DNA from: Rhodohalobacter sulfatireducens | GTDB lineage: Bacteria > Bacteroidota > Rhodothermia > Balneolales > Balneolaceae | Assembly (NCBI RefSeq): GCF_022012475.1 | Contig: NZ_JAKLWS010000009.1 | Coordinates: 1 to 64,000 of the forward strand | Direction: 5' to 3' | DNA: 64,000 bases | In this document: positions 1 through 64,000 of the stretch, piece after piece | Layout of the letters: each line of letters opens with the position of its first letter | Position numbering within the stretch: position 1 is the first letter of the stretch | Program-made: the position numbers and the translations under genes | The notes under the pieces: generated by a model | What the model was told of the DNA's origin: nothing | What the model saw: only the letters and a program-made list of their open reading frames with translations | Database searches by the model: none

Positions 1-53
1 CGGCGTATTTGTTCGCTGAATTTGCGGCGTTTATTTAGTTTTCGTGTGTTCAT
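1..53 (-). CDS. 5' end of an unidentified gene, cut by window edge
   Basis: On the minus strand an ATG at 53-51 opens a frame that runs off the left edge. The 17 visible codons read MNTRKLNKRRKFSEQIR, a very basic start with no signal peptide. The roughly 110 bases between it and the ThuA gene upstream (which reads in the same direction) leave room for its own promoter, but none is clear. Too little is visible to assign a family; it may be a real gene start or a chance open stretch. Confidence 0.35.
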   Translation of the reverse strand, partial: MNTRKLNKRRKFSEQIR

Positions 54-163
54 AACTTGGTATTTAACCGGTCAAGCTATGCTAGGGATAGACAGAGATC
101 CTTAAACCTTGAACATATAAACCTCATACATTTAAAAAAGATATTTTAAAATTAAGTCTGAGC

Positions 164-919
164 TTAGTCTGCGTTAGCGACTCCCATAGTATAGTTGATA
201 CCACCGAGGATATGTTGCAGATATGCTTCTTCAGAAAAAGATTCTGAAGTATGGCCAAGGCCCGTATAGAATGCACGTCCACCGTCATATTCGTGATACC
301 AGGAAATTGGGTGGTCGCCCGGGTGTTCACTTCCTTCATAGCTGTCCGTATCTAGTTCGAGGAGTGTATTGGTGCCTTCATTGAAGTACTTATAGTTATA
401 CCATTCGTCTGCCCGATTCCATTCATTCGGAAGATGTTCGGTAGCTGGGTGATCTCCATCAACCAAAAGTACAGTTGCATCACGAACGTTTGGATCACTC
501 GGATGGCTATTGAACCAGCCTCCTACTAAATCGCCATACCATGGCCATTCATATTCGGTGTCTGCCGCTGCATGCATACCAACAAATCCACCACCGTTTT
601 GAATGTAGTTTTCAAACGCAATCTGCTCCGGTTCATCCAAAACATCCAAAGTAGTGTTCAAAAATATAACGGCATCATATTTTGCCAGATTTTCCTCAGA
701 AAAGCTGTAAGGGTCTTCCGTCCATGTGACAGTGAAACCATTTTCCCGGCCTAATTCTTTTACAGCCATTGCACCCGGTTCAATTGATGCATGCCTCCAG
801 CCTTCGGTTCTTGTAAATAGAAGCACCGAGTTCTCAGGTTCAATGTTCTCATTTTGAGCACATGAAAGTGAAGAAATAAGTAAAGTTACTAATAATGTTA
901 AGGTGATAAATCGAGCCAT
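164..919 (-). CDS. ThuA-like domain lipoprotein (trehalose-utilisation family)
   Basis: A 251-residue protein with a hydrophobic signal and a lipobox-type cysteine at C20 (ISSLSC), so it is probably anchored in the envelope. The rest is a single ThuA domain, a class-I glutamine-amidotransferase-like fold without a catalytic cysteine. Landmarks are an early beta strand VLLFTRTEGWRHAS (about 32-45), the GGGFVGMHAA turn (about 109-118) followed by AADTEYEWPW, and the C-terminal TGLGHT motif. ThuA proteins are linked to disaccharide and 3-keto-sugar use in many Bacteroidota, usually beside GMC or Gfo/Idh oxidoreductases. Here the immediate neighbours are unrelated, so the sugar role rests on family knowledge and on the sugar genes at 40-44 and 53-56 kb. 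The ATG at 919 directly precedes the signal peptide. Confidence 0.85.
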   Translation of the reverse strand: MARFITLTLLVTLLISSLSCAQNENIEPENSVLLFTRTEGWRHASIEPGAMAVKELGRENGFTVTWTEDPYSFSEENLAKYDAVIFLNTTLDVLDEPEQIAFENYIQNGGGFVGMHAAADTEYEWPWYGDLVGGWFNSHPSDPNVRDATVLLVDGDHPATEHLPNEWNRADEWYNYKYFNEGTNTLLELDTDSYEGSEHPGDHPISWYHEYDGGRAFYTGLGHTSESFSEEAYLQHILGGINYTMGVANAD

Positions 920-969
920 GTTCCAAAAGTTTATGTGTTAAATGATGATTGTTTAAACTGTGAGTTTTT

Positions 970-2049
970 TTAATGATGTGCCACTTTTTTTTGCAACCAA
1001 TTTATTGTATCGATCTGATCCGGTTTCCACCACACTGGAGGAGCCTGAGCCTGCGATAACGGTTCAATATGATAGTCCTCAAGCTTTTCTCCAATATATC
1101 TTGATGTTGAATAAACGGATTGCAAACCATCTGCATATTTGGTGACCAGGTTTGAAAGAGTATCAAAATCACCTTTTATCCAATAGAGCAAAAATTTTTC
1201 TTTGGGATGAGAGAGTTTCTCTTCGATCAAAAAATCATTCAGCCAAGCCTGTGGAATTTCGAGTGCCTTGTTGTAGGCATACCTGTAAAATAAAGACTCA
1301 TCCGGTTTTTGATGCTGAGGATTCTTTAACCAAAAAGATTCTACGTAATCCGTAAATTCACATTTTTCTGAGTCCAGATGATAGGGAGCCACAACAATTG
1401 CGACAGACCTGCACCCCGTTCCTCCATACCGAAAAACAGCTTCCGTTAAATCTTCCATGGTTTGAGTGTCATTGCCCTCAATAAAAGCGATTGAAAAATG
1501 AGCTATACGCATCAAGGTGGGGGTCTGGTCATCAATCATATTTAATGAACGTAAAGATGATTTCACCTCTTTCGCTGATGACTTTGAACCGGCAAAAAGA
1601 ACAGCATTCATTGGGATCCCTGAAAATGCACTGAGATCTGTGCTCCACTGATCCTCTTTGATCAGATCATATGCACTAAGTTTTTTTATAAGTGTTGGCA
1701 ACAGGTATGGATCTTTTTTTGAAATTTTTCCAACATAATCCCCTCCAGCTAATACCACAGCTAAAAGATCCTGGAGACCGACCAGAGGCAAGTTCCCTGC
1801 ATGAAGACATAAGATATGATTATGTTTCAGGGAGTTGTACTCCAGCCCGGATCGCTCAGCCCAAATTTCCAGGTTCTTTTTTTGGAGGGTTGATTTCAGA
1901 ACTAGAATCTGATGTTTGATATCCTGAAAACTAAATAAACCTTCTTCTACAGTTCGATCGATTGCTTTTTTTAGTTCAGAATTATCCGGTTGAAGCCATT
2001 CATCAATCGCTTTTGATACAGATTCGATATGTATTTGCAGGTCACTCAT
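970..2049 (-). CDS. LuxC-like acyl-CoA reductase
   Basis: A 359-residue cytoplasmic protein of the acyl-CoA reductase (LuxC) family, which reduces activated fatty acyl groups to aldehydes using NADPH. It has the HAGNLPLVG segment (83-91) of the cofactor-binding region, the KISKKDP loop (about 108-114), and the GGTGCRS active-site motif whose C213 would carry the acyl thioester. It starts inside the end of the LuxE-like gene: ATGAGTGA gives an 8-base overlap, so the pair should be translationally coupled. No luciferase genes (luxAB) are near, so bioluminescence is not implied. A role in fatty aldehyde or lipid-tail formation, or in loading a polyene or ether lipid, is inference. Confidence 0.85.
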   Translation of the reverse strand: MSDLQIHIESVSKAIDEWLQPDNSELKKAIDRTVEEGLFSFQDIKHQILVLKSTLQKKNLEIWAERSGLEYNSLKHNHILCLHAGNLPLVGLQDLLAVVLAGGDYVGKISKKDPYLLPTLIKKLSAYDLIKEDQWSTDLSAFSGIPMNAVLFAGSKSSAKEVKSSLRSLNMIDDQTPTLMRIAHFSIAFIEGNDTQTMEDLTEAVFRYGGTGCRSVAIVVAPYHLDSEKCEFTDYVESFWLKNPQHQKPDESLFYRYAYNKALEIPQAWLNDFLIEEKLSHPKEKFLLYWIKGDFDTLSNLVTKYADGLQSVYSTSRYIGEKLEDYHIEPLSQAQAPPVWWKPDQIDTINWLQKKVAHH

Positions 2050-3037
2050 GATCGATCAAAAAATTGCAACCTCGAAGATCCTCGGGATTCCACCTGCCGA
2101 GCACTTTAAATCGTCCTTTATGGTCCATCACTCCCCTGTCGTCAGTAAGAATGAATGAACAAGAATGGATATTAGCCAAATCAATGATTCCAATTTTCCC
2201 CTCCTCTCCAGGTTCACATATTCTGGATGGATTTTTCGGATCACGGATACTCACCTGAACCCAATGTGGTGTTTCAAACCATTCTCCACCGGTTGCATAC
2301 ATCTGACTTAAAAGCTCGCACATTCCGTATTCCGAGTGGATATTGTCTGTTGCTACATCAAAACCATCTGAAAGCGCATGTCTAAGTTCCGGTTTCGTCA
2401 TTTCCCGTCGATGAGTCTTCATCCCTCCTGTTTCTAAAATTTCTAAATGTTCGACCGGTTCAAAATTTCCTGATTCAATAATATCCATCAAACCAAATGC
2501 AGCCCCAAATAGAAGGATTTTCTTTTCTCTATTTTGAAATTGAAATTTCAGTTCATCCAAATTCTCTCTGGTTACAAACTGACTGCTACCGGACGGATCA
2601 CTTTTTATTAAATAATTTGCCATCCATATTAATGAGGAATACGGATTTTGATCGTATCCGGGGAGGTGAAAAAGCACGATATATTCGTTAAACGGAAAAT
2701 GTTTTTTGAACTCTTCAAGTATGGCCTTTTCGTAGATTTGTCGACTCAATATACGATGAATACTTCTACTCATATTGGAAGTGCCGCTACTTTTAAAAAT
2801 AAGGTCCGGTTCTTTATCCGTTTCGATGAGAATTCTTCCGTCCTTAAATCCTCTAATCGGAAAGAGCGGGATATCCTGTGGATCAGGTTTGTCTGTTGGT
2901 TTTAAACCAAATGGCTCGATGAACCTTCCATAAATGGAATTGAACAATGATTGAAATTCAAAAATTTTCGAACATCTTTCCTCAAATGGAATGGATAAAT
3001 CGAAAATGAGTTCGATCGCTTTCTCCGGATTTTTCAT
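2042..3037 (-). CDS. LuxE-like acyl-protein synthetase
   Basis: A 331-residue member of the LuxE/acyl-protein synthetase family, relatives of adenylate-forming enzymes that activate a fatty acid as acyl-AMP and pass it to a partner protein. The phosphate-loop-like motif FKSSGTS is at 81-87. The HSEYGMCELLSQMY segment near residue 236 matches the second adenylation core motif, and ILTDDRG followed by GRWNPEDLRGCN near the C terminus resembles the ADP-forming hinge. It lies upstream of, and overlaps by 8 bases, the LuxC-like reductase, so the two probably form a fatty acid to aldehyde couple. A TAnnTTTG-like box (complement of 3051-3058) lies just upstream, but would give a leader of only a few bases. 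Confidence 0.82.
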   Translation of the reverse strand: MKNPEKAIELIFDLSIPFEERCSKIFEFQSLFNSIYGRFIEPFGLKPTDKPDPQDIPLFPIRGFKDGRILIETDKEPDLIFKSSGTSNMSRSIHRILSRQIYEKAILEEFKKHFPFNEYIVLFHLPGYDQNPYSSLIWMANYLIKSDPSGSSQFVTRENLDELKFQFQNREKKILLFGAAFGLMDIIESGNFEPVEHLEILETGGMKTHRREMTKPELRHALSDGFDVATDNIHSEYGMCELLSQMYATGGEWFETPHWVQVSIRDPKNPSRICEPGEEGKIGIIDLANIHSCSFILTDDRGVMDHKGRFKVLGRWNPEDLRGCNFLIDHE

Positions 3038-3094
3038 ATCAGAAAAGCATCAAAATTAATGCTTCAGAAGGTGATAAGAGATGAGAATTATTAT

Positions 3095-4381
3095 CTAAGG
3101 TCTTCGCAACCCTTTATGTCCAATATCTTTACGGTAATATCGATTTTCGAATTGAACGTGATCGATATTTTTATAGGTTTTATCGATGGCCTGTTGAAGG
3201 GTATTTCCACTGCCCACAACATTTAGTACACGGCCACCATTAGAAAGCAGTTTACCATCTTTTTGGGTAGTACCGGCATGGAATACAAAAATACCCTCGT
3301 CAACCTCATCGATACCGGTGATCTCCTTCCCTTTTTCGTACTCAACGGGATAACCTTCACTGCTTAAAACCACGCAACAATAATGGTCGTTATTGATATG
3401 AATTGATTTCTCATCCAATCGCTGCTGAGTTGTTGCCAGGAAAAGATCCAAAAGATCGTTTTCGAGCGGCGGTAAAATAACCTGGCACTCGGGATCTCCA
3501 AACCGGCAGTTGTACTCCACAACTTTGGGGCCATCGTCGGTTATCATCAATCCTAAATAAAGAATACCCGAGTAGGCCGATTCTTCAAGCTGCATTCCTG
3601 CTATCGTTGGATTAATAATTTTTTCCCGAACTTCTTCAAGGATCTCATCTGTCAAAACCGGGGCTGGGCAGTAAGCTCCCATTCCTCCTGTGTTGAGACC
3701 TGTATCGCCCTCTCCTATTCGTTTATGATCTTGTGCATTGTGAATGACGTGCGAGGTGTGTCCATCAGAAATTACAAAAACGGAAGCTTCCTCTCCCTCC
3801 ATGAACTCTTCCACTACAAGACGATCGGCAGCCTCAGATAGCGATTTATCATGTTTGAGTTTGTTAAGTCGTTTTTGAGCTTCCTCTTCGTTGTCACAAA
3901 TAAAGACTCCTTTACCACCGGCTAATCCATCTGCCTTCAGTACAATTGGATAAGAGTCTTTTAATTGAATGAATTTGAGGGCATCATCGAACTCTTCCGA
4001 CCCAAATACAGCGTAATCTGCTGTTGGGATCTCATATTTCATCATGAAATCTTTGGCGAACTCTTTGCTGCCCTCAAGCAAAGCTGCCGACGCTTTAGGA
4101 CCAAAAACGGGAATGTTTTTGTCTGATAGGTAATCGGCAATACCAGCAACCAACGGAGCTTCAGGGCCTACAACGACAAGCTCAATCTTGTTATCGGTTA
4201 CAAAACTTTCAACTTCCTCAAATTTAAGAGGGTCAATACTTACATTTGTACCATATTGAGCGGTTCCGGGATTCCCGGGTGCCGTATACAGTTTTCCAAG
4301 TCTTTCCGATTGAGCCAATTTCCAGGCAATGGAGTGCTCTCGGCCTCCACTGCCAATAAGTAAAACGTTATAGGTATCCAT
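3095..4381 (-). CDS. purD: Phosphoribosylamine-glycine ligase
   Basis: A 428-residue GARS enzyme, usual length for the family. It joins glycine to phosphoribosylamine with ATP in the second step of de novo purine synthesis. Visible signatures: N-terminal LLIGSGGREHSIAW (7-20), the VVGPEAPLVAGIAD substrate-binding stretch, the ATP-grasp glycine loop LKADGLAGGKGVFI, and the family signature RFGDPECQV near residue 294. The ATG lies 5 bases from the tpiA stop codon on the same strand, so purD and tpiA are likely cotranscribed with the thioredoxin-fold gene in front of tpiA. Other purine genes are not nearby. Confidence 0.97.
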   Translation of the reverse strand: MDTYNVLLIGSGGREHSIAWKLAQSERLGKLYTAPGNPGTAQYGTNVSIDPLKFEEVESFVTDNKIELVVVGPEAPLVAGIADYLSDKNIPVFGPKASAALLEGSKEFAKDFMMKYEIPTADYAVFGSEEFDDALKFIQLKDSYPIVLKADGLAGGKGVFICDNEEEAQKRLNKLKHDKSLSEAADRLVVEEFMEGEEASVFVISDGHTSHVIHNAQDHKRIGEGDTGLNTGGMGAYCPAPVLTDEILEEVREKIINPTIAGMQLEESAYSGILYLGLMITDDGPKVVEYNCRFGDPECQVILPPLENDLLDLFLATTQQRLDEKSIHINNDHYCCVVLSSEGYPVEYEKGKEITGIDEVDEGIFVFHAGTTQKDGKLLSNGGRVLNVVGSGNTLQQAIDKTYKNIDHVQFENRYYRKDIGHKGLRRP

Positions 4382-4386
4382 TCAAT

Positions 4387-5151
4387 TTAGATTGATTCAG
4401 CAATATCAATGATGTCGCTAAAGCTTTCCGCTTTAAGGCTGGCTCCGCCTATAAGCCCACCGTCAACATCTGTTTGTGAGAGTAACTCTTCAGCATTTGC
4501 CGGCTTCATGCTTCCGCCGTATAAAATACGAATTTTTTCAGCTTCATCTTCGCCCCATGCATCAGCAAGCAAGCTTCTAATGAATTGATGCATCTCTTGA
4601 GCTTGTTCTGGTGTGGCAGTTTCGCCGGTTCCAATAGCCCAAACCGGTTCGTAGGCAATCACGAAGTTATCGGCATTATTTGCATCAACGTGATCGAGAA
4701 CGGCTTTAACCTGTGTTCTAACTATGTTTTCATGGTTTCCGCTTTTACGGTCTTCAAGCTTCTCGCCAACACAAACAATTACTTTCAGGTCGTCGGTCAA
4801 GACTTTTTTAGCTTTTTGGGCAATCAGTGCATCATCTTCGTGGAAATATTCTCGACGTTCTGAGTGTCCGACAATTACGTATTCACAGCCGGTGTCATTC
4901 AACATCGAGGTACTGGTTTCACCGGTAAACGCTCCGTTATCCTCAGTATGCACATTTTGGGCACCCACTTTCAGATGTGAACCACTGAAAGACTCAGCAA
5001 CTGCCGGAATTGAAATAAAGGGAGGACAAATTAATATATCAGATGAGTCATCTTTTCCTTGTCTTGCAGCAACCATCCCATCAGCTAACTCTTTGGCTTC
5101 GGTAGGGCCTGCATTCATTTTCCAGTTTCCTGCTATTAATAAAGTTCTCAT
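4387..5151 (-). CDS. tpiA: Triosephosphate isomerase
   Basis: A 254-residue TIM-barrel enzyme interconverting dihydroxyacetone phosphate and glyceraldehyde 3-phosphate in glycolysis. It has the N-terminal AGNWKMN with catalytic K11, the IVGHSERRE motif with the electrophilic histidine (near 97-102), the AYEPVWAIGTG active-site loop with catalytic glutamate (near 166), and the phosphate-binding YGGSMKP and GGLIGGASL stretches. All catalytic residues are intact. The start codon overlaps the stop of the upstream thioredoxin-fold gene by 4 bases (ATGA), an arrangement that couples their translation. Confidence 0.98.
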   Translation of the reverse strand: MRTLLIAGNWKMNAGPTEAKELADGMVAARQGKDDSSDILICPPFISIPAVAESFSGSHLKVGAQNVHTEDNGAFTGETSTSMLNDTGCEYVIVGHSERREYFHEDDALIAQKAKKVLTDDLKVIVCVGEKLEDRKSGNHENIVRTQVKAVLDHVDANNADNFVIAYEPVWAIGTGETATPEQAQEMHQFIRSLLADAWGEDEAEKIRILYGGSMKPANAEELLSQTDVDGGLIGGASLKAESFSDIIDIAESI

Positions 5152-6521
5152 AAATCTGTTTGTTCTTCTGTTTGAGTTGTTATTTGTTGGAGTCCGCGAA
5201 CAATATCATCATACTCTTCACCTACATATCTGCGTATGATGTTACCGTCGCTGTCAACTAAAAACCGTGTTGGTATTCTGTTTAAATTTAATCTTTCAAT
5301 GAGCTGATCAGCATCAAATGAATTGGGGTGTGCCACTTTCCATAGCTGCGTTCGTTCATTGAAAAATGCATCTACAGTTACTGCGGTGTTTGCAAGTGGA
5401 ATTGTGACGATCTCCAATTCAAAATTCTTATATATCTGGTGTATTGCAACCGTCCGGCTAAATTGCTGTTGATAGAGTGCATTATCAAGTCTTGTAATTT
5501 CCAGCAAATAGGGGTTGCCCAACAGATCCCGGGTGTTAAGTGAATCACCATTCAAAAGCCGGAACCCTATGTTCGGAAAGGCATACCCGGGCGCCAGGAA
5601 TTCAAGATCGTAACTGATGTCTTCTGCCCATTCCATAGCTGCGTCGTACTCAGCGTACGTTTCTTTAAACTGATCGAGTACTTGTGTGGCTTGCAACGTT
5701 TCTGAACTGTCATAAAGTAGTTCAATACGCTCCATTTCAAGATCCATTTGATCTTCGAGGCCAATTTCTTTGCTTTTTAAATTTTCAATAAACGTGAGAG
5801 CTCTATCCAGTCCTTCTGTTTCGGCATAATATTCAAGAAGCGTGGATCTTGTGCTGGGTAAAATATCGTTGTAGTCTTGTATTAACTGACTAGATCGCTG
5901 GATCATCAACGAGTCGTTGAATCCGCTTAGCATAGATACAGACGTCTCCCCGGCCAGTTTTGCACCAAAAGTTTGAGGATATTTTTCATATATATCCCAA
6001 TAAATATCACTCCACTTATTGATTTCAATACGAACACTGTCTGATGAGAAAGCCCCGGCATTGATGAATTGAGCAACCCTGGCAAAATTCCGTTCAACCC
6101 TCTGGAAAACATCCAAAACCTCATTTTCGCGGGAATCAATTTCAATACTTTGTTCAATATCGGGGAGTTGTCCCTGTACATTTACAGTATCATTATTGGC
6201 AAGTACAACATTTATAACACCAAACGTATTGTTATTCCGCGATATCAAGAGTGGATAGATATCTTTCTCAGGAAAAGTGGCTTTGTTAGAAAAATGACCG
6301 GTAGAATCTGTTACTGCATAATAAAGCGTATCACTTTGTTCTCCCGATGTACGTATAGAAGCAAAAATCTCAATTCCGCTGTAATCACCGGTATCATCCA
6401 ATTCTGGATCAACAGTGATTTGACCCTTAATTATTGTTGAATTTTCGTTGGTTTCATTATCTCCGGAGCAGGAGAAAAGAAAAAATGCCAGAAACAGTAG
6501 TGCTAATTTTTGAGCTTTCAT
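5148..6521 (-). CDS. Thioredoxin-fold (TlpA-like) lipoprotein lacking redox cysteines
   Basis: A 457-residue lipoprotein with signal peptide and lipobox FLFSC (C18). Residues about 30-130 are a beta-rich domain resembling the N-terminal DUF4369-type domain of Bacteroidota thiol-disulfide proteins. The middle (about 140-300) is alpha-helical and charged. Residues about 310-450 form a TlpA-like thioredoxin fold, recognised from FRLLNGDSLNTRDLLGNP, the cis-proline strand RIPTRFLVDSDGNIIRRYVG, and the final helix. The position of the CxxC motif reads EITRLDNALYQQQF, and the only cysteine in the protein is the lipid-anchored one. It therefore cannot do thiol exchange and is probably a structural or binding relative. 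It precedes tpiA with a 4-base overlap. Confidence 0.75.
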   Translation of the reverse strand: MKAQKLALLFLAFFLFSCSGDNETNENSTIIKGQITVDPELDDTGDYSGIEIFASIRTSGEQSDTLYYAVTDSTGHFSNKATFPEKDIYPLLISRNNNTFGVINVVLANNDTVNVQGQLPDIEQSIEIDSRENEVLDVFQRVERNFARVAQFINAGAFSSDSVRIEINKWSDIYWDIYEKYPQTFGAKLAGETSVSMLSGFNDSLMIQRSSQLIQDYNDILPSTRSTLLEYYAETEGLDRALTFIENLKSKEIGLEDQMDLEMERIELLYDSSETLQATQVLDQFKETYAEYDAAMEWAEDISYDLEFLAPGYAFPNIGFRLLNGDSLNTRDLLGNPYLLEITRLDNALYQQQFSRTVAIHQIYKNFELEIVTIPLANTAVTVDAFFNERTQLWKVAHPNSFDADQLIERLNLNRIPTRFLVDSDGNIIRRYVGEEYDDIVRGLQQITTQTEEQTDL

Positions 6522-6549
6522 GTACCTGTAAGGTGCGTGTATCCCCGAA

Positions 6550-8001
6550 TTAATTCAATTCAAGTTTTTTGGAAATGAGTTCCCGTACTAATTTGGGATT
6601 TGCTTTCCCCTTTGATTCTTTCATAACCTGGCCGATAAAAAATCCAATCAACGCCTTTTTGCCTTCCTTGTAGCGTTTTACCTCATCCGGATTCGATTCG
6701 ATAACATCCTCAATAATTGGTTCCAGGAAACCTGAATCCGAAACCTGAATCAGGTTCATTTTCTTTGCAAGTTCAAGGGGCGATTCACCGTTTTCAAGCA
6801 TTTCATTAAAGATTGACTGCATTGCAGATGAGTTAATTTTATCATCTTTCTTCAACTGGATTAACTCCGTTAACCGTTCCGGTGTGATTGAGAAATCAAG
6901 GATGGATATACTTTTCTCATTCAATACCCGTAAAACTTCTGTTAAAACAACGTTAGCAATCGCTTTCGGATCATCTAAAATATCAAGGGCTTCTTCAAAA
7001 TAGTCTGCCAGGTATCTCGACTCTGTAAGAATTTCAGCATCATCTTCCTTTAGTCCAAGGTCTTTCACAAATCGTTCAAACCGAACATCCGGAAGTTCTG
7101 GCAGTTCCTCTTTTATCTCATCCAACAAATCCGATGTAACAATAATCGGAGGCAGGTCCGGTTCCGGGAAGTACCTGTAATCGTGAGCTTCCTCTTTAGA
7201 TCTCATCTGCCGGGTCTCCAGTTTATTCGGATCCCAAAGCAGTGTTTGCTGGACAACTTCGCCACCGGATTCAACGAGGTCGATCTGACGTTCAATTTCG
7301 TACGTTAATGCACGCTCAACGTTACGGAATGAGTTCATATTCTTAAGCTCCGTTCGTGTACCAAACTCTTCCTGTCCACGTGGACGAATGGAGACGTTGG
7401 CATCACACCGAAGACTACCCTCTTCCATGTTACCGTCACATACTTCAAGATATTGAACGATCTGTTTGATCTTTTTGAGATATTCATATGCTTCAGCCGG
7501 AGTTCGAATATCCGGTTCAGAAACAATTTCTATGAGAGGTGTTCCGGCCCGGTTCAAGTCGATTAATGTATGATAGGGATCCTGGTCGTGAATGGATTTC
7601 CCCGCATCCTCTTCCATGTGAATTCGAGTAAGCCCGATTCTTTTGTCGTAATCATCAAGTTCGATATGAATATGACCATCATAGCAAATGGGTGTTTCAT
7701 ATTGAGAAATCTGGTAACCCTTAGGAAGATCGGGATAGAAATAATTTTTACGGGCAAAAATTGATTTTTCAGCAACTTTACAGTTTGTAGCAAGCCCCAT
7801 TTTAATGGTATAGCGAACTAAATTTTCGTTCAAAACAGGGAGTGTTCCGGGATGTCCTAAACAGAGTGGAGTAACTTGTGTATTTGGTGCCCCCCCGTAT
7901 TCTGATGAGACGGGGGCAAAAGCCTTACTGTCTGTTAGTAGTTGAGCGTGAACCTCGAGGCCAATTACCGCCTCGTACTTTTCATTCGCTATCGTAGGCA
8001 T
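6550..8001 (-). CDS. gatB: Asp/Glu-tRNA amidotransferase subunit B
   Basis: A 483-residue GatB, full length. It is the kinase/transamidase subunit of GatCAB, which converts misacylated Glu-tRNA(Gln) and Asp-tRNA(Asn) to the amide forms. The N-terminal EAVIGLEVHAQLLTDSKAF is diagnostic, as are the FYPDLPKGYQISQ segment, the EGSLRCDANVS signature and the C-terminal YqeY-like helical domain ending with GKANPKLVRELISKKL. GatA and GatC are not in the window. It stands 28 bases upstream of the thioredoxin-fold lipoprotein on the same strand and may head that transcription unit. Confidence 0.97.
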   Translation of the reverse strand: MPTIANEKYEAVIGLEVHAQLLTDSKAFAPVSSEYGGAPNTQVTPLCLGHPGTLPVLNENLVRYTIKMGLATNCKVAEKSIFARKNYFYPDLPKGYQISQYETPICYDGHIHIELDDYDKRIGLTRIHMEEDAGKSIHDQDPYHTLIDLNRAGTPLIEIVSEPDIRTPAEAYEYLKKIKQIVQYLEVCDGNMEEGSLRCDANVSIRPRGQEEFGTRTELKNMNSFRNVERALTYEIERQIDLVESGGEVVQQTLLWDPNKLETRQMRSKEEAHDYRYFPEPDLPPIIVTSDLLDEIKEELPELPDVRFERFVKDLGLKEDDAEILTESRYLADYFEEALDILDDPKAIANVVLTEVLRVLNEKSISILDFSITPERLTELIQLKKDDKINSSAMQSIFNEMLENGESPLELAKKMNLIQVSDSGFLEPIIEDVIESNPDEVKRYKEGKKALIGFFIGQVMKESKGKANPKLVRELISKKLELN

Positions 8002-8246
8002 TACAATTATTCAGATTATAAATTCATAAAAGTTAAAGATAACAAAGTATAAATAGAATGTAACAAAGAATGTATCTGAAACTCTCAAACTTGTGTAACT
8101 GGTTCTAAGTTCAACATAAAGCAGCTGATTCTTAATTTATTTCAATTCTAAAAAGCGCTTTTTTAATATTCTGAGTAAGATTATTTACTATATGTTTGAA
8201 TTATTTTGTTAATTAAAGTAAACCCAAATTAAAAGGGAATACTGGT

Positions 8247-9041
8247 ATGAATAAGATAACTCTCTTCTCTATCCAATTGCTTATGCTCGCACTAATCACG
8301 CAACTGGGAATGTCTCAATCAACTGAGGGATATTACATGCACATTGATTATATAAATGTTGAAAAAAATGATATTCCTGAGTTTGAAAACCACATTTCCA
8401 ATATCCTCAAACCTGTACAGGAATCACGTATAAGGGATGATGTTATTGCTGAATGGTATATCTACAAGGTAGCGTATCCCGGTACGCAAGATCCCTCATA
8501 CAATTATGTGTTCGTTTCCCTGAGTGATGACCTGGAAGATTTCGATGATTCAAATGAACAGATAATAGATCGGATGTCGGAATTAGCGGATTCTGATGAA
8601 ACGAACGAGTTCCAAAAATGGCTCATCCCCTACCGATCTGAACTCTGGAGAATAAACAACAGTGTTCTTACTGAGAATGATTCTCGGGCAAGTAAATATT
8701 TTGTGATGGATTATATGGACGTTCAGCTGGGAATGGAATACACTTACCAGATGATGGAAGATGAAGTGGCTCTACCGATTCACAGGCATCGAATGGATAT
8801 CGACCAAATGAATGGCTGGGAGTTATTTAGTTTAATTGTGCCCGGCGGAACTGAATATGGCTATAACTTTGCCACCGGAAATTACTTTTCAGACCTGCGT
8901 CATTTTGAATTTGGTTTTACAGAAGAAATTATCCGTCAAAGCCATCCCGATACGGATATCAATGAGATTAATGAAACATTTGCCGAAACACGAGACCTGG
9001 TTCGGTCTGAAGTTTGGGAACTCATCGATCATGTAAGGTAG
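8247..9041 (+). CDS. Secreted protein of two repeated ferredoxin-like units, function unknown
   Basis: A 264-residue protein with a Sec signal peptide (cleavage near LGMSQS, residue 24). I do not recognise a named family. The mature part holds two similar halves: residues about 28-100 (YYMHIDYINVEKNDIPEFE ... ILKPVQESR ... WYIYKVAYPG ... YNYVFV) and about 150-222 (YFVMDYMDVQLGMEY ... VALPIHRHR ... WELFSLIVPGG ... YNFATG). Each has the strand-helix-helix-strand-strand pattern of dimeric alpha/beta-barrel proteins, so one chain may fold as a pseudo-dimer. A purine-rich AAAAGGG sits 8 bases before the ATG. A TATGTTTG box at 8191-8198 could be a -7 element, but no matching -33 box is visible. A terminator-like hairpin follows. 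Confidence 0.65.
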   Translation: MNKITLFSIQLLMLALITQLGMSQSTEGYYMHIDYINVEKNDIPEFENHISNILKPVQESRIRDDVIAEWYIYKVAYPGTQDPSYNYVFVSLSDDLEDFDDSNEQIIDRMSELADSDETNEFQKWLIPYRSELWRINNSVLTENDSRASKYFVMDYMDVQLGMEYTYQMMEDEVALPIHRHRMDIDQMNGWELFSLIVPGGTEYGYNFATGNYFSDLRHFEFGFTEEIIRQSHPDTDINEINETFAETRDLVRSEVWELIDHVR

Positions 9042-9060
9042 ATATTCTAATCAGCTATAA

Positions 9061-9106
9061 AATGAATCTCTCTTCAAGCAGGTTTGCCTCTGGAGAGGGA
9101 TTCATT
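9061..9106 (+). terminator. Stem-loop after the secreted repeat protein
   Basis: Arms at 9061-9075 and 9092-9106 pair over 15 positions with two G-U wobbles and a 16-base loop, followed by a T-rich stretch. The 3' arm covers the stop codon of the convergent nuclease gene, so the element separates two converging genes. Confidence 0.55.
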
Positions 9107-10328
9107 TAATTAATGTCATTTTTTGAGTTCGGCTCTCCCCTGTTCCCAGTTCCATTCGGTAAATGTAAATTCCACTCGTTAATCCCTCAGCATTGAATGT
9201 GAGTGTATGTTCTCCGGCATTGAATGATTGATTGTCTGAGATAACAGAAACTGTTCTGCCCATAATATCATAGACAGTCAGGGTTACCTCGGTTGGCTCA
9301 TCCAGTTCAAAAGGGATAGTTGTATTTGGGTTAAACGGATTGGGATAGTTAGGCCCTACCAAAAACTTTTCGGGGAGCTCCTCATAGGTATCATCAAAAT
9401 CCCGGGTAAAATCAAAACGTGTCCAAACGGGAGCATGATCTGAAGTTGTGGTTTCAAAATTTTCGATATAGCTGATATCCGCAACCTGTTGAGCACCATC
9501 AATATGGATATTTTTTAAGGCATTCGTTGCGACTATGTGGTCGATAAAACTTCGAAACTCTTCAGACAGGTAAGTGGCTTGTCCATCTTGTTCTAGCGGC
9601 AGTGTTACCGGCAGATAAAACTCATCCTGCACAAAATGTTCATAAGGTGATGGTTCATTTTGAAATGTCGATTTCGTCAGCCCGTCATTAAAATCGCCCA
9701 AAATGATCACACTGGCATTGCTTCGTGAACGATCCAGGTACTCTTTTAATGATGCTGCGGAATTGCTCCTCTGGTTATAGGAATTTTGATCGGCAAATGC
9801 TTTTGAATGCAGATTATATGTAAACACCCGCAGCGTTTTCTCACCAATCGTCAGATCAAATTCAAAAAAAAGTGGAAAGCGCCCTCCGGCCCAATCAGAT
9901 TCATTTTGTTGAGCTTCCAACAGGCCAGAATCCAGTGAATCGATAATAGAGGTTCTGAACATGTAAGCAGTTTTTTGTGATTGGGAGTAGCTGGAATAAA
10001 AACCGCTAAAATCTTCCAGGCTATCTCTAAGTGCAAAATAACGGGGTTTATCCACTATCTCCTGGAAGGCATAAAGATCAGCATCGATCGTTCTGATTAC
10101 TTCTAAGACGTTCTTCATCTGCAAGTCGAGGTCATCCGGTCCATTTGTTTCGCTGCCGAACCATTCAATGTTCCAGGTTACCACATCAAATGTACTGTCT
10201 TTGGAGATCTCCTGGAACGTAAGATCAGGGAGATTCTGCGCATTGGCTGAATAAACTGTGGAAAGGATAAATAGAATTAAAAAACCAATTTTCCGGGGAG
10301 TCCTTCCGTAAAAGAATCGTTGAATCAT
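9102..10328 (-). CDS. Secreted endonuclease/exonuclease/phosphatase-family protein with T9SS sorting domain
   Basis: A 408-residue protein with a signal peptide ending near YSANAQ (about 31). An EEP (DNase I-like) domain covers about 45-305: VVTWNIEWFG, AFQEI with the metal-binding glutamate, the YNLHSK strand, ILGDFND and the final SDHAPVW with the catalytic Asp-His pair. From about 328 a type A T9SS C-terminal sorting domain follows (NYPNPFNPNTTIPF, then VYDIMGRTV and GIYIYRM, ending MTLIK), so the enzyme should be exported to the surface or medium by type IX secretion. It may degrade extracellular DNA or act on phosphoesters; the substrate is not determined. The divergent tdk and nucleoside-transporter genes fit nucleic acid scavenging. 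Confidence 0.85.
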   Translation of the reverse strand: MIQRFFYGRTPRKIGFLILFILSTVYSANAQNLPDLTFQEISKDSTFDVVTWNIEWFGSETNGPDDLDLQMKNVLEVIRTIDADLYAFQEIVDKPRYFALRDSLEDFSGFYSSYSQSQKTAYMFRTSIIDSLDSGLLEAQQNESDWAGGRFPLFFEFDLTIGEKTLRVFTYNLHSKAFADQNSYNQRSNSAASLKEYLDRSRSNASVIILGDFNDGLTKSTFQNEPSPYEHFVQDEFYLPVTLPLEQDGQATYLSEEFRSFIDHIVATNALKNIHIDGAQQVADISYIENFETTTSDHAPVWTRFDFTRDFDDTYEELPEKFLVGPNYPNPFNPNTTIPFELDEPTEVTLTVYDIMGRTVSVISDNQSFNAGEHTLTFNAEGLTSGIYIYRMELGTGESRTQKMTLIK

Positions 10329-10595
10329 AGCCTGTTTGTCGTCGAATTTTTTAAATAATCGCCCGCCGAGGCCATCTCGGCTCTCGAGTTATTGTGCTTT
10401 AGAGGTAGAAACCGGTAGATGAAGAAAAAAATCACCAGCCGGTAGATACATCATCAGGTTACCGCCTGTAAAGTATAAGACATGCTGCTTAACAAGCGCA
10501 AAAACAGTTTGTAAATTCTTCTCTTTCTGTTTTGATTTGAGCGGGATATATTCCATCCATCAAATCATTTTAGAATATGCAGGCTTAAACCATAT

Positions 10596-11237
10596 ATGAT
10601 TAATGAACCGTCTTTTCTTCCCAATCACGCTGGGTGGATCGAAGTTGTTTGCGGGGGAATGTTTAGCGGAAAAACAGAAGAACTGATTCGAAGGGCAAGA
10701 CGCGCTCATATTGCAGGGCAAAGAGTGGTGATCGTAAAGCCTGCACTTGATAACCGATACAGCGATTCGGAGGTTGTCTCGCATAATGAAACAGCACTTC
10801 CTGGATTAACCGTAGATACCGCAGATCAAATTATTCTATTAACATCATCCGCAAAAGTTGTTTGCATTGATGAAGCCCAATTTTTTGATGATCGCATAGT
10901 TGAGGTTGCAAATACATTGGCTGATGATGGCAAAAGAGTGATCATCGCCGGATTGGACATGGACTACGAGGGACGCCCATTTGAACCGATGCCTCAACTT
11001 TTAGCTATTGCTGAGTATGTTACCAAACTTCATGCTATCTGTGCGGAAAGCGGAATGATGGCCAATTTTTCACAGCGCGTTGTTGAAAATGATGACAAAG
11101 TTCTTGTTGGTGAAAAAGATTCTTATGAGCCACGAGCTCGCCACTGTTTCCGTCCACCGATAGATAAAAAGCGTGGAAAGACACTCCCTCCGTTGAATCA
11201 AACTACATCAGATACAGAAAACGAAAAAACAACTTAA
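10596..11237 (+). CDS. tdk: Thymidine kinase (type II)
   Basis: A 213-residue cytosolic thymidine kinase, converting thymidine to dTMP with ATP. The P-loop GMFSGKT is at 21-27, VCIDEAQFF holds the Walker B aspartate and catalytic glutamate, and the C-terminal substrate lasso is present (VLVGEKDSYEPR). The zinc site is partly lost. Where family members have two Cys-x-x-Cys pairs, this protein has AICAES and ARHC, so only one cysteine of each pair remains. The stop codon overlaps the start of the nucleoside transporter by one base (TAATG), a clear salvage operon. Confidence 0.95.
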   Translation: MINEPSFLPNHAGWIEVVCGGMFSGKTEELIRRARRAHIAGQRVVIVKPALDNRYSDSEVVSHNETALPGLTVDTADQIILLTSSAKVVCIDEAQFFDDRIVEVANTLADDGKRVIIAGLDMDYEGRPFEPMPQLLAIAEYVTKLHAICAESGMMANFSQRVVENDDKVLVGEKDSYEPRARHCFRPPIDKKRGKTLPPLNQTTSDTENEKTT

Positions 11238-12565
11238 TGGATATACTCAGAGGCGCTATTGGAATGATAGCGATTATTGGCATCGCAATAGCTTTCAGCA
11301 ATAATCGTAAGGCTATCGACTGGAAACTTGTTGGCACGGGACTCGGTATCCAGTTTGTGTTGGCTGTTTTTATCCTCAAGGGTTCAGTAATGGCAGAATA
11401 TTGGTCTCCCCTCGGCTGGCCCAAAGCATTTTTTAGCTGGGTATCCAGCTTTTTTGTGATCGTACTGGATTTTACGACCGAAGGCGCTGAATTTATTTTT
11501 GGTGATCTTGCAAAAAGTCCCGGAATGGAAGGTAGTTTGGGGAACTTTTTTGCGTTCCAGGTTCTACCTACAATCGTCTTTTTTGCATCTTTAACGGCCA
11601 TTCTATACCACTATGGGATCCTCCAAAAAGTTGTGAGCTGGATGTCATCCGGTATGCAGAAACTGATGGGTACCTCGGGAGCTGAGTCGCTCTCAGTAGT
11701 TGCGAATATTTTTGTGGGTCAAACTGAATCACCACTTGTGATTAAGCCCTATATCGAAAAAATGACGAAATCAGAACTTCTGACCATCATGACAGGTGGA
11801 ATGGCTACCATTGCCGGTGGAGTAATGGCTGCTTACGTTCAGATGCTTGGAAATTCCTACAGTGCAGCGCAGGGAGTATCACTTGATGTGGGCCGCCTGA
11901 TGTTTGCCGAGCAGCTCTTGGGAGCCAGCCTGATGGCCGCACCTGCTGCATTAGTTATTGCAAAAGTTATTTTCCCGGAAACTTCTGAACCGGCTACTAA
12001 AGGTGATGTGGAGATGAGTGTGGAGAAGACGGATGCTAACGGCATTGATGCAGCGGCTACCGGTGCCGGTGTTGGCCTAAAATTAGCTGCAAATGTAGGC
12101 GCTATGTTATTGGCTTTCATAGCATTGCTGGCTATGGGAAACTATTTTTTAGCAGAGATTGGAAATTTAGTAGGGTTAAATCAGGCCTTAGGTTTTGAAC
12201 TAACTATTGAAACACTTCTCGGTTGGGTAATTGCCCCAATCGCTTTTATTGTGGGAGTGCCGTGGGCAGATGCCATAAATATGGGATCTCTTATCGGTAC
12301 AAAGGTAGTATTAAATGAATTTGTAGCCTACTTGCAGCTTGCCGATATGGTTGAGCAAAACACACTCTCCCCTAAAACAATTACGATGGCCACATTTGCC
12401 CTCTGCGGTTTTGCAAACTTTTCATCGATAGCCATCCAAATTGGCGGTATTGGTGGATTGGCACCCAGCCGAAAGTCTGAGCTTGCAAGTTTCGGTTTAC
12501 TTGCGGTTTTGGCCGGTACGCTTGCTAATCTTATGACAGCCACCATCGCGGGTATGCTTTACTAA
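11237..12565 (+). CDS. Concentrative nucleoside transporter, NupC/CNT family
   Basis: A 442-residue inner-membrane symporter of the CNT family, importing nucleosides with Na+ or H+. The N-terminal half has hydrophobic helices and the FEFIFGDLAKS-like re-entrant stretch (EFIFGDLA). The central GQTESPLVIKPYIEKM is the family's nucleoside-binding signature (usually GQTEAPL), followed by GGMATIAGGVMAAYVQ. The C-terminal GFANFSSIAIQIGGIGGLAP is the second conserved binding segment. A hydrophilic loop near residues 250-275 lies between helices. It is translationally coupled to tdk, so thymidine or a wider set of nucleosides is the likely cargo. Confidence 0.93.
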   Translation: MDILRGAIGMIAIIGIAIAFSNNRKAIDWKLVGTGLGIQFVLAVFILKGSVMAEYWSPLGWPKAFFSWVSSFFVIVLDFTTEGAEFIFGDLAKSPGMEGSLGNFFAFQVLPTIVFFASLTAILYHYGILQKVVSWMSSGMQKLMGTSGAESLSVVANIFVGQTESPLVIKPYIEKMTKSELLTIMTGGMATIAGGVMAAYVQMLGNSYSAAQGVSLDVGRLMFAEQLLGASLMAAPAALVIAKVIFPETSEPATKGDVEMSVEKTDANGIDAAATGAGVGLKLAANVGAMLLAFIALLAMGNYFLAEIGNLVGLNQALGFELTIETLLGWVIAPIAFIVGVPWADAINMGSLIGTKVVLNEFVAYLQLADMVEQNTLSPKTITMATFALCGFANFSSIAIQIGGIGGLAPSRKSELASFGLLAVLAGTLANLMTATIAGMLY

Positions 12566-12593
12566 TCAATTTTGAAATATTCATTTTGAAGAC

Positions 12594-14507
12594 GTGCGAA
12601 AATCGCTCATGAGAATACAACAGTTATTGTGTTTTGGATTGATATTCATAACGATTCTATCCTGCAAAATCTCTGAAACTATACCAACAAATGACGTTCC
12701 GGGAAACGTTATCGCCACTATTGCAGATGAACCGGTAACGATTGAAGAACTCAAAACAAATTTAAATCGAAACCGAAACGCTGAAGAGATCGATTCTACA
12801 GAGATCCTTGAATTTTATCCGTCGTATATCAATTATCGTTTAAAACTGTATGAGGGCTACCAGAAGGGATTTAATAGAGATTCTACTATTCTTGCCGAGT
12901 TTAACGAATACGCCTCGGAAATAGCCAATCGGTTTTGGATTGAAAATGAGATAAAAAGAGAACGAATTGAGACGTTCAAAAACCGTTTTAACCACGAGTT
13001 GAAAGCGTTTCATATTTTAAAAGAGTTACCCGAAGCCGCCCTGCCCGGTGATACCGCCGAGGTGTACAATACTTTAACAAGTGTACGTGACTCATTACTA
13101 AATGGAGAAAACATTGAACTGATGAACGAACGGCACTCATCCAAAAGAGAAGGGCTACCGGTTGGGGGACAACTTTCCTGGATTACAGCCGGAACCACAA
13201 TCGAACCGTTTGAAAATGTATTGTACAAACTGGAGCCGGGAGAAATCTCTCTTCCCGTTCGATCCCAGTTCGGGTATCATTTAATTCTTTTGCAGGAAAA
13301 GAGGCCTCGTACTGCACAGAGGCAGATAAAGCATATTTTTGTTCGCAAAAAGGGAGATGGAAACGGCCGCCAAAAAATTAACCGGGCCTACCGGGCTTTG
13401 AAAGCTGACAGCTCCTGGAGTGATGTCCTCAAGAACTACACGGAAGATCCCTCTACCCAAAACAGGAATGGTACCCTTGGATGGGTTGGATATGGTGCAC
13501 GATTTCCTGCGGAACTGGTCGAATTTGCCATGCAAACAAGTCCGGAGAGTGCATACTCGGAGCCTTATGAAGCAAGTTACGGTTATCACATTATGAAGGT
13601 GGATTCAATTCGATCTTTTAAAAATGAGGAGCAAAAAGAAGAGTTCATTGTAAATAGATTAGAAAATCTGGGACGACTGAATCCGGATCAAAAAGATCTG
13701 TATAATCGCATTGCTGAAGAAAGTAATCTGACAATCAATCGAGAGAACTTTTCTGAACTCCTTCGGAGTGGAGCAGATTCGTCAGGTAGTATAAGTCCGC
13801 AATCAGAAAACAGCCTGATTGAGTTCAACAATAAAACCTACACCTGGTCTGATTTTCAATACTGGTTGGACAACGTATCTTCAGACGAAGAGGTGATGCA
13901 ATCGGGTAATATCATTGAATCGTACAGGGATTACCTGATTCAGCAAAACCTGGTAGATTATACCAGGACCGAATTCCCGGAATTTGCTGAACAAGTTGAT
14001 CATTTTCTTGAGGGCTTGATTGTGTTTAAAGTGAATGAAGAGAATATCTGGAACCCGGAAGAAGTCGACCGGGCCCGACTACAGGCATTTTATGAATCAA
14101 ACCAACAAAACTATAGAAAAGGAAAAACCTATCATTATAGTGAAATATCGGCCCCTTCAGACAGTATCATGCAGGATATTTATCGTGATCTCTCGAATGG
14201 GTTCACCGGTGATGAGATTTCTGAGCGGTTTAATGAAGTATCTGTGCACCAAGATTCAACTTACTATCCACAGAATCCAGCCTATTCTATTCTGGAAACT
14301 CTGAGGCCCGGGGAATTTTCTGAACCAACTACCGTTAGTGACAGGGTATTTATCTATATTCTTAGAGATGTTAATGATGAACGAACTCTATCTTTCGATG
14401 ATGCCTTTGATCGGGTTTTTACTGATTATCAACCCATCCGGGAAGAGAATTACATGAATCAATTAAAAAGCGATTATAACTTGCAACTATACCCCGAAAA
14501 CCTTTAA
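12594..14507 (+). CDS. Periplasmic parvulin-type peptidyl-prolyl isomerase (PpiC family) lipoprotein
   Basis: A 637-residue lipoprotein (lipobox TILSC, C24) likely helping outer-membrane proteins fold. An N-terminal SurA-like helical region (about 40-130) is followed by two parvulin domains. The first (about 135-245) has GGQLSWITAGTTIEPFE and FGYHLILL. The second (about 245-340) has the RQIKHIFVRK strand, GTLGWVGYGARFPAELVEFA and YGYHIMKV. A third, degenerate unit lies near 500-620. The frame opens with GTG at 12594; an in-frame ATG at 12609 would still leave a complete signal peptide, so the exact start is uncertain. It leads a run of three chaperone genes with very short spacers. Confidence 0.88.
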   Translation: MRKSLMRIQQLLCFGLIFITILSCKISETIPTNDVPGNVIATIADEPVTIEELKTNLNRNRNAEEIDSTEILEFYPSYINYRLKLYEGYQKGFNRDSTILAEFNEYASEIANRFWIENEIKRERIETFKNRFNHELKAFHILKELPEAALPGDTAEVYNTLTSVRDSLLNGENIELMNERHSSKREGLPVGGQLSWITAGTTIEPFENVLYKLEPGEISLPVRSQFGYHLILLQEKRPRTAQRQIKHIFVRKKGDGNGRQKINRAYRALKADSSWSDVLKNYTEDPSTQNRNGTLGWVGYGARFPAELVEFAMQTSPESAYSEPYEASYGYHIMKVDSIRSFKNEEQKEEFIVNRLENLGRLNPDQKDLYNRIAEESNLTINRENFSELLRSGADSSGSISPQSENSLIEFNNKTYTWSDFQYWLDNVSSDEEVMQSGNIIESYRDYLIQQNLVDYTRTEFPEFAEQVDHFLEGLIVFKVNEENIWNPEEVDRARLQAFYESNQQNYRKGKTYHYSEISAPSDSIMQDIYRDLSNGFTGDEISERFNEVSVHQDSTYYPQNPAYSILETLRPGEFSEPTTVSDRVFIYILRDVNDERTLSFDDAFDRVFTDYQPIREENYMNQLKSDYNLQLYPENL

Positions 14508-14513
14508 TAATTG

Positions 14514-15413
14514 ATGAGAAATAACCCCCAATTTTGGATTCCTTTCTTGATGATCTTGCTTGCTGTCGGTTGCTCAAGCAGGCAACGATCATCCGGAGAT
14601 GCGATTATTGCTTCTGTTGACGGTGTGGAACTCTCACTTGATGATGCTCTGAATGAGATTCCGCCCTTTGTTTTTGAGGAAGATTCAGTTGGTGCAATCC
14701 AGAGATTTGCTGACCAATGGGTTCGAAAACAGGTTACCCTGCAGCATGCCGAGCGAGAGGGTGTTCATGAAACAGAACGCTTCAGGCAAAAAATGGACCG
14801 CTATTACCAGCAGGCGCTTGATACTCAGATTAAAGAATTCATTCTAGAACAGAACAGCGAAGATCTTGAAGTGAGTCGTGAGGAAGCACAGAATTACTAC
14901 CAGGCGAACAAAGATCGTTTTGTGTTGGATGAAACATATTTGCAATTTCGTCACCTTACAGCGACAACCCGGACAGAGGCGGACAATGCAAATCGCGAAT
15001 TAGCGAATGGTATTCCGTGGGAACAGGTTGTACAACAATACAGTGTAAATCCGGATCAACAGTTGCGGGAATCGGCTATGTACTGGCCAGAATCAATGGC
15101 TGCGGCCGATATACCTGCTTTGAATGAGTATTTAAGTGTGATGGGAATAACTGAACGTTCTCCCATACAGTTTTTTGAAGGTGAATATCATTTTGTACAA
15201 TTAACGGATATAAAGTCAGCCGGAGAGTACCCGGAACTGGATTGGCTGATCCCTCAAATACAGGAATGGCTTAAACTTGAAAAATCCAGAAGAATAACAA
15301 ATGCTTACATTCGAAATCTTTATCTTCAGGCGGAAGCGAATAATGAAATTGATTTGGCTAACGTTAGCGATATCGAAACCATTCTATCTGAAAAATTTAG
15401 AAATCAACAATAA
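14514..15413 (+). CDS. SurA-like lipoprotein chaperone, parvulin domain degenerate
   Basis: A 299-residue lipoprotein (lipobox AVGCSS) lying 6 bases after the preceding PPIase gene. The start is set at ATG 14514 rather than the TTG just before it. The mature protein begins with the SurA_N-like pattern (IIASVDGVELSLDDALNEIP), long helices (about 60-125), and a parvulin-like region (about 140-235) that lacks the GG...G and GFHV motifs of active isomerases. A last helical segment returns to the chaperone core. This looks like an isomerase-inactive holdase between two active parvulins. The function is inferred from domain order and context. Confidence 0.75.
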   Translation: MRNNPQFWIPFLMILLAVGCSSRQRSSGDAIIASVDGVELSLDDALNEIPPFVFEEDSVGAIQRFADQWVRKQVTLQHAEREGVHETERFRQKMDRYYQQALDTQIKEFILEQNSEDLEVSREEAQNYYQANKDRFVLDETYLQFRHLTATTRTEADNANRELANGIPWEQVVQQYSVNPDQQLRESAMYWPESMAAADIPALNEYLSVMGITERSPIQFFEGEYHFVQLTDIKSAGEYPELDWLIPQIQEWLKLEKSRRITNAYIRNLYLQAEANNEIDLANVSDIETILSEKFRNQQ

Positions 15414-15422
15414 CTGATTTTA

Positions 15423-16796
15423 ATGAATACGTTTTTTAAAGGACTCAATACATTTTTATTACTGCTTATATTTTCAGCCCCACTCCTCTCACAGGATGCC
15501 CAGGTATCTGACAGGATTGTTGCCATTGTGAACGATCGAATTATTTTAAAATCGGACGTTGATGAAGAGGTGCAAAATTACCTGCGCCAGGCCCGGGTTG
15601 AGGGACAGACCGTTAACTTTTCAGAAGATATTTGGTACAGTGCTCTGCAAAGCATGGTTGATAATTACGTGCTTCTGCAGAAAGCGCAGATAGACTCCGT
15701 TGTGGTAAGTGATGAGCAGGTGAATCGAATGATGGACCAACGGATTCAGCAACTGACCAGACAAGCAGGCAGTGAACAAGCTCTTGAGAATGCCTTTGGA
15801 CAGAGCCTTGTTGAGATTAGAGCTGAATTCAGGGAGCAATTCCGGGATCAGTTGACTGCACAGCGTGTTCAACAAACCAAGATTCAGGAGATCAGTATTA
15901 CAAGGCCTGAAGTTGTGAACTTTTTCAACCAGATTCCGGAAGATCAAATTCCAATTATCCCTGAACAGGTGGCCATTTCTCAAATCGTGGCTATTCCTCC
16001 CCCTCTCGATGATGCTCGTGAAGCGGCTTTCCAGGAGGCATTAGCGCTCAGGGATTCCGTAACAACCGGTGGTAAAAATTTTGAAGAGATGGCCGAAAAA
16101 TATAGTGACGGGCCTACCGGACCCAGAGGAGGGCTTTTACCACTAATGCCGCTCGATGATTTAGTAGCAAACTATTCTGCTGCAGCCTCTGCTCTTGAAC
16201 CCGGTGAAATATCTGAGGTTGTAGAAACTCAATTCGGTTTTCATGTAATTCGGCTAAATCGTAGAGTGGGCGATGAAATTGAAACAAATCACATTCTTAT
16301 TGAGATCGGTGATGAGAGTTTAAATGAAGAAGCTGCCATTAACAAACTGGAAGCTCTCAGAGACAGTGTATTAAATCACGGTGAGTCGTTTGACGATCTC
16401 GCGCGAAGACATTCAGAAGATGAGCAGACAGCTCCTCTTGGCGGTAAAATTTATGATCAACAAACAGGGGCTCGTCTTATCCCCCTCGATCAGTTAGATC
16501 CGGCACTATACAGAATTGTTTTACTCCTGGATGAAGAGGGACAGATTTCTGAACCGAAATCATATAATCCCAATAATCCAAATGTAAACCGGGCCTTCCG
16601 GATTGTTAGTCTTGATCGGAATGTACCTGAACACAGGGCAAACCTGGAAACGGACTATGACAGAATCAGGCAGAGTGCACTTTCGCAAAAACAGAACAGA
16701 ATTATGCGGCAATGGATCGATGAATTGCGAAATGAGGTTTATGTAGAATTCAAAATCCCGGTTCCTGATAACGTCTCTACACAAGCGCAAATATAG
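15423..16796 (+). CDS. surA: SurA-type periplasmic chaperone / peptidyl-prolyl isomerase
   Basis: A 457-residue exported protein (signal peptide to about residue 24, APLLSQ). It has the canonical SurA layout: an N-terminal chaperone domain (about 25-165, VSDRIVAIVNDRIILKSDVDEEV), parvulin domain 1 (about 175-280, GPTGPRGGLLPLMPLDDLV and FGFHVIRL), parvulin domain 2 (about 285-385, NHILIEIGDE ... APLGGKIYD), and a C-terminal helix that completes the chaperone core. It should escort outer-membrane beta-barrel proteins through the periplasm. It is third in the chaperone run and 5 bases ahead of the MoxR gene. The symbol rests on architecture. Confidence 0.88.
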   Translation: MNTFFKGLNTFLLLLIFSAPLLSQDAQVSDRIVAIVNDRIILKSDVDEEVQNYLRQARVEGQTVNFSEDIWYSALQSMVDNYVLLQKAQIDSVVVSDEQVNRMMDQRIQQLTRQAGSEQALENAFGQSLVEIRAEFREQFRDQLTAQRVQQTKIQEISITRPEVVNFFNQIPEDQIPIIPEQVAISQIVAIPPPLDDAREAAFQEALALRDSVTTGGKNFEEMAEKYSDGPTGPRGGLLPLMPLDDLVANYSAAASALEPGEISEVVETQFGFHVIRLNRRVGDEIETNHILIEIGDESLNEEAAINKLEALRDSVLNHGESFDDLARRHSEDEQTAPLGGKIYDQQTGARLIPLDQLDPALYRIVLLLDEEGQISEPKSYNPNNPNVNRAFRIVSLDRNVPEHRANLETDYDRIRQSALSQKQNRIMRQWIDELRNEVYVEFKIPVPDNVSTQAQI

Positions 16797-16801
16797 AATT
16801 T

Positions 16802-17797
16802 ATGCAAGAAACGATTCCAGAAGCACCCAAAGAGGCGGCTCAATTTTTCAGCGACTCTTTCAATCAAATTAAAAAAGAGATTTCAAAAACAGTAGTTGGC
16901 CAAAAAGATGTGGTTGACCAACTGTTGATCTCTCTGTTTTCTCGAGGACACTGTGTTTTAGTTGGTGTTCCGGGATTGGCAAAAACATTGCTTATCCAAA
17001 CACTTGCTGAAACTTTGAACCTCTCGTTCAACAGAATTCAGTTTACACCCGATTTGATGCCCGGCGATATTACCGGAACCGAGGTGATTGAGGACATTAA
17101 AGAGACCGGTAAAAAACAATTTAAGTTTATTAAAGGGCCTATCTTTGCAAATATTGTTTTGGCAGATGAGATTAATCGAACTCCGCCCAAAACACAGGCT
17201 GCACTGCTTGAGGGAATGCAGGAGTATAATGTAACGGCATCTGGCCAGACTTTTAATCTCGATCGGCCTTTTTTTGTACTGGCAACTCAGAATCCGATTG
17301 AACAGGAAGGTACCTATCCCCTGCCGGAAGCTCAGCTCGATCGATTTATGTTCAATATTTGGCTGGATTATCCACTGTTTGATGAGGAGAAACAGATCGT
17401 CAATCAAACTACGGCACCAAGAGATGTTCAAATTGAATCTGTACTTGAAAAAGATCAGATTATTGAGATTCAAAATCTTGTTCGCGAAGTTCCTCTCCCT
17501 GATCATGTTTTAGATAAAACTGTGAAACTGGTAACCCAATCGCGTCCTAATACGGAGCACAGTCCTGATTTTGTTAATAAATACCTAAGCTGGGGTGCCG
17601 GCCCGAGAGCGTCTCAATATCTTGCCTTGGGAGCAAAAACGAGGGCACTCTCGAAGGGGCGGTATAATGTGGAGATGGAAGATATCGAAGCACTTGCTGT
17701 TCCGGTACTACGCCACAGGATCGTTACCAATTACGCAGCAGAAGCAGAAGGATTAACAACAGTTGATATCATACATAAACTGTTGAAGAACATTTAA
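16802..17797 (+). CDS. MoxR-family AAA+ ATPase
   Basis: A 331-residue cytoplasmic AAA+ ATPase of the MoxR group. Walker A GVPGLAKT is at 55-62, the Walker B/sensor region ADEINRTPPKTQAALLEGMQE starts at 121, sensor 1 is ATQNPIEQEGTYPLPEAQLDRF, and the C-terminal lid has GAGPRASQ. MoxR proteins act as chaperones that insert cofactors or activate partner proteins containing von Willebrand A domains. The next gene, 12 bases downstream, encodes exactly such a protein, so they probably function as a pair in the envelope. Confidence 0.95.
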   Translation: MQETIPEAPKEAAQFFSDSFNQIKKEISKTVVGQKDVVDQLLISLFSRGHCVLVGVPGLAKTLLIQTLAETLNLSFNRIQFTPDLMPGDITGTEVIEDIKETGKKQFKFIKGPIFANIVLADEINRTPPKTQAALLEGMQEYNVTASGQTFNLDRPFFVLATQNPIEQEGTYPLPEAQLDRFMFNIWLDYPLFDEEKQIVNQTTAPRDVQIESVLEKDQIIEIQNLVREVPLPDHVLDKTVKLVTQSRPNTEHSPDFVNKYLSWGAGPRASQYLALGAKTRALSKGRYNVEMEDIEALAVPVLRHRIVTNYAAEAEGLTTVDIIHKLLKNI

Positions 17798-17809
17798 AAT
17801 CGGGACTCT

Positions 17810-19930
17810 ATGAACGTTGTGTTTATCCAGGGTTTTAGTCCGGTTCTTCCTATTCTACTCATTGTAATCCTTGCCTCTGCATCCATTTTTCTTTCCTGGT
17901 GGAGCTATAAAGATCTTCATTCCGTAAAACCACTGAAACGTTATTCGCTAATTGCGCTTCGTGCTTCATCTCTGTTTATTCTGCTTTTACTTCTTCTTAA
18001 TCCATTTTTTGTTCGAGAGAACACCAATTCAGAACGTCCCAAAATTGCCGTTTTCCTGGACGACAGCCAAAGCATGACCGTAGAACGAGGTGATTTCACC
18101 GGTTTAGAGTCTTATAATCAAGTTCTCAATCAATTTAGAAATGCTGAGGATGGCAATTTTGAGTACGAATATTTTTTATTTGATGATGAAGTCACTGATG
18201 GCCAAAGCATTACAGGGAATGGATTTCGAACAAATCTAAACTCCCTGGTTGACTATATTCGAGAAAGGGAAACTGATTTTCGTGCTTCTGTCATCTTCTC
18301 CGACGGAATCATCACGAATGGAAGAAATCCGGTTTTCGCGGCACAGAACCTGTCAATCCCGCTCATAACTGTACCTGTTGGAGACACAACGGACGTACTG
18401 GATATCGCTATCACCAATGTCGATTATATTCAAACCGTGTATACTCAAACAAGGCAGGCATTTACTGCTGAAATTCAACAGGAAGGATTTGAGGGAGAAG
18501 AAACTACCGTTCAACTTTTAAGAGATGGGGAACTGATAGAAACTCAAAACCTCTCTTTTACAGCTCAAACCAGCAGTCAAATTGTTGAATTTGAACAGGA
18601 GTTTACACAAACCGGTTTTTTTGATTTTGAAATTCGTGTGCCTGTAAAAGAAGAGGAATTTACAGATCAGAATAACAGATACTCCTTTACAATTGAGGTA
18701 CTTGAGGATAAAACGAATATTCTTTCTCTTGCTTTTGATGTCCATCCGGATGTCGGTTCGATTCGTCGGATTATTGGTACGGATCAACAAAATGAGCTTT
18801 TCAGTTCTACTTATATAGGAAATAATCGATTTGTTGGAGTGAATCCACAGGATATAGATGAACAGATGGATTTGATTGTGCTACATGGCCTTCCAACTAT
18901 TGGTTCATCTTTATTTGAATGGCTTCAAAATCAACAAACCCCTGTTCTTTATTTTGCTGCACCGAGTTCCTTTCAAATACTGCGGAGTGATGATATTACC
19001 GATCTGACTGCTTTTTATATTGCAAACATAGGTTTTCAGCAGATTGATATTCAAATTGAGCCGTTTCAAACGACTGTCTCTCATCCCATTCTGGAGATCC
19101 CCCAAAATGGGCTTCAGCGTTTTCCAACATTAAATACCTATCGCGGTAGCTATCAGACCTCTCCCCTTGCACAAACGCTGCTCACAGGGAGTTTCAGGGG
19201 GATCGATTCGGGAATCCCTGTACTGATTGCTGAAGATGCATCCACTAACAGGCGTGCCTCACTTTCAGCTTTCGGGTGGTACCGGTTTGAGCAGAGTCAA
19301 AACCCGGATACCCGTGAATTTTTTGAACTGTTGATAACAAACCTTGTCTCCTGGACATCTACATCACCAGACAGAGAAAATCTTACGATTGAACCTGCCA
19401 AGAGTGTTTTTTCTGAAAATGAAGCTGTAGAGCTGCAAGCCACACTTTTTAATGAGCGCGGGGAACCTGAACCGGATGCAGTAATTCAAATTGAAGTTAT
19501 TTTTGAGGATAGCGAAGAAGAGAGCAGTATTTTCAGGATGACTCATCGTCAAAATGAATCGTACTATGCTGAAATTGGAAATTATCCCCAGGGTATTTAT
19601 CGAGTAGAGGCTACAGCAACGAAAAACAACAGAACCATCGGCACGGCAGAATCAAGGGTTCGTGTGAGTCAGTCATCCGCCGAATTTTTAAACACAAAAC
19701 GTAACGACGCACTATTAAACAGACTGGCTGAGTTTACCCAGGGGTTATTTCTGGTTGATTATGATATGAACCGCTTAAACGAGTTTTTACAAACCAGTGA
19801 AGTTATCCAAGAACAGACGGAGGTAAGTGAAGAGTTGGTGTATATCCACCATTCGGCATTATGGTTCTTTATTGTACTGTTACTTTTATCCGCTGAATGG
19901 ATGCTGCGTCGGTCGGTATCTCTCCCATAA
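17810..19930 (+). CDS. Membrane protein with von Willebrand A-like domain (MoxR partner)
   Basis: A 706-residue inner-membrane protein. Two N-terminal transmembrane helices (about 9-33 and 47-68) are followed by a VWA-type domain whose metal-site motif is FLDDSQSM (DxSxS, near residue 84), with FSDG as the later loop. A beta-rich middle portion (about 200-300) precedes an amidotransferase-like Rossmann segment (DLIVLHGLPTIGSSLFEWL) that lacks a catalytic cysteine. The C terminus has another beta domain and a final helix (ALWFFIVLLLLSAEWMLRRS). It matches the BatA/BatB-like and large VWA membrane proteins that accompany MoxR ATPases in Bacteroidota. The precise substrate is unknown. Confidence 0.8.
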   Translation: MNVVFIQGFSPVLPILLIVILASASIFLSWWSYKDLHSVKPLKRYSLIALRASSLFILLLLLLNPFFVRENTNSERPKIAVFLDDSQSMTVERGDFTGLESYNQVLNQFRNAEDGNFEYEYFLFDDEVTDGQSITGNGFRTNLNSLVDYIRERETDFRASVIFSDGIITNGRNPVFAAQNLSIPLITVPVGDTTDVLDIAITNVDYIQTVYTQTRQAFTAEIQQEGFEGEETTVQLLRDGELIETQNLSFTAQTSSQIVEFEQEFTQTGFFDFEIRVPVKEEEFTDQNNRYSFTIEVLEDKTNILSLAFDVHPDVGSIRRIIGTDQQNELFSSTYIGNNRFVGVNPQDIDEQMDLIVLHGLPTIGSSLFEWLQNQQTPVLYFAAPSSFQILRSDDITDLTAFYIANIGFQQIDIQIEPFQTTVSHPILEIPQNGLQRFPTLNTYRGSYQTSPLAQTLLTGSFRGIDSGIPVLIAEDASTNRRASLSAFGWYRFEQSQNPDTREFFELLITNLVSWTSTSPDRENLTIEPAKSVFSENEAVELQATLFNERGEPEPDAVIQIEVIFEDSEEESSIFRMTHRQNESYYAEIGNYPQGIYRVEATATKNNRTIGTAESRVRVSQSSAEFLNTKRNDALLNRLAEFTQGLFLVDYDMNRLNEFLQTSEVIQEQTEVSEELVYIHHSALWFFIVLLLLSAEWMLRRSVSLP

Positions 19931-19961
19931 AAAAGACCGTCCCGGTTGACCAGGACGGTCT
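19929..19961 (-). terminator. Rho-independent terminator between converging genes
   Basis: A perfect 9-base stem (AGACCGTCC at 19934-19942 with GGACGGTCT at 19953-19961) around a 10-base loop. Read on the minus strand it is followed by six T residues (complement of 19929-19934), so it terminates the gene at 19984-21219. It may also stop transcripts coming from the VWA gene. Confidence 0.8.
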
Positions 19962-19983
19962 AATACAAAATTCTTGTTATCGA

Positions 19984-21219
19984 TTACGTTTTTGATCCGG
20001 AATCAGATTTTCTCGTCAACAGTAGAACAATCAAACCAATAATCACGGCAACACTCACAATTAATAGTATAAATGTGAGGTTTGATTTTGGAGTTGCTTC
20101 ATCACGCCAGTTATCTAATTTCAGATCCACTGCTGCAATTTGTGCTTGAGTAAGAATATCACCTTCGATAAACATTTCCCCCCATTCGGTTTTCACAGTA
20201 TCATTCCAGAATGAATTGAAATTTCGATACACCTGGTAATCTTCTTCACTGTTTGCATCCACGCTTACTTCGTAGGCGCTGTCGATATAATTATGGAGTG
20301 CATCGTTAAACTCATCAGAAGATGAAAACTCATTAAGTTGAATATCATTTTCACTGAAAGCGGCCTGTAGAGAAGCCCAAAGATTTGTGCTTATCGATTC
20401 CTGCCAATTAGAAAGCAGCTGATCTATATTTGCACGTGCCTGTTCCGGATTATCAGGCATAAATGTGGTTGTGAGCTGTTCTCCTATCTGATTCCAAACT
20501 TCGACAAAATAGCCATGTTGGGCTTTCATGGATACAAAATCGGGGGTTTCCAATCCCTCGGCTTGTTCCATCATCGTGATGTACTCATTGATTACATTTT
20601 GGATTACGTCAACTGGATTTTCTTCCAACCGTCCTGCTGCTTCAGTAATCTCCTGGCGCTGAGCCCGGTCCATCGACTGATACTCAGATAGCAGGTCTCC
20701 CAAAAAGTTAGATACAAACAGATTTCGCTCTTCAATGTTTTCCCTGTACTGGCGAATTAAAGCAGCCTGTCTCGCTTCATTTTGGGTTGATTCCCGAATC
20801 TTCTGCTGGAGATCTGCCGTCTCCCGATTCATTGTTTCAAGACGGGATCTAAAATTATCTAATTCGCTTTCAAGGCTTGATATTTCTTCATTCAGATCTT
20901 CGATGGTTGTGACATTCTCAACAGCCTCAGCGTGATTGTTTCGAAGGGTTCTTATAACGTTATCAAATGTCTCAGGATATAGCGCTGCATTAATGATATC
21001 AGTATGTTCATTGTAATTGGTTTCCAATTCATTAATTGCATCCTCAATTTCAGCAAGTGCTTCTGTTGTAACGGCCTGTTCAATTCGCTCTAAAAGTTCA
21101 GTGTATTCAGTCTGAAAATCCTGCTGAATCTGGTAATCAGACTGTTGGCCAAATGCTGAATATCCTGTGAATAAACTCAGTACTATAAATAGAGATATCT
21201 GTTTTACAAATGTATTCAT
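19984..21219 (-). CDS. Exported coiled-coil protein with C-terminal membrane anchor, unknown function
   Basis: A 411-residue protein not assigned to a named family. It has a signal peptide (cleavage near SAFGQQ, about 25), a glutamine- and glutamate-rich helical region with a strong coiled-coil pattern (about 30-160, including EEISSLESELDNFRSRLE), a helical middle, and a C-terminal transmembrane helix (about 378-402, FILLIVSVAVIIGLIVLLL) ending in a short basic tail. It would sit in the periplasm tethered to the inner membrane. It follows a small lipoprotein gene with a 4-base overlap, so the two are likely made together. The convergent MoxR/VWA operon ends across a shared terminator. Confidence 0.7.
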   Translation of the reverse strand: MNTFVKQISLFIVLSLFTGYSAFGQQSDYQIQQDFQTEYTELLERIEQAVTTEALAEIEDAINELETNYNEHTDIINAALYPETFDNVIRTLRNNHAEAVENVTTIEDLNEEISSLESELDNFRSRLETMNRETADLQQKIRESTQNEARQAALIRQYRENIEERNLFVSNFLGDLLSEYQSMDRAQRQEITEAAGRLEENPVDVIQNVINEYITMMEQAEGLETPDFVSMKAQHGYFVEVWNQIGEQLTTTFMPDNPEQARANIDQLLSNWQESISTNLWASLQAAFSENDIQLNEFSSSDEFNDALHNYIDSAYEVSVDANSEEDYQVYRNFNSFWNDTVKTEWGEMFIEGDILTQAQIAAVDLKLDNWRDEATPKSNLTFILLIVSVAVIIGLIVLLLTRKSDSGSKT

Positions 21220-21677
21220 TCTGTCTCCTCCTCTATAATTCCTTCTTGATCAAGCCTGTACGTTTCGCCGTCCGACAAATCAACCAATTCTATATAACTG
21301 CTGCGTTGATTAAAGGCCGGTTCTTGCAGATTATTCTCCAGAAACTCAATACTGTTTTCAAGTTCCAGTTCGCCCTCTCCGGGTGCAAATACATATACAT
21401 TTTGGAATCCACTGGCAGTCACGAAGTAGTAACCGGCGGAATTTCGAATTAAACGTATTTCATTGACCGTTTCTCTCCCTTCAGATTCAAGAATGGGTGA
21501 AACTGAAAATTTAATTGCGTAGCGCTGATCGTGTATAACGTTCTCGCTGTTTGGTGTAAGAACGCTCTCCAGCGGCTGTGAATAATCAACGTTTTCGATG
21601 ACCAACGAGGAACCGCAAGAAACTGTGCCGATCATAAGAATACACAGTAAAATTGCTTGTATTGTTGATTTAATCAT
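21216..21677 (-). CDS. Small lipoprotein of unknown function
   Basis: A 153-residue lipoprotein with lipobox TVSCGSS (C21). The mature part is predicted mostly beta: NEIRLIRNSAGYYFVTASGFQNVYVFAPGEGEL is followed by an acidic C-terminal tail (GIIEEETE). No known family is recognised. The stop codon overlaps the start of the coiled-coil membrane protein (ATGA), suggesting that they work in the same envelope complex. Confidence 0.7.
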   Translation of the reverse strand: MIKSTIQAILLCILMIGTVSCGSSLVIENVDYSQPLESVLTPNSENVIHDQRYAIKFSVSPILESEGRETVNEIRLIRNSAGYYFVTASGFQNVYVFAPGEGELELENSIEFLENNLQEPAFNQRSSYIELVDLSDGETYRLDQEGIIEEETE

Positions 21678-21735
21678 GATGTTTGTTGAGTTAAGGTTTC
21701 AAATGCTTAGATGTAGTAAATTTCTTTTTGTTCCG

Positions 21736-22287
21736 TCATACAGAGAGAAGGCAATGACACGGTGCAATGCTCTCAAGTTTTTTGCATCCTTCTAGTGCGC
21801 TAATCTCCATTACAAATGAATATCCTACGATCTCTCCTCCAAGTTTTTTAACTAAATCTGTTGCTGCTTTTGCACTTCCGCCCGTTGCTATTAAGTCGTC
21901 GTGAATCAGCACTTTAGCCCCGGTTTTAATGGCATCACTGTGTATTTCAAGTGAATCTGTGCCATATTCAAGCTCATAATTCACTTCTTCTGTCTCTGCA
22001 GGAAGTTTGCCCGGTTTCCTGATAGGGATAAATCCGGCATGTAGATCTTGAGCTAAGTTGGTTCCGAATAGAAATCCACGAGATTCCAAACCAGCAACGT
22101 GATCAATCTTTTGGCCACGAAACGGTTTTGCGAGCAGCATGGATGTGAGTTCAAGAAGATAAGTTTCATTCAGCAGCGGAGTGATATCTTTAAAGACAAT
22201 CCCGGGTTTTGGAAAATCCTCAATTGAACGAATATTTTCCAACAATAGTGATTTTATAGACTGCTCAACATCCGTAAGTTCTGGCAT
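21736..22287 (-). CDS. apt: Adenine phosphoribosyltransferase
   Basis: A 183-residue purine salvage enzyme making AMP from adenine and PRPP. Family landmarks are IRSIEDFPKPGIVFKDITPLL near the N terminus, the VAGLESRGFLFG segment, and the PRPP-binding motif VLIHDDLIATGGSAKAA. The C-terminal end is slightly longer than in E. coli Apt but ordinary. It is divergent from tadA with 54 bases between the starts. Confidence 0.97.
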   Translation of the reverse strand: MPELTDVEQSIKSLLLENIRSIEDFPKPGIVFKDITPLLNETYLLELTSMLLAKPFRGQKIDHVAGLESRGFLFGTNLAQDLHAGFIPIRKPGKLPAETEEVNYELEYGTDSLEIHSDAIKTGAKVLIHDDLIATGGSAKAATDLVKKLGGEIVGYSFVMEISALEGCKKLESIAPCHCLLSV

Positions 22288-22341
22288 TGAATACTTGGTT
22301 AGTAGCTTTGATTAATAATTAACTTAACATTTTCTGATCTA

Positions 22342-22803
22342 ATGTTTAACGGAAAAAATATTCATCAAAATTATATGATGCAGGCTTTTAAACAAGCTGA
22401 AATTGCATTTGAGAAGAAAGAAGTGCCGGTAGGTGCCGTGGTGGTTCACGAAAACAGAATTATTGGACGGGGATACAATCAAGTAGAGATGTTGCAAGAC
22501 TCCACAGCCCACGCAGAGATGATCGCAATCTCGGCAGCTTGCTCAACTCTTCAAAACAAATATCTCGATGATTGCACACTTTACGTTACGCTCGAACCCT
22601 GCCCCATGTGTGCAGGTGCCCTGGTATGGAGTAAACTCAAGCGGGTTGTGTTTGGTACGATGGATGAAAAAGCCGGTTCCTGTGGATCTGTATTCAACAT
22701 CTCATCAAACAAAAAACTGAACCACAGTGTAGAAGTTATACAGGGAGTGATGGAAGCGGACTGTAAATTTCTGTTGAAGGAGTTTTTTAGATCGAAACGA
22801 TAA
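22342..22803 (+). CDS. tadA: tRNA-specific adenosine deaminase
   Basis: A 153-residue zinc deaminase that converts adenosine 34 to inosine in tRNA-Arg(ACG). It shows EVPVGAVVV, the zinc/proton-shuttle motif HAEM and the second zinc motif PCPMCAGAL, followed by the RVVFGTMDEKAGSCGS loop specific for TadA. A TAGCTTTG box at 22303-22310 resembles a Bacteroidota -7 promoter element at a suitable distance, though no -33 box is evident. The gene converges with the hydrolase-DedA fusion, leaving one base between the stops. Confidence 0.96.
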   Translation: MFNGKNIHQNYMMQAFKQAEIAFEKKEVPVGAVVVHENRIIGRGYNQVEMLQDSTAHAEMIAISAACSTLQNKYLDDCTLYVTLEPCPMCAGALVWSKLKRVVFGTMDEKAGSCGSVFNISSNKKLNHSVEVIQGVMEADCKFLLKEFFRSKR

Positions 22804-22804
22804 T

Positions 22805-24388
22805 TCACATCCCTAAATATTTCTCTCTGAATCGCCCGACCTTCACCATTACTTTTCTTCTTCCCGTTGGGGTCGATATGAGGGTAATTCCCTTCACCAC
22901 AATATAAATCACTCCCAAAACGATTGGAATCAGCCAAAGAGCATAATCTTGGTACGAAGTTAGGTATGAGATCATTGGCTGCCCGACGAGAGCTGAAATC
23001 CACACCAATAGAGGTGCCCAAATGATCATCGCCAAGATAAAATAGAAGAGGAAAAAGGAGAATTTTACATTAATCATACCGGAAACGAGATAAACCGGCA
23101 GGCGTGTACCCGGTAGAAAGCGAGTGGCAAAAATAATCTCCACTCCTCTCATCCTGTACATCTGTTCGGCTTTTTCGATGTCTTCATGTTTAATAAACCA
23201 TCGAAACGGAATGTAATACAGAATTGGATTTCCGATCCACCTGCCGAGTGCATAGAGTATCACATCGGGAATCAGTACACCGAGACATGCCGCCATAACA
23301 GCGAACCAAAAATCAATAATGCCGCCGGCAACCAGTAATCCACCGGCAATGCACGCCAAATCTTCGCTAAAGATGGCGATAAGAATAATCAAAAACATAA
23401 TAATGATCAGCGTCCATCCCCCAATCGTTTCAAAATTTTCGGTATCAAAAGGTTTGATAGAAGCCTCCACCCTGCTGAATTCTGCATTCTCCCGGCCGGT
23501 TGCAAGATTCTTCTCAGCCATAGAAATAAATTCCATGATCTGAGGAGTAAAAGCTGAGGGATTCTCTTTTGTTGAGATGTGATCGCCATTTACAACAAAA
23601 AGTGAACTGTGCGGAATAAGCCTGTAAATCTCTCTGGCAATTGCCAACGATACATAACGATCATCCTCCGGCTGAAGAATATTCACAGGCATTTTTATTT
23701 GCGATAGTTGTTCTCGAACCGGCCTTTGATCGAGGGCTGTAAGTGTTCTGGCAAAGTCGAAGTCTACAGGTTGCTCATAATACCACCCCATGTGCGGAAC
23801 CAGGTATTTGAATACCGTAACCACCGGATAGAGCATTGAGTAAAGCGACTTATTAATCAAATGATTTCCCAGGAACTGCAGCTCCTGTGGTCCGTATGAC
23901 GATAATAATGTTAAGCTTTTGTACTTGTCCGAAGATCTTCCTTCAGCAAGATCTATTGCAATGAGGCCGCCGTAACCGTGTCCTAAGAGGTGAGCTCCAT
24001 CCAGGTTTAAAGAATCCGTCAACATATCAATATAATCGGATCGCTTTTTTACAGTAAAACTAACATCTTCGCCATCTAAAGCAGATTTTGGATACTCAGG
24101 AATTATTACTCTGAATGAATCCCGGAGAGAATGAGCTAATGGCAGTAAGAACTCCGGTCCTCCAAAAAGGTCAGGGATCAGAATTATTGTTCTTTCAGAT
24201 TTTGGTTGATCCAGTAAGTAAAAGGGATGTATCACCCGCTTCCCATTCGCAAGAATTTCCTGCTCCTCTATATAAAGATTGGATTTGTCCACCGTTGGAA
24301 AAAAGTATTGGATACTCCATGAAAGCAAAAGTGCACCGACATAAATCGTAAAAACGAGCTTGATAAATTTTTTAAGATTATTCTTCAA
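22805..24388 (-). CDS. Alpha/beta-hydrolase-like domain fused to DedA (VTT) membrane domain
   Basis: A 527-residue two-part protein. After an N-terminal signal anchor (about 9-29) comes an alpha/beta-hydrolase fold (about 45-295) with TIILIPDLFGGPEF as the oxyanion strand, ILQPEDDRYV with the acid residue and NGDHIST with the histidine. The nucleophile elbow reads GHGYG at 136-140: the expected serine is glycine (codon GGT at 23977-23975). A linker leads to a DedA/VTT domain (about 320-500) with the EDLACIAGG, GRWIG and FATRFLPGTRLPVYLVSG motifs of undecaprenyl-phosphate or phospholipid flippases. Only a TTG start is available. It lies just downstream of plsC, suggesting lipid metabolism. Confidence 0.85.
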   Translation of the reverse strand: MKNNLKKFIKLVFTIYVGALLLSWSIQYFFPTVDKSNLYIEEQEILANGKRVIHPFYLLDQPKSERTIILIPDLFGGPEFLLPLAHSLRDSFRVIIPEYPKSALDGEDVSFTVKKRSDYIDMLTDSLNLDGAHLLGHGYGGLIAIDLAEGRSSDKYKSLTLLSSYGPQELQFLGNHLINKSLYSMLYPVVTVFKYLVPHMGWYYEQPVDFDFARTLTALDQRPVREQLSQIKMPVNILQPEDDRYVSLAIAREIYRLIPHSSLFVVNGDHISTKENPSAFTPQIMEFISMAEKNLATGRENAEFSRVEASIKPFDTENFETIGGWTLIIIMFLIILIAIFSEDLACIAGGLLVAGGIIDFWFAVMAACLGVLIPDVILYALGRWIGNPILYYIPFRWFIKHEDIEKAEQMYRMRGVEIIFATRFLPGTRLPVYLVSGMINVKFSFFLFYFILAMIIWAPLLVWISALVGQPMISYLTSYQDYALWLIPIVLGVIYIVVKGITLISTPTGRRKVMVKVGRFREKYLGM

Positions 24389-24419
24389 AAATGGCCAGTG
24401 TTACTTGAGTGATTCGTTT

Positions 24420-25187
24420 TTAAGCCTTGGCTTGTACCGGAACAAATATTTTTTCCGCTTCCCGCTGCAGTTTTTTTGCAAGCACTTTTCTGTCTTTATG
24501 CTTGATACTTTTTTTCCCAAATGCAACTCGCGCTGTAATGGATCGGTTGGATGCGAGGTTCAGCAGGTGCTGCAGCAGGCTCATATCCTGCCACCAGCAG
24601 ACAGAATCCCTTGCGTGCGGATCACTTTCTCCAGTTTCATACCGGATAACCGCATAATGTACATCAAAATTTGCCTCAACCGGATGTTGTAAAAGTCCCG
24701 CCCTGAATCGTAAAATCTGATCTCCCGGCGATGTTCTGCCCTCTGGAAAAAGTACAACTCCCTGGTTTCTGTTAATCTTACTTGAAATAATTGAATTAAC
24801 CCGTCGGACGTCAAGCTTATTTTCCCGATCTATAAAAATAATTCCTAATGTTCTGGCCATAAACCCGACAACCGGCCAGTTTTTAATCTCCAGTTTGGCA
24901 ACAAATGTGGTTTTCAACGCATAATAGTAAACCGGGATGTCAATATAGCTCAGGTGGTTACTTACAAGAAAAAAGGGCGGCTCAGGCGGAGTTCCCTCGA
25001 TTTCAATCTCAACTCCCAGGCATTTCATAGAATATTTCCCCCAAAATTTCAGGCATCGGTTTCTCCACGGTTCACAGTTACGCCCAAGTAGTTTGGCAAC
25101 CATCAAACCAACTGCAAAAAAGGAGTAGTTGGCAATGGTGAATGTGATGAATATTAAAATCTTTATGGTCGCAATAATTTTTCTCAT
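24420..25187 (-). CDS. plsC: 1-acyl-sn-glycerol-3-phosphate acyltransferase family protein
   Basis: A 255-residue membrane-associated acyltransferase that would make phosphatidic acid from lysophosphatidic acid. An N-terminal hydrophobic segment (about 7-33) precedes the catalytic NHLSYIDIP (HxxxxD box), the GFMARTLGIIFIDRE strand and FPEGRTSPG for glycerol-phosphate binding. The tail is basic, as usual in peripheral membrane enzymes. It is transcribed towards the hydrolase-DedA fusion with 31 bases between. The symbol is by family; ornithine-lipid or other acyl acceptors cannot be excluded. Confidence 0.88.
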   Translation of the reverse strand: MRKIIATIKILIFITFTIANYSFFAVGLMVAKLLGRNCEPWRNRCLKFWGKYSMKCLGVEIEIEGTPPEPPFFLVSNHLSYIDIPVYYYALKTTFVAKLEIKNWPVVGFMARTLGIIFIDRENKLDVRRVNSIISSKINRNQGVVLFPEGRTSPGDQILRFRAGLLQHPVEANFDVHYAVIRYETGESDPHARDSVCWWQDMSLLQHLLNLASNRSITARVAFGKKSIKHKDRKVLAKKLQREAEKIFVPVQAKA

Positions 25188-25353
25188 GTCAGACCTTTTT
25201 TTTATTCTTCCGCCAAGATATAAAACAAATTGAATTCGTTCTTTATGATTTGATGAAGATTGATTGAGAAATGTTGTTCATATTCCCTGACTCCGAATCA
25301 TTTTTGTATATTTTTTCGTTACTCTTTGTGACTGATTTAAGAATAAACACCAA

Positions 25354-26163
25354 ATGCTTTACACTAAAACATATTTCAACTCACCAGAAAAAGACTGGGT
25401 AGTTTTTATCCACGGAGCGGGAGGTTCCTCCGCGATCTGGTTTCGGCAGGTAAAAGCGTACCGCGAGGAATTTAATGTACTTTTAGTTGATCTGCGCGGT
25501 CATGGAAAATCTAAAGAGATGAGTTCCCTCCAAACTTATTACAAAGAGAAGTATACATTCAAGACCGTCAGCAAGGATGTCATTGAAACGCTCAATACAA
25601 ATGATATTGACAGAGCACATTTTGTGGGTGTTTCATTGGGGACAATTATTATTCGAACGATTGCTGAGATGGAACCGGACCGGGTGATCTCTTCTGTAAT
25701 GTGCGGCGCGATAACACGCCTGAATACTCGTTCAAGAATACTGGTTTGGTTGGGGCATACCTTCAAAAAAATTGTGCCATTCATGTGGTTGTACCGCCTC
25801 TTTGCGTGGATTATCATGCCGAAAAAGAATCACGAGGAGTCTCGATTGTTGTTTGTAAATGAGGCGAAAAATTTGGCGAGAAAGGAGTTCCTGAAGTGGT
25901 TTCGGCTCACATATGACGTAAATCCACTGCTTAAATATTTTAAGGAGCGAGAGATGGAAGCTCCTACCCTTTACGTAATGGGGGAAGAAGATCACATGTT
26001 TTTACCGCCTGTAAAAAAGATGATTAAAGATTTTGATCATTCTTACTTAGTAGTGGTAGATGGAAGTGGCCATGTGGTAAATGTAGAAAAGCCGGAGAAG
26101 TTTAATGAAGTTTCCATGGAGTTTCTTTTAAATCATAAGAGATACCTCCAGCAAACGGGCTGA
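25354..26163 (+). CDS. Alpha/beta hydrolase
   Basis: A 269-residue soluble hydrolase with an intact catalytic set: oxyanion-hole HGAGGSS (20-26), nucleophile elbow GVSLG with S94, the acid in GEEDHMF near 217, and the histidine in GSGHVVN near 240. The cap (about 120-200) is helical and basic (KKIVPFMWLYRLFAW). No substrate can be named; relatives include esterases and C-C hydrolases. It is divergent from plsC, and stands alone ahead of rpiB with a 140-base gap. Confidence 0.85.
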   Translation: MLYTKTYFNSPEKDWVVFIHGAGGSSAIWFRQVKAYREEFNVLLVDLRGHGKSKEMSSLQTYYKEKYTFKTVSKDVIETLNTNDIDRAHFVGVSLGTIIIRTIAEMEPDRVISSVMCGAITRLNTRSRILVWLGHTFKKIVPFMWLYRLFAWIIMPKKNHEESRLLFVNEAKNLARKEFLKWFRLTYDVNPLLKYFKEREMEAPTLYVMGEEDHMFLPPVKKMIKDFDHSYLVVVDGSGHVVNVEKPEKFNEVSMEFLLNHKRYLQQTG

Positions 26164-26303
26164 TAATTCAGATATCTTCAGCAAAACTAGAAACCCTTCA
26201 ATTTTATCGGCCTGAAATTTGTTTCAAATAATAAACAAAGTGGCTTTTCCGTCACTATTTTTTTCAGGATATTTAATCACTCCTTAAAAAAAGAGATATT
26301 ATT

Positions 26304-26744
26304 ATGATTGTGCCGATTGCCAGTGATCATGCAGGTTTTAAAGCCAAAGAGCTCACCAAAAAAATGCTCAAGGATATGGGACATATGCCCGTAGATTTTG
26401 GCACACATTCGGAAGATTCTGTTGATTACCCGGATTTTGCCATCCAGGTAGCTGAAAAGATCAACACCGGTGAACACGAAATGGGCATACTTGTATGCGG
26501 CAGCGGACAGGGAATGTGTATGACTGCAAACAAGTATCCTAAAGTTCGGGGAGCTTTGGTTTATTCTCCCGAAGTTGCTAAACTCACGCGGACTCATAAT
26601 AATGCCAATATCCTTTGCTTACCGGGAAGGCAGTTAAGTGCTGATCAACTAAAAGAAATTCTGGAAAGTTGGTTTTCGTCTGATTTTGAAGGCGGACGTC
26701 ATGAGCGAAGGATTAAAAAAATTAAATCACTAACCGATCAATAA
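26304..26744 (+). CDS. rpiB: Ribose 5-phosphate isomerase B
   Basis: A 146-residue RpiB/LacAB-family isomerase, interconverting ribose 5-phosphate and ribulose 5-phosphate in the pentose phosphate pathway. The N-terminal IASDHAGF, the YPDFA segment, the catalytic cysteine in LVCGSGQGM and the [15 protein letters not shown] phosphate-binding stretch are all present. glyA follows after 7 bases, a pairing found in many bacteria, so the two are likely cotranscribed. A purine-rich AAAAGAG precedes the ATG. Confidence 0.95.
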
Positions 26745-26751
26745 TTTTTAC

Positions 26752-28050
26752 ATGAGCGTATTGAAAAATCAGGACCCTGAACTATATAAATACATAGAAC
26801 AGGAAACAGAAAGAGAGAACAAAAATTTTGAGCTTATTGCCTCTGAAAATTTTGTTTCCAGGGCTACAATTTCAGCAATGGGTACGGTTCTGACCAACAA
26901 ATACGCTGAAGGATACCCCGGCAAAAGATATTATGGAGGCTGCGAACATGTCGATAAAATTGAAGATCTAACTCGCGATCGCGCTAAAAAATTGTTTGAT
27001 GCTGACTGGGTGAATGTACAACCCCATTCGGGTGCATCTGCAAATGCGGCAGTCTATTTAGCATTTATGAATCCGGGTGATACGCTCCTCGGATTGGACC
27101 TGTCACATGGCGGTCATCTCACTCACGGTTCTCCCGTTAACTTCTCGGGAATTACCTACCAGGCAGAATTTTATGGAGTAGAGAAGGACACAGGCCGTAT
27201 CGACCTGGATAAAGTCCGCGATAAAGCTAAAGAGGTTCAACCCCGAATGATCTCCATCGGTGCAAGCGCATATCCCCGTGATTTTGATTACAGTGCCTTC
27301 CGGGATATTGCTGATGAAGTTGGTGCTTTCCTCTGGATGGATATGGCACACACAGCCGGGCTTATTGCTGCCGGTGTATTGAATGATCCCCTTCCCTACA
27401 CAGATGTCATTACAACCACGACTCACAAAACGCTGCGCGGGCCGCGCGGTGGAATGATTCTTTTAGGAAAGGACGGAAAAAACAAGTTGGGAGTAAAGGC
27501 CCGAAAATCCGGTCGAGTTAAAAATATGAGTGAAGTGTTAGATTCGGCGGTTTTTCCAGGTTCTCAAGGAGGTCCATTAATGCACGTGATTGCAGCCAAG
27601 GCAGTTGCTTTTGGAGAAGCACTGAGACCTGAATTTAGAACCTATCAAAAACAGCTCCAGGTTAATGCCAAGCATATGGCGGATGAGTTTAAAAATCGCG
27701 GATATAACCTTGTGAGTGACGGTACGGATAATCACCTGATTTTAGTGGATTTAAGGAATAAGAATCTGACAGGGAAAATTGCAGAGGAATCGTTGGATAA
27801 AGCCGGAATTACCGTGAACAAAAATATGGTGCCTTTTGATACGGAAAGTCCATTCGTTACATCAGGAATACGCCTGGGTACCCCGGCGCTCACAACAAGA
27901 GGTTTCAAAGAAGATCAATTCACAGAAGTTGTACGCTTAATTGATACCGTACTTCAAAACCCAAATGATGAATCAACCTTGAAATCGGTTAAAGAGCAGG
28001 TGCAGGATATCTGTGCTGAATTTCCACTCTATGATTTTGTTGAGGCCTAA
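26752..28050 (+). CDS. glyA: Serine hydroxymethyltransferase
   Basis: A 432-residue PLP enzyme that moves the hydroxymethyl group of serine to tetrahydrofolate, giving glycine and methylene-THF. Diagnostic stretches are [28 protein letters not shown], the PLP-lysine motif [14 protein letters not shown] and the [11 protein letters not shown] loop. Length and motifs are standard. It follows rpiB closely; the glycine and one-carbon units serve the purine and folate genes elsewhere in the window. Confidence 0.98.
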
Positions 28051-28066
28051 ATAATTTTCCAAAAAA

Positions 28067-28095
28067 TTTGTTGGCGGTTTATTGCTACATATTTG
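28067..28095 (+). promoter_or_regulatory. Possible Bacteroidota-type promoter for tatC
   Basis: TTTG at 28067-28070 and CATATTTG at 28088-28095 resemble the TTTG / TAnnTTTG pair with a 17-base spacer, slightly short, and one mismatch. It would give a leader of about 75 bases before the tatC ATG. Confidence 0.3.
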
Positions 28096-28179
28096 ATAAC
28101 TTTCAACGCTTAAACACGTTGTAATCAACTTCCATAATAAATATCACACCAGATTATTTTTAGAGCAGGTTTAGGATAA

Positions 28180-29040
28180 ATGAGCGAGTCTACAGAAAGT
28201 TCCAACAGAAGTATCATGGGGTCCATTCTACCCAAAGCCAAGCCTCCTAAAAAAGATCCCACTGCATCTATGTCTTTCCTGGATCACCTGGAAGAACTTC
28301 GGTGGAGAATTCTGAAAGGTTTGGCCGGTGTATTTGGCGGCGTAATTATTGCATTCATTTTTTCTGATTTCTTTATCAATGAGTTTATACTCGGGCCGGC
28401 AAAGGAAGATTTTTTCATGTATCAAATTATGCCAATTGATGCCATTGGACTTGAACTAATTTCAAGGCGATTGCCGGGTCAGTTTTTTACCTACTGGGGA
28501 ACTTTGATAATAATTGGAGGAATTATTGGTGCTCCGTTTTTTATCTATCAGTTATGGGCGTTTATAGAACCTGCTCTTGAATCCGGGGAGAAGATAAAGA
28601 CGTTCCTGAACTCCATGTTCATCACGTTCTTTTTCTTCCTTGGTGTATCATTCGGATACCTGATTTTAGTACCTTTCGCAGTCCAGTTCTTTACTCAATT
28701 TGTAATTGCCGATTTTATCAACAATGAGTTTGATATCAATGAATATTTTACATCCGTTGCAGTATGGACTCTTGCATGCGGGGTTATTTTCCAGGTTCCG
28801 GTCATCAGTTGGTTTCTCTCAAAAATTGGGCTTGTTACCCCTGAAGGAATGAAAAAGTTTCGGCGCCACGCAATCATCGGTGCTCTGATTCTCTCTGCTT
28901 TCTTAACACCACCTGACCCGGTTTCACAGGTGATGATTGCCGTTCCGCTTATTTTATTATATCAGCTATCTATACTTCTCAGCAGAATTGCTAATCGTAA
29001 ACGCAAGAAAGAGATGGAAGCTGCGTTTTCTAATCAGTAA
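28180..29040 (+). CDS. tatC: Twin-arginine translocase subunit TatC
   Basis: A 286-residue inner-membrane protein with six hydrophobic helices, the receptor for twin-arginine signal peptides. An N-terminal tail of about 30 residues leads to MSFLDHLEELRWRILKG, the cytosolic signal-binding motif. Later come the FWAFIEPALE-type loop (QLWAFIEPAL) and AFLTPPDPVSQVMIAVPL near the C terminus. It has TTAGGA about 5 bases before the ATG. TatA is not in the window. Clients in the same window may be the Tat-type proteins at 40 and 43 kb. Confidence 0.96.
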   Translation: MSESTESSNRSIMGSILPKAKPPKKDPTASMSFLDHLEELRWRILKGLAGVFGGVIIAFIFSDFFINEFILGPAKEDFFMYQIMPIDAIGLELISRRLPGQFFTYWGTLIIIGGIIGAPFFIYQLWAFIEPALESGEKIKTFLNSMFITFFFFLGVSFGYLILVPFAVQFFTQFVIADFINNEFDINEYFTSVAVWTLACGVIFQVPVISWFLSKIGLVTPEGMKKFRRHAIIGALILSAFLTPPDPVSQVMIAVPLILLYQLSILLSRIANRKRKKEMEAAFSNQ

Positions 29041-29157
29041 ATCATCAATTTGATATATAACATTTATGTTTCTGTTTAAAGAGTCTGTGAATACTGCTAT
29101 TTTAAAAGACTTAATAAGAAACTGAATTTTTTTAAGAAATAATTTCAAAAATATTTA

Positions 29158-29709
29158 ATGGCACAATCCCGATTAATAGTCTTACCACTGCTATTACTTT
29201 TCTTTTCAATTTTTATCTCGTGCGATACTGAGGATCCTTTTTCAATTCCACCACCGGATTTTTCAACAGTTCCGGAGCCGTACGATACATCAAATGTTGA
29301 ATCTGTAGATCTACGTGAAGGTGTCAGAGCCTATATACATGAAGAAGGACATGGAGAGTTTAAAGTATCACCCAGGGACCAGGTATCCGTTTATCTTAGC
29401 CTTCGTACTGATGCAGGTGAAATTATTTACAGTACCTTTTCAAGCGATCGTACAAATCCGGTTACTGTTACAATGAGTGTTGTGGGTGAAACTCAGCAGG
29501 TTTTTGATTATTCAATCATTATGACATACACCCCGGGTTTTAAAATCGGATTACTTGGGATGAAACAGGGGGAACGTCGAACCATCGTAGTGCCGCCGGA
29601 ACAGGGATTTCAGGGCCTTCCGGAGGGACATAATAATTACCAGTACAGGAACAATACGCTTATATATGATATAAGAATTTCCAATATCGGGCCTACGAAG
29701 AGCCAATAA
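29158..29709 (+). CDS. FKBP-type peptidyl-prolyl isomerase lipoprotein
   Basis: A 183-residue lipoprotein (lipobox IFISC, C22) with a single FKBP domain (about 60-178). Recognisable family strands are VSVYLSLRTDAGEIIYST, the helix and turn TPGFKIGLLGMKQGERRTIVVPPEQGFQG, and the last strand NTLIYDIRI. The usual FD of the active-site pocket reads IYST, so isomerase activity may be reduced. An extra loop sits between the second and third strands. It probably helps periplasmic or surface proteins fold. Its end overlaps the convergent alr gene by 17 bases. Confidence 0.82.
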   Translation: MAQSRLIVLPLLLLFFSIFISCDTEDPFSIPPPDFSTVPEPYDTSNVESVDLREGVRAYIHEEGHGEFKVSPRDQVSVYLSLRTDAGEIIYSTFSSDRTNPVTVTMSVVGETQQVFDYSIIMTYTPGFKIGLLGMKQGERRTIVVPPEQGFQGLPEGHNNYQYRNNTLIYDIRISNIGPTKSQ

Positions 29710-30769
29710 ATTCTCTGTAAACTCTCTTTTGGATGTTGGTCATAATTTCGTGGACATTGGTTTTTCCATGGTCGGCCCAGTCGTGAGCCGTCCATGAATC
29801 TTTGCCCATCAATATTCCATGCTGATCAGTTCTAACCTGATCCTGCCCAAGGTAAACCATGATGTAATCCATCGTAACATTTCCAACCTGTGGGTACATT
29901 TTGTTACCAAATCTTACTTGCAGTTTATTGCTGAGAGATCTCGGTATGCCATCTCCATAACCAACAGGAAGTGTGGCCATGAATCCATCCTCTGGACATG
30001 TCCAGGTTGAGGAATAACTGACGACCTCCCCTTTTTTGATGGGACGGACTTGCGCAATGGTTGATTTCCAGGTCAAAACCGGTTTCAGCCAATCATGTCG
30101 CGTTTCTCCGGGATTATAGCCTAACATTCCAAGGCCGGTTCGAATCATATCGAAATGATCGATCTTTGGGTAATTCGCCACAGCACCGGTGTTACTCATA
30201 TGGATTAGCGGCACCTCTTTGAAATGCTCTAAAACTTTCTTGAAACGACGATGTTGAGTTTGAACAAACTCGGAACCCGGATCATCCGCCGTAGCATAGT
30301 GGGAATAGATCCCCGAACAAGATAATCTCTGATTTGCAACGGCAAGTTGTCTCACTTCTTGTGCCTGTTCCGGTTTAAATCCAAGTCTTCCCATCCCCGT
30401 ATCAAAGTTTATTTGATACGATGTACCGTCCATCAAAATGGAAAAATGCGTTTGATGGCTAACAGTAGCAGTTAAGTTATGTGTTTGAAAAGCAGCAGCA
30501 TTTTTGTAAGTGGGAACACCCAGTACCAGAATTGGCTTTTTAATTCCTCTCAGTCGAAGCTCAATAGCCTCATCAACATTTGCAACGGCCAGATAATCAA
30601 CGAATTCTTCTATATGAGCAGAAACTCTGACTGCATCATGGCTGTAAGCATCACACTTAACAACCGCCAGGATTTTTTTGCCGCCAGACTTTTCTTTGAT
30701 GGATACAAGATTTTTAGTGATAGCCGAGAGATCAATCTCAACAATAGAATTGGGAAAGTGAATCTTCAA
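29693..30769 (-). CDS. alr: Alanine racemase
   Basis: A 358-residue PLP enzyme producing D-alanine for peptidoglycan. The PLP lysine is K38 (VVKCDAYSH; most homologues have VVKADAYGH), the substrate loop is NFDTGMGRLG, and GIYSHYATADDP, VVSYSSTW with the catalytic tyrosine, LPVGYGDGIPR and GNVTMDYIMV follow in family order. N121 (codon at 30409-30407) takes the place of the lysine that is carbamylated in many alanine racemases. The only start is TTG, which overlaps the stop of the upstream oxidoreductase (TTGA), so translation depends on that gene. Confidence 0.92.
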   Translation of the reverse strand: MKIHFPNSIVEIDLSAITKNLVSIKEKSGGKKILAVVKCDAYSHDAVRVSAHIEEFVDYLAVANVDEAIELRLRGIKKPILVLGVPTYKNAAAFQTHNLTATVSHQTHFSILMDGTSYQINFDTGMGRLGFKPEQAQEVRQLAVANQRLSCSGIYSHYATADDPGSEFVQTQHRRFKKVLEHFKEVPLIHMSNTGAVANYPKIDHFDMIRTGLGMLGYNPGETRHDWLKPVLTWKSTIAQVRPIKKGEVVSYSSTWTCPEDGFMATLPVGYGDGIPRSLSNKLQVRFGNKMYPQVGNVTMDYIMVYLGQDQVRTDQHGILMGKDSWTAHDWADHGKTNVHEIMTNIQKRVYREFIGSS

Positions 30770-32373
30770 AATGATACTCCAAAAAATTTCTTATTACGCT
30801 TTTTCAGGATGACTTGAGCCGCATTGTATCCTGCAGCTCCAAATACTCCTCCCCCGGGATGACACGACGCACTGGATAAAAACAGATTTTCAATCGGCGT
30901 TTCGTACCGGCTCAACTCGGGTGTTGGCCGAAACATAAACATCTGGTCAAAGTTCATCTCAACATGCATCACATTGCCCCTAAGCAGTCCGTGTTTACGT
31001 TCAATATCCAAAGGGCTCTGAATATACCAATCAATAAGCTTTCCTTTCATATTTGGTGCATATTTTTCTACAACCGAGTAGATTTTCTCTGCTTCGCGCT
31101 CACGGATGTCATCCCAGTGCCTTCCATCTGCCAGTTCATAGGGATGCCACTGCGCCCAGGCAAAGAGTGTATGATTCCCGTCTTTTGCGACTTCAGGATC
31201 GATTTTGGAGAATGTCATCGCCAGCACAGCCGGATCCTTTGGCGGTTGTTTTTTCATATAATCGCCAATCGCCCGGTTCATATAGTCGGTTGATGGAGCT
31301 AACAGCTGCATACCATTATGAATATTTGGGTCATCCGGTGCGGCTGTGTACTGAGGTAGTTCCTCTACCGCACATCGAATCACCATTCCAAAACCATTGC
31401 CCACCTGGATATTTTCGACTTTTTTAAAAAGTGAAGGATCCAATTTTTCACGTCCAACCATTCTCATCATAGTGGTCTGAACGTGAGCATTCGATACAAT
31501 CAAATCCGATTTAAAATAATCATCATTTTCTGTAATCACCCCAACCGCTTTGCCATTTTTGATATCAATTTTTTTGACGGGTTGGTCTGTAATGAACTCT
31601 CCCCCATAGTCTTCGATGAGTTTTTTCATCGCCTGGGTTAACATACCACTCCCTCCTTTTGGATGCTTCGCTCCACTTTGGTGAAGCATCGCCTGCCAGC
31701 CGGCAAAATCCCCGGTAGCAGATTGATCCGGGAGCGGGCCGGACTGAGCTGCGAACCAGGTCAATGCTGCTTTCATGTAGGGACTTTCAAATGAATCATC
31801 CACCACTTTTCCATAACTGCCCAGAATTTTTTGAAGCCCATCCATCTGCTCCCCTTTTTTGAACATTGCTCCATCCTTTATCTGCCCTTTCAGCATTTCA
31901 GTAACAATATTTTTGCCGGTTGGCGGATTCATAAACGCTTTTAGTACATGCCGGTTAATTCGACTCCAGAAATCGACAAACTCTTTGTAATTTCCAACAT
32001 CTTCAGGAGCAACTTTTGAGATGGAATCCAGGGTTCGATCCAGGTCTTTGAAAAAGTGGATTACACCTTTGCCATCCGGAACGGGATAGCTCATAAATGG
32101 ATCCATCTCGATATATTCCAACCCGTAATTGGTCAAACCTAATTCCTCAATTATTCCGGTTTGATGGATCATGATATGAACAGAAGAACCTACATCCATC
32201 CGAAATCCATTCGGGTTTTTTGATGATTTGAACATCGTTTCCGTGCACACAGCACCGCCAATGGTATCACGTTTTTCTATTACACCTACTTTGTATCCGG
32301 CTTTTGCCAAATAACAACCGGTTATAAGGCCATTATGGCCTGAGCCAATAATAATTGCATCAAACTTGTTCAT
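30766..32373 (-). CDS. CrtI/CrtO-like FAD-dependent oxidoreductase
   Basis: A 535-residue flavoprotein of the phytoene desaturase / carotenoid ketolase superfamily, also close in layout to PYROXD2-type proteins. The FAD-binding IIIGSGHNGLITG starts at residue 7, followed by VIEKRDTIGGAVCTE. The middle includes GGSGMLTQAMKKLIEDYGGEF, and the C terminus has the family FAD motif ASCHPGGGVFGAAGYNAAQV. It may act on a carotenoid or another polyene; no phytoene synthase is in the window, so the substrate is open. A well-formed promoter lies upstream, and alr is translated from its tail. Confidence 0.87.
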   Translation of the reverse strand: MNKFDAIIIGSGHNGLITGCYLAKAGYKVGVIEKRDTIGGAVCTETMFKSSKNPNGFRMDVGSSVHIMIHQTGIIEELGLTNYGLEYIEMDPFMSYPVPDGKGVIHFFKDLDRTLDSISKVAPEDVGNYKEFVDFWSRINRHVLKAFMNPPTGKNIVTEMLKGQIKDGAMFKKGEQMDGLQKILGSYGKVVDDSFESPYMKAALTWFAAQSGPLPDQSATGDFAGWQAMLHQSGAKHPKGGSGMLTQAMKKLIEDYGGEFITDQPVKKIDIKNGKAVGVITENDDYFKSDLIVSNAHVQTTMMRMVGREKLDPSLFKKVENIQVGNGFGMVIRCAVEELPQYTAAPDDPNIHNGMQLLAPSTDYMNRAIGDYMKKQPPKDPAVLAMTFSKIDPEVAKDGNHTLFAWAQWHPYELADGRHWDDIREREAEKIYSVVEKYAPNMKGKLIDWYIQSPLDIERKHGLLRGNVMHVEMNFDQMFMFRPTPELSRYETPIENLFLSSASCHPGGGVFGAAGYNAAQVILKKRNKKFFGVSF

Positions 32374-32431
32374 GCTGCGTATGGTTAAAAGTTCGTGGAA
32401 TGAATATTACTTTTTAGTAAGTTCAGATCAA

Positions 32432-32463
32432 CAAATCTAAACGGCTGGTCATTCGGTCACAAA
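32432..32463 (-). promoter_or_regulatory. Promoter of the oxidoreductase-alr unit
   Basis: Read on the minus strand: TTTG (complement of 32460-32463), a 20-base spacer, then TAGATTTG (complement of 32432-32439). This is an exact match to the Bacteroidota TTTG-N(19-21)-TAnnTTTG promoter. Transcription would begin near 32425, about 50 bases before the ATG at 32373. Confidence 0.6.
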
Positions 32464-32488
32464 AATAACATCTATTTAAGATTTAGCT

Positions 32489-34273
32489 ATGCAATTTTTT
32501 AAAACTTTCCTGGCATCCGTTCTTGGAACGCTGATTGCTTTACTCATCATTTTTCTAATCTTTTTTGGAATACTCGCCAGTAGTTCATCTCAACCTGAAC
32601 CCTATATCCGTTCGAATACCGTTCTGAAAGTTAATTTGTCGGGCAGTATTCCTATGCGGGTTGCATATGATCCATTCCAGGAGTTATTTAATCCTCAAAT
32701 GATGAACAGGGTTTCTGTTACCGGATTGAAAGAAAATTTGAAAAAAGCTGCCGCAGATGATAAAATTCCGGGCATTTGGATCGAAGCAAATAATGTAACA
32801 GCCACCTGGGCAAATCTTGAAACGGTTTATCAAGATCTCCGGGAATTTAAAGAGAGCGGCAAATTTATCTACTTTAGTACTGACGATATCGGGATGAATG
32901 AAAAAGCTTATTTCCTGGCTACAGCGGCAGACAGCATCTTCTCACCTCCTGAAACTTTATTTCAATTTAGCGGATTCACGGCTCAACTTACTTTTTACCG
33001 GGAATTGTTGGATAAGATTGGGGTTGAACCTGAAATGCTTCGTGCCGGGCGATACAAATCCGTAGTTGAGCCTTATTTAAATGAATCCAGCTCTCCGGAA
33101 TATCGCGAGCAGATCAACGATATTCTTCAGTCATTTTCCGGTACCTTTGTAGATGCAGTAAGCCAGCGAACAGGTAAGTCGCCTGACGAAATCAACGACT
33201 TAATGAATACGCCTCCAATTAACCGCCTGCAATTTGCTGTTGAAAACGGTTTGATAGATTCACTGATTTACAGTGATCAGGTTGTTGATATCATTAAAGA
33301 AAGAATCGGAGATGATTCTGAAGAGGACCTCAAAACAGTTGACTTTGGACGATACAACAGAGTTTCGAATAGCAGCGCTGGCCTTGAAAGTTCTGAAACA
33401 ACCGATAAAATTGCTGTTATTTACGCGTCAGGCACGATTTTACCGGAGATTGCCGAGTCACCCTTTGATAACAATACAGGAATTACAGCTGGTAATTTTA
33501 AAAAGCAACTAGACGATGCGTTAGAAGACGATGATATTAAATCTATTGTGATACACATTAATAGTCCGGGTGGAGCTGCTACAACCTCCGACATTTTATG
33601 GCATCATATTAAGCAGGCATCCGGGAAAAAACCGGTCATTGCCTCCATGGGATCCGTTGCAGCTTCTGGCGGCTATTATATGGCGATGGGCGCTGATACA
33701 GTTCTTGCAAATAACAACACCATTACAGGGTCTATCGGTGTTGCAAATATGCTCTTTAATGTACAGGAGTTAATGGAAGAGAAAATTGGAATCAACTATG
33801 AGACATTGAAGACTCACGAGTATGCAGACCTTTTTGACCTTACAACCCCTCTGACGGATGATGAGCAGGCGATCTTCGAAGCTAATATTGAGCAGAGTTA
33901 TAATACATTTTTAAGCGTAGTTGCGGAAAACAGGAGGATGTCGGTAGAGCAAGTAGATGCTGTTGCCCAGGGTCGTGTTTACTCCGGTCAACAAGCGCTT
34001 GAAGTTGGTTTGGTTGATGCAATTGGTGATATCGACGATGCCTTGAGAATCGCTGCTGAGATGGCCGAAATTGAGGATTATAAAATCGAAACCTATCCTA
34101 AGAAGCAAGACTTATTCGAAGCCTTTTTTGGAGGAGCCAATGCCCAGGTGAAAAGCTGGATGTTTGGCTGGATACCGCGTGATATTCAATCAGATGTGAA
34201 CGACGTAAATAATCTACTCAACCAAAAAGGAATTCAACATTGGACCCTTCTTCCATACAAAATTGACTCCTGA
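32489..34273 (+). CDS. sppA: Signal peptide peptidase SppA, long (67 kDa) type
   Basis: A 594-residue membrane-anchored serine protease that degrades cleaved signal peptides. One N-terminal transmembrane helix (about 8-32) is followed by two tandem ClpP-like domains, as in E. coli SppA. The general-base lysine is in GRYKSVVEPY (about 189-198) of the first domain, and the nucleophile serine in GSVAASGGYYMAMG of the second (about 388-401). Both catalytic residues are present. The MBL-fold gene begins 5 bases later. The gene diverges from the oxidoreductase-alr unit across 115 bases. Confidence 0.95.
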   Translation: MQFFKTFLASVLGTLIALLIIFLIFFGILASSSSQPEPYIRSNTVLKVNLSGSIPMRVAYDPFQELFNPQMMNRVSVTGLKENLKKAAADDKIPGIWIEANNVTATWANLETVYQDLREFKESGKFIYFSTDDIGMNEKAYFLATAADSIFSPPETLFQFSGFTAQLTFYRELLDKIGVEPEMLRAGRYKSVVEPYLNESSSPEYREQINDILQSFSGTFVDAVSQRTGKSPDEINDLMNTPPINRLQFAVENGLIDSLIYSDQVVDIIKERIGDDSEEDLKTVDFGRYNRVSNSSAGLESSETTDKIAVIYASGTILPEIAESPFDNNTGITAGNFKKQLDDALEDDDIKSIVIHINSPGGAATTSDILWHHIKQASGKKPVIASMGSVAASGGYYMAMGADTVLANNNTITGSIGVANMLFNVQELMEEKIGINYETLKTHEYADLFDLTTPLTDDEQAIFEANIEQSYNTFLSVVAENRRMSVEQVDAVAQGRVYSGQQALEVGLVDAIGDIDDALRIAAEMAEIEDYKIETYPKKQDLFEAFFGGANAQVKSWMFGWIPRDIQSDVNDVNNLLNQKGIQHWTLLPYKIDS

Positions 34274-34278
34274 CATAG

Positions 34279-35124
34279 ATGAAGATTGGTGAATTTACGA
34301 TTGAACAGCTTAGCGAGGGTTTTTTTGAACTTTTCGAGGATGGAACATTCCAAAAAATAGAATCCTCGCGGCTGGATAATCTTAAGGATGATCCAAACAT
34401 CGGGAAGTTCACATCCGCTATTGGGATCGATCCGCTCTTGATACAAAAAAGCGGAAAAAATATATTGGTTGATCCCGGTTTAGGATGGGGATTGGATTCC
34501 GGGAGCCAATACAAAAAAGCTTCAAATGTTGTTACAAACCTGGATATTTTTGATCTGTCACCCCGGGATATTCATTATGTAATCCTCACACACCTTCATT
34601 TTGATCATGCAGCCGGGATTTCCCGTGTATCTGAAGATTTAAAAACAGAACCAACCTTTCCAAACGCTGAGTATATTCTTCACCAAGATGAATGGGATTA
34701 TGCACTCTCACAAATCAACCGGGATATAAAAATACCCGGTGCCGGTTACAAACTGGATGAAATGTACAAGCTGATAGCCGAAGAGAGATTTACATTTGTA
34801 GATCAGGAAATCTATGAACCGGTTGATGGAGTTTTTGCCATAAAGACTGGCGGACACACACCGGGACATATGATCGTAAAATTAAAAGATGGGGATAATT
34901 CTGCTTACTTCATGGGGGATCTTGTACCTACGGAGTATCATCTCAACCACTACTCGATGCGAAATATTGATATTGACCCGCTCCAGTCAAAAAAATCTAA
35001 AACGCTACTGCTCAAACAAGCGCTGAAAGAGAAGGCTGTCATGTTTTTTTATCATTCCCTTTTCAAAAAATCAGGGAAGCTTTCAAGGGATCCACAGAAA
35101 AAATATATCTTGTTGAAACCATAG
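34279..35124 (+). CDS. MBL-fold metallo-hydrolase
   Basis: A 281-residue metallo-beta-lactamase-fold enzyme. The zinc ligands are visible in THLHFDHAAG (HxHxDH), GGHTPGHM and MGDLVPT, with a final histidine in FFYHSLF. The arrangement with a long helical insert and ILHQDEWDYAL resembles quorum-quenching lactonase and related hydrolases, but the reaction cannot be assigned. No signal peptide is present, so it is cytoplasmic. It follows sppA by 5 bases and is probably cotranscribed. Confidence 0.88.
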   Translation: MKIGEFTIEQLSEGFFELFEDGTFQKIESSRLDNLKDDPNIGKFTSAIGIDPLLIQKSGKNILVDPGLGWGLDSGSQYKKASNVVTNLDIFDLSPRDIHYVILTHLHFDHAAGISRVSEDLKTEPTFPNAEYILHQDEWDYALSQINRDIKIPGAGYKLDEMYKLIAEERFTFVDQEIYEPVDGVFAIKTGGHTPGHMIVKLKDGDNSAYFMGDLVPTEYHLNHYSMRNIDIDPLQSKKSKTLLLKQALKEKAVMFFYHSLFKKSGKLSRDPQKKYILLKP

Positions 35125-35266
35125 GCACATCGAAAAGCTTGCCCGGTCAGAATAAAGATTAAAAAACCGATTGAATTGTCAGGCGAATGAAATATTTAAA
35201 ACATTTCAATTCTACCTTTAAAAGAAGTTTGAGGTAACGGCCAAAGCTGCTCGTTGTACCTAGTAC

Positions 35267-35285
35267 GCCGGACAGCTTGTCCGGC
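35267..35285. terminator. Near-perfect palindrome between converging genes
   Basis: GCCGGACAGCTTGTCCGGC forms an 8-base stem around a 3-base loop. It lies between the converging MBL-fold and rho genes. Only a weak T-rich stretch follows on the plus strand and none on the minus strand, so it may be a factor-assisted terminator or a fragment of a dispersed repeat. Confidence 0.4.
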
Positions 35286-35404
35286 AATTCTAAATTTTCA
35301 ATACATCAACATGAAAGAGTCCAGGCAAACTGATTATCTTCACCGTTTTTCTATAGTTAGCACTCCATGATGAGGTAACAGGCAAGGCAACCAGTTGTAA
35401 ATTT

Positions 35405-36940
35405 TTACTGCTTATTCATCGAGATAAGAAATTCCTCATTCGATTTTGTGCCCTTCATCTTATCAAGCAGGAATTCCATCGCCTCAAATGCATTGTAATT
35501 ATTCAGGTAACGTCGCAGTAGAACCACTTTTTCATGCTCCTCTTCAGCAACGATAAGCTCTTCGCGACGAGTTCCACTTTTGAATACATCAATTGCAGGG
35601 AAGATACGTCGTTCAGCAAGTCTTCTGTCAAGAACAAGCTCCATGTTACCCGTTCCCTTAAATTCCTCAAAAATTACATCATCCATGCGGGAGCCGGTTT
35701 CAACCAAGGCAGTGGCGATGATTGTGAGACTTCCCCCACCCTCAATATTTCTTGCAGAACTAAAAAGTTGTCGAGGTGCTTTCAGAGCTTCCGAGTCCAC
35801 ACCACCGGTCATTGTCCGTCCTGAGCTTCCCTGTGCTACGTTATAAGCGCGTGCAAGGCGTGTAATCGAGTCCATCAACAGCAATACATCATGACCACTC
35901 TCTACAAGTCTTTTGGCCTTCTCAAAGACAATTTCGGATAGGCCAACATGGTTTTCGGGTTTTTCATCGAATGTAGAGGCAACAACTTCAGCATCTTTAA
36001 CCGTCCGCTCCATTTCAGTAACCTCTTCCGGTCGTTCATCAACCAAAAGTATGATTATCTTTGTGTCAGGATGATTCCTGTTAACCGCATTCGCTACATT
36101 CCGCAGAATCGTAGTTTTACCGGTCTTGGGTTGGGCAACAATCAAGCCTCTCTGCCCTTTTCCAATAGGTGTAAACATATCCATGATACGAGTTGTATAC
36201 TCTGCAAAATGGTTTTCCAGTTTAAATCTTGAATCAGGATATATCGGCAGCAGGTCTTCAAAATCTTCACGATTGTCCATGTCCCGCGGAATCTTGCCAT
36301 TCACGCCTTCAACCCGAAGCAATGCAAAATATCTCTCACCTACTTTAGGCGGACGGATAATGCCGATCACACAATCCCCTTGCTTCAGTCGGAATCGCTT
36401 TATTTGAGAGGGTGATACATAAATATCATCCGGGCTGGCTTTATAGTTGTAGTTAACAGATCGCAGAAAGCCATAGCCGTCGGGAAGAATCTCAAGCGTT
36501 CCTTCATTCAGGAGAAACTTGCCGAGCTTGGGTTGGATCTCAGCCAACTTCTCTTCAAGTGTATCCGCATCCGATTCAGGAAGCACGTTACTTACGTGCT
36601 TCTTATTCTTTTTTTGATTGTTTCGATGCTGCCTCTTTTGGGAACTGGATGATGTTTTTTTCCTTTTTGGCTTCTCATCATACGTTTGGATGTGAGACTG
36701 TTGCCCATAATTCGAACTCTGAACCTCTTTAGGTTTCGATTCCTTTTTGCGGTTCTTCGAATTTTCTGAGCGATTTTTGTCAACACTATCCTTAATACGA
36801 TCGATAATGCCCTGTTTTTTTAACGTGGAAATACCTTTTAACCCCATTGCCTTTGCAATGGCTTTAAGGTCTTTAACATTTTTTTGATGCAGTGTTTCCA
36901 GGTCGATTTGAAAATCTTTATCGGTTTGATTCTCCGACAT
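35405..36940 (-). CDS. rho: Transcription termination factor Rho
   Basis: A 511-residue hexameric RNA helicase that ends transcription. An N-terminal Rho_N helical motif ([20 protein letters not shown], about 17-36) is followed by a long lysine-, serine- and glutamine-rich insert (about 45-125), typical of Bacteroidota Rho. Then come the RNA-binding cold-shock domain ([23 protein letters not shown]), Walker A APQPKTGKT-type loop (AQPKTGKTT), Walker [10 protein letters not shown], and the Q-loop/R-loop region [20 protein letters not shown]. All core motifs are intact. Short 10-base direct repeats lie on both sides of the gene. Confidence 0.98.
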
Positions 36941-37020
36941 AATGAAAGTTTAGTTCAAATATTTAATTCATGTAGAAAAGCGAACAACTTAGTCTCAGTA
37001 GTACGCCGAGGGTAAATTTC

Positions 37021-38322
37021 TTATAGTGCGGAAGGATTTAAATGATCAGCAGAAGCTATGGCACCCATCCAATTGCTGACTACACTGTAAAAGTAAAAAC
37101 TTCCGCTAAAAATTACTAATTCTGATTTAAATTGATTAGAGATTATTTGATCCGGGAATTCTATTGTCTTCGCGGTTGGAAAAAAGGTTTTCATTTCATC
37201 AAAAGTTGCCGCACGCTCTCCTTCCATCTCGTAGAGATAAAGATGATCAAATTTACTCCAGAGCTCTGCAATTTCCGAAGAAAGTTTATCTCTCATAAAA
37301 CTTAATACCACTCTCCATTCACTGGCAGGTGCCATTGAAATGAGGTGTGACGTCAGCGATTTAACAGATTGTTCATTGTGGGCTCCATCAAAATACCAAT
37401 TATAACCTGAAGAGAGCTTTTCAAAAACTGCTCTTCTTGGAAATCGAAGTTGTACGTTTTCAATTCCCTTTGTGAAGATATCTTGACTAACAGGGAATTG
37501 ATCTTTAAGTACTCGTAACACTTTGTAAACAATCGCTATGTTCCGGGTATCAACCTCTTTCCAGTTTTGAGCATCTATCAATACCGGTTCACCTTCCTTC
37601 TGAAGAGTGATTTTTCGATTTTGAATGGTTGTTTCAAGCTGCTCAATGGTAACAAACTTTGCTGATCTATCTTTCGCAATTTTTTGAATGGTTGATTTGG
37701 CTTGAGAGGGCAATTTTCCAATCACAACCGGTTTATTTTGTTTGATGATACCCGCTTTTTCCGATGCAATTTTTTCAATGGAATGACCCAAGATATCTGT
37801 ATGATCCAGGCCTATTGATGTAATAACACTAATGAGTGGATCAACTACATTGGTCGCATCAAGCCGGCCGCCTAATCCAACCTCAAGTACAGCCAAATCA
37901 ATTTTTTGTTGAGAAAATATCCAAAATGCAATGGCAGTTGTCATTTCAAAATAAGTGAAATTTTTCTCTCGTATGTACTCACCAAATCGATCAAAAAATT
38001 CAATAAATAGATCACTTTCTGCAAATTTTGCATTGATTTGAAATCGCTCTCTGAAATCCACCAAATGTGGTGAAGTATACAATCCAACATTATATCCCGC
38101 TTCCTGGTAAACGGATGCTAACATCCGACAAACCGTTCCTTTCCCGTTTGTTCCGGCCACATGAATGGATTTAAAATCATTCTGGGAATTTCCCAATCGA
38201 TCACAAAACTCTTCCATGCGACTCAAATCGAAGTTGGTAGCATTTTTTCCCGATTTACTGAACTTCGGGATTGAATCAAGGAAAGCTTCTATTTCTTTTA
38301 GATTGGTAATCGATTCAGACAT
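37021..38322 (-). CDS. folC: Folylpolyglutamate synthase / dihydrofolate synthase
   Basis: A 433-residue ligase of the Mur family that adds glutamate to dihydropteroate and folates. The P-loop is VAGTNGKGTVCRM (about 56-68), followed by YTSPHLVDFRERFQIN, the EVGLGGRLDATNVVDP signature and DHTDILG with the metal-binding residues. The C-terminal domain includes WYFDGAHNEQSVKSL. The ATG overlaps the tail of the aminotransferase IV gene by 8 bases (ATGTCTGA), tying it to the pabC-like gene of the same pathway. Confidence 0.95.
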   Translation of the reverse strand: MSESITNLKEIEAFLDSIPKFSKSGKNATNFDLSRMEEFCDRLGNSQNDFKSIHVAGTNGKGTVCRMLASVYQEAGYNVGLYTSPHLVDFRERFQINAKFAESDLFIEFFDRFGEYIREKNFTYFEMTTAIAFWIFSQQKIDLAVLEVGLGGRLDATNVVDPLISVITSIGLDHTDILGHSIEKIASEKAGIIKQNKPVVIGKLPSQAKSTIQKIAKDRSAKFVTIEQLETTIQNRKITLQKEGEPVLIDAQNWKEVDTRNIAIVYKVLRVLKDQFPVSQDIFTKGIENVQLRFPRRAVFEKLSSGYNWYFDGAHNEQSVKSLTSHLISMAPASEWRVVLSFMRDKLSSEIAELWSKFDHLYLYEMEGERAATFDEMKTFFPTAKTIEFPDQIISNQFKSELVIFSGSFYFYSVVSNWMGAIASADHLNPSAL

Positions 38323-39187
38323 ACTGCATATTTTCCTTCTTATATGCTTCTAAATTTCTTTGTAAATCTAATAAGAAATCAGGATTGGGTTGAAAAGAGT
38401 TTTCAGCAATCGTTGAAACCGGTACAACCTCCATTACACTATTTGTAAGCCAGGCAAAATCGGCCTGAGTCAGTTTACCAATTACAAACATTCCTTCATT
38501 AACTTTAAGCTTCATTTTATTTTTAATGATCTCTATAATCGAATTTCTCATAATACCCGGAAGAATATCGCAAGAGATTGAGGGAGTGAAAATCTGCCCA
38601 TTCTTCATCCAAAAAATGTTGGCTATGGAAGTTTCCGCAACAAATTCATCCACGGTTTGCATCACTGCATCATCAGCTCCATTCATACTGGCCTCACGAA
38701 AAGCCTGGCGGTAGTGAAGCATATTACTCAATTTCAAACTTGATGGCCGGGCTGATGAGGGAACGACATTCGTTTCAGATACAATGAGTTTTTTGGGTTC
38801 TGTATTTTTCTCCGCTACATGTGAGGAAATTATCACGGTGAGAGAAGAATCATTACTTTTTGAATATCCACCCTTATCAGCTAATGAAGCCTGAATGCGA
38901 ATTCGACTTCTCTTCCCTAATAAATCATTTTCAGTTAAGAGTATTTTGATCTGTTGAAGAACTGTTTTTTTATCTATGATTTCCGAATCTGGTACTCCAA
39001 GGTATTTCAATCCCCTATTCAGCCGGTCAATATGCTCATCGAATTTAAAAATTCCGCCCTGATCTGCAATAAATGTTTCAAAACAACCTGCCCCATAATA
39101 AAGTCCGGATGTACGTGCCGGAATTTTTGCATGATTTTCAGGAATGCATGAACCATTTAAAATGATATAGTTGCGAGATTCACTCAC
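38315..39187 (-). CDS. pabC: Aminotransferase class IV, likely aminodeoxychorismate lyase
   Basis: A fold-type IV PLP enzyme of about 290 residues. The PLP lysine is in SLKLSNMLHYRQA, the cofactor-phosphate region in VAETSIANIFW, and GLYYGAGCFET matches the family start. D-amino-acid or branched-chain aminotransferases share the fold, but coupling to folC by an 8-base overlap favours 4-amino-4-deoxychorismate lyase, giving p-aminobenzoate for folate. Start codons available are TTG 39193 and GTG 39187. GTG is chosen because GTGAGTGA reproduces the 8-base stop/start overlap seen at two other junctions here. Confidence 0.8.
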   Translation of the reverse strand: MSESRNYIILNGSCIPENHAKIPARTSGLYYGAGCFETFIADQGGIFKFDEHIDRLNRGLKYLGVPDSEIIDKKTVLQQIKILLTENDLLGKRSRIRIQASLADKGGYSKSNDSSLTVIISSHVAEKNTEPKKLIVSETNVVPSSARPSSLKLSNMLHYRQAFREASMNGADDAVMQTVDEFVAETSIANIFWMKNGQIFTPSISCDILPGIMRNSIIEIIKNKMKLKVNEGMFVIGKLTQADFAWLTNSVMEVVPVSTIAENSFQPNPDFLLDLQRNLEAYKKENMQYV

Positions 39188-39713
39188 CAGCAATAAGCCG
39201 ATCTAATTTAGTTCTGATTTCGGTGGTATCATTTCCCACATGAGTATCAAATATCTGCTTCCTTCGATCAATGAAAATTTGAGCGGGTAATCCCGGAGTC
39301 TTAACGGATTGGAAAAGGTCTGTTCCTTCTACAAAATGAAATTTTCCAGATTGACCATTCACATAATCCCGGACCTGTTCATCTCCATCTCGTACAGCTG
39401 CTGCAATTACAATAAGCTGATTTCCGTCATCTGCATATGTTCGCAAAAAATCTCCAACCCCGATCGATTTGTCTGACCATGTAGACCAAAAATGAATGAC
39501 CAACGGTTGATCCGGTAAATTATTCAGATATAAACTATCGGTATTCGAAAATGATCGAAATGAAAGCGTATCAGGTTGGATTTCTGAGACGTTATTATTG
39601 AAATCAGTTACCTGCCTTTGAAAATAACGAAATGTACTGTAGATAATAACAACGACTGTAATTGCAGCACATATTGCTATGAAACGATTAAAATATTTTG
39701 GGTCAATTCTCAT
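39180..39713 (-). CDS. Membrane-anchored thioredoxin-fold protein without CxxC
   Basis: A 177-residue protein with one N-terminal transmembrane helix (about 9-29) and a TlpA/ResA-like thioredoxin fold. The active-site strand reads VIHFWSTWSDKSIGVGDF, where family members have FWATWCGPC: both redox cysteines are replaced by serine, and there is no cysteine anywhere in the protein. The cis-proline region GLPAQIFIDRRKQIFDTHVG is kept. It should be exposed to the periplasm but cannot exchange disulfides. It heads the pabC-folC operon, with an 8- or 14-base overlap depending on the pabC start. Confidence 0.78.
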   Translation of the reverse strand: MRIDPKYFNRFIAICAAITVVVIIYSTFRYFQRQVTDFNNNVSEIQPDTLSFRSFSNTDSLYLNNLPDQPLVIHFWSTWSDKSIGVGDFLRTYADDGNQLIVIAAAVRDGDEQVRDYVNGQSGKFHFVEGTDLFQSVKTPGLPAQIFIDRRKQIFDTHVGNDTTEIRTKLDRLIAGE

Positions 39714-39930
39714 TCAAAAAGCCTGAATTTGCAATCAGCCACTTGAATATTATGGTGGTTAACAGATCTGAAATTAAAAGGTTCCTTTCTTGATTTCATT
39801 CTTTTTTTAAATTTCTACTCAGAAATTTTTATGCATAGATAAATACAACTGAACTGACAAGATTTAAGAGTATCTCGTGTAATCAGGTAACATTTATAAA
39901 TTTAGTAACCCTTGAGTCTGAATTTAAAAA

Positions 39931-40515
39931 TTATGTGGCCCAGGTTTTGCCAACCTCTTCAAAGGGCATGCAGCCATTGTACATTCCGGGAACCGGCTCA
40001 TAGCGAAGAACTTCCGTAGCACCAACTTCGGATGTGAAGTACCCTAAAATGGTTAACTCCTTAAATCGCAGAAAAAATGGAGCATCCTGACCCCGATCTA
40101 TATCCAGCGAATTTTGATTTTCGTTGTAGGTGAATTCGTATCGATCTTCTTCGGCACTTTCATAGTATTCACCGCCAAGTTCCAGTCTTGATTTATCTGC
40201 AAATGTATCTAAGCCTTCAAGGAATTCTGCCTGCTGTTCATCAGTATATACATCGTTTATCATCGATTCTATAAATGCAGGGACTCCAGCTTCGCTTGCG
40301 GAGGGATACTCATCCTTCGGGATAATTACATCAGCCAGTGCCGATGTCAGACGAGCTTGTTCATCGGTAAAAAGTACCGGTTCCCAATTTACACCCGGCT
40401 GCGCCGTGCAACCTTGCAAAACACCTAATGCATTGGGGGCAAATACAGCACCACCGATCAAAAGTGCAGTTCGTTTAATCGCTTCTCGTCTGTCAATTTT
40501 ATTTGATTTATCCAT
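39931..40515 (-). CDS. Gluconate 2-dehydrogenase subunit 3-like protein (Tat-exported)
   Basis: A 194-residue small subunit that accompanies GMC-type membrane sugar dehydrogenases. The N terminus carries a twin-arginine signal (R9-R10 in IDRREAIKRTALLIGG) and a lipobox-like LQGC (C36), so it is likely exported folded and lipidated. The mature domain matches the family (FTDEQARLTSALADVIIPKDEYPSASEAGVPAFIESM, and FKELTILGYFTSEVGATEVLRYEPVPG). It probably brings its GMC partner through the Tat pathway as a complex. It lies 2 bases downstream of the GMC gene; TatC is encoded at 28 kb. Confidence 0.9.
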   Translation of the reverse strand: MDKSNKIDRREAIKRTALLIGGAVFAPNALGVLQGCTAQPGVNWEPVLFTDEQARLTSALADVIIPKDEYPSASEAGVPAFIESMINDVYTDEQQAEFLEGLDTFADKSRLELGGEYYESAEEDRYEFTYNENQNSLDIDRGQDAPFFLRFKELTILGYFTSEVGATEVLRYEPVPGMYNGCMPFEEVGKTWAT

Positions 40516-40517
40516 GT

Positions 40518-42215
40518 TTAAAGATTGTCTTTTTTAAGTTGATCAGCAGCATAGTTGGCCGCCCTGGCAGTTAAAGCCATGTAAGTTAATGAAGGATTTT
40601 GACAAGCCGCTGAAGTCATGCAAGATCCGTCGGTTACAAATACGTTTTTTACGGCGTGAACCTGATTCCATCTATTCAAAACTGATGTTTGAGGATCGCG
40701 CCCCATCCGGGCAGTGCCCATTTCGTGAATTCCAAGTCCCGGACCGCCCGGGTCATCGAACATCTCAATATTTTTAGCGCCTGCCGCTTCCAGCATCTCG
40801 GCAGCATCGTTCTTCATATCTTCACGCATTCTATATGTGTTATCACTAAACTCAACATCAAACACAAGAATCGGTTGTCCCCATTTGTCAGTTTCTGTTT
40901 CACTTAGATACACTTTATTGTCGTGATTTGGAAGCATTTCTCCAAACCCACCCATACCAATTGTCCATGAGCCCGGTTCCCGGAGCAGTTCTTTGAGCTC
41001 CATTCCCACGGCCAATTCGCGTACACCACGTTGCCAGGCTTCCCGGCTTGCACTCCCCTGGTAGCCAAATCCACGAATATATTCTCTGTTATTGCCATTA
41101 AGATTTCTGTAGCGCGGAATATAAAAACCGTTTGGACGGCGCCCCCAGTAATATCGGTCTTCAAAACCGTCAATATCGCCACTGGCCCCAACTCCTAAAT
41201 GGTGATCCATCACATTACAGCCCAACTCACCGGAATCATTTCCAAGTCCATTTGGAAATCGATCAGACTTGGAATTTAACATGATCATTGTAGAATTCAT
41301 TGTCGATGCATTCAGGAATATTACATCCGCATAAAACTCCTCCGTTTCTAAAGTTTCTGCATCAATAATACGTACGCCGGTTGCCTTTCCTTCATCCTCA
41401 TCATAAATAATTGAATTTACGATTGAATGTGGACGAAGTGTCATATTCCCGGTAGCAGATGCCGCGGGTAGAGTTGACGAATTACTGCAAAAATAGCCAC
41501 CGTACGGACATCCGCGGTCACAACGATTACGAAACATGCAGGGACCTCTACCCTCGTGCTGCTGCGTTAAATTAGCTACTCGTCCAATTGTAAGAGTACG
41601 GTCAAAAATATCAGCTATCGATTCCTTAAGTTTTTGCTCCACACAATTTAATTCCATTGGGGGAAGAAAATTCCCGTCCGGTAGTTGTGGAAGTCCCTCA
41701 GGTTGTCCGCTGATACCGGCAAAGCCCTCTATATAATCATACCATTCGGCGAGATCCTCGTACCGGATTGGCCAGTCAATAGCTATGCCCTCTCTCAGGT
41801 TCGCTTCAAAATCCATTGGAGACAAACGGTAGCTCTGGCGACCCCACATAATGGATCGTCCACCAACATGATACCCACGCATCCAGTCAAATCTCTTAAC
41901 CTCCTTGTAAGGCTGATCGGTGTCTTTAACCCACCAATGCTTAGTAGATTGGCGAACTGTGTAACCCGTCCGCATCTGCTTTTTATAGTGTTTAGCTTCC
42001 TCTTCTGTGAGTCGATCGGCATAGGGCAGCTCCCACGGATCTTTTAAAGCCGTTGGATAGTCTTCGATATGTTTAACATCCCGTCCTCGTTCAAGGACAA
42101 GTGTATTTAAGCCATTTTCTGTGAGTTCTTTTGCAGCCCAGCCGCCGCTTATACCCGTTCCCACTACAATAGCGTCATAGGTATTCTTCTTTTTTGCTTT
42201 AACATTCAAATTCAT
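40518..42215 (-). CDS. GMC-family FAD oxidoreductase (sugar/alcohol dehydrogenase large subunit)
   Basis: A GMC oxidoreductase of 565 residues. The dinucleotide fold is AIVVGTGISGGWAAKEL near residue 15, followed by VLERGRD, RSIMWGRQSYRLSP, the cysteine-rich GPCMFRNRCDRGCPYGGYF loop typical of the gluconate dehydrogenase type, GIHEMGTARMG and the C-terminal NPSLTYMALTARAANYA. It has no signal of its own and probably travels with the Tat-exported small subunit. Such pairs oxidise sugars or glycosides, often at C3. The start is put at ATG 42215; the longer frame beginning at TTG 42257 adds 14 unconserved residues. Confidence 0.93.
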   Translation of the reverse strand: MNLNVKAKKKNTYDAIVVGTGISGGWAAKELTENGLNTLVLERGRDVKHIEDYPTALKDPWELPYADRLTEEEAKHYKKQMRTGYTVRQSTKHWWVKDTDQPYKEVKRFDWMRGYHVGGRSIMWGRQSYRLSPMDFEANLREGIAIDWPIRYEDLAEWYDYIEGFAGISGQPEGLPQLPDGNFLPPMELNCVEQKLKESIADIFDRTLTIGRVANLTQQHEGRGPCMFRNRCDRGCPYGGYFCSNSSTLPAASATGNMTLRPHSIVNSIIYDEDEGKATGVRIIDAETLETEEFYADVIFLNASTMNSTMIMLNSKSDRFPNGLGNDSGELGCNVMDHHLGVGASGDIDGFEDRYYWGRRPNGFYIPRYRNLNGNNREYIRGFGYQGSASREAWQRGVRELAVGMELKELLREPGSWTIGMGGFGEMLPNHDNKVYLSETETDKWGQPILVFDVEFSDNTYRMREDMKNDAAEMLEAAGAKNIEMFDDPGGPGLGIHEMGTARMGRDPQTSVLNRWNQVHAVKNVFVTDGSCMTSAACQNPSLTYMALTARAANYAADQLKKDNL

Positions 42216-42327
42216 TTGAAGGAGATCTGGGGTTATAGATATGTCTGTACAAAGCAATTCCTGCTCAACCCTTAAAATGGTTTAAAAAGAGTTTTATTGT
42301 GAATTTTACAAAATTGTAAAGCAGAAT

Positions 42328-43275
42328 TTAATCAGTTAACTCTGCACCAACCTTCTCCAGGAGAGCTTTTGTTGCTTTTATACCTTCATCTTCAGATAAC
42401 CGGTTTCCTTCATATTCAATTCCAACATAACCAGTATACCCTGCATCTTTTACAATTCTCATCAGACGCATGACATCTAATGTGGTTTCGTTTCCTTCCT
42501 CATCAAAGTCGTATGTTTTGGCGCTCACGCCTTTGGCATGCTCCATCAATTTCTCGGTGCCTTCATAATAGTCGTACATCTCATCCTCAGAAATTCTGAA
42601 GTTTCCAAAATCAGGCAGTGTACCACAATTTGGATGATCTACCATCTCAATGGTTCCTACCAACCAATCGGCATTACTTGATAGGCCTCCGTGATTTTCT
42701 ACAACGACACTGATTCCTTCATCATCAGCGTACTCTGTTAAACTTCTGAGGCCATCGGCAGCACGTTCCATCTGTTCTTCGTAGGTGCCTTGGCTGGCTG
42801 CATTTACACGAATTGCATGGCACCCGAGGAAACTTGCCATATTTACCCATTTGTAGTGATTTTCAACAGCTTGTTGACGATCGGCTGAATCGGGATCACC
42901 GAGATTCCCTTCCCCGTCACACATAATTAAGACACTCTCAACACCTTCATTATCAGCTACATTTTTGAGCTCATTCAGATACTGTTGGTCCTCAGCCTTA
43001 CCAAAATAGAACTGGTTAACATACTCAATTGCTCCAATATCGTAACGCTGACGCGCATGCCTGGCAAAATAGAGTGGATCAATCTCACCCTTACCAACTT
43101 CGCGAGAAGGCCCAAAATAGCTTCTGTTGAGAGACCACTGAGCTAATGAAATATCAAAAAACATGTGATCGGACATGTTTCTTTTTTGAGCAATTGATGA
43201 TAATGGCAAACCCGCCGCTGTTACTCCACCGAGTGTAACAGCTCCTAAACTTTTGAGAAATTTTTTTCTATCCAT
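42328..43275 (-). CDS. Tat-exported sugar phosphate isomerase/epimerase-family TIM barrel
   Basis: A 315-residue xylose-isomerase-like TIM barrel with an N-terminal export signal of Tat type (DRKKFLKSLGAVTLGG, R-K variant, cleavage near SIAQ). Barrel motifs include FDISLAQWSLNR, the CDGEGNLGDPD loop, HAIRVNAAS, VVVENHGGLSSNADWL with metal-binding glutamate and histidine, TLPDFGNF and GYVGIEYEGNRL. Exported members of this family act on oxidised sugars rather than sugar phosphates. It lies upstream of the GMC pair on the same strand with 112 bases between, and shares their likely theme of sugar oxidation. Confidence 0.88.
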   Translation of the reverse strand: MDRKKFLKSLGAVTLGGVTAAGLPLSSIAQKRNMSDHMFFDISLAQWSLNRSYFGPSREVGKGEIDPLYFARHARQRYDIGAIEYVNQFYFGKAEDQQYLNELKNVADNEGVESVLIMCDGEGNLGDPDSADRQQAVENHYKWVNMASFLGCHAIRVNAASQGTYEEQMERAADGLRSLTEYADDEGISVVVENHGGLSSNADWLVGTIEMVDHPNCGTLPDFGNFRISEDEMYDYYEGTEKLMEHAKGVSAKTYDFDEEGNETTLDVMRLMRIVKDAGYTGYVGIEYEGNRLSEDEGIKATKALLEKVGAELTD

Positions 43276-43310
43276 AGAGCAAATATGTTTTTATTTATTT
43301 AGAGAACAAT

Positions 43311-43340
43311 CAAAAATACAAGAAAGAAAGAACTCTCAAA
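43311..43340 (-). promoter_or_regulatory. Promoter of the exported sugar isomerase gene
   Basis: On the minus strand TTTG (complement of 43337-43340) precedes TATTTTTG (complement of 43311-43318) with an 18-base spacer. It fits the Bacteroidota promoter pattern and gives a leader of about 30 bases before the ATG at 43275. Confidence 0.5.
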
Positions 43341-43411
43341 GTGCATTTAATATTTTTTTCAAAAACATGCATATTGTTTGAGAGTTTTTCTAATGAAAAC
43401 TATTCAAGAAT

Positions 43412-44281
43412 ATGTACAAAACATTAAGTGTTGGTGAAGTTCTTTGGGATATCTTTCCCGATTATAAAAAGCCCGGAGGATCGCCGGCGAATGTTGCTTA
43501 TCATCTTCATTCTCTGGGAACTGCCTCTCTCCTGTTGAGCCGGGTAGGAAAAGATACTAATGGTGATGATTTATTGGATTTTTTAACTCAGAAAAGAATC
43601 AACTGTAAACTTATCCAGCTTGATGAAGAATATCCTACCGGTATTGTAAATGTTAAATTCGATGAAGGTGAACCCTCATATTCAATTGAAGAACCCTCTG
43701 CCTGGGACTTTATTGAATTAACGGATGCACTTATTAATCAGGTCAACTCTCTGGATGCCATCTGTTTTGCGTCATTATCTCAACGAAATGATAAGACAAA
43801 AGATACAGTCCAATACTTGCTTTCGGCAGTACCGGGAAATTGTTTAAAAGTATTCGACCTGAATCTTCGACCTCCATTTGTGGATCAGGGCCTGATCATC
43901 TCATCCATTCAAAAATCGGATATCATAAAAATCAATGAACATGAATTTAAAATATTGGCTGAATGGTTTGGAAAGCATAGCTTTACAGATAATATCTTTG
44001 ATGATGATCCCAATAAAATTATACTGCTGACAGAGGGTGAAAATGGGAGCACAATGTTTACAGCCACCAATACTGTTCATGAAAATGCTCACCCAATTAG
44101 CGGAGAAGGAGATTTTGTAGGCGTTGGTGATGCATTTCTCGCATGTTTTACATTTTTGAAATTAAATCAAACACCGGAGAACAAAATTCTATCACTCTCT
44201 AATCAATATGCCGCATTTGTAGCTTCTCAGAGAGGAGGAATGCCTGATATTCCTGAATCAATACTTGAACAAATCAATTGA
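43412..44281 (+). CDS. PfkB-family carbohydrate kinase (fructokinase-like)
   Basis: A 289-residue ribokinase-fold kinase. The N-terminal substrate motif GEVLWDIFPDYKKPGGSPANVAYHL is typical of fructokinases. The ATP/anion-hole motif is GDFVGVGDAFLACF near residue 233, with D240 as likely catalytic base, preceded by LLTEGENGSTMF. It would phosphorylate a hexose such as fructose in the cytoplasm. It diverges from the exported isomerase and GMC genes, sharing their 136-base intergenic region, so it may serve the same sugar. The stop overlaps a possible TTG start of the next frame. Confidence 0.88.
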   Translation: MYKTLSVGEVLWDIFPDYKKPGGSPANVAYHLHSLGTASLLLSRVGKDTNGDDLLDFLTQKRINCKLIQLDEEYPTGIVNVKFDEGEPSYSIEEPSAWDFIELTDALINQVNSLDAICFASLSQRNDKTKDTVQYLLSAVPGNCLKVFDLNLRPPFVDQGLIISSIQKSDIIKINEHEFKILAEWFGKHSFTDNIFDDDPNKIILLTEGENGSTMFTATNTVHENAHPISGEGDFVGVGDAFLACFTFLKLNQTPENKILSLSNQYAAFVASQRGGMPDIPESILEQIN

Positions 44282-44283
44282 TC

Positions 44284-46053
44284 ATGATGAAAAAGTTACT
44301 GGGTACAATTCTGTTTACTTTTTTAATTGTCAATCTAAGCTATTCCCAGGATAAGGAGTACCAGATTCCCGATATCAGAGTAGATGTGGAAATTCTTGAA
44401 AATGGTATTGTTCGAATCAGTGAACAACGAACGTATCAATTTCAAGGTTCTTTCAGCTGGGCGGATTATCGTCTTCCGAAAAGCGGATATGCGGAGATCA
44501 TGAATATTCAAGTCAGCGATCAAGATAACTCTTTTATTAACGAGAATAGCGAGGAAGTCGGTACATTCAGCGTATCTGAGAGTGATAATTCTGTAATCAT
44601 TACTTGGCACTACAATGCTTCTGATACAATACGCACCTTTACAATCAACTATGAACTGACCGATGCCATCTCCGTAGGACCTAACTGGACTGAATTCTTT
44701 TGGAATTATATAGCTTCCGGCCGTGAAAAGCCGACAGAGAACCTGGATGTACAAATTCGTTTGCCGCAAAACATATCTCCTGATTCTCTCTATGCTTGGA
44801 CGCGTACGGAATCAACCCAAATTCAAAGCAATCAAAGCACAGGCCGGTTTTCTATATCTGCAGACAATCTCTCAACAAATCAATCCTTAGAGGTTCGATC
44901 GGTTTTTCCAACCCAGGTATTCGATGAAGGTTCAATTTCAATTACAGACCCGGATCTGACACTTGAGTGGATCCAAAATGACGAACAAGCCTATATTGCT
45001 GAACAGCAGCGTATTGAGGAACGCAATGAATACTATCAATCGATTACTCCTGAAGTCACCATTTTGATTTGTACTGTAAGTATTGCTGTTTTCTTGTTGC
45101 TTTACAGGAGGTTTGGGAAACGATATCAGACAGGAACCATTTCAGATCGCGAAACCGTTATGATTCCCGATTCCACTCCTCCTGCTATTATTGGACCACT
45201 TTTTGGTACAGGTACACCCTCCGGAAACCATCTCGCAGCAACAATTTTCGATTTGGCAAGACGTGGTTGGTTTACAATTCACGAGGAAAAGAAAGAGAAA
45301 GAAGGATTTTTCTCACAGGAGAAGACATACTTTAGAATCAAAAAATCAGAACCACAACCTGAAACGTCTGTACCCCTGTGGGAGCAGATGATTGTTGATC
45401 ACATCAATCAGCAGATTGATCGGGGAGTGAACCGATTCGATAAACTATTTAAAGATGGCGATGATTTTAAAATGTCTGAATGGTTCTCTGATTGGAAGGA
45501 GGAAGTAAAAAAAGTGTATGATGAGAAAAACTGGCAGGATCAGAAGAGCATGAGAGGCGTTGTTATCAATTTCATTATACAGTTTCTGCTTGTTGTACTC
45601 TTATTCATACTAATGATAAATGGTTCCACTGAAATAGCCCTGATTGGCTTGATCTTTACAAGTTTAATGTCTGTTGCATCTTTAGCAATTAAACGGAGAA
45701 CACGTCAAGGAGAAGAGACATATAAACGATGGAAGGCATATAGAGATGGGTTAAAAAATGCCGATAAACGAACCATTCGAATGGAGATGATGGATAGACA
45801 TTTTGTCTATGCAATTGCACTTTCGCTATCAGGAAATAAAATTGAGAACTTAGTGCAACAATCGGATGGCAGTGATGGGGTAATATTCACATGGATTATT
45901 CTAATGGCCGGCTCAGACCATACACCGGCAACTGTGGCAACGACAGTTTCTACGTTGGCAGCATCAGGTACTTCTACTTTCTCCGCTGCGTCGGGTGGTG
46001 TTGGAGCGACAGCCGGAACAGCAGGAGGTGGAGCTTCCGGCGGAGCGGGTTAG
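44284..46053 (+). CDS. DUF2207-type membrane protein
   Basis: A 590-residue membrane protein with a signal peptide (cleavage near LSYSQ). An N-terminal DUF2207 beta-sandwich (about 25-215) begins IRVDVEILENGIVRISEQRTY. A transmembrane helix follows (about 260-280, VTILICTVSIAVFLLLYRRF), then a cytosolic winged-helix-like part (LAATIFDLARRGWFTIHEE), two close helices (about 433-473), and a glycine/alanine/serine-rich tail (GGVGATAGTAGGG) common in the family. Function is unknown. ATG 44284 is preferred over the TTG at 44278; it then begins 3 bases after the kinase stop. Confidence 0.82.
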   Translation: MMKKLLGTILFTFLIVNLSYSQDKEYQIPDIRVDVEILENGIVRISEQRTYQFQGSFSWADYRLPKSGYAEIMNIQVSDQDNSFINENSEEVGTFSVSESDNSVIITWHYNASDTIRTFTINYELTDAISVGPNWTEFFWNYIASGREKPTENLDVQIRLPQNISPDSLYAWTRTESTQIQSNQSTGRFSISADNLSTNQSLEVRSVFPTQVFDEGSISITDPDLTLEWIQNDEQAYIAEQQRIEERNEYYQSITPEVTILICTVSIAVFLLLYRRFGKRYQTGTISDRETVMIPDSTPPAIIGPLFGTGTPSGNHLAATIFDLARRGWFTIHEEKKEKEGFFSQEKTYFRIKKSEPQPETSVPLWEQMIVDHINQQIDRGVNRFDKLFKDGDDFKMSEWFSDWKEEVKKVYDEKNWQDQKSMRGVVINFIIQFLLVVLLFILMINGSTEIALIGLIFTSLMSVASLAIKRRTRQGEETYKRWKAYRDGLKNADKRTIRMEMMDRHFVYAIALSLSGNKIENLVQQSDGSDGVIFTWIILMAGSDHTPATVATTVSTLAASGTSTFSAASGGVGATAGTAGGGASGGAG

Positions 46054-46058
46054 AAGGG

Positions 46059-47564
46059 TTATAACTCAACTGCTGTATGCTGATACATATTATTGAGTTC
46101 CGGATTCATTAAACCAACAGTGTTAAATGGCTCAATTCGCTTTCGGAATTTTTTAATCTCTTGATTGATCTGCGACTCTGATAGTTTATCAAGATTCAGA
46201 TTTTGAATCTGAGCAAATGAGTCTTCGATAATCTTCCTGATTTCAGGATGACCGGCACATAAAAAAGTATCAGGAGTTTCTCCCGCCAATCTCTTCTGTT
46301 CATATCGAATCGAAGCAATAAAATAGATCATAGTACACGCCGAAAAAAGATCAAAGAGTCCTCTTGTTTTATAACACATCGAAACGAGTAAATCTATGAC
46401 AGACAATTCACTATAAATTTTATCTTCATAACTTTTAAGAAGCTCCTTTCTCTCTTTTTTATTAACACTTGGATGAAATAATTTCAAAAGAACCTCTACC
46501 CCGCTTAATGTATATGCTATTCCTGTGCTATGGAGAGGGTCAACAAATCCTGCAGTATGTGGCAAGACCACCCATCCATTTCCATAAACTCGGTTTAGTT
46601 TTCGTTGAAGTCTACCTGTTTTTATAAACTGATTTGGCGATTTGGCAATTTCAGCATCAATAAAGAGATCCTGCAATGATGGATATTGCTGAATAATCGA
46701 TTTCCAAGACTCTTCAGGGATATTATCTGAGTATTTTTTTTGAGCTGACTCATCAAGGAGCATTCCGGCACTTAAACGGTTATTGTTAAATCGAAGCATC
46801 CAAATCCAGCCCTCTTCTATTAGATGATGAAGAGCCGAGAAATCAGGATTATAGGGATAGTCCGAGGTTTTCAATCCCTTTAATTTCAGATAGTCCAACC
46901 AATGAGCAACCTCCTCAAAATGAGTATAAATTGCTGAAGAATGGGTTTTGAAACCGCTCGAATGGCTTTGAGTATTGAGAAAATTACTTGAGAATTGTGG
47001 ACTCCCGCTCGCATCAATGATCCAATTGGATTTAACTTCTTTTATCCTTTGGCTTGTTTCCAGGAAAATAGACCATCTTTCTTTTTTAGGATCTCTCGAA
47101 AGTTTTTGAATGTTCGTCTGATCAAAAAAACACACGCCGGTTTCTACCGCTTTATTAACCAAAAAATGATCCACATCACTTCGAAGCCAGTTTGTATCGG
47201 AATTCTGGTCATTTTCGCTTGCAGCCACCAATAGTTCACTGTTATGGTTCTTATCGGAACTGAAACTCTGCCCTTTTTTGTGGTGGTAATAGCTGAAACC
47301 ACGTTTTAAACCACATACTACTTCCGGATGATTTCTTTGCCACTCACCGTACCTGGATAGTTTTTTGAGAAAAGATAAGTCATAATCATCTGCCAGATCG
47401 CGTAAAATCATGTCAGCAATAGGAGTTGATGATTCACCGATCGCAAATCGGGGATGTTGATCGTTTTCAATCAAACAAACAGAATAGCCCATTTTGGTTA
47501 AAGCCATTGAAATGATTGAACCTGAAAAACCTGAGCCTACGATTAAATAATCAAACCTCTTCAT
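46059..47564 (-). CDS. Flavin-dependent halogenase-like FAD oxidoreductase
   Basis: A 501-residue flavoprotein related to flavin-dependent halogenases and their oxidoreductase cousins. FAD-binding GSGFSG is at 10-15, followed by the RFAIGESSTPIADMIL segment (GES(T)-type loop, 41-56), LRSDVDHFLVNKAVETG, WIIDASG and the FVDPLHSTGIAYTLSG flavin motif near 345. Halogenases have a WxWxIP motif; here the region reads EGWIWMLRFNNN, with WIWMLR resembling but not matching it, and a candidate active-site lysine lies in CGLKRGFSYY near 84. Halogenation is therefore possible but unproven. The start overlaps the end of the radical SAM gene by 4 bases. Confidence 0.78.
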   Translation of the reverse strand: MKRFDYLIVGSGFSGSIISMALTKMGYSVCLIENDQHPRFAIGESSTPIADMILRDLADDYDLSFLKKLSRYGEWQRNHPEVVCGLKRGFSYYHHKKGQSFSSDKNHNSELLVAASENDQNSDTNWLRSDVDHFLVNKAVETGVCFFDQTNIQKLSRDPKKERWSIFLETSQRIKEVKSNWIIDASGSPQFSSNFLNTQSHSSGFKTHSSAIYTHFEEVAHWLDYLKLKGLKTSDYPYNPDFSALHHLIEEGWIWMLRFNNNRLSAGMLLDESAQKKYSDNIPEESWKSIIQQYPSLQDLFIDAEIAKSPNQFIKTGRLQRKLNRVYGNGWVVLPHTAGFVDPLHSTGIAYTLSGVEVLLKLFHPSVNKKERKELLKSYEDKIYSELSVIDLLVSMCYKTRGLFDLFSACTMIYFIASIRYEQKRLAGETPDTFLCAGHPEIRKIIEDSFAQIQNLNLDKLSESQINQEIKKFRKRIEPFNTVGLMNPELNNMYQHTAVEL

Positions 47565-48514
47565 ATATGAGCAGTTGGTGGATTACATTCACATTCAATT
47601 TCAGGTAATATTTTTTGAGTAAGATTCATTTCATCAAGTCGTCGCTTTCTTTCATTGAAACATTTATCACACTCAGAGAATCTTTCAAGGTCCCACAAAT
47701 CACAAAATACTCGTCCCCTGTTCATTTTTAATGCATCCGTAAATACCGATTCAAGAGCCAAAATAGTTGGGGGAGTATATTCACCAGTTTTCTTCAGCTC
47801 CTCCATGATTCCATTTCCATCACGTACCGGTATAACTGAACAAGCCGTGCATCCACTATCGAAGGCAAATTCAACGGATCTGAGCGTCCATTCAATATTT
47901 TTAAGTGGATCAGTCAGGAATGGCGGGTTCAAAAGAATAAATGAACGAACATCGATCTCATTATTAACCAAAAAATGAGTAGCTTCAAAAAAATCTTCCT
48001 TTGTGATCTGTTTATTTAACTTTGGTAGAACATCCGGATGAATCGTCTCAAGGCCCATTGCAATTTCAAGTGATCCGCTAAGCAGATCTCGAAATTCAAG
48101 AATAAAAGATCCAATCAGCTTAGGATGGTTTTCTACAATCACGTGCTCATAATCGCTGAGAAGTTCAGCTATCTGTTCATATTCACTGCGTGGGATCGCC
48201 TTTCCATCAAAAAAATTGCCGCTGTTATATAGTTTAATCACTTTAGCTGATGGCAAGCGTTCCATCGCATATTCAATTTGAGCGGGAATTGCCCCGGCAG
48301 GAGTTGGATCATCCAGGGTATGGCGCCACAGATCACACATCACGCACTTAAACGGACACTCACGATTTGTTAAAAATACTGTATTTACATCTTTGACCGA
48401 TCCATCCTTTTGCATTTCCTGCTCATGCAAATACATGTACGGCTTCTCCGGGTCTACTCTAACCTTCGATGGGCGGTACTTCTCTACGGTTCTATTACTT
48501 ATTTCGTGAATCAA
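47561..48514 (-). CDS. Radical SAM protein, Elp3/RaSEA-like
   Basis: A 317-residue radical SAM enzyme. The cluster motif CPFKCVMC gives C53, C57 and C60 (CX3CX2C). The barrel continues with VIKLYNSGNFFDG, VENHPKLIG and LEIAMGLETIHPDVLPKLNK, patterns seen in the Elp3/MiaB-like and archaeosine-synthase-partner (RaSEA-like) branches. A C-terminal cysteine group (RVFCDLW, SECDKC, ECEC) could hold a second metal site. The only start is TTG at 48514. It is translationally coupled to the halogenase-like flavoprotein, so the two probably modify the same molecule. The substrate is unknown. Confidence 0.83.
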   Translation of the reverse strand: MIHEISNRTVEKYRPSKVRVDPEKPYMYLHEQEMQKDGSVKDVNTVFLTNRECPFKCVMCDLWRHTLDDPTPAGAIPAQIEYAMERLPSAKVIKLYNSGNFFDGKAIPRSEYEQIAELLSDYEHVIVENHPKLIGSFILEFRDLLSGSLEIAMGLETIHPDVLPKLNKQITKEDFFEATHFLVNNEIDVRSFILLNPPFLTDPLKNIEWTLRSVEFAFDSGCTACSVIPVRDGNGIMEELKKTGEYTPPTILALESVFTDALKMNRGRVFCDLWDLERFSECDKCFNERKRRLDEMNLTQKILPEIECECNPPTAHI

Positions 48515-48660
48515 ATAATGATTTTTTAATCAGTTAATATTACCAACCTTTAGATTATGATACCATTTTCAGTTCGTTTTTAACAGGTTAATTGATCTGT
48601 AAAATTGCAGTTTTTTATTATCTTTGATTCAAAATAATTCAACCTCAGATATAGAATTTC

Positions 48661-50118
48661 GTGGCCATTCTAAAACGGTTTCTGTTCCTGGCAATTTTTT
48701 TTTCAATCATCTCTTTGCCTAATCTATACGGACAATTTTCAATTGAAACGTCAGGAATTTTTAGTTCTGAAAATACAACTCCATTTTGGTTTCAATCCAA
48801 CCGATATGGTGTGTACTCAGACGAAGGCAGCCAGTTTATGTCCAGATTGCAATACCATAATTCGTATGATACAGAGAACATTGATATTCTTTATGGTGCA
48901 AGTGCCATCGCTCGGCCGGGTGACCGATCAACTCTCTCATTTAACCAGGGATATCTGAAAGTTCGGGGATATGGACTTGAGTTTTCGGGAGGGCGTTTTA
49001 TGGATCCCTCACCTCTTTTTTATGATAATGAGCTCGGCATGGGATCTCTTGGAGTCAGCACGAATGCAACTCCTATTCCAAAATTAAAATTAGGATTACA
49101 TGACTGGTTAACCGTTCCCTACACAAACGACTTCCTGCAAGTATTCGGATATATCACTCATGGATGGCTCGGGAGTGCTCGTTTTGGAAGCGATGTTCTT
49201 CTGCATGAAAAAGCCGGATACTTTAAAATTGGGGGTGATCGAGTCCTAAATTTTTATGGTGGACTTGTACATTATGTAATTTGGGGCGGTAGTACGCCAG
49301 AAGAAGGTAATATACCCAGTGGATTATCGGATTTTATTGACGTTTTCTTTGCGCAGAGTGGCGATGCATCTACTCCCGGGAGTGAGGAAGCGTATGTCCT
49401 GGGGAATCAATTAGGTACGTGGGCTTTCGGCTCTCTGATAGATCTTAATGAAGCAGATATTTCTGTTTACCTGCAATCACCTATCGAAACCAAGTACGAC
49501 TTAAAACTCAGTAATATGAGTGATATTCTTACCGGTGTTTCTGTTAATTTTTCTGAAGAGTTGAAGCTGCCAATAGATAGTTTTGTGTACGAATATATGT
49601 ATACAAAAAATCAGAGTGGGCCCAGGCGGTTAAACCCCGATGCCGATCCGAGTATTGATAAATACAGGGGAAACCAAAATTACTATAACCATGAGATTTA
49701 TGAGACTGGCTGGGCTTATCAATTGAGAACCATCGGGAATCCACTTTTTAAACCAGACCCGGATTCTCTGGGAATCCTTAATAACCGGATTGTGGCTCAT
49801 CATATTGGTTTAGAGTCGAGCTTCAGTCAAACGAAGATTTTTGGAAAAATTACATACAGCAAGAATTTCGGCAAGCGATGTGATAATCGTGTACCGGATT
49901 TGGGAGAGGGGGAACTTTTTGGAATCCAGTGCGATAACGAAGTAAAAATAGGATCAAGCCGATCTCTCACGCAATGGTCATTTTTAGCCGGTGCAGAATT
50001 TCCACTGCCAATTAATCTGAATGAAAATATCCGACTTCGCTTAGAAGCTGCTTTTGATGATGGAATCCTTTTTGGAGACCAATTCGGAGTACTAACCAGT
50101 ATTAAGTGGACTCTTTAA
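48661..50118 (+). CDS. Wzi-family capsule assembly outer-membrane protein
   Basis: A 485-residue exported beta-barrel protein (signal peptide cleaved near NLYGQF, residue 25). The mature sequence alternates short beta strands with loops, starting with TPFWFQSNRYGVYSDEGSQF and FNQGYLKVRGYGLEFSGGR, and ends with a strand pair closing in SIKWTL, suited for outer-membrane insertion. This matches the capsule-assembly Wzi family of Bacteroidota. It begins with GTG and has a TATCTTTG box at 48619-48626, a possible -7 element. No capsule synthesis genes are adjacent, so its role in capsule attachment is by family only. Confidence 0.8.
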   Translation: MAILKRFLFLAIFFSIISLPNLYGQFSIETSGIFSSENTTPFWFQSNRYGVYSDEGSQFMSRLQYHNSYDTENIDILYGASAIARPGDRSTLSFNQGYLKVRGYGLEFSGGRFMDPSPLFYDNELGMGSLGVSTNATPIPKLKLGLHDWLTVPYTNDFLQVFGYITHGWLGSARFGSDVLLHEKAGYFKIGGDRVLNFYGGLVHYVIWGGSTPEEGNIPSGLSDFIDVFFAQSGDASTPGSEEAYVLGNQLGTWAFGSLIDLNEADISVYLQSPIETKYDLKLSNMSDILTGVSVNFSEELKLPIDSFVYEYMYTKNQSGPRRLNPDADPSIDKYRGNQNYYNHEIYETGWAYQLRTIGNPLFKPDPDSLGILNNRIVAHHIGLESSFSQTKIFGKITYSKNFGKRCDNRVPDLGEGELFGIQCDNEVKIGSSRSLTQWSFLAGAEFPLPINLNENIRLRLEAAFDDGILFGDQFGVLTSIKWTL

Positions 50119-50122
50119 AAGT

Positions 50123-50193
50123 AAAAAAATTCATCGGATGAGCATTTCAATCAACAACTGATATAAAGTTTTATTACTCACTCATCCGATGAA
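50123..50193 (-). terminator. Terminator of the asparagine-synthetase-like gene
   Basis: Arms TTCATCGGATGAG (50130-50142) and CTCATCCGATGAA (50181-50193) are perfectly complementary over 13 bases with a 38-base loop. On the minus strand seven T residues follow (complement of 50123-50129). It lies between converging genes and may stop the Wzi transcript as well. Confidence 0.75.
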
Positions 50194-50212
50194 AAAATAT
50201 TAATTGGCTCTA

Positions 50213-51574
50213 TCACTTATACAGAGATCTGAAATAATCCCGGTAAACCATTTCATTATCCGGGAAAACCTTCTCAAAATCATCCATCTTTACAGTACCA
50301 TGCTGCATTCTTCGCTTTGGAAAAACCGGCATATTCAATCCGGTTATGGCTTTTACTCCTCGTTGAACGATCTCACCTTTTAAAGCATAAAGCTCTTCAT
50401 GTTTCCAGTCCGTTAACTGAATGAATGGGATCCCTTCCGAAACTTCAATCACATTGGGAAGTGAATAGGGACTGAACCCCTCAAAACCATAGTAATCAGC
50501 AGTAGCATATGTTCGAACACTTCCACGGCTTTGGCCTCCGCTATATGTTAATGAATGCTTAATTTTATCGACACCCCAACCTTCATGATAGAGCAATGAA
50601 TTATTCAGAACACTGCGAATGGTAAGTTCAGGATTCTCTTCGATAGGGTAAGACTTAAGGTTTTCATCTCCCCCGTCTCCATCAACAAGATATTTCCAGT
50701 TTGGATATTTCTTCCTGATCAATTTACAGAGAGCTAATGCGGTGGTTGCGGCTTCTACATCCCGTTGTTTATAATCCTCAATAACTCGAATGGTCTGTTT
50801 GTAATCCAAATCTGAAAGCTCACCTTCTATTACTTCCAGGAACATGCTTAGATCCAGTGAATCCAGGAATTCATATGCCTGTGATGCATCCGGACCATTA
50901 TTGACAGAAAGTGTAAATGCTTTTAATCGAGCCGGTGACTCTCCCCTCTTTAGTAACAAATTATATAAAGTCAGAAATACAGAACCACTGTCTATACCTC
51001 CGGAAAAAAGAACTCCAATGGGTTCATCCTTAGGAATTGAATCCAACCATTTCCCTAATTCATTTGCCATGGCACCAACATAGGCTTCGCCAATTTGATT
51101 GAGGTCGGCATTGATTTGATTCCGTTCGGGAGTAAAATAACGCTTGTAATCCGGGTTCGGATCCGGGCAGCCCACAACATCCAGTTTTGTGACATAATGA
51201 GCAGGTACCATTCGGGTATAATCCGGACGAAATTGATGGTGTAAATCTAACTCTTTAAGGTAATCATAGATATGATCTATCCTTTCAGCAACCACAAGCA
51301 GTGGTCCGTCAACTTGTTTAGCCATGAAATATCGCATGGGCCGTCCAATTGATCGAGCCATGCGAACTTGTTGGCCCTGCTTGGTTACAATAGCAAAACT
51401 ACCGTCAATGTTTCGGACTTCTTCAGGGTCACCATTTGCTACGATATCTTCAGCCTCTTTGTGAGACATGTTAAATATTTGATTTTTATCTGGATCAATC
51501 AGATTGGCAAAATCGTGGAGTTTTTGAATAATCTTAGGCATGGAAATCAGTCTTTTATCATGTTGTGTTTTCAT
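50213..51574 (-). CDS. Asparagine-synthetase-like protein with degenerate glutaminase domain
   Basis: A 453-residue relative of class B asparagine synthetase. The C-terminal synthetase domain is intact: pyrophosphate motif LFSGGIDSG at 189-197, VDGDGGDENL near 292, and PVFPKRRMQHG near the end. The N-terminal part keeps only later strands of the glutamine-amidotransferase fold (NIDGSFAIV, RSIGRPMRYF). It lacks the terminal Cys2 nucleophile and the substrate arginine motif, so it cannot hydrolyse glutamine. It may use ammonia, or form an amide or adenylate on another substrate, as beta-lactam synthetases do. ATG 51574 is used; M12 is an alternative start. Confidence 0.82.
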   Translation of the reverse strand: MKTQHDKRLISMPKIIQKLHDFANLIDPDKNQIFNMSHKEAEDIVANGDPEEVRNIDGSFAIVTKQGQQVRMARSIGRPMRYFMAKQVDGPLLVVAERIDHIYDYLKELDLHHQFRPDYTRMVPAHYVTKLDVVGCPDPNPDYKRYFTPERNQINADLNQIGEAYVGAMANELGKWLDSIPKDEPIGVLFSGGIDSGSVFLTLYNLLLKRGESPARLKAFTLSVNNGPDASQAYEFLDSLDLSMFLEVIEGELSDLDYKQTIRVIEDYKQRDVEAATTALALCKLIRKKYPNWKYLVDGDGGDENLKSYPIEENPELTIRSVLNNSLLYHEGWGVDKIKHSLTYSGGQSRGSVRTYATADYYGFEGFSPYSLPNVIEVSEGIPFIQLTDWKHEELYALKGEIVQRGVKAITGLNMPVFPKRRMQHGTVKMDDFEKVFPDNEMVYRDYFRSLYK

Positions 51575-51640
51575 TTGATGAAAACGATGTAGTCTGGATT
51601 AAGTTTGAAATGTACTCACTATCTGGGAAAAAATAATAAC

Positions 51641-52099
51641 CTATTCAGGAATTCTTGAATCAAACTGAAAATTGAATACCTCTTTAATTTTTACCTTATC
51701 CATTTGAGGATGAGCGGGATTGATCAAAACATTCCAGTCTGTTCGTACCAAAGCTGACGGCACTTGCAGCATCAGGCTTGCCCCGGACTGTACCCATCTG
51801 CTTCCTATCCTTGCTAATTCATGTGGTGAAGGATAATCCATCCAATTATCGGGTAATTCGTTAGGGTCAACACTTTTAAGTGCAATGGATGAAGGTATCG
51901 ACAACACCAATAAACTCAAATCATTCGGAATTTCTGAAATGGGAGTATGAGCAAGTATTTCAAGAGCAGCCAGGGATTCATTCTGAGAGGCATAAAGCAT
52001 TGCCGTTCCTTGTTCATTCCATCGTCCTCCAAATCTTCTTGAACCCTCACCGCTCAAATCACGAATGTATTGTTTTTTCGTAATTCTGAAAAGATCCAT
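51641..52099 (-). CDS. RES-domain toxin
   Basis: A 152-residue RES family toxin. RES toxins deplete cellular NAD+ by an ADP-ribosyltransferase-like fold. The family pattern is visible: LFRITKKQYI at the start, GSRRFGGRWNEQG with the conserved arginine/glycine/tryptophan run, MLYASQNESLAALEIL with the conserved tyrosine, serine and glutamate, and the late NVLINPAHP. It starts one base inside the stop of the antitoxin gene (TGATG), the usual antitoxin-first order. Confidence 0.92.
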   Translation of the reverse strand: MDLFRITKKQYIRDLSGEGSRRFGGRWNEQGTAMLYASQNESLAALEILAHTPISEIPNDLSLLVLSIPSSIALKSVDPNELPDNWMDYPSPHELARIGSRWVQSGASLMLQVPSALVRTDWNVLINPAHPQMDKVKIKEVFNFQFDSRIPE

Positions 52100-52527
52100 C
52101 AGGAATACACACCATGTTCCAGCCTTCCAAGTTCATTCATTATCATTCGGATGCCAAAACTTGTATCAAGCAGGCTCAGAGGAGTTTGGCCACCCAAACC
52201 AACTAATGAGCTTTGCAACCACCGCTGAAAGGATTCTCTGTTATCAAAGACTTCAGCTCCTTTGGCGAATACTTCTGCAATGAGAAGAGCATGATCGGAT
52301 ACTTCTCGTGGGAGAAGATCTCCTCCACTGTAGCGTTGAATGGTTCGAAGGGAAACAGGCAGTAATTCAGTGAATTGCTTTATTGACAGACCACCAATTT
52401 CTGCGAGTTTTTGAAGTGATTTTTTTGAGATTCCAAGACGAGCCAACTCTACCAAATTCATCGACGAAGATGTTTCGTAGGATACTGCAGCTTCTCTAAG
52501 AATATTATCTATGGATTCTATACTCAT
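52099..52527 (-). CDS. Xre/MbcA/ParS-type antitoxin of the RES toxin
   Basis: A 142-residue antitoxin. The N-terminal half has an Xre-like helix-turn-helix (ISKKSLQKLAEIGGLSIKQFTELLPVSLRTIQRY), and the C-terminal half is the toxin-binding domain (HALLIAEVFAKGAEVFDNRESFQRWL ... SLLDTSFGIRMIMNELGRLEHG). The complex would neutralise the RES toxin and repress its own promoter. The start is put at ATG 52527; the longer frame begins with TTG at 52539 and would run into the operator-like repeat upstream. Confidence 0.92.
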   Translation of the reverse strand: MSIESIDNILREAAVSYETSSSMNLVELARLGISKKSLQKLAEIGGLSIKQFTELLPVSLRTIQRYSGGDLLPREVSDHALLIAEVFAKGAEVFDNRESFQRWLQSSLVGLGGQTPLSLLDTSFGIRMIMNELGRLEHGVYS

Positions 52528-52537
52528 GGAAATATGC

Positions 52538-52564
52538 AATTTGTCATTATTCTAACGACAAATT
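52538..52564. promoter_or_regulatory. Inverted-repeat operator of the Xre-RES operon
   Basis: AATTTGTC (52538-52545) and GACAAATT (52557-52564) are perfect 8-base inverted arms with an 11-base spacer, ending 11 bases upstream of the antitoxin ATG. This fits an autoregulatory site bound by the antitoxin dimer. Confidence 0.55.
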
Positions 52565-52608
52565 ACATATTTTCTTTTGATTTAAAAACCATGAGTCAAA
52601 AAAAATTT

Positions 52609-53664
52609 CTATTCTATGCCTAATATTTTCTTATTCAGCTCTGTATCTCCACCGCCACCGGCAAAATCATCAAATGCTTTTTCGGTAACCTGGATGATAT
52701 AATCGCTGATTAGCTCCGCACCCTCTTTAGCACCCTGTTCAGGATGTTTAATGCAGCACTCCCACTCTAAGACAGCCCAGCAATCGATATCATATTGAGA
52801 GAGTTTAGTAAAGATACTTCTGAAGTCAACCTGCCCGTCGCCAATTGATCGGAAACGTCCCGGTCGATCGATCCAGCTTTCATAGCCTCCATAGACACCT
52901 GCTCTTCCGGTAGGATTGAACTCAGCATCTTTCACATGGAATGCCTCAATGTAGTCTTTGTATATATCGATAAATTCCAGGTAATCTAACTGCTGAAGAA
53001 CAAAGTGACTTGGATCGTAAAGAATTCTCGCTCGACGATGGTTATCAGTTGCTTCAAGGAATTTTTCATAAGTAATTCCATCGTGAAGATCCTCTCCGGG
53101 ATGCAGTTCGTAGCAAACATCAACGCCATTTTCATCAAACTCGTCCAGAATCGGTTTCCAGAGTTTAGCAAGTTCAGCGAAACCGTCTTCAACAAGCCCG
53201 GCCGGGCGTTGAGGCCATGGATAAACCGTATGCCACATTAGTGCTCCGGAAAATGTTATGTGTGCATCCAACCCTAAATTTTTGCTGGCCTTAGCAGTAT
53301 ATTTTAACTGCTGAATGGCCCACTCCTGTCTCTCTTTCGGTTTCCCGTGTAGTTCTTCGGGAGCGAAAGCATCAAACATGGTATCATACGCAGGGTGAAC
53401 TGCCACAAGCTGACCAATTAAATGAGAAGCCAGCTCGGTGATTACAACACCGGTCTCTTCAATTTTACCTTTGTACTCATCAGCAAACGTTTTGCTTTCG
53501 GCAAGTTTTTTCACATCTATCAAACCGGTTTCCCATGTGGGAATCTGTACCCCTTTGTAGCCAAGTGATTTTGCCCACTTGCAAAGTGATATGAGATCAT
53601 TAAACGGTTCTTCATCTCCTACAAATTGTGCCAGAAATATGGCGGGTCCTTTTACAGTTTTCAT
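52609..53664 (-). CDS. Sugar phosphate isomerase/epimerase-family TIM barrel
   Basis: A 351-residue cytoplasmic xylose-isomerase-like barrel. Landmarks: YKGVQIPTWETGLIDV, the SHLIGQLVAVHPAYD loop, DAHITFSGALMWHTVYPWPQRP, VCYELHPGEDLHDG with a metal-binding glutamate and histidine, ILYDPSHFVLQQLDY, EAFHVKDAEF and WAVLEWECC. It probably isomerises or cleaves an oxidised sugar or inositol-like compound. It overlaps the upstream Gfo/Idh/MocA gene by 4 bases, a pairing seen in many sugar and inositol catabolic units. Confidence 0.9.
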   Translation of the reverse strand: MKTVKGPAIFLAQFVGDEEPFNDLISLCKWAKSLGYKGVQIPTWETGLIDVKKLAESKTFADEYKGKIEETGVVITELASHLIGQLVAVHPAYDTMFDAFAPEELHGKPKERQEWAIQQLKYTAKASKNLGLDAHITFSGALMWHTVYPWPQRPAGLVEDGFAELAKLWKPILDEFDENGVDVCYELHPGEDLHDGITYEKFLEATDNHRRARILYDPSHFVLQQLDYLEFIDIYKDYIEAFHVKDAEFNPTGRAGVYGGYESWIDRPGRFRSIGDGQVDFRSIFTKLSQYDIDCWAVLEWECCIKHPEQGAKEGAELISDYIIQVTEKAFDDFAGGGGDTELNKKILGIE

Positions 53665-54818
53665 AATTCAATGGGTGTCCATTTAGTTTCAGATTTGCTT
53701 GATTCAATCATTGTGTCAACAAAAACCATTCCGCGAATACCATCTACAACATCAGGGAAATCATAATCAGAGGCTGATTTGTACTCTCCTGACTGATGAT
53801 CCACGACAGCTTGATGGAATGCCACATAAATATTGGCAAATGCCTCAAGATATCCTTCCGGGTGGCCAGCTGGTGTTCTTGTATTGGCCTGGGCTAAATC
53901 GGAAAGATAACCCGTACCTGCACGGATAATTTGGTGCGGTCCTTCAAGGGGTTTATAAAGCAGAGTATTTTGATCTGACTGTTTCCATTCTACCCCTGCC
54001 TTTTCACCATAAACACGAACTTTAATATCATTCTCTTCACCCGTCGCAATCTGGCTGACCATTAAAACTCCTGTTGCTCCATCTTCAAATTTCAAGAGTG
54101 CAGCAGCGTTGTCATCGAGCTTACGGCCCTCAACTTTTGTGTTTATATCAGCACAAATATGAGTAATGTTCAACCCGGTAACATATTCCGCCAGATTTGC
54201 GGCATGGGTTCCAATATCGCCAATCGAACCTCCCGCGCCAGATCGTTCGGGATCTGTTCGCCAGGATGCCTGCTTATTTCCCTCTTCTTCCAAAGGCACT
54301 GAGAGCCATCCTTGAGGATATTCAACATACACTTGTCGAATTTTTCCGAGTTTACCCTCACGAACATATTCTTTGGCTTCCTTCACCATTGGATAGCCGG
54401 TGTACGTATGTGTAAGCGCCAAGACCAATCCAGTGTCATCTACAACCTCTTTTAAATCTCGTGCCTCTTGTGTACTAAATGCCAGGGGCTTATCAATAAT
54501 CACATGAAATCCATGTTCCAAAGCCATTTTAGCCGGATCAAAATGAACGTGATTTGGAGTAACAATAGAGACTACATCAATTCGCTCATCTTCAGGCAGT
54601 TGACTCTCCTTTTCCATCATCTCCTTGTATGATCCATAGGTGCGATTGGGATCAATACCCAGTGCCTCCCCTGTCTTTTTCGATTTATCAGGACTGCTGC
54701 TGAAAGCACCAGCAACCAATGAAAATTTACTGTCCAATGCAGCGGCCTTTCTGTGAACTTCCCCAATGAAAGCATCAAGGCTGCCACCAACCATTCCATA
54801 TTTTAATTTTTTGCTCAT
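53661..54818 (-). CDS. Gfo/Idh/MocA-family oxidoreductase
   Basis: A 385-residue NAD(P)-dependent sugar or inositol dehydrogenase. The N-terminal Rossmann loop reads YGMVGGSLDAFIGEVHRKAA, followed by DVVSIVTPNHVHFDPAKMAL, the catalytic-lysine motif IDKPLAFST (usually EKP), and the GGSIGDIGTHAANLAEYVTG segment with the active-site aspartate and histidine. Its ATG starts a two-gene unit with the TIM-barrel protein, and it diverges from the NupG-like permease. A LacI-type palindrome lies between them. Confidence 0.92.
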   Translation of the reverse strand: MSKKLKYGMVGGSLDAFIGEVHRKAAALDSKFSLVAGAFSSSPDKSKKTGEALGIDPNRTYGSYKEMMEKESQLPEDERIDVVSIVTPNHVHFDPAKMALEHGFHVIIDKPLAFSTQEARDLKEVVDDTGLVLALTHTYTGYPMVKEAKEYVREGKLGKIRQVYVEYPQGWLSVPLEEEGNKQASWRTDPERSGAGGSIGDIGTHAANLAEYVTGLNITHICADINTKVEGRKLDDNAAALLKFEDGATGVLMVSQIATGEENDIKVRVYGEKAGVEWKQSDQNTLLYKPLEGPHQIIRAGTGYLSDLAQANTRTPAGHPEGYLEAFANIYVAFHQAVVDHQSGEYKSASDYDFPDVVDGIRGMVFVDTMIESSKSETKWTPIEL

Positions 54819-54881
54819 TGTTATGATATCTAGCTTTAGTTTTTTTTATGCTGTTTAGAAATAACGAAGTTTTAGAAAATC

Positions 54882-54896
54882 TGCAAACGTTTATCA
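54882..54896. promoter_or_regulatory. Possible LacI-family operator between sugar genes
   Basis: TGCAAACGTTTATCA contains the self-complementary core AAACGTTT and resembles LacI-family sites (TGnAAnCGnTTnCA) with mismatches in the right arm. It sits between the divergent dehydrogenase and permease genes, 79 bases before the permease ATG. No regulator gene is in the window. Confidence 0.35.
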
Positions 54897-54975
54897 TGCT
54901 TTTACTTGCACTTAACGTTCATAAAATGAATATTCTTCGAGATTAAATACTAACCAAATTTAATAAAGTCTTCCC

Positions 54976-56232
54976 ATGAAAAAATTTGTTCAAGCCAGGT
55001 TAAGTGGTATGATGTTCCTTGAGTTCTTTGTTTGGGGGGCTTGGTACACAGCCATTGCAGTCTATATGTCGAATAATGGTATGGAAGACTTAACGCACTG
55101 GCCTTTTACTGTGAATCCCATTGCAGCAATTTGTGCGCCGTTCTTCGTTGGATTAATAGCTGATCGATATTTTGCAACAGAGAGGGTTTTGGGAACACTC
55201 CATATTCTTGGCGGAATTATTATGGGGCTCACACCTCTTGCGGTTAATAATCCACTCGTTTTTATACTCATGCTGTTGGCATATAATCTCTGCTACATGC
55301 CTACTATGAGTTTATCTAACACTCTAGCATTTCACAATATCCAGGATCAGGAAAAAGAGTTTCCGGTAATTCGAGTATTTGGAACTGTTGGTTGGATTGT
55401 AGCAGGTCTTACCGTTAGTTTTGGTTTAGTAAGTTTTGTTTCAGAAGGAATAACACCCGAAGCTACTGCTCTGCCACTTTATTTAACATCCATTGCAAGT
55501 ATTATTTTGGGGCTTTACAGTTTTACACTTCCACATACCCCACCCCCTGCAAAAGGCGAAACTGTTTCTGTAAGAAGTATTGTAGGAGTCGATGCACTGA
55601 AACAATTGGGGAGTAAATCTTTCTATATTTTCCTTGCAAGTTCACTTCTTATTAGTATTCCGCTGGCTGCCTATTACAACTTTACTCAAATATTTCTGGG
55701 TAATGCCGGATTTCAAAATATTGCAGCGACACAGACGATTGGTCAAGCTTCAGAAGTTCTGTTTATGCTGTTAATGCCCTTTTTCTTTGCTCGTCTTGGA
55801 GTTAAGTGGATGCTTGGTGTAGGTATGCTGGCATGGGCATTACGCTATGCACTGTTTGCTCTTGGTGCCCCGGATGTAACAACCTGGATGATTCTCGGAG
55901 GGATTGCTCTCCACGGTATATGTTATGATTTCTTCTTTGTAACCGGTCAGATTTACGTTGACATAAAATCATTTGAAAAAATTCGCGGGCAAGCACAAGG
56001 CCTCATTGTCTTAATTACATACGGCGTAGGTATGCTTATTGGAGCTCAAGTAGCCGGGGAAACCTTTAATCTGTTTTTAGGTGAGCAGTCAGCATTAACG
56101 CTTGATCAATGGTATGATTTCTGGTGGCTTCCGGGAGCATTTGCAGTTGTAGTTTTTCTGATCTTCATATTCACATTTAATGATCGTGAAGCTGAAGGCC
56201 AGGTATCTGAAGAGGATATTAGTCCATTGTAA
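54976..56232 (+). CDS. NupG/XapB-type MFS permease (nucleoside:H+ symporter family)
   Basis: A 418-residue inner-membrane permease with about 12 hydrophobic helices. The N-terminal RLSGMMFLEFFVWGAWYTAIAVYM, NNGMEDLTHWPFTVNPIAAICAPFFVGLIADRYFATERVLG and FPVIRVFGTVGWIVAGL match the nucleoside:H+ symporter (NHS) family. Bacteroidota members of this family often stand next to sugar isomerases and Gfo/Idh oxidoreductases, where they may carry sugars or keto-sugars rather than nucleosides. The divergent neighbours here fit that pattern; the cargo is not determined. Confidence 0.9.
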   Translation: MKKFVQARLSGMMFLEFFVWGAWYTAIAVYMSNNGMEDLTHWPFTVNPIAAICAPFFVGLIADRYFATERVLGTLHILGGIIMGLTPLAVNNPLVFILMLLAYNLCYMPTMSLSNTLAFHNIQDQEKEFPVIRVFGTVGWIVAGLTVSFGLVSFVSEGITPEATALPLYLTSIASIILGLYSFTLPHTPPPAKGETVSVRSIVGVDALKQLGSKSFYIFLASSLLISIPLAAYYNFTQIFLGNAGFQNIAATQTIGQASEVLFMLLMPFFFARLGVKWMLGVGMLAWALRYALFALGAPDVTTWMILGGIALHGICYDFFFVTGQIYVDIKSFEKIRGQAQGLIVLITYGVGMLIGAQVAGETFNLFLGEQSALTLDQWYDFWWLPGAFAVVVFLIFIFTFNDREAEGQVSEEDISPL

Positions 56233-56234
56233 AT

Positions 56235-57077
56235 TCAGATATCATCTACTCCATGATCGAAAGAATCTGTTGTTACATTTTCACATTCTATGCCTGTAAG
56301 CATAGCTGATATTGAGGAGAACGAGCTAAAATAACTGCCATAAACTTTCTTCGTTCTTGATAGACAAACCATATCTACCAGGGCATTTTTTATGCCCTGC
56401 CTCGAATTCCTGTCTAATATGTTATTATTCGACGTTAAAATTCTGTCTCCAAAACTTTCGATCAATTCACTTTCAACTTCTTTTGAATCTGTCGCAAGAA
56501 AAAACCAAGCATTGCTTTCTTCCTCGAGCTTCTTTCTAATGAAATTCTCAAAAACTACTGGCGGACTATATTTTTTTGAAAGTTGATTGTCTGTACTTCT
56601 TATGTGAATTCCATAGGTGGGTGATTTAAATCTGCTGAAAATCGTCTCCGCTCTATTTAAAATATCCGGATGAATCGTCAGTAAATCTTCTATTTTTGGT
56701 CCTTCATAAAAAGAGATGCAAGACTCTAAATAGATTGATGAATGATTTTTAAAAAGTGCCGAGAAATCATCGGTTTCATTCTTGATTTCTAAAATTTTGT
56801 TTTTCGTCAATACAAGATCATAGAAATAAGGCCGGAGTTTCGAAAAGCGTAATTTTCGTAGCGAAAATTCGTAAACTGTTTTTATTAACCCTTGTTCAAA
56901 ATTACGAACCCGGCAATTGTCAGGGTGTATAAAAAGTTCATCAAATGGACAATTTAGATCCTTGCTGCAACCCCACAAAATTTTGATTTCGTGGCCAACT
57001 TCCCGGTTAATACCAATTACTGAATATAGAACACGAATTCTATTACCTAAACCACCATACGGTTTTACTGTTATCAC
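56235..57077 (-). CDS. Fucosyltransferase-like glycosyltransferase
   Basis: A 280-residue cytoplasmic protein with hallmarks of the alpha-1,2/1,6- and O-fucosyltransferase superfamily: an N-terminal GGLGNR loop (8-13), the HIRSTD motif (158-163, HxRxxD) for GDP-sugar binding, FFLATDSKEVE near 190, and VDMVCLSRTKKVYGSYFSSFS near the C terminus. Overall length is shorter than typical GT11 enzymes. It starts with GTG. It stands alone, convergent with the permease (2 bases between the stops), is rich in lysine, asparagine and isoleucine compared with neighbours, and may have been acquired separately. Acceptor and donor are unknown. Confidence 0.65.
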   Translation of the reverse strand: MITVKPYGGLGNRIRVLYSVIGINREVGHEIKILWGCSKDLNCPFDELFIHPDNCRVRNFEQGLIKTVYEFSLRKLRFSKLRPYFYDLVLTKNKILEIKNETDDFSALFKNHSSIYLESCISFYEGPKIEDLLTIHPDILNRAETIFSRFKSPTYGIHIRSTDNQLSKKYSPPVVFENFIRKKLEEESNAWFFLATDSKEVESELIESFGDRILTSNNNILDRNSRQGIKNALVDMVCLSRTKKVYGSYFSSFSSISAMLTGIECENVTTDSFDHGVDDI

Positions 57078-57222
57078 AGTACAGATTATTTGATTGAAAA
57101 AGCAGTTAATTTTTTATAAACCAGATTTGCCTAATAAATATTAGACAAATCTATTGTGACCTTTACTAACCTAGTTTTACATAAATGAAAGCTTCACCAA
57201 TTTAATACTTTTTTGCAAACCT

Positions 57223-57248
57223 TACTTTTGAATATGTTAACGTTTTCA
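57223..57248 (+). promoter_or_regulatory. Promoter -7 box and overlapping LacI-type operator of the PIG-L gene
   Basis: TACTTTTG (57223-57230) is an exact TAnnTTTG element; no clear TTTG lies at the -33 position. Just downstream, TGTTAACGTTTTCA (57235-57248) agrees with the LacI/CcpA-type pattern TGWAARCGYTWNCW at 13 of 14 positions. A repressor there would cover the transcription start. Confidence 0.4.
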
Positions 57249-57313
57249 TATAATAGATAAATTTGAATTTGACAGATTATACATATTAATGATGTCAAAA
57301 AATCTCGAAACAT

Positions 57314-57319
57314 AGGGGG
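57314..57319 (+). promoter_or_regulatory. Strong ribosome binding site supporting a GTG start
   Basis: AGGGGG lies 5 bases upstream of GTG 57325. Such strong purine sites are rare in this window and decide the start of the PIG-L gene. Confidence 0.6.
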
Positions 57320-57324
57320 TTACC

Positions 57325-59541
57325 GTGCGACACTTATTATTAACATGTATCCTTATTCTATCAACTCAATTATTCACATTTGCCCAAAACAGCAGGGAAT
57401 TGATGGATATTGATTTCCTTTATATAAGTGCTCATCCCGATGATGAAGGTGGGTTTACAGGTACTATGGCTCGATATAATTTAGATGAAGGGTATCGTGG
57501 TACAATAGCCAATTTTACACTGGGTCAGGGAGGTGGAAATGCAATTGGACCCGAAGTTGGACAGTCTCTTGGGTTGATTCGATTTGAAGAACTTCGAAAA
57601 TCTTTATCCTTTGCCGGTGTTGATCGTTTTTATTACTTAGGATTCCAGGATTTTTATTTTACACAGTCAGCTGCACTTACTGATAAAAAATGGAGTGAAC
57701 AAGATCCCGATTACCTCTGCCGGTTGATCAGGGTTATTCGTTTGACACGTCCTGAGGTATTGGTAACAATGTGGCCGGGGCCGGGTACACATGGTCACCA
57801 TCAGCTTGCGGCTCGCTCTGCAATTCGTGCTTTTAATCTCTCAGCAGATCCAAATACATGCCCATCTCTGATCGAAGATGAATACCTGGAACCGTGGCAG
57901 CCTTTAAAAATATATATCTCAGCTCCGGGGGATCGATCGAGCATTGAAGTTCCCTTGAACGAATTTTCACGTTCCGCAGGTATGACTTATGCAAATTTAC
58001 GAGCCATCGCACTTAGAAATTTTAGAACACAAGGTTGGGACCGATGGAATACCGTACCGTCTCAAAGAACCGATTCTGAGAAACGATTACTTGTAAAATC
58101 TCATGTACCGGTAGGGCACCCCGAAACACATTTTCTTGAAGGAACTCACATTCCGGCTGGTTCTTCGCCCCCGGGAGTATTATTAAAGATCGACACTGAA
58201 TCTTACCAGGTATCTTCAAATGATCCATTTGAGGTGCATACTGAAATTGCAAACAATACTGAAAAAACATTCGAAAATGTTACAATTGAGCTGGTATTAC
58301 CGGATGGATGGAACACCTCAGAGAATAATATCTCAGCTGGAAATCTTTCAACTGGTGATAGCAAAAAACACTCATTTGTAATTTCGCCCAAAGGCCAGGT
58401 GGAAGTGAATACTCAACAGAAGGTTTGGGTAAAATACACAGCAGAGACAGATGGAAATATTGTAAGCGGTCTTAATTATACCTGGATTGAACCCACCCCT
58501 CCTATTCATGTCCAGGTTCAACCACTTTTTGATATTCAGTATTACAGAGAATTTGCAGCTGAAACAGGAACAGAGTGGCTAACTCCCAATCTTCCTACAA
58601 GGCTTCCTGTAACCATAAACGGGGATAACACCGTAACCGTCCAGGTCTCAAATACGGGTACTGAAGAAATATCAGGGGAACTTGATTTTGACCTTCCGGA
58701 CGGGCTGATTGCATCCGGAAATTATTCATTTTCACTTCAACCGGGTGAAACTTCAAATATCAAAGTAGGAATTGAAGTATCAGACACTGTTCTTCCAAAC
58801 AATGAGCATTCTACAGCTTTGGCTGGAACAGTAATTGCCAAAACGGGATCATTCACCGATTCTGAGGAAATAAATATCTACGCTCTTCCATCTCTTGATG
58901 TATCAAGAACTGCTGACAACCCCGTTATTGACGGAGAACTTGGAGATATGTCAAACTTCAGTTCAGGCAGAATTAACCATGTGGATACTTGGTCGGGTGA
59001 AGCTGAAAGTAATGACGATGCCAGTTCTGACTTCCATCTTGCCTATGATGAAGAACATCTTTATGTAGGAGTTGAGGTTCGAGATAACGATGTACTCTGC
59101 CACATGCCTCCTGATCGGATTCGAAACCATTGGTATGGTGATGCTATTGAGTTAACAATTGACCCATTTGGAACTAGTACAGATGTTTCAACGACTTTTA
59201 GAGCAAGTATTTTCCCATGTTCAACTGAAAGTTTCGAACCCAATGCAGCCAGGTATGGAGATGAAAATTCAGGTGCTATGTCTGATGTTTCTCCGGGTAC
59301 AAGAGTTGCTTCAAGTCAAACAGAGAGTGGTTATATCATTGAATTGGCTATACCGTGGGATGAAATGCCAAATAGACCATCTCAGGGAGATAATATTCGA
59401 TTTAACTTGCTGGTCTATGATGCAGATGCAGATGACCCTGATGTAGGTGGTGACTATGGAAAAAGTCGAATTGGTTGGGGATCGGTTGTGGGTGCTCAAC
59501 AGGCTACAACTTATTTATGGCCAACCGTTACACTCGAGTAA
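57325..59541 (+). CDS. PIG-L deacetylase with NEW3 and CBM9-like domains, exported
   Basis: A 738-residue secreted protein (signal peptide to about residue 20, TFAQ). The PIG-L/LmbE zinc deacetylase domain (about 28-270) has the metal motif AHPDDE (36-41), TLGQGGGNA, YYLGFQDF and GTHGHHQLAAR with the third zinc histidine. Two NEW3-type beta-sandwich regions follow (about 285-375 and 400-525). The last 200 residues match CBM9-like carbohydrate-binding domains (VDGELGDMSNF, FHLAYDEEHLYVGVEVRD, YGDAIELTIDP, ELAIPWDEM, GWGSV). It probably removes N-acetyl groups from an extracellular glycan. A promoter and operator-like site precede it. Confidence 0.88.
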   Translation: MRHLLLTCILILSTQLFTFAQNSRELMDIDFLYISAHPDDEGGFTGTMARYNLDEGYRGTIANFTLGQGGGNAIGPEVGQSLGLIRFEELRKSLSFAGVDRFYYLGFQDFYFTQSAALTDKKWSEQDPDYLCRLIRVIRLTRPEVLVTMWPGPGTHGHHQLAARSAIRAFNLSADPNTCPSLIEDEYLEPWQPLKIYISAPGDRSSIEVPLNEFSRSAGMTYANLRAIALRNFRTQGWDRWNTVPSQRTDSEKRLLVKSHVPVGHPETHFLEGTHIPAGSSPPGVLLKIDTESYQVSSNDPFEVHTEIANNTEKTFENVTIELVLPDGWNTSENNISAGNLSTGDSKKHSFVISPKGQVEVNTQQKVWVKYTAETDGNIVSGLNYTWIEPTPPIHVQVQPLFDIQYYREFAAETGTEWLTPNLPTRLPVTINGDNTVTVQVSNTGTEEISGELDFDLPDGLIASGNYSFSLQPGETSNIKVGIEVSDTVLPNNEHSTALAGTVIAKTGSFTDSEEINIYALPSLDVSRTADNPVIDGELGDMSNFSSGRINHVDTWSGEAESNDDASSDFHLAYDEEHLYVGVEVRDNDVLCHMPPDRIRNHWYGDAIELTIDPFGTSTDVSTTFRASIFPCSTESFEPNAARYGDENSGAMSDVSPGTRVASSQTESGYIIELAIPWDEMPNRPSQGDNIRFNLLVYDADADDPDVGGDYGKSRIGWGSVVGAQQATTYLWPTVTLE

Positions 59542-59569
59542 TTTTATAGATTGTTTTACATGATTCAGA

Positions 59570-59593
59570 GATGCATGGATAAAACCATGTATC
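59570..59593 (+). terminator. Possible terminator after the PIG-L gene
   Basis: GATGCATGG (59570-59578) pairs with CCATGTATC (59585-59593) with one G-U pair and a 6-base loop. A short T-rich run and a second small stem follow. Confidence 0.4.
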
Positions 59594-59976
59594 CCTGTTT
59601 TATAACAGTTTGTTCTCAATTCTTCTCCAATTAATAGCATTTTAGAACGGGTAATACGTAGAATATTTTAAACTTTTAATGGCTCGTTATCTAAATTCGG
59701 ATTGTATTTTAAGATTTAAAATCGATCACTACTCATCAATTTGAACTTAAATTTACATTACATGACATGAGAATCATTGAAATATTTTCTTATGATGATA
59801 GTTGTATTCTTTGAAGTGATTTAGATGTTTCTAAGCAATAACTCAAACGGATTTTAAAAAACGACTCATTTCCCTCTCGAACGGGATATATCTACAATGA
59901 TATGATTTAGATTTAGCTTTTAAACGGTATTTTTATTTCGTGGGTAGTTAAATATTTTAGTTAAGGTTTAACATTC

Positions 59977-59992
59977 ATAGTTTACAAACTAT
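59977..59992. promoter_or_regulatory. Perfect short palindrome upstream of the lipoprotein gene
   Basis: ATAGTTTACAAACTAT, 7-base arms with a 2-base centre, ends 68 bases before the ATG of the next gene. It could be an operator; no binding protein is suggested by the context. Confidence 0.3.
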
Positions 59993-60060
59993 CATTATCC
60001 GTTGTTTGATAGATCTGGAAAATGCCTCTTAGACAAGTAACACGATTAATTTTTTGATTA

Positions 60061-60663
60061 ATGTTTAAAGTAGTATCTATTATTAAATCAAGCGTTTATC
60101 GATTTCAATTTCTGAATTTATATATTTTACTTTTTATTCTATCTGCTTTATTTGTTGTTTCATGTGAACCTAAAAATGAATATCAACAAAGGTTAGAGAC
60201 TGAGTTAAGTAAAGATATACGTGTTGATTCACTCTTTCTTGGTTACTACTTGGGTATGTCTCAAGAAGAATTTTATGAGCACAGTTGGCAGCTGAATAAA
60301 CAAGAAATTGTCACGGGGCAACAAACAATTCACTATAAACTTGAAAATTTGAAAAGTCCTGCCAGCATGGAATTCTATCCGCAGTTTAAAGAGGGCCAGA
60401 TCTATCAAATGCCCGTTGAAATACATTATGACGGCTGGGCACCCTGGAATAGAGATCTCTTTGCAGATTCCCTAATGGTGGATGTAGCTCAGCTATATGA
60501 GGAAAAATATAGTGCTGATTTTTTTCAAGCCATACATCCGGAGAGCCAGAAAAAAGCACTCATTGATATACAGGGAAATAGGCGAATTTCTATATTTAAA
60601 CGTGATGACCGAATACTAACCATTGAATTCTTAGATTTAACTGCTGTTGAAAATAACCTTTAA
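60061..60663 (+). CDS. Lipoprotein of unknown function
   Basis: A 200-residue protein with an unusually long N-terminal region (about 20 residues before the hydrophobic core) and lipobox FVVSC (C35). The mature part starts with charged helices (YQQRLETELSKDIRVDSLFL) and contains a mixed alpha/beta domain with FYPQFKEGQIYQMPVEIHYDGWAPWNRDLF. I do not recognise a family. It ends 15 bases before the large FG-GAP lipoprotein, so the two are probably in one operon. Confidence 0.7.
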   Translation: MFKVVSIIKSSVYRFQFLNLYILLFILSALFVVSCEPKNEYQQRLETELSKDIRVDSLFLGYYLGMSQEEFYEHSWQLNKQEIVTGQQTIHYKLENLKSPASMEFYPQFKEGQIYQMPVEIHYDGWAPWNRDLFADSLMVDVAQLYEEKYSADFFQAIHPESQKKALIDIQGNRRISIFKRDDRILTIEFLDLTAVENNL

Positions 60664-60678
60664 CAGTTATTTCAATTT

Positions 60679-63600
60679 ATGAGTATGAAATCACTCAGGT
60701 TGCTTTCCTTATTCTGCGTCCTACTTTCTTTTTTTCTATTAAAAGCTTGTTCATCAAAGGAAGACTCCCTCCCACTTTTTGAATCTCTTTCATCAGATCA
60801 AACAAACATAACATTCGAAAACAATTTAAGGTCGGATTCTGATTTTAATGTATATAAATACAGAAATTTTTATAACGGTGGCGGAGTGGCCATTGGTGAT
60901 GTAAACCAAGATAGCTTGCCAGACATATATTTTACATCAAACAGAGATTCTAATCGACTCTATATGAATAATGGAGATTTAACATTTACGGATGTTACAG
61001 AAAAGGCAGGAGTATCCGGTTCAAAATCCTGGACAACAGGTGCAAGTTTCGTTGATATCAATGGTGACGGATTCCTGGATATTTATGTAAGTAATTCCGG
61101 TGAATTTGAAACAGATCAGAGAAGGAATGAACTCTTTATTAATAACGGTGATGGAACCTTTACTGAGTCGGCGGCAAAATACGGCCTCGATCATCCCGGG
61201 TACTCAATTCATGCTAATTTCTTTGATTACGACCTTGATGGGGATCTAGACCTGTACCTTTTGAATAATTCCGACGCATCCATTGTTGATTTTGATCTAA
61301 GCCTTGATCATCGATCAAAGCCTGATGAATTTGGTGGTGATAAACTATTCAGGAACGACGGTGAGTCGTTCACAGATGTTACTGAAGAAGCCGGTCTTTA
61401 CAGCCCCGAAATTGGATTTGCCCTCAGTGCCTCCGTATCAGATCTCAACCGAGACGGTTTTCCCGATTTATATATTGCAAACGACTTTTTTGAATACGAT
61501 TACCTCTATATGAATAACGGTGATGGTACTTACAGCGAGGTACTGAAAGAACAAATAAATGGTATAAGTGCCGCTTCAATGGGAACCGATATCGCTGATC
61601 TTACTAATAACGGATGGCCGGATATCTACGTAACAGATATGCTGCCAATGTCTGACGAAAGAATGAAAATGATCACCACATATGAGAACTGGGAATTATT
61701 TTCGCAAAAGCAGGAACAGGGTTATCACTACCAGTTCACGAGAAACACTCTTCAGCTCAATAATGGGAATGGAACCTACTCAGAGATTGGCAGACTTGCC
61801 GGCGTTGAAGCATCTGATTGGAGTTGGGCAACTCTGATAGCTGATTTTGATCAAAATGGACACAATGACATTATTGTCACTAATGGACTGTTACAGGATA
61901 TTACAAATCTCGACTATATCGAAGATATTAACAATCCGGATATGGTTCGTTCAATAATATCTGATGACAATGTTGATTATGATAGACTGGTAGAAATGAT
62001 ACCATCAACCCCGATGCCGAATGTTGTGTATGCAAATTACGGTGGTTTAAACTTCCAAAATGTAACGGAAGAGTGGGGCTTGGGAGAACCCGGGTATTCG
62101 AGCGGCGCAGCATGGGCAGACCTGGATAACGATGGAGATCTTGATATTATCATTAATGATGTTAACGGCGTGGCTAAAGTTTATAAAAACAGAGCCAATG
62201 AATCTCCGGAACAAAACTGGCTGAAGATTCGGTTACACGGCAATTCCCCCAATACCTTTGCAATTGGGGCAAAAGTTGAAGCCTGGGCTGATTCATCATA
62301 CTGGTTCAGGGAGCATTATCTGCAACGAGGATACCAATCAAGCGTTGAACCCGGTATTTTTATGGGACTTGGTAATCACCAAACCATTGATTCTTTGAAG
62401 GTTCACTGGCCAAATGGCAGTGTAACCAGCTTAACGGATTTAAGAGCTTCTCAAACCATTTCTTTGGAGCAACAGGAAGCTGATGTGAATACAGGGCATC
62501 AGTCTTATAACTTGCCGGCATATATCATGGGAGATATATCAAAAGACCAAGCTGATCATACACCTTTGTTTACGGATATTACAGATGAAGTAAATTTAAA
62601 TTGGTCACACGAGGAGAACGAATATATCGACTTTAACAGGGAGCCACTTCTATTACATATGAGATCTACAGAAGGGCCTGCGCTTTGTTCTGACGATGTA
62701 AATGAAGATGGTTTTGATGACATCTACATAGGTGGAGGAAGAGGTCAAGCCGGCATTCTTGTGATTCAAACGGAAAACGGTTTTCAAATACGTAACTCTC
62801 CCATTTTTGAAGAGGATTCAATTTCAGAAGATACAGATTGCACCTTTTTGGATGCGAATGGAGACGGCTTCCAGGATCTCTATGTAACAAGCGGTGGAAA
62901 CTCTTTTTCTACAGGAGCCTCTGCCCTGTTTGACAGGCTGTATATAAATGATGGTAATGGAAACTTTAAAAAGGATAATACTTTCGTCTCCCCTGGTGGT
63001 TATTCAACAAACTCAACAGTTTCATCCGCCGATTTTAATGGAGATGGTTCTACAGATCTTTTTGTTGGCGAACGAATGCGACCTTTTATGTTTGGAATGC
63101 CCGTTCGTGGATTTCTTTTGATAAACGATGGCAATGGTAGTTTTACAGAGCAATCAAGTCAATGGAATGCTGATTTCGAGCAGTTAGGATTGATTACAGA
63201 CTCTGTTATTCTTGATTGGGATGGAGATACACTTCCTGATCTCGCAATTGCCGGTGAATGGATGCCAATCCGTATTTTCCGAAATACTGGGAATTCATTT
63301 GTTGAAATAACCAATGATCTCGGACTTCAGAATTCGAGAGGCCTCTGGAATACTCTTCATGTAGTGGATTTAAATGCTGATGGCAGAGATGATCTTGTTG
63401 CAGGTAATCTTGGACTGAATTCCAATTTTAAAACAGATGAAGAGAATCCACTGAAACTTTGGATACAGGATTTTGAAAATGATGGTATACCGGAACAAAT
63501 TCTCACCAGGTCGTATCGGAGTTCTGATTATCCATTTGTATTAAAACACGATCTTTTAAATCAAATCCCCTCTCTCCGTGATAAATATCCCGACTATTCT

Positions 63601-64000
63601 GACTATTCCGATCAAACGATCAGTGACTTATTTTCTGCCGAAGTTTTAGAGACTTCAAATATTTTACAAGTAGATTTATTAGAAAGTGTTGTGATATTCA
63701 ATACACGAGATGGATCAGATATTAAAAAACTCCCGTTAAGAAGCCAGTTTTCTTCCATATATGATTTTTGGAGTGGAAATTTAACCGGTGATAATGCGCA
63801 TTTAGTTACCGTTGGAAATCTCTTCGAGGTTAAACCAATGGCAGGACAATATGATGCCAGTTACGGTTCCGTTGTTACTTCTGAACTCAGATCTGTACCA
63901 GAACTGATCAGTGGTTTTTCTGTTGAAGGAGCCTCAAGAAGAATTATTTCTGTTGAAAATTCGGCAGGCGAAACCATTCTTGTAGTTGCCAGAAACAGTA
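60679..64000 (+). CDS. FG-GAP/VCBS-repeat lipoprotein with ASPIC/UnbV domain, 3' end outside window
   Basis: An uninterrupted frame of at least 1107 codons from ATG 60679 (lipobox LLKAC, C24) to the window end. It holds many calcium-binding-type FG-GAP repeats, among them DVNQDSLPDIYF, DINGDGFLDIYV, DYDLDGDLDLYL, DLNRDGFPDLYI, DLDNDGDLDIII, DVNEDGFDDIYI, DANGDGFQDLYV, DFNGDGSTDLFV and DLNADGRDDLVA. An ASPIC/UnbV domain lies between the repeat blocks near residues 512-595 (NWLKIRLHGNSPNTFAIG and LKVHWPNGS). Such proteins form beta-propellers on the cell surface and in Bacteroidota usually stand with SusC/SusD-type glycan uptake genes, which may lie just outside. The family length suggests only a few codons are missing. 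Confidence 0.9.
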   Translation, partial: MSMKSLRLLSLFCVLLSFFLLKACSSKEDSLPLFESLSSDQTNITFENNLRSDSDFNVYKYRNFYNGGGVAIGDVNQDSLPDIYFTSNRDSNRLYMNNGDLTFTDVTEKAGVSGSKSWTTGASFVDINGDGFLDIYVSNSGEFETDQRRNELFINNGDGTFTESAAKYGLDHPGYSIHANFFDYDLDGDLDLYLLNNSDASIVDFDLSLDHRSKPDEFGGDKLFRNDGESFTDVTEEAGLYSPEIGFALSASVSDLNRDGFPDLYIANDFFEYDYLYMNNGDGTYSEVLKEQINGISAASMGTDIADLTNNGWPDIYVTDMLPMSDERMKMITTYENWELFSQKQEQGYHYQFTRNTLQLNNGNGTYSEIGRLAGVEASDWSWATLIADFDQNGHNDIIVTNGLLQDITNLDYIEDINNPDMVRSIISDDNVDYDRLVEMIPSTPMPNVVYANYGGLNFQNVTEEWGLGEPGYSSGAAWADLDNDGDLDIIINDVNGVAKVYKNRANESPEQNWLKIRLHGNSPNTFAIGAKVEAWADSSYWFREHYLQRGYQSSVEPGIFMGLGNHQTIDSLKVHWPNGSVTSLTDLRASQTISLEQQEADVNTGHQSYNLPAYIMGDISKDQADHTPLFTDITDEVNLNWSHEENEYIDFNREPLLLHMRSTEGPALCSDDVNEDGFDDIYIGGGRGQAGILVIQTENGFQIRNSPIFEEDSISEDTDCTFLDANGDGFQDLYVTSGGNSFSTGASALFDRLYINDGNGNFKKDNTFVSPGGYSTNSTVSSADFNGDGSTDLFVGERMRPFMFGMPVRGFLLINDGNGSFTEQSSQWNADFEQLGLITDSVILDWDGDTLPDLAIAGEWMPIRIFRNTGNSFVEITNDLGLQNSRGLWNTLHVVDLNADGRDDLVAGNLGLNSNFKTDEENPLKLWIQDFENDGIPEQILTRSYRSSDYPFVLKHDLLNQIPSLRDKYPDYSDYSDQTISDLFSAEVLETSNILQVDLLESVVIFNTRDGSDIKKLPLRSQFSSIYDFWSGNLTGDNAHLVTVGNLFEVKPMAGQYDASYGSVVTSELRSVPELISGFSVEGASRRIISVENSAGETILVVARNS

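Follow-up and report, generated by a model that had tools for sequence, protein, structure and literature searches.

A glutaminase-less ligase, a radical SAM enzyme, and an optional halogenase-like flavoprotein may form a conserved small pathway in several bacterial phyla

RESULTS

A proposed pathway of up to three enzymes. The window analyzed here (the whole stretch of 64,000 nucleotides from Rhodohalobacter sulfatireducens) carries genes for a halogenase-like flavoprotein, a radical SAM enzyme, and an asparagine-synthetase-like ligase. We propose that these are members of one small, conserved pathway with at most three enzymes, whose product would be a single conserved compound or modification with a function tied to UnbV_ASPIC/FG-GAP proteins; we give this reading a probability of about 0.45. 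In all genomes tested, which span several phyla, the ligase gene and the radical SAM gene co-occurred. Of the two partners of the radical SAM gene, the ligase is the more constant; the flavoprotein is an optional member. A search of open-licence papers found no published description of this gene set.

Organization of the locus. The flavoprotein gene (46059 to 47564; 501 amino acids) and the radical SAM gene (47561 to 48514; 317 amino acids, TTG start as called) lie on the minus strand and share the 4 bases ATGA at 47561 to 47564, as the first-pass annotation had described. That annotation also stated that no biosynthetic core gene lies beside the pair. No NRPS, PKS, or terpene domains were found among 20 neighbor proteins scanned with Pfam, but the statement was incomplete, as it overlooked the ligase gene (50213 to 51574, minus strand), located 1.7 kb upstream of the radical SAM gene on the same strand. 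An alternative ligase start at 51541 gives a protein of 442 amino acids with the N terminus MPK..., which matches the start in relatives and is the likely one. Between the ligase and radical SAM genes lies a divergent Wzi-family gene (48661 to 50118, plus strand; PF14052, 72.9 bits), which occupies the same place in some Balneolaceae and is absent there from other loci; it is lineage specific and outside the system. The candidate functional partner, a UnbV_ASPIC/FG-GAP gene (60679 to 63999, plus strand; PF07593, 68.4 bits; PF13517, 235 bits), is an incomplete open reading frame (ORF) that continues past the window end, and its product is probably secreted, judging from the N terminus. Promoter and terminator scans gave signals at chance level only. 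DAHP synthase, RidA-like, and Peripla_BP_6 genes were recurrent neighbors in loci from Bacteroidota and in a small number of further loci.

Co-occurrence and gene order across genomes. Among 98 related genomes, the ligase and the radical SAM gene were present in the identical 30. The flavoprotein (presence called at E below 1e-50) was found in 29 of these 30 genomes but was absent from the remaining 68, and its pairing with the radical SAM gene is therefore not due to chance. Another 26 genomes with the radical SAM gene, all from other groups, have the ligase without exception (on another contig in 11), and 13 of them have the flavoprotein. In 7 of those 13, all Planctomycetota, the flavoprotein and radical SAM genes lie apart.

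We then compared gene order in 80 loci, of which 66 had the ligase adjacent, 45 the flavoprotein, and 36 all three genes. With "directly before" defined as the same strand and a gap of <300 bases, the ligase was directly before the radical SAM gene in 57 of the 80 loci; of the 45 loci that include a flavoprotein, 44 have the radical SAM gene directly before it. Thus, the original pair is adjacent in most loci that have both genes, the 7 Planctomycetota with a flavoprotein elsewhere being the exception. The description of the pair as a small stand-alone system did not survive in that form: a two-gene system was rejected, since the ligase is found with the radical SAM gene more constantly than the flavoprotein is.

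Among the window's relatives (Balneolales and kin), the flavoprotein goes along with the other two genes, as it does in both loci seen from Acidobacteriaceae and in 13 of the 15 Planctomycetota that were tested. No flavoprotein turned up in the 11 genomes tested under the titles Bacteroidales, Cytophagales, Maribacter, Lutibacter, Bacteroidetes, Marinimicrobia, or Calditrichota; another locus titled Bacteroidota (L110) has it. Two Planctomycetota metagenome-assembled genomes (MAGs) lack it, as do Maribacter and Lutibacter, which we take to be aerobes, so that absence of the flavoprotein is not simply tied to anaerobic life. Judged by record titles, the system spans six phyla or more (Bacteroidota, Planctomycetota, Acidobacteria, Chthonomonadales, Calditrichota, and Marinimicrobia). 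Apart from two remote Streptomyces homologues (about 25% identity), a plasmid search yielded nothing, and a phage search returned no match. The surroundings of the stand-alone Planctomycetota copies (7 flavoprotein and 9 ligase regions) yielded no fourth pathway gene common to most, and the gene groups shared there link just two or three similar genomes.

The radical SAM enzyme resembles RaSEA at a distance. The cluster motif of the radical SAM enzyme, CPFKCVMC (CxxxCxxC), is kept in 80 of 80 relatives, and its PF04055 score is borderline (29.2 and 29.9 versus a cutoff of 29.5). The C-terminal cysteine cluster (C..C ... C.C) noted in the first pass was confirmed and is widely, not universally, conserved: a CxxC plus at least three Cys residues within the last 70 residues were found in 78 of the 80 relatives, the exceptions being L132, without a cluster, and L158, whose ORF continues into another protein. 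The cluster is also missing from 3 of 14 rows of the radical SAM alignment (L049, L050, and L052, all relatives).

The closest named family is RaSEA (TIGR01210), with a match over residues 33 to 311 of 317, i.e., nearly the full length, at 109.6 bits, about half of the family cutoff of 212.15; two relatives (105 and 109 bits) also fall below it. According to PMC11298593, RaSEA acts with ArcS, a partner that attaches the amine donor, which is a further point of likeness. In contrast to RaSEA, the partner here is an AsnB-family ligase, and the window's own genome yielded no ArcS/ArcTGT-type paralogue; it has one TGT-family match only. A single TGT-family gene was present in 14 of 16 genomes searched, this one included. 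The remaining two genomes have a pair of matches each, both full length in one genome and adjacent pieces in the other.

The ligase is a distinct family within AsnB relatives. The ligase matches PF00733 (45.8 bits; cutoff, 21), and the SGGxDS ATP-pyrophosphatase motif is present as SGGIDS in 10 of 10 alignment rows. Its structural matches include beta-lactam synthetase (Z of 24.6), asparagine synthetases (Z of about 23), carbapenam synthetase, and the hydroxyamidotransferase TsnB9. While the synthetase fold and SGGIDS are shared with these enzymes, the N-terminal domain is truncated. The match begins at about residue 40 of the reference synthetases, and the Cys-bearing N terminus, with the glutaminase Cys, is therefore missing. 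The ligase also scores far below the glutamine-hydrolyzing asparagine synthetase family (TIGR01536, 41.5 bits versus a cutoff of 267.1) and has GDGGDEN where asparagine synthetase has GEGSDE. Its identity to the window's ligase is 56 to 83% in 40 relatives. It is a distinct, highly conserved family within the AsnB relatives.

The flavoprotein is closest to PltM and CtcP. The flavoprotein matches PF04820 (Trp_halogenase) at 51.6 bits (cutoff, 21), and PltM scored 141 bits against it with phmmer. A flavoprotein profile scored PltM at 294 bits in the PDB and digeranylgeranylglycerophospholipid reductase (3oz2) at 33 bits. An AlphaFold2 model (pLDDT of 94.2) matched two flavin-dependent phenol halogenases, PltM with a Z of 43.4 over 471 residues and CtcP with a Z of 42.1, so the fold is shared over nearly the whole length, including the C-terminal helical region. 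The geranylgeranyl reductase reading, which the first-pass annotation had set against the halogenase grouping, was not supported: TIGR02032 scored 57.2 bits, below its cutoff of 158.8, and no such reductase was among the 50 structural matches listed for the model.

The FAD loop (GSGFSGS) and WIWMLR (residues 253 to 258) were found as first described. The GxGxxG motif is kept (G10 and G12 in 50 of 50 and G15 in 49 of 50 aligned flavoproteins). The Lys of CGLKRGFSYY is residue 87; it is present in 50 of 50 aligned sequences (49 of 49 family members) and in a sequence/profile alignment falls on the catalytic Lys87 of PltM, which corresponds to Lys98 in CtcP. The PltM K87A variant is inactive, as reported in PMC6424973. 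Against these likenesses to PltM and CtcP stand an identity of ~24%, different partners (the ligase and the radical SAM enzyme), and WIWMLR in place of WxWxIP. The latter is the motif of the flavin-dependent halogenase family and was proposed to exclude monooxygenase chemistry. Of 49 family members, 41 have Arg at the Pro position and 6 retain Pro, two of these with the whole WxWxIP. On a quick tree (16 of 47 inner branches weak), a minimum of 4 R/P changes is required, and both forms therefore occur within one family, which also has a conserved C-terminal NMYxHTA tail.

The flavoprotein is also related in sequence to quinone-cofactor maturases. Among 34 flavoproteins, profiles of QhpG, GoxB, and LodB matched 34, 33, and 29, respectively (E up to 1e-5), but all three scores of the window's flavoprotein are far below the family cutoffs. 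QhpG works with a radical SAM partner, QhpD, whereas the family matched by the present radical SAM enzyme is RaSEA and not QhpD.

Association with UnbV_ASPIC/FG-GAP proteins. UnbV_ASPIC proteins were encoded in 30 of 30 system-bearing genomes versus 21 of the 68 other relatives, in 21 of 21 genomes with the system versus 148 of 324 without it in a phylum sample, and in all 26 further radical SAM genomes. A UnbV-type gene was present in 26 of the 80 loci, 16 of which had it at most 150 bases away from the ligase gene or the radical SAM gene. None of these 26 loci was from Planctomycetota; a separate Planctomycetota ligase locus (L263) was the one exception seen. Since UnbV_ASPIC proteins are common without the system and Planctomycetota are missing from the 26 loci, the link could reflect lifestyle. 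The UnbV name derives from enediyne clusters; our search of open-licence papers found nothing on a link.

DISCUSSION

In the pathway that we propose, the ligase would activate a carboxylate as an acyl-adenylate and join it to an amine not made from glutamine in cis. The radical SAM enzyme would then use a 5′-deoxyadenosyl radical to cleave or rearrange the adduct, perhaps with RaSEA-like chemistry of the kind that follows lysine attachment by ArcS, the match standing at half of the cutoff. Where present, the flavoprotein may use FADH2, O2, and Lys87 to halogenate a portion of the product that is electron-rich and probably aromatic; because the WxWxIP loop is altered, hydroxylation is an alternative. 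The order of the steps is a guess. The product would be a single conserved compound or modification, not a variable antibiotic.

Of the other explanations considered, the one closest to even odds, if somewhat short of them, is that the flavoprotein acts as a monooxygenase or oxidase and not as a halogenase. The Arg substitution in a motif proposed to exclude monooxygenase chemistry points that way, as does the presence of the monooxygenase PqsL among the structural matches (Z of 27), but PltM and CtcP are structurally far closer, the catalytic Lys is invariant in the family, and the Arg and Pro forms, some with the complete motif, are mixed within it. That proximity to PltM and CtcP also speaks against the idea that the system targets a protein, most likely UnbV_ASPIC/FG-GAP, for modification, or builds a cofactor on one, as QhpG, LodB, and GoxB do. 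The maturase matches, the UnbV-type genes close to the pair, and the occurrence of UnbV proteins in all radical SAM-positive genomes tested are consistent with this idea. However, UnbV proteins are frequent without the system, and with one exception the Planctomycetota genes lie away from UnbV genes; we consider it unlikely.

We judge it similarly improbable that these are tailoring enzymes of a secondary-metabolite cluster making a halogenated natural product. Flavin halogenases and AsnB-family ligases such as beta-lactam and carbapenam synthetases and TsnB9 are typical of such pathways, but the scanned neighbors lack NRPS, PKS, and terpene domains, the ligase is highly conserved, and no small ORF (25 to 110 amino acids) was common to more than 3 of the 80 loci at the sensitivity used. 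With no conserved precursor ORF beside the enzymes, a RiPP reading was also dropped. A redox-cofactor reading via c-type cytochromes was dropped because proteins with two or more CxxCH motifs occurred in only 4 of the 80 loci. Least probable is archaeosine-related tRNA modification with the ligase replacing ArcS and the radical SAM enzyme in the role of RaSEA. The near full-length RaSEA match and the retention of ligase and radical SAM enzyme across phyla argue for it, but it is weakened by the half-cutoff score and by the single TGT-family gene in the window's genome and most others searched; the system is also restricted to 30 of the 98 relatives, and archaeosine synthesis has no place for a halogenase-like third step. 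Thus, of the first-pass suggestion of a tRNA target, the RaSEA similarity is left as one hint, against which stands the lack of an ArcS/ArcTGT-type paralogue in the window's genome.

Returning to the conserved small pathway, a more specific version is that a phylum-crossing, previously undescribed set of a glutaminase-less AsnB-type ligase, a RaSEA-like radical SAM enzyme, and an optional PltM-type flavoenzyme yields a single conserved product, a cofactor or a protein modification, that is used with UnbV_ASPIC/FG-GAP proteins; this version we regard as possible but doubtful. The Maribacter and Fodinibius hosts are cultured strains, and the pathway is therefore testable by gene deletion. Fodinibius roseus and F. 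sediminis carry all three genes, and Maribacter carries the ligase and radical SAM genes. Annotation would treat the flavoprotein and radical SAM genes as unrelated tailoring enzymes. If the proposal is true, orphan halogenase-like and orphan radical SAM genes would become parts of one conserved pathway found in at least six phyla by record titles, and the pathway would offer a way into the possible dependencies of UnbV_ASPIC proteins, which are abundant in bacteria.

Organization of the locus

The flavoprotein gene (46059-47564, minus strand, 501 amino acids) and the radical SAM gene (47561-48514, minus strand, 317 amino acids) overlap by the 4 bases ATGA, as the first-pass annotation had described. 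That annotation suggested that the two might form a small stand-alone system and passed over an asparagine-synthetase-like ligase. When the flavoprotein region was taken from 26 related genomes and the neighboring proteins were clustered, the recurring order, on a single strand, was ligase, radical SAM, flavoprotein. In some Balneolaceae, including the window's genome (5.1 Mb; the window lies on contig C138), a Wzi-type gene separates the ligase and radical SAM genes; here, it is divergent (48661-50118, plus strand) and upstream of the radical SAM gene, and the ligase gene lies beyond it (50213-51574, minus strand), on the same strand as the overlapping pair. A convergent DUF2207 gene adjoins the flavoprotein gene on its downstream side.

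Directly upstream of the ligase gene is a RES-domain/Xre-MbcA-ParS pair (51641-52539, minus strand), a probable toxin-antitoxin module; in the neighbor clustering, several relatives had similar pairs close to the system. Relatives of the genes for a GMC oxidoreductase and gluconate 2-dehydrogenase subunit 3 (39931-42257, minus strand) also recur near the system in several relatives. A PIG-L deacetylase domain fused with CBM9 and NPCBM-associated domains is encoded at 57325-59541 (plus strand).

Co-occurrence of the ligase and the radical SAM enzyme

In a genome-wide test of 98 relatives, the radical SAM gene was present in 30, and precisely those 30 also had the ligase (E below 1e-190); a 31st ligase match (E 9e-7) is, by its scores, an ordinary asparagine synthetase. 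The flavoprotein was found in 29 of the 30, the exception being a genome (G011) whose radical SAM gene stops 5 bases short of a contig end. Genomes lacking the radical SAM gene yielded three more flavoprotein matches (E 7e-4, 1e-5, and 7.5e-41). The strongest of these (L054, 3819-5444, plus strand), from a genome of the same order as the window's, is a separate halogenase-like protein with a classic, intact WMWVIP.

Scanning the radical SAM alignment against 84,980 species genomes gave 442 relatives; the 80 best were retained. Their titles include Balneolaceae, Planctomycetota, Bacteroidales, Cytophagales, Maribacter, Lutibacter, Acidobacteriaceae, Chthonomonadales, Calditrichota, and Marinimicrobia, and the closest named relatives among these 80 are mostly Balneolaceae MAGs. 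The ligase is present at 66 of the 80 loci, the flavoprotein at 45 (including fragments at contig ends), and all three at 36. Twenty-six of these genomes, picked for local absence of the ligase or flavoprotein and taking in only a minority of the remaining loci without a local flavoprotein, were searched whole. All 26 have the ligase (2 as fragments at contig ends), with ligase and radical SAM gene on different contigs in 11. The flavoprotein (E below 1e-80) was detected in 13: 13 of 15 Planctomycetota (2 of them bearing just the title "bacterium") and 0 of 11 others (9 Bacteroidota by title, 1 Marinimicrobia, 1 Calditrichota). One locus titled Bacteroidota (L110) carries the flavoprotein. From these local and whole-genome counts, the ligase and radical SAM enzyme form a constant pair, to which the flavoprotein adds a further step. 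No further common partner appeared in 16 regions around stand-alone copies. Relative to the window's proteins, conservation among the three is highest for the ligase (56 to 83% identity, 40 relatives); flavoprotein identities are 33 to 56% (33 flavoproteins).

A Streptomyces plasmid carries a remote radical SAM homologue with about 26% identity (L224, 9929-11044, plus strand); P450, serine hydroxymethyltransferase, and carbamoyltransferase genes lie alongside it, which suggests a natural-product cluster.

Properties of the three enzymes

All three enzymes come from known superfamilies, yet none of them reaches a curated NCBIfam cut-off among the matches listed. The ligase has the ATP motif SGGIDS, but its N-terminal domain is shortened and lacks the glutaminase cysteine. 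Its model (built from 41 sequences; pLDDT averages 83.5 and drops below 50 in stretches between residues 297 and 336) matched beta-lactam synthetase (Z 24.6, 368 residues) in a near tie with asparagine synthetases (Z about 23), followed by carbapenam synthetase (Z 21) and the hydroxyamidotransferase TsnB9 (Z 19). Presumably, like its family, it adenylates a carboxylate, which is then transferred to an amine.

The radical SAM enzyme matched no solved structure in sequence searches. Its only strong named match is the archaeosine-forming enzyme RaSEA (TIGR01210; 109.6 bits, residues 33 to 311), and two relatives scored 105 and 109; because these scores fall under the cut-off of 212, we did not assign it to RaSEA. 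In archaea, according to a published account, ArcS puts lysine onto preQ0 in tRNA, RaSEA converts the adduct to archaeosine, and the two form a complex (PMC11298593). Since 14 of 16 genomes searched, the window's own included, have a single TGT-family match, there is no clear sign of an ArcS or ArcTGT paralogue. The C-terminal cysteine cluster remarked on at first pass is kept by 78 of 80 relatives but is absent from 3 of 14 rows of the radical SAM protein alignment.

The flavoprotein score exceeds the Pfam Trp_halogenase cut-off, and its best solved relatives are the phenol halogenases PltM and CtcP (profile scores of 294 and 257 bits). An AlphaFold2 model (34 sequences, mean pLDDT 94.2) matched PltM with a Z of 43.4 over 471 residues and CtcP with a Z of 42.1 over 475 residues, compared with 25 to 33 for other halogenases and 27 for the monooxygenase PqsL. 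Published studies report that changing PltM Lys87 to alanine inactivates the enzyme (PMC6424973) and that the CtcP counterpart is Lys98 (PMC12400496). The lysine in CGLKRGFSYY, raised earlier as a possible catalytic residue, is Lys87 of the flavoprotein; because it aligns with PltM Lys87 and the corresponding CtcP lysine and is kept in 50 of 50 flavoprotein sequences, it is very likely the catalytic residue. At the proline position of the halogenase motif WxWxIP, 49 family members (excluding L054) have Arg (41), Pro (6), Lys (1), or Gly (1), and the whole motif is intact in 2 Planctomycetota members. The R/P state changed at least 4 times on a quick tree with 16 of 47 inner branches weak and a long outgroup branch. 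Since this family-describing motif was sought and not found in the window's protein (WIWMLR), we term it halogenase-like; its substrate may be halogenated or hydroxylated.

Association with UnbV_ASPIC proteins

UnbV_ASPIC proteins were present in 30 of 30 radical SAM-positive relatives versus 21 of 68 negatives (Fisher P = 8e-12), by genus in 7 of 7 versus 12 of 34 (P = 0.002), and in an overlapping set of 345 genomes from the phylum, with 27 weak radical SAM matches (E 1e-19 or worse) taken as negatives, in 21 of 21 versus 148 of 324 (P = 1.6e-7); these P values overstate the evidence because the genomes are related. All 26 further genomes searched whole also have them. The reverse fails: many genomes have UnbV proteins without the system.

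A protein clustering with UnbV_ASPIC proteins lies within the fetched stretch at 26 of 80 loci, at gaps of 3 to 2,818 bases (150 or less in 16 of the 26). Every one of the 11 loci from non-Planctomycetota genomes with UnbV counts has such a neighbor, against a rough chance expectation of 2 to 10% each; in Planctomycetota, the UnbV and system genes are not neighbors, one ligase locus excepted. The window's genome has 12 UnbV matches, at least 4 of them on the window's contig: an UnbV_ASPIC/FG-GAP protein at 60679-63999 (plus strand), running past the window end, and three farther along, at 79.7, 88.1, and 95.0 kb. Five Planctomycetota genomes (G409, G410, G417, G420, and G427) have short UnbV_ASPIC-bearing open frames of about 200 to 215 amino acids; the usual frames are far longer (550 to 1,200).

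A proposed pathway

Search listings of open-licence papers showed no account of this ligase/radical SAM/flavoprotein gene set. The analysis establishes the gene set and its co-occurrence, the modelled folds of the flavoprotein and the ligase, the conserved catalytic lysine, and the absence of the glutaminase. We tentatively propose, with a probability of about 45% for the reading as a whole, a pathway running from ligase to radical enzyme to optional flavoenzyme, with a product tied to UnbV_ASPIC proteins. The ligase would join a carboxylate and an amine into an adduct that the radical SAM enzyme would cleave or rearrange; where present, the flavoenzyme would halogenate or hydroxylate an electron-rich ring. 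The product would then be used by something involving UnbV_ASPIC proteins.
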